Assembly (NCBI GenBank): GCA_947499925.1
Contig: CANMQR010000011.1
Location: 1-10,179, forward strand
Source of the DNA: Neisseriaceae bacterium
GTDB lineage: Bacteria > Pseudomonadota > Gammaproteobacteria > Burkholderiales > UBA11063
Direction of reading: 5' to 3'
DNA length: 10,179 bases
Part shown: positions 1 to 10,179 of the stretch, piece by piece
Position numbering within the stretch: position 1 is the first letter of the stretch
Layout: every line of letters begins with the position of its first letter
Notes under the pieces: generated by a model
Told to the model about the DNA's origin: nothing
Database searches by the model: none
The model's input: the letters and a program-made list of their open reading frames with translations, nothing else
Made by a program: the position numbers and the translations under genes

Positions 1-303
<303 letters not shown>

Positions 304-316
<13 letters not shown>

Positions 317-999
317 ATTTTTGCGGTTCCTAGAATTGGGGATGGTTTTGCTTGATAACTTTGAGGCTGTTTTTTTATTTTTATAAAAGTAGCTATATTT
401 TTGACCGCAACTAAACCAAAAGAATTTGCTAATGTTGGAAACCAGCGATCGCCAATTTTATCAATGAAACCAAGTCTTGATAGCGTTTTCTCGTTTTTTA
501 CAATAGGGCAATAACCCAAGAATTTACCACCTTGAATACTGAAATGTAGATTATTTAATTGCTTTTTAATGATATTTAATTTAATCGGAGTTGCATTATT
601 TAGGTACTCATTATTTTTAATCTGATGCCCAAAAAATGAACTGCTGTTAAAAACTGTGATGACTAATTTACCGCGGGGGATGAGAACTCTTTGAAACTCA
701 TTAAGTATTAGTTCATAATTAGGCATAAATTCAAGAGCGTGGGGACATACGATAAGGTCAACACTATTAGTCTCAAAAGGTAAATTAAATAAGTTACATT
801 TTATATCTTTACCAATTACATAATGGTTGTTTATTTTATTACCATTAAGAAAATTTAATTCTGGTAGTCCAATTTGTAATGAGTAGTAACCAAAGACATT
901 GTGTACTGCATTTTGATAGAATTTTGTTTCATTCAGAAGTGTATACTTACCGTGGGCGGTGTATAATAACCACTGTTGTAATTTTTGAAGATTTGGCAT
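304..999 (-). CDS. YafS-like class I SAM-dependent methyltransferase
   Basis: Predicted cytoplasmic S-adenosylmethionine-dependent methyltransferase of 231 aa; the substrate is unknown. It resembles E. coli YafS, which also neighbours gloB and rnhA. Visible signs are LQIG (41-44) at the place of motif [20 protein letters not shown] (73-91) as the acidic loop and strand 4, and [18 protein letters not shown] (101-118) as motifs post-II/III, followed by SSSFFG as in YafS (NPISFMG). Motif I lacks the glycine-rich E/DxGxGxG, which is common in this subfamily, so cofactor binding is assumed rather than shown. The C-terminal 25 residues are basic and low in complexity. The start at 999 is preferred because the N-terminal [15 protein letters not shown] segment looks family-like. 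It leaves one base between this ATG and the gloB ATG. The gene overlaps rnhA by 13 bp. Methyltransferase class is fairly sure, function is not. Confidence 0.8.
962..967 (+). promoter_or_regulatory. Candidate -10 box for gloB inside the methyltransferase gene
   Basis: A perfect TATAAT lies 33 bases before the gloB ATG, inside the opposite gene. No good -35 hexamer is found at 16-18 bp. As the divergent start codons are one base apart, any nearby gloB promoter has to be in this coding sequence. In AT-rich DNA such hexamers also occur by chance, so this is tentative. Confidence 0.35.
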
Positions 1000-1000
1000 A

Positions 1001-1762
1001 ATGCAAATTGGTTACCTTAAAGCTTTTAGCGACAATTATATTTGGTTTATACAACACGAGAGAGACTTAATTATTGTTGATCCAGGCTCATCTACTGTAG
1101 TGCTTGATTATATCATAACTAACAAATTTAATTTGCTAGCTATTTTATTAACTCATGATCATGCTGATCATATGGGTGGTGTTGCTGATATTGTTAGCTA
1201 TGCTCCAAATGTTCCAGTATATGGCATGGGAAGTATTGCAACTAATGAACTATTTGGCAATGAAAGTATTCCTTTATGTCCTTGGCTACAAGTTAAAACA
1301 ATTGCAACCCCTGGGCATACATATACTGGAATTTGTTATATTGTAGAATTTCTGGGACTGACGCATATATTTACCGGAGATACATTATTTGCTTCAGGTT
1401 GTGGGCGGGTATTTACTAATGATTTTGTTGCTATGTATAAATCTTTAACTCAGTTGTCTAATTTGCAACAAGATATTTTGATATATCCAGGTCATGAGTA
1501 CACTATCAAAAATTTACAATTTGCACAATTTATTGAGCCTAATAATAACGATATCACTAAGCGTATAGAGTGTGAACAAGATAAATTAGATCGTCTAGGA
1601 AACTCCCTTCCAATATCAATGGGGGTAGAGCTTTTAACAAATCCTTTTTTACGTACTAATGATAGAAATATAATTGATAGCGTTTCTAAAATTATTGGGC
1701 AAGAAGTAAAGTCTGGTTTAGATTGCTTTATAAAATTACGCGAATTAAGAAATAATTTTTAA
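1001..1762 (+). CDS. gloB: Hydroxyacylglutathione hydrolase (glyoxalase II)
   Basis: Hydrolyses S-D-lactoylglutathione to D-lactate and glutathione, the second step of methylglyoxal detoxification, in the cytoplasm. It is a metallo-beta-lactamase fold protein of 253 aa, the usual length for bacterial GloB. The metal-binding signature THDHADH gives H52, H54, D56 and H57. Further ligands are H106 (TPGHT), D127 (FTGDTLF) and H165 (YPGHEYT). GCGRVF (133-138) and the C-terminal NPFLR (214-218) are typical of glyoxalase II and separate it from other hydrolases of the fold. The N-terminus (AFSDNYIWFI) matches the family, so the start at 1001 is likely right. The ribosome binding site is weak (GAAG at 987-990). 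The gene diverges from the methyltransferase gene with a one-base gap, and dnaB follows 45 bp downstream. Confidence 0.95.
   Translation: MQIGYLKAFSDNYIWFIQHERDLIIVDPGSSTVVLDYIITNKFNLLAILLTHDHADHMGGVADIVSYAPNVPVYGMGSIATNELFGNESIPLCPWLQVKTIATPGHTYTGICYIVEFLGLTHIFTGDTLFASGCGRVFTNDFVAMYKSLTQLSNLQQDILIYPGHEYTIKNLQFAQFIEPNNNDITKRIECEQDKLDRLGNSLPISMGVELLTNPFLRTNDRNIIDSVSKIIGQEVKSGLDCFIKLRELRNNF
1035..1040 (-). promoter_or_regulatory. Candidate -10 box for the methyltransferase-rnhA unit inside gloB
   Basis: The plus strand reads ATTATA here, so the minus strand has a perfect TATAAT 35 bases before the methyltransferase start at 999. No recognisable -35 is seen at the right spacing. It mirrors the plus-strand box at 962-967. 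If both were used, the 5' ends of the two mRNAs would be complementary over roughly 50 bases. Tentative because of AT-richness. Confidence 0.3.
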
Positions 1763-1768
1763 GTTTTA

Positions 1769-1787
1769 TACCATGTATTTCATGGTA
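1769..1787 (+). other. Short hairpin between gloB and dnaB
   Basis: TACCATG and CATGGTA form a perfect 7-bp stem around a 5-base loop, starting 7 bases after the gloB stop. No U-rich run follows, so it is not a convincing intrinsic terminator. It could act as a weak pause site or mRNA 3' end stabiliser between gloB and dnaB, or be chance. I see no clear dnaB promoter in the 45-bp gap; TAGAAT at 1793-1798 is the nearest -10-like string. Confidence 0.3.
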
Positions 1788-1807
1788 GTCTATAGAATAG
1801 GTTAATA

Positions 1808-3178
1808 ATGGAAGAAAATAATGTTGTATCAATCCTAAAAACTCCGCCACATTCAATTGAGGCGGAGCAAATGATTTTAGGAGGGTTATTAATTGATGAA
1901 GATGCGTATATAGATATAGCTGGTATTTTACATGAAGGACATTTTTATCGTAAAGAACACCAAATAATCTTTCATCATATGGTACGCCTAAAAAGTATTA
2001 ATAAAAATGTTGATGCAATTACTATTTCTGATGCATTAGTACAATCGAATCAATTAGAGTATATTGGTGGTTATGAATATATCAATAATCTAGTAGATGC
2101 AACAGTTAGTAGTAGTAATATCAAAAGTTATGCTTCAATTGTAAGAGAGCGCTATGTACTTCGTGAGCTTGTAAAGGCAGGGTCTGAGATTGCTGATAAT
2201 GCATATTCTCCCGAAGGGCGTGATATTGATGTTATTTTGGATGAGTCAGAACAGCGAATTTTTAAGATTAAGGATTTAAATACCAGTAATAAGCAATTTG
2301 CAGATTTGAAGATTTTATTGGAACGAGTTATTGAACGAACTATCCAAATGGCCGAGAGAGAAGATAAAAATGCGGTTACAGGTATCGCAACACATTTTCA
2401 TCAATTAGATCAGATGACATCAGGGTTACAACGTGGAGAATTAATTATCGTTGCAGGACGTCCTGGTATGGGTAAAACATCTTTCGCACTTAATATAGCT
2501 GAGAATGTTGCACTTAAAAACAAACTTCCAGTAGCAGTGTTTTCAATGGAGATGACTGGGGAGCAGTTGGTGCAAAGACTACTTAGTTCTGTTGCTATGG
2601 TTGATCAAGGCTCGATAAAAAGAGGTGATTTATCCCATGATGATATGGACAAAATGTTTTTAGCAATGAATGAATTACGTAATGCCCCAATTCATATAGC
2701 AGAAACTCCAGGAATTAATGTGATTGATTTGAGAGCTCGTGTAAGACGTCTAAAAGATACTCTGGGTGATTTGGGTCTTATTGTTATTGACTATGTACAA
2801 ATTATGTCAGGGCTTGGTAATGGCAGAAATACCAATAGGGCTCAGGAAATAGCTGATATTTCAAGGTCTTTAAAATCTCTAGCTCTAGAGTTAAATGTAC
2901 CAATAGTGTTATTGTCGCAGTTAAATCGTGAAGTTGAGAGTCGACAAGATAAACGCCCAAATATTGCAGATTTACGTGAGTCTGGAGCCTTGGAGCAAGA
3001 TGCCGATATTATCTTATTGCTTTATCGTGATAGCTATTATGATAAAGAAAGTAAAAAAGGTAATCTATCTGAAATTAATATTGCCAAAAACAGAAGTGGC
3101 TCAACTGGGGTGGTAGAATTAGCCTTTATAGCTAAATCAACTCGTTTTGAAAACCCATACCTGGATTATTCTGAATAG
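1808..3178 (+). CDS. dnaB: Replicative DNA helicase DnaB
   Basis: Hexameric 5'-3' helicase that unwinds DNA at the replication fork and recruits primase. The 456 aa are close to the E. coli length (471). The N-terminal domain (about 12-115) opens with PPHSIEAEQMILGGLL, the typical DnaB start. A linker to about 185 is followed by the RecA-like motor domain. Walker A is GRPGMGKTS (217-225, K223). Next comes VFSMEM with the catalytic glutamate (about 244-249). Walker B is LIVIDYVQIM (324-333), followed by LSQLNREVESR (369-379) and the ADLRESGALEQDAD segment (387-400). AKNRSGSTG (426-434) carries the likely arginine finger R429. No intein interrupts these motifs, which are common intein sites. 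An AGGT stands 6 bases before the ATG. The stop overlaps the nth start by one base, indicating a dnaB-nth transcription unit. Confidence 0.97.
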   Translation: MEENNVVSILKTPPHSIEAEQMILGGLLIDEDAYIDIAGILHEGHFYRKEHQIIFHHMVRLKSINKNVDAITISDALVQSNQLEYIGGYEYINNLVDATVSSSNIKSYASIVRERYVLRELVKAGSEIADNAYSPEGRDIDVILDESEQRIFKIKDLNTSNKQFADLKILLERVIERTIQMAEREDKNAVTGIATHFHQLDQMTSGLQRGELIIVAGRPGMGKTSFALNIAENVALKNKLPVAVFSMEMTGEQLVQRLLSSVAMVDQGSIKRGDLSHDDMDKMFLAMNELRNAPIHIAETPGINVIDLRARVRRLKDTLGDLGLIVIDYVQIMSGLGNGRNTNRAQEIADISRSLKSLALELNVPIVLLSQLNREVESRQDKRPNIADLRESGALEQDADIILLLYRDSYYDKESKKGNLSEINIAKNRSGSTGVVELAFIAKSTRFENPYLDYSE

Positions 3179-3807
3179 TGGATAGAAAGCAACAAGCAAA
3201 AGAAATATTTGCAATTTTAAGTCATGATAATCCAAATCCAACTACTGAACTAGTTTATAACTCAGAGTTTGAGCTGTTAGTAGCTGTTGTGCTATCAGCT
3301 CAGGCAACTGATGTGGGGGTTAATAAAGCAACTAAGGTGCTTTATCAAGTAGCAAATACACCAGAAAAAATTATTAGTATTGGACAAGAAAAGCTCGAAC
3401 AATATATCAAAACGATTGGTTTATATAAAACCAAGGCCAAAAATGTATATAATCTTTGTCATATATTGGTAAATGAATATCAATCAAAAGTGCCACAAGA
3501 ATTTGATGATCTTGTTAAATTACCTGGAGTAGGGCGAAAAACTGCCAACGTAATTCTAAATACATTATTTGGGAAACTCACAATAGCAGTTGATACGCAC
3601 ATCTTTCGGGTTGGTAATCGTCTTGGAATAGCAAAAGGCACTACTCCACTAGCTGTGGAATTAAAATTAAACAAAGTAATCCCTAAAGAATTTAAACTAG
3701 ATGCCCATCATCACCTGATTTTACATGGTCGCTACATTTGTAAAGCACGAACACCAATGTGTAGCCAATGTATCATAAATCATTGCTGTGATTATTATTC
3801 GTCTTAG
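3178..3807 (+). CDS. nth: Endonuclease III, DNA glycosylase/AP lyase
   Basis: Removes oxidised pyrimidines from DNA and cuts at the abasic site in base excision repair. The 209 aa protein is close to E. coli Nth (211 aa). The start is GTG, overlapping the dnaB stop as TAGTG. No ATG is available nearby, and the N-terminus aligns with the family (NPNPTTEL, then LLVAVVLSAQATDVGVNKAT). The helix-hairpin-helix is LPGVGRKTANV (115-125), with catalytic K121 and the catalytic aspartate D139 in AVDTHIFRV. The [4Fe-4S] cluster cysteines are C188, C195, C198 and C204 (CX6CX2CX5C). An extra cysteine, C203, is adjacent. The stop codon TAG is created by the small inverted-repeat element that begins at this point. 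Without the element the codon would be TAA at the same place, so the protein is unchanged. Confidence 0.96.
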   Translation: MDRKQQAKEIFAILSHDNPNPTTELVYNSEFELLVAVVLSAQATDVGVNKATKVLYQVANTPEKIISIGQEKLEQYIKTIGLYKTKAKNVYNLCHILVNEYQSKVPQEFDDLVKLPGVGRKTANVILNTLFGKLTIAVDTHIFRVGNRLGIAKGTTPLAVELKLNKVIPKEFKLDAHHHLILHGRYICKARTPMCSQCIINHCCDYYSS

Positions 3808-3930
3808 GGCATGAGTTCCAAGCTCGTATCGAAACAGCAGTATGTTTTTGTTTGGAATGACGGAAGTGAGAATGTCATCCCAGATATAAACTAGTCGCTG
3901 CCTAAATGCGAATCTGGGATCCATGCCCTA
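3805..3930. mobile_element. MITE-like element with terminal inverted repeats and TA flanks
   Basis: The ends are TAGGGCATG (3805-3813) and CATGCCCTA (3922-3930), perfect inverted repeats that extend one more T/A outward. Less exact pairing runs inward to about 3838 and 3897, so each arm is near 35 bases with 24 matches by my count. An inner pair ATCCCAGAT (3877-3885) / ATCTGGGAT (3912-3920) is perfect. The body between the TAs is 122 bp, has no coding potential, and is about 46% G+C by hand count, higher than its AT-rich surroundings. TA on both sides is what IS630/Tc1-mariner transposases leave as a target duplication. This suggests a non-autonomous MITE; no transposase is present. The strong foldback may also end nth transcription. 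Copies elsewhere in the genome, which would prove mobility, cannot be seen here. Confidence 0.65.
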
Positions 3931-3976
3931 AAATATTAGCAAGTTTCTCTTCGGTGTGTTATCAAATTCCCATACA

Positions 3977-3985
3977 TGATATAAT
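3977..3985 (+). promoter_or_regulatory. Extended -10 promoter for the his operon
   Basis: TGATATAAT is a perfect extended -10 (TGnTATAAT) 32 bases before the hisN ATG. The -35 region is poor: TTATCA at 3959-3964 has four of six consensus bases but only a 15-bp spacer. Extended -10 promoters tolerate this. The predicted start near 3992 gives a leader of about 26 bases, too short for a histidine attenuator. The AT-rich stretch 3931-4017 holds nothing else I recognise. Confidence 0.55.
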
Positions 3986-4017
3986 TATGTCTATTTTTAG
4001 TAAGTTAGTGGTAGATT

Positions 4018-4803
4018 ATGGAAAAAGCATTTAGGGACGAATTTTTTTTAGCTGGGATTCAACTAGCTGAATTAGCCTCAGATATAAGCCGTAATTATTT
4101 TCGTAAGCCTTTAAATATTGAATCTAAAACTTATGATCATTCACCAGTATCTATTGCAGATAAAAAAATTGAGGAAAGTCTTAGGTCTTGGATCAAAAGT
4201 AATTATCCAAGCCATGGTATAATAGGTGAAGAGTATCTTGATCAAAATAAAAACGCAAAATATACTTGGGTTATTGACCCAATTGATGGAACGGTTGCTT
4301 TTTTGTGTGGTAAACCAACATATACAACACTAATAGCATTACTTGAAAACGATGTGCCACAAATTGGAATTATAGATCAGCCAATACTTGAAGATAGGTT
4401 TGTTGGGGTTAATGGACAAGGTGCGTGGTTAAATGGTAAAAAACTTGTAACTAGCGATATTAAGCTATTAGCAGATGCTAGATTAAATGCTACAACACCA
4501 TATATGTTTAAAACAGATATCGAACAACAAAAGTTTTCTTTATTAAAAGAACAGGTTAAGCTCACAGGTTTTGGAGGAGATGCCTATTCCTATGGCTTGT
4601 TAGCTAATGGACATATTGATTTAATTATGGAAGCTGATTTACATTTTTATGATGTTGCAGCATTGATACCTATTATTGAAGAAAGCGGTGGAGTTATTAC
4701 TGACTGGAATGGTAATAAGATTACCCAGGAGAGTTTTTGTGGTCAGTGTTTAGCATCAGCTAATCAAAAACTACATGAAGCTACACTTAGAATTATTGCT
4801 TAA
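4018..4803 (+). CDS. hisN: Inositol-monophosphatase-family phosphatase, probable histidinol-phosphatase
   Basis: Likely hydrolyses L-histidinol phosphate to L-histidinol, step 8 of histidine synthesis. The fold is the Mg-dependent, Li-sensitive phosphatase family. The 261 aa length is typical. Metal ligands are visible: E71 in GIIGEE, D87 and D90 in WVIDPIDGT (84-92), and D212 in FYDVAALIPIIEESGG (210-225). SPVSIADKKIEE (42-53) is the N-terminal helix motif of the HisN-like branch. The family alone also allows inositol-phosphate, PAP or fructose-bisphosphate phosphatases. The histidinol-phosphate role is inferred because it leads a his operon that otherwise has no phosphatase: the HisB module here lacks the HAD phosphatase domain found in E. 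coli HisB. The ribosome binding site is weak (GTGGT, 4008-4012). It follows an extended -10 promoter, and hisG starts 11 bases downstream. Confidence 0.85.
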   Translation: MEKAFRDEFFLAGIQLAELASDISRNYFRKPLNIESKTYDHSPVSIADKKIEESLRSWIKSNYPSHGIIGEEYLDQNKNAKYTWVIDPIDGTVAFLCGKPTYTTLIALLENDVPQIGIIDQPILEDRFVGVNGQGAWLNGKKLVTSDIKLLADARLNATTPYMFKTDIEQQKFSLLKEQVKLTGFGGDAYSYGLLANGHIDLIMEADLHFYDVAALIPIIEESGGVITDWNGNKITQESFCGQCLASANQKLHEATLRIIA

Positions 4804-4811
4804 AAGGGAAG
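4804..4811 (+). promoter_or_regulatory. Ribosome binding site that fixes the TTG start of hisG
   Basis: AAGGGAAG lies directly after the hisN stop and just before TTG at 4815, with AGGG six bases from the start codon. It supports TTG as the hisG start, since no in-frame ATG occurs nearby and the next methionine is residue 50. Confidence 0.6.
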
Positions 4812-4814
4812 AAA

Positions 4815-5693
4815 TTGAATACAAGATTAAGAATTGCGCTACAAAAATCTGGGAAACTATCTGATGGTAGTATTGATTTATTAAATAAATGTAGTTTTAA
4901 TATACGTCCAGCAAAAAATCATTATTTAGTTAAATCAGATGAATTAAATACTGATTTTTTAATGGTTCGGGACGATGATATTCCCGGATTTATTGATAGT
5001 GGCGCTTCAGATATTGGTATTGCTGGAGAGAATCTATTTATCGAATACCAACTTGATAATCCTAATAGTAATATTGAAATAATATCACGCTTAAAATTCG
5101 CTACTTGTAGATTAAGTATTGCAGTTATTAATGATGGTAGTGTTAAATGTCTAAATGATCTAAATGATAAAACTATCGCAACTTCATATCCTTCAACCCT
5201 AAAAGACTTCTTAAATAAGAATAATATTAATGCCAAAATAATCGTAATGCATGGTTCGGTTGAGTTAGCACCAAAGATTGGGATTGCTGATGCTATTTGT
5301 GATTTGGTATCAACTGGTACTACACTTAAAGAAAATGGTTTATTTGAAATGGAAGTAATTCTTAGAAGTGAAGCTGTTTTAATTGGGCGTAAAGGTCTTA
5401 GCTCCGATATCAAAAAGAGAGTTGATGAACTAATATTTAGATTTCAAAGTGTAATTAAAGCAAAAAATAGTAAATATATTATGTTACATATAGATAAATC
5501 AAATGTAGCTAAATTAAAAAACCTACTACCTGGATGTGAAGCTCCAACTACCCTAGCACTTGATGGTTATCCTGACAAAGTTGCGGTGCATGTTGTTTGT
5601 GAGGAAAATGTATTTTGGGATACGATATCAAAACTTAAAAGCATTGGTGCAACTTCTATATTGTCTGTTGCAATTGAAAAGATGATGGAGTAG
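4815..5693 (+). CDS. hisG: ATP phosphoribosyltransferase, long form
   Basis: Condenses ATP with PRPP to phosphoribosyl-ATP, the committed and feedback-controlled first step of histidine synthesis. The 292 aa are the long form, which carries its own C-terminal ACT-like histidine-binding domain (about 222-292), so no HisZ partner is needed. The N-terminal NTRLRIALQKSGKLSDGS is almost that of E. coli HisG. VRDDDIPG (51-58) and the PRPP loop DAICDLVSTGTT (159-170) are present. The C-terminal tail GATSILSVAIEKMME matches the enterobacterial end. The start codon is TTG at 4815, chosen because the conserved N-terminus begins immediately after it and a good ribosome binding site precedes it. It lies 11 bases after hisN and two bases before hisD. 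The hexameric enzyme is expected to be inhibited by histidine, which is family knowledge and not visible here. Confidence 0.96.
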   Translation: MNTRLRIALQKSGKLSDGSIDLLNKCSFNIRPAKNHYLVKSDELNTDFLMVRDDDIPGFIDSGASDIGIAGENLFIEYQLDNPNSNIEIISRLKFATCRLSIAVINDGSVKCLNDLNDKTIATSYPSTLKDFLNKNNINAKIIVMHGSVELAPKIGIADAICDLVSTGTTLKENGLFEMEVILRSEAVLIGRKGLSSDIKKRVDELIFRFQSVIKAKNSKYIMLHIDKSNVAKLKNLLPGCEAPTTLALDGYPDKVAVHVVCEENVFWDTISKLKSIGATSILSVAIEKMME

Positions 5694-5695
5694 GG

Positions 5696-7006
5696 ATGCT
5701 AAAAGTTAATTGGGCCAAATTAAGCTTAAGCGAAAAAAATAGTATCTTATCTAGAGGAAGTAGCCTAGAGAATGATAATAATTTGTCTAATATAGTAAGT
5801 GAAATTATCAATAATGTAAAAGCAAATGGTGATAGCGCACTTTATGAGTATAGTCAAAAATTTGATAGCGTGAAATTAGATAGTCTTCTTGTGACTAAAG
5901 AGGAGTACCTAGCTGCTGATAGTCTCGAACAACATTATAAAGATGCAATTACTAAGGCTTATGAGAATATTAGTCATTATCATAATATAAGTAAGCCAAA
6001 AGAATTTTCGTATACCAAAGATGGAATAGTACTGGGTAAAATATATCGCCCAATTGAGAAGGTTGGTTTATATATCCCCGGTGGTACTGCAACTCTTGTA
6101 TCAACGCTAATGATGCTAGCAATTCCAGCAAAAATTGCGGGGTGTGAGGACAAGATATTAGTAACGCCACCGATGAAAGACGGTAGCATATCTCCTGCTA
6201 TTTTATTTGCAGCAAATTTGTGTGGAATTGACAAAATCTACAAAATTGGTGGAGCTCAAGCTATTGCGGCACTTGCTTATGGTAGCAAGTCTATTCCGAA
6301 AGTTCATAAGATATTTGGACCTGGTAATAAATACGTTACTGAGGCGAAGTTACAAGTATCAGTAGGCAAAAGTATGACAGCTATTGATATGCCTGCAGGC
6401 CCTTCTGAAGTGTTGGTTATTGCTGATACAAATGCAATACCCGAGTTTGTCGCAAGTGACTTACTTGCCCAAGCTGAACATGATATTGATGCCCATGTTG
6501 TACTAGTAACGCCAGATCAAGATTTGGCGGATAAAGTATTGTCACATGTATTAATTCAAAAAAATCAATTAGCAAGACGTGAAATAATAGATAAGTCTTT
6601 AGCTAAAAGTGTGGTTGTAATAGCTAAGGATATTGATGAATGTTTTGAAATATCAAATATTTATGCTCCAGAACATTTAATCCTTCATTTGGATAATGCA
6701 ATGGATTATCTGAAACAGGTTAAAAACGCAGGTTCTGTGTTTGTTGGTAAATGGTCTCCTGAATCAGCAGGAGATTATTCTAGTGGAACTAATCATGTAT
6801 TACCAACGTATGGATATGCCAATATGTATAGTGGACTAGATGTAATTGGTTTTATGAAATCTATATCATTTCAAGATTTAAGTCCTCAGGGTCTTAAAAT
6901 GCTAGGCTTAAGTATAGAGAATTTAGCAACATTAGAAGGGCTTGATGCTCATAAAAATGCGGTTAGTATCAGACTAGATCACTTTAAAAAGGTAGAAAAT
7001 GTCTAA
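5696..7006 (+). CDS. hisD: Histidinol dehydrogenase
   Basis: Zn-dependent homodimeric enzyme that oxidises L-histidinol to L-histidine in two NAD-dependent steps, the last reactions of the pathway. The length is 436 aa, the usual size. The zinc ligands known from E. coli fall at identical numbers: Q259 and H262 (LLAQAEHD), D360 ([12 protein letters not shown]) and H419 (LDAHK). The catalytic pair E326-H327 is in [15 protein letters not shown] (123-132), [12 protein letters not shown] (185-196) and the FGPGNKYV region (207-214) form the conserved NAD-binding and substrate core. It starts two bases after the hisG stop, with GGAG inside the end of hisG as ribosome binding site. Its last eight bases overlap the start of the hisC/hisB fusion gene, so translation is probably coupled. 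Confidence 0.97.
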
Positions 7007-8651
7007 TTGGTTACAACAAATTACACGCCCTGAAATTTGGGCAATGAAAGGCTATAGTTCAGCTCGTTCTGAAATGGCAGACTTTGCCGGAATGATACAG
7101 CTTGATGCTAATGAAAATCCATTTCTACCATACCCAATGTCAAAAGAAGTGCATCAACTAAATCGTTATCCTGAACCGCAGCCAAAAGCTGTTATCTCAC
7201 GTTTAGCAGCAATTTATGGGGTACATAAAGACCAAGTGCTTGTTGCTCGTGGGATGGATGAAGTTATGGATTTACTAGTACGGGTATTTTGTACGCCGTA
7301 TAAAGATAGTGTTTTATTCACGCCTCCAACCTATGGCTATTATCAAGTTGCAGCTGATATTTCTGGAATTGGTATTGTAAAAGTTAATCTAGAAGATGAT
7401 TTTAGTCTGGATGCTGATAAACTAATTAATATAGGGCGAGACAAAGTAAAAATAGTATTTTTATGTACTCCGAATAACCCAACTGGGAATATTATTGATA
7501 TAGCAGGCATTGAGAAAATTGCCCTCAATATGCCAAATAGTATTATAGCAGTAGATGAAGCGTATATGGAATTTGCCGATGCGCCATCGGCAGTTAGTTT
7601 ATTAAATAAATACCCCAATATGGTCGTTATGAGAACACTGTCGAAAGCTTATGCTTTTGCTGGGGTTAGAGTTGGTACATTATTAGCTAGTAACGAGATT
7701 ATTAAATTAATTAGTAAGGTAATTGCCCCATACCCAATTCCTGTTCCATCGATAAATCTTATTATTCAAGCATTATCCCCATTTGGTTTAGAAGTGGCAA
7801 ATAGTAATATTGAGGTGATAAAAAAAGAGCGTGAGCGGATGTATCAAGAGTTATCTAAAGTTTCAGGCATTCATGTTTATAAGAGTCAGGCTAATTATTT
7901 ATTAATCAAAGTTTCTGAAGCCAGTGAGGTTTATCAACATTTCTTGTCGCGTGGAATTATTATTCGGAATCGTAGTCGTGATATTCCTAACACTATAAGA
8001 ATCTCTATTGGTACGCCTTTGGAAAATAATCTAGTATTACGAGCTTTTGGGGTAGATATTAAAGAATATCTTGTTAGCGAACGAACTGCTGCAATTGTTA
8101 GAAAAACCAATGAAACGGATATATTGGTTAGGGTTAATTTAGACAAAAAAGAGCCAATTAAAATTAATACTGGAATTGGTTTTTTTGATCATATGCTGGA
8201 ACAACTAGCCAAGCATGGTGGCTTTAGTTTAGAGCTAAGTGCTACAGGTGATACGCATATTGATTATCACCATACAGTTGAAGATGTAGCGATTTCATTA
8301 GGTCAAGCACTGAAAAATGCACTAGGAGATAAGCGCGGAATTAATCGCTATGGATTTGTATTACCAATGGATGAAGCTAATGCAGCTGCTAGTATTGATT
8401 TAAGTGGGCGTGGGGTTTTGGTGCTTAGGGCTAATTTCCCAACGCCTTTAATTGGCGACTTCCCCATTGAATTAGTAGAACATTTCTTTTTAAGTTTTTC
8501 TGATAAACTTGAAGCCGCAATTCATCTATCAGCAACAGGGGAAAATGCTCACCATATGGTTGAAGGCTTATTTAAGGCTTGTGCTAAAGCACTAAACCAA
8601 GCGATAAAAGAGACAAGTGACGATATTCCATCAACAAAAGGTTCAATATGA
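6999..8651 (+). CDS. hisCB: Fused histidinol-phosphate aminotransferase / imidazoleglycerol-phosphate dehydratase (HisC-HisB)
   Basis: A 550-aa bifunctional protein for steps 6 and 7. The N-terminal part (about 1-350) is HisC, a PLP aminotransferase. It has LDANENPF (35-42), CTPNNPTG (156-163), VDEAYMEF (185-192), the PLP lysine K216 in TLSKAYAFAGVRVG, and the RISIGTPLEN end (334-343). After a short linker (about 351-360) comes a complete HisB dehydratase (about 361-550). Its metal-binding groups are FFDHMLEQ (H398), HHTVED (H424, H425, E428), VEHFFLSF (H494) and HHMVEGLFKA (H518, H519, E522), and it ends with STKGSI as IGPD proteins do. All catalytic residues I can check are intact, so both activities are expected. 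There is no internal methionine or ribosome binding site near the junction, so no separate HisB is likely. AAGG lies six bases before the ATG. The gene overlaps hisD by 8 and hisH by 4 bases. In enterobacteria HisB is instead fused to a HAD phosphatase. Confidence 0.95.
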   Translation: MSNWLQQITRPEIWAMKGYSSARSEMADFAGMIQLDANENPFLPYPMSKEVHQLNRYPEPQPKAVISRLAAIYGVHKDQVLVARGMDEVMDLLVRVFCTPYKDSVLFTPPTYGYYQVAADISGIGIVKVNLEDDFSLDADKLINIGRDKVKIVFLCTPNNPTGNIIDIAGIEKIALNMPNSIIAVDEAYMEFADAPSAVSLLNKYPNMVVMRTLSKAYAFAGVRVGTLLASNEIIKLISKVIAPYPIPVPSINLIIQALSPFGLEVANSNIEVIKKERERMYQELSKVSGIHVYKSQANYLLIKVSEASEVYQHFLSRGIIIRNRSRDIPNTIRISIGTPLENNLVLRAFGVDIKEYLVSERTAAIVRKTNETDILVRVNLDKKEPIKINTGIGFFDHMLEQLAKHGGFSLELSATGDTHIDYHHTVEDVAISLGQALKNALGDKRGINRYGFVLPMDEANAAASIDLSGRGVLVLRANFPTPLIGDFPIELVEHFFLSFSDKLEAAIHLSATGENAHHMVEGLFKACAKALNQAIKETSDDIPSTKGSI

Positions 8652-9259
8652 TAGCTGTTATTGATGGTGGTGGAGCTAATTTTTTATCAGTTACTACAGC
8701 TTTAGATAAACTTAAAATTGACTATGAATTTACTCATAATGCTGATGTCATTAATTCGGCTAATGGCGTAATATTACCTGGAGTTGGTAGTGCTAAATAT
8801 GCAATGGAGCATCTTAAAAAACATGGCTTAGTTGATGTGCTTCGTAATTTAAAAACTCCGTTACTTGGCATATGTTTAGGGATGCAGTTATTATATGAGC
8901 ATTCAAGTGAAGGTGATGTAGATTGTCTTGGGGTGGTTGCAGGTAGGGTTAATCGTTTTATTCCTGATACTAATTTGATCGTCCCTCATATGGGGTGGAA
9001 TAATTTAAATGTAGAAGTGCATTCACCTTTAATTAATGGTCTAGGGCAAGATGATAATGTTTATTTTGTGCATAGTTTTTATGCACCAGTAAATGAGGCA
9101 ACCATAGCATCATGTGATTATGGGAATCGATTTAGTGCAATAGTACAGAATAATAATTTTTATGGGATGCAGTTTCATCCTGAGAAATCAGGTATATTAG
9201 GAGAGCTGCTGCTGAGTAATTTTTTTGGAATAGTTAATGATAATTTATCCAGCAATTGA
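8648..9259 (+). CDS. hisH: Imidazole glycerol phosphate synthase, glutamine amidotransferase subunit
   Basis: Releases ammonia from glutamine and channels it to HisF, which makes imidazole glycerol phosphate and AICAR (step 5). It is a class I glutamine amidotransferase of 203 aa, the normal length. The triad is complete: nucleophile C76 in LLGICLGMQLL, then H177 and E179 in MQFHPEKSG. The oxyanion-hole strand is LPGVGSA (43-49). HMGWN (114-118) and YFVHSFYAP (139-147) are typical HisH segments at the interface. The start ATG shares four bases (ATGA) with the stop of the hisC/hisB gene, with AAAGG six bases before. The last 23 bases overlap hisA, so the final residues (about 196-203) are encoded in shared DNA and are poorly conserved. 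Confidence 0.96.
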   Translation: MIAVIDGGGANFLSVTTALDKLKIDYEFTHNADVINSANGVILPGVGSAKYAMEHLKKHGLVDVLRNLKTPLLGICLGMQLLYEHSSEGDVDCLGVVAGRVNRFIPDTNLIVPHMGWNNLNVEVHSPLINGLGQDDNVYFVHSFYAPVNEATIASCDYGNRFSAIVQNNNFYGMQFHPEKSGILGELLLSNFFGIVNDNLSSN

Positions 9260-9959
9260 TTTGAGAGATGGCAAATGTGTTCGCTTGACTAAAGGCGATT
9301 TTGCAACTACTAAAGTATATAATGATAATCCGATTTCAATGTTAGAAGAGTTTGCTAAATTTGGAGCAACATGGCTACATATGGTTGATTTGGACGGTGC
9401 TAAACAAGGGAAAATTGCTCAAGGGGAGTTGATAAAATCTTTGGTAGCTTCAAGTGATCTAAAAGTACAAGTTGGTGGTGGTATAAGAACTACCGAAGAT
9501 ATTGAACGGCTATTTGGATATGGTGTATCAAGAGTTGTTTTAGGTAGTATATGTGTATCAAATAAAGACTTGGTTAAACAATGGCTTGATATTTATGGGC
9601 CAGAAAAAATTGTTTTAGCACTTGATTGTCATTTAAATGAAGATGGTACGCCAATGGTTACGACTCATGGTTGGCAAGAAAAAAGTACGGTTACGGTGTG
9701 GGATTTATTAAATTATTATGCAACTGCTAAATATGTATTATGTACTGATATAAGTGTGGATGGTACTTTGGAAGGCCCTAGTATGGATTTATACCAAGAA
9801 CTACAAGAACGATTTCCACATATTAAACTAATTGCATCGGGTGGAGTGGGAGCACTAAATGATTTGATAAAACTAAAAGAATTAAATGTTTATGGGGCAG
9901 TAGTTGGTAAGGCTATTTATGAGGGTAAGATTCCACTTGAAAAAATCGAGTTTACCTAA
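9237..9959 (+). CDS. hisA: ProFAR isomerase (phosphoribosylformimino-AICAR-phosphate isomerase)
   Basis: Isomerises ProFAR to PRFAR by an Amadori rearrangement (step 4). It is a TIM barrel of 240 aa, the usual size. The catalytic aspartates are D8 in YPAIDLRDGKCVRL and D130 in LALDCH. The two phosphate-binding loops are VGGGIR (79-84) and SGGVG (201-205). WLHMVDLDGAKQG (46-58) and TDISVDGTLEGPS (170-182) are characteristic of HisA rather than HisF, which has its own gene next door. The ATG at 9237 lies inside the end of hisH (23-bp overlap) with GGAA six bases upstream. The conserved start IIYPAIDLRDG leaves no room for a later start. The stop TAA is directly followed by the hisF ATG. Confidence 0.96.
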   Translation: MIIYPAIDLRDGKCVRLTKGDFATTKVYNDNPISMLEEFAKFGATWLHMVDLDGAKQGKIAQGELIKSLVASSDLKVQVGGGIRTTEDIERLFGYGVSRVVLGSICVSNKDLVKQWLDIYGPEKIVLALDCHLNEDGTPMVTTHGWQEKSTVTVWDLLNYYATAKYVLCTDISVDGTLEGPSMDLYQELQERFPHIKLIASGGVGALNDLIKLKELNVYGAVVGKAIYEGKIPLEKIEFT

Positions 9960-10179
9960 ATGCTAAAAAAACGAATTATCCCATGTCTTGATGTAAAAGA
10001 TGGAGCTGTAGTTAAAGGTGTTCAATTTCGTAATCATGAAATTGTGGGCGAAATTATAGAACTTGCCAAACGCTATTCTGATTCTGGTGCGGATGAGCTA
10101 GTATTTTACGATATAACAGCTAGTAGTGATAATCGAAATATCGATAAAAAATGGATTTATGATATTGCAAAAAATATTA
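9960..10179 (+). CDS. hisF: Imidazole glycerol phosphate synthase, cyclase subunit; 3' end beyond the window
   Basis: HisF uses ammonia from HisH to turn PRFAR into imidazole glycerol phosphate and AICAR. Seventy-three residues are visible before the right edge; the full protein is about 255. The start [20 protein letters not shown] is diagnostic, with catalytic D11 in CLDV. It is followed by [13 protein letters not shown] and [15 protein letters not shown], nearly as in E. coli HisF. The ATG immediately follows the hisA stop (TAAATG) and there is only a weak GAG upstream, so translation probably depends on coupling with hisA. hisI/hisE is the expected next gene but cannot be seen. Confidence 0.95.

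Follow-up and report, generated by a model that had tools for sequence, protein, structure and literature searches.

The window analysed here, a 10,179-nucleotide stretch of forward-strand DNA from a Neisseriaceae bacterium, carries histidine biosynthesis genes in the order hisN-hisG-hisD-hisCB-hisH-hisA-hisF, with the aminotransferase HisC and the dehydratase HisB encoded in a single reading frame. The features of the cluster are:

4018..4803, + strand: hisN, a candidate histidinol-phosphatase of the IMPase type, not the HAD type of HisNB (PF00459; TIGR02067 at 274.0 bits, cut-off 275.15)
4815..5693, + strand: hisG, long form (PF01634 and PF08029)
5696..7006, + strand: hisD (PF00815, 540 bits), overlapping the start of hisCB by 8 bases
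6999..8651, + strand: hisCB, the HisC-HisB fusion of 550 codons (open reading frame; PF00155 and PF00475; TIGR01141 and NF002111 above cut-off)
6999..8048, + strand: HisC (histidinol-phosphate aminotransferase) domain, residues 1-350 (TIGR01141; AlphaFold model against HisC crystals)
8049..8078, + strand: joint, residues 351-360, with no start codon (edges of both NCBIfam models)
8079..8648, + strand: HisB (imidazoleglycerol-phosphate dehydratase, IGPD) domain, residues 361-550 (NF002111; PF00475; solved IGPDs)
8648..9259, + strand: hisH (TIGR01855), overlapping the end of hisCB by 4 bases (ATGA)
9237..9959, + strand: hisA (TIGR00007)
9960..10179, + strand: start of hisF, truncated by the end of the window (recognised by eye)

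The hisCB frame runs uninterrupted from an ATG start to a TGA stop and encodes 550 amino acids, in which Pfam places PF00155 at residues 32-345 (181 bits versus a cut-off of 19.7) and PF00475 at residues 391-532 (198 bits versus 27). The more specific NCBIfam models assign the first half to the HisC family (TIGR01141, residues 10-350, 351 bits, cut-off 276.55) and the second to the HisB equivalog (NF002111, residues 361-550, 251.5 bits, cut-off 231), leaving a joint of about 10 residues (351-360) between the two matches. These boundaries agree with the first-pass annotation, which had described one frame holding a complete HisC, a complete HisB and about 10 linker residues. No in-frame ATG, GTG or TTG occurs across codons 342-375, and translation of HisB on its own from the joint was accordingly rejected. 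Nor is there a HAD family among the matches listed for the protein, which distinguishes it from HisNB with its N-terminal HAD phosphatase; the best-scoring model on the HisB side is nonetheless the HisNB model NF003937, aligned over model positions 158-354 only and reaching 272 of the 443 bits needed. Given the two domain identities and the lack of a HAD match, the further claim that this protein, unlike HisNB, joins steps 6 and 7 of the pathway also stands.

A protein database search gave 7893 matches to HisCB, and both domains were present in all of the best 120. Among the source names of fused proteins listed are Aquella oligotrophica, Legionella dresdenensis, MAGs of Neisseriales, Burkholderiales and gammaproteobacteria, the alphaproteobacteria Hellea balneolensis and Litorimonas, and also Robiginitomaculum and Maricaulaceae. 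The joint measures 5-14 residues in 118 of these 120 relatives and 57 and 69 residues in the other two, as measured from pieces of the window cut at residues 352 and 359, a cut that sets the window's own value.

We placed the HisC residues Y57, N160, D186, Y189, S215, K216, R224 and R334 by alignment to E. coli HisC (1fg3), and we presume their roles, including that of K216 as the PLP lysine, to be those of E. coli HisC. The window has all of them, as do 120 of 120 fused relatives (the best 120 of 7893 matches), and the same holds for the 8 of 8 HisB Mn ligands. The corresponding codons are:

7644..7646, + strand: K216, the PLP-binding lysine in TLSKAYAFAG (aligned to E. coli HisC 1fg3; lysine in 120 of 120 fused relatives listed)
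within 8190..8564, + strand: Mn-ligand residues H398, H424, H425, E428, H495, H518, H519 and E522 (conserved in 120 of 120; ligands as given for MtHISN5 in the available text of PMC10978614)

The ligand roles described in that text were transferred on the basis of motifs, their spacing and an alignment with solved plant IGPDs, and the HisB half matches solved IGPDs with E-values down to 1e-49. With 16 of 16 checked residues found in the window, the earlier statement that the catalytic and metal-binding residues are all present is borne out. An AlphaFold model of HisCB (pLDDT 87.6, pTM 0.74, 24-row alignment) matches HisC crystal structures best (E 3e-32; all 50 rows listed are HisC-type folds); as a monomer, the model carries no information on assembly. 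Among 60 listed of 91 PDB sequence matches there was no solved structure of a fused protein, each match spanning one half only. Both halves of HisCB look active by these residue comparisons.

We consider it very probable that HisCB is a working bifunctional histidine enzyme, as predicted from its sequence, in this AT-rich bacterium. Step 6, the dehydration of imidazole-glycerol phosphate, would fall to the HisB half, and the product, imidazole-acetol phosphate, would be transaminated by the HisC half in step 7, with histidinol-phosphatase activity possibly supplied by the candidate IMPase-type hisN that heads the cluster. The window's hisN misses the TIGR02067 cut-off by about 1 bit and five other same-genus genomes score 239-272 bits, so IMPase-type HisN is only a candidate for the phosphatase of the cluster. 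Best TIGR02067 scores were 239-274 bits in 6 same-genus genomes, 231-306 in 6 alphaproteobacterial HisCB genomes and 141-236 in 8 HisNB genomes, three ranges that touch, with 2 of the 20 genomes above cut-off; these scores weakly favour an exchange of phosphatases, IMPase-type HisN in HisCB genomes versus HAD HisN.

HisC works as a dimer. IGPD is a 24-mer with 432 symmetry whose N-terminal sheet lies on the outer surface, according to the available text of PMC10978614, and because HisC is fused to the N-terminus of HisB, it would come to lie outside this shell. The predicted assembly is thus a HisB 24-mer bearing HisC domains on its outer surface, paired as dimers. The likely gain from fusion is that the two enzymes are made in a fixed 1:1 ratio and stay close together, and channelling of imidazole-acetol phosphate within HisCB is possible.

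We then compared HisCB with HisNB using trees of 92 chosen HisB rows. The window's HisB falls in a group of HisNB and HisCB proteins (74 rows, SH-aLRT 97), and 10 standalone HisB of its order and class form a group apart (SH-aLRT 98). Judged from this tree, the HisB half has the form found in HisNB operons and not the one usual in its order. The his operon would then be of the compact gamma type (hisGDC-NB-HAF), acquired by transfer or retained in place of the order's usual one, and the join between HisC and HisB would fall at the point where HisN sits in HisNB.

HisCB may have arisen from hisC and hisNB in a gamma-type operon by deletion of the HisN domain, an origin to which we give an even chance. 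In the joint HisC+HisB tree (88 rows, 4 without a usable HisC domain having been dropped), HisNB operons surround the main HisCB clade (42 rows, SH-aLRT 99; enclosing branches 99 and 98), a nesting which suggests that HisN dropped out between HisC and HisB. The Bacteroidales locus L080 carries HisC, HisN and HisB in one frame of 754 codons. Furthermore, the Bacteroidales HisCB L006 sits among Bacteroidota HisNB in the same tree, and its joint, by eye, resembles the end of HisN. However, the window's own joint holds no clear HisN remnant, and AU tests did not reject HisNB as one clade, either on HisC+HisB (66 rows, p=0.087) or on five genes (p=0.246). The 66-row test left out 22 rows of the 88-row set; an earlier test that left out 21 (67 rows, p=3e-5) was set aside because it forced L006 out of its clade. 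L014, in which the HAD motif is present, was classed as HisNB, and the operon AU tests were run without the long branches L007 and L013.

The reverse history, in which HisCB dates back to the origin of the compact operon and HisNB was formed by insertion of hisN between HisC and HisB, seems to us rather unlikely. The five-gene tree offers it some footing, since there the Gemmatimonadales HisCB branches first and HisNB plus the window's clade form the sister group of the alphaproteobacterial HisCB clade, and the same AU results that leave HisNB as one clade unrejected are compatible with it; the available text of a 2007 review also describes hisN as joining an operon that had already formed (PMC1963479). 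Against insertion, the HisC+HisB tree nests HisCB in HisNB, the window's clade falls within HisNB on five genes too, although beside AT-rich rows and possibly through a composition effect, and L007 is a long branch. Holding all HisCB-derived rows as one clade was not rejected on five genes (AU p=0.594, the held tree being better by 6.8 log units), and we therefore do not trust the split between the window's clade and the alphaproteobacterial clade in that tree. By tree placement, HisCB arose more than once, because L006 sits among Bacteroidota HisNB whereas the actinobacterial fusions L018 and L026 group with actinobacterial standalone HisB (SH-aLRT 96; L018 is a long branch).

Within the window's genus, PF00475 HisB was found in 16 of 23 genomes and was fused in all 16, in frames of 540-570 codons; at 15 same-genus loci and in the window, HisC and HisB share one frame at each. 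HisB and HisD go together, in presence and in absence, in the 14 of these 23 genomes that were searched for HisD (10 with both, 4 with neither). Of 10 genus genomes searched for HisC, 9 have none above the TIGR01141 cut-off other than the fused one and the tenth (G008) has a second, so that if these cells make histidine, most must use the fused HisC. Elsewhere in the order the HisC-HisB fusion was found in none of 18 genomes from other families, where HisB frames span 195-325 codons. Across a spread sample of 370 class genomes the only unbroken fusion was the window's own, among the matches listed with at most 3 candidates scored per genome; such a fusion would top the ranking, and could escape if it lay outside those scored candidates. 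A PF00475 search of 397 phylum genomes lists best matches only and is unsuited to counting fusions. Among 80 named-genome loci kept in the scan, 10 are single frames with both domains, one of these with HisN in between. From the genus and lineage counts and the 370-genome sample, the fusion is rare across families yet constant in some clades.

This constancy bears on whether the fusion could be a neutral accident, created when a stop was lost between neighbouring genes and retained without benefit, which we judge unlikely. The raw material for such an event is available: 13 of the 370 class genomes give a single match across hisC and hisB, interrupted by 1-3 stops, where the two are in fact separate same-frame genes with a gap of 3-81 bases, and L018 and L026 look like independent fusions. 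A neutral joint, however, should split at times, whereas every genus genome with HisB keeps it joined to HisC, even where the his genes are scattered by intervening DNA (as in L132, L135 and L138), and so do many alphaproteobacterial genomes. It is vanishingly improbable that errors of sequencing or binning have joined two genes that are separate in life, and this reading was rejected: although the window comes from a draft genome that is 58% complete in 186 contigs, the many independent copies in the genus include one from a genome assembled as a single contig of 2,820,660 bases, four database proteins with 90-92% identity are as long as HisCB and carry both domains, and the joint lacks a start codon.

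In alphaproteobacterial relatives the fusion has fared differently. A search at E 1e-70 matched 31 of 80 genomes in the order of Hellea, of which 25 were examined: 11 have an intact-looking HisCB, 9 a HisB behind a degenerate HisC (PLP lysine absent in 9/9 by alignment), 3 HisD and HisB in one frame, and 2 a HisB preceded by about 220 residues of unrecognised N-terminal frame. The degenerate (4 of the 9 used), HisD-HisB (3) and extended (2) forms all fall inside the alphaproteobacterial HisCB clade in the operon tree (98). The degenerate forms correspond to a Brevundimonas protein of about 474 amino acids, called HisB in the NCBI entries listed, which resembles HisCB in having a HisC-like N-terminal domain fused to HisB at the same place in the operon. 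It differs in that this domain lacks the NNPTG motif and, in 120 of 120 listed proteins, the PLP lysine. Among the best 120 of 5356 Brevundimonas-type matches, the lysine position holds leucine in 118, arginine in 1 and a gap in 1, and N160 is missing in all 120; the HisB ligands are kept in at least 119. An AlphaFold model of the Brevundimonas protein was poor (pLDDT 61.8) and was not used.

Loss of the fused catalytic lysine goes with the presence of another HisC. A separate HisC above cut-off stands in 14 of 14 order-of-Hellea genomes whose fused HisC is degenerate or missing, the 9 Brevundimonas-type genomes searched among them, while 4 of the 6 intact-HisCB alphaproteobacterial genomes searched (of 11) have no other HisC. 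These patterns suggest that where a second HisC is present the fused one can lose catalysis, yet it is not dropped at once. Because the joint persists with the PLP lysine lost and a separate HisC present, channelling cannot be the sole thing keeping the fusion. In the closest degenerate pair, pN and pS are 0.073 and 0.312 in the dead HisC domain and 0.029 and 0.240 in HisB, and across all 36 pairs of degenerate proteins the median pN/pS is 0.55 for the dead domain versus 0.18 for HisB; by these ratios, constraint on the dead HisC domain is real but weaker than on the HisB of the same proteins. Intact alphaproteobacterial HisCB gave medians of 0.52 for HisC and 0.38 for HisB, with synonymous sites near saturation.

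More speculatively, the joined HisC may have a second, non-catalytic role as a shell on the 24-mer that aids assembly or control, with the HisC/HisB joint serving as the hinge for gain or loss of HisN by the compact his operon, giving HisCB, HisCNB, HisNB and HisDB as its products. We give this proposal a rather low probability; if true, it would explain both why the fusion persists when the operon scatters and why Brevundimonas-type proteins retain, under purifying selection, a lysine-less HisC domain beside another HisC. Since intact, dead-HisC and HisC-less versions occur in one clade, they provide a test of channelling versus stoichiometry versus assembly as the benefit of fusion.

Gene fusion has a textbook example in histidine biosynthesis, to which HisCB adds a hisC fusion that joins two consecutive steps in several lineages. 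It resembles the E. coli-type HisNB in that its HisB half belongs to the same sequence group and is N-terminally fused inside a hisGD..HAF operon, but its partner is the aminotransferase HisC instead of a HAD phosphatase. Compared with stand-alone HisC (TIGR01141), it has the full-length domain, PLP lysine and substrate residues, and differs in continuing without a stop into HisB. Like hisIE, hisHF (HIS7) and hisIED (HIS4), it fuses enzymes of one pathway, in some cases at consecutive steps; unlike them it includes hisC, which is in none of those fusions as presented in the available text of PMC1963479. The portion of that fusion review available names five his fusions (hisA/hisF, hisIE, hisHF, hisNB and hisIED) and eight fused his genes, hisC and hisG not among them, and seven fused his genes, without hisC, are named in the available text of PMC10138114 and PMC7284861. 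As far as the accessible parts of PMC8305728, PMC10138114, PMC7284861 and PMC3896937 extend, a hisC fusion is not mentioned. The histidine fusions named in the accessible part of an archaeal fusion survey are others (PMC11237513), 'hisC-hisB' in that of PMC6432763 is an operon name, and PMC7311316, in the text available, concerns gene fusions in general. No description of a HisC-HisB fusion was found in the literature searched, outside which most subscription journals fall. The earlier suggestion that this is not a standard his fusion thus holds insofar as the fusion review's available text (PMC1963479) omits it, but the protein is no oddity of one genome, being present in every genus genome with HisB and in several lineages. 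Automatic annotation has already met it: the Aquella and Legionella proteins bear the UniRef name multifunctional fusion protein and some JGI names give both activities, so the fusion is new to the papers searched and not to automatic annotation. Sources nevertheless often call these proteins HisC alone or HisB alone, an annotation trap.

At three loci, L237, L238 and L239 (genomes G840, G855 and G836, respectively), a single unbroken frame of 634-705 codons comprises HisD and HisB with HisC absent between them, and these frames fall at two positions of the operon tree. At L202 (G490, 789 codons) and at L217 (G700, 579 codons, truncated by the contig end), a single open frame covers HisD together with HisC; HisD-HisC fusions may therefore exist as an additional type. 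In a Bacteroidales MAG, HisC, HisN (HAD) and HisB form a single frame of 754 codons (L080:3-2264).

HisB also lies within long open frames of 585-658 codons in G287:C1, from the window's order, and in genomes G449, G586, G640 and G612, where the HisB part alone was covered among the matches listed; these frames represent either other fusions or chance GC-rich frames. The HisC domain fused to Brevundimonas-type HisB is degenerate and has lost its PLP lysine (loci L158-L166, order of Hellea; database proteins P0121-P0240, 120 listed of 5356 matches), is under purifying selection, and is accompanied by a separate HisC.

Neither HisB nor HisD was found in four genomes of the window's genus (G002, G003, G005 and G021, 87-94% complete), and these are probably histidine auxotrophs.

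Outside the his cluster, the window carries a gene divergent to the gloB-like gene at 1001:
304-999, (-) strand, methyltransferase-like gene (PF08241)
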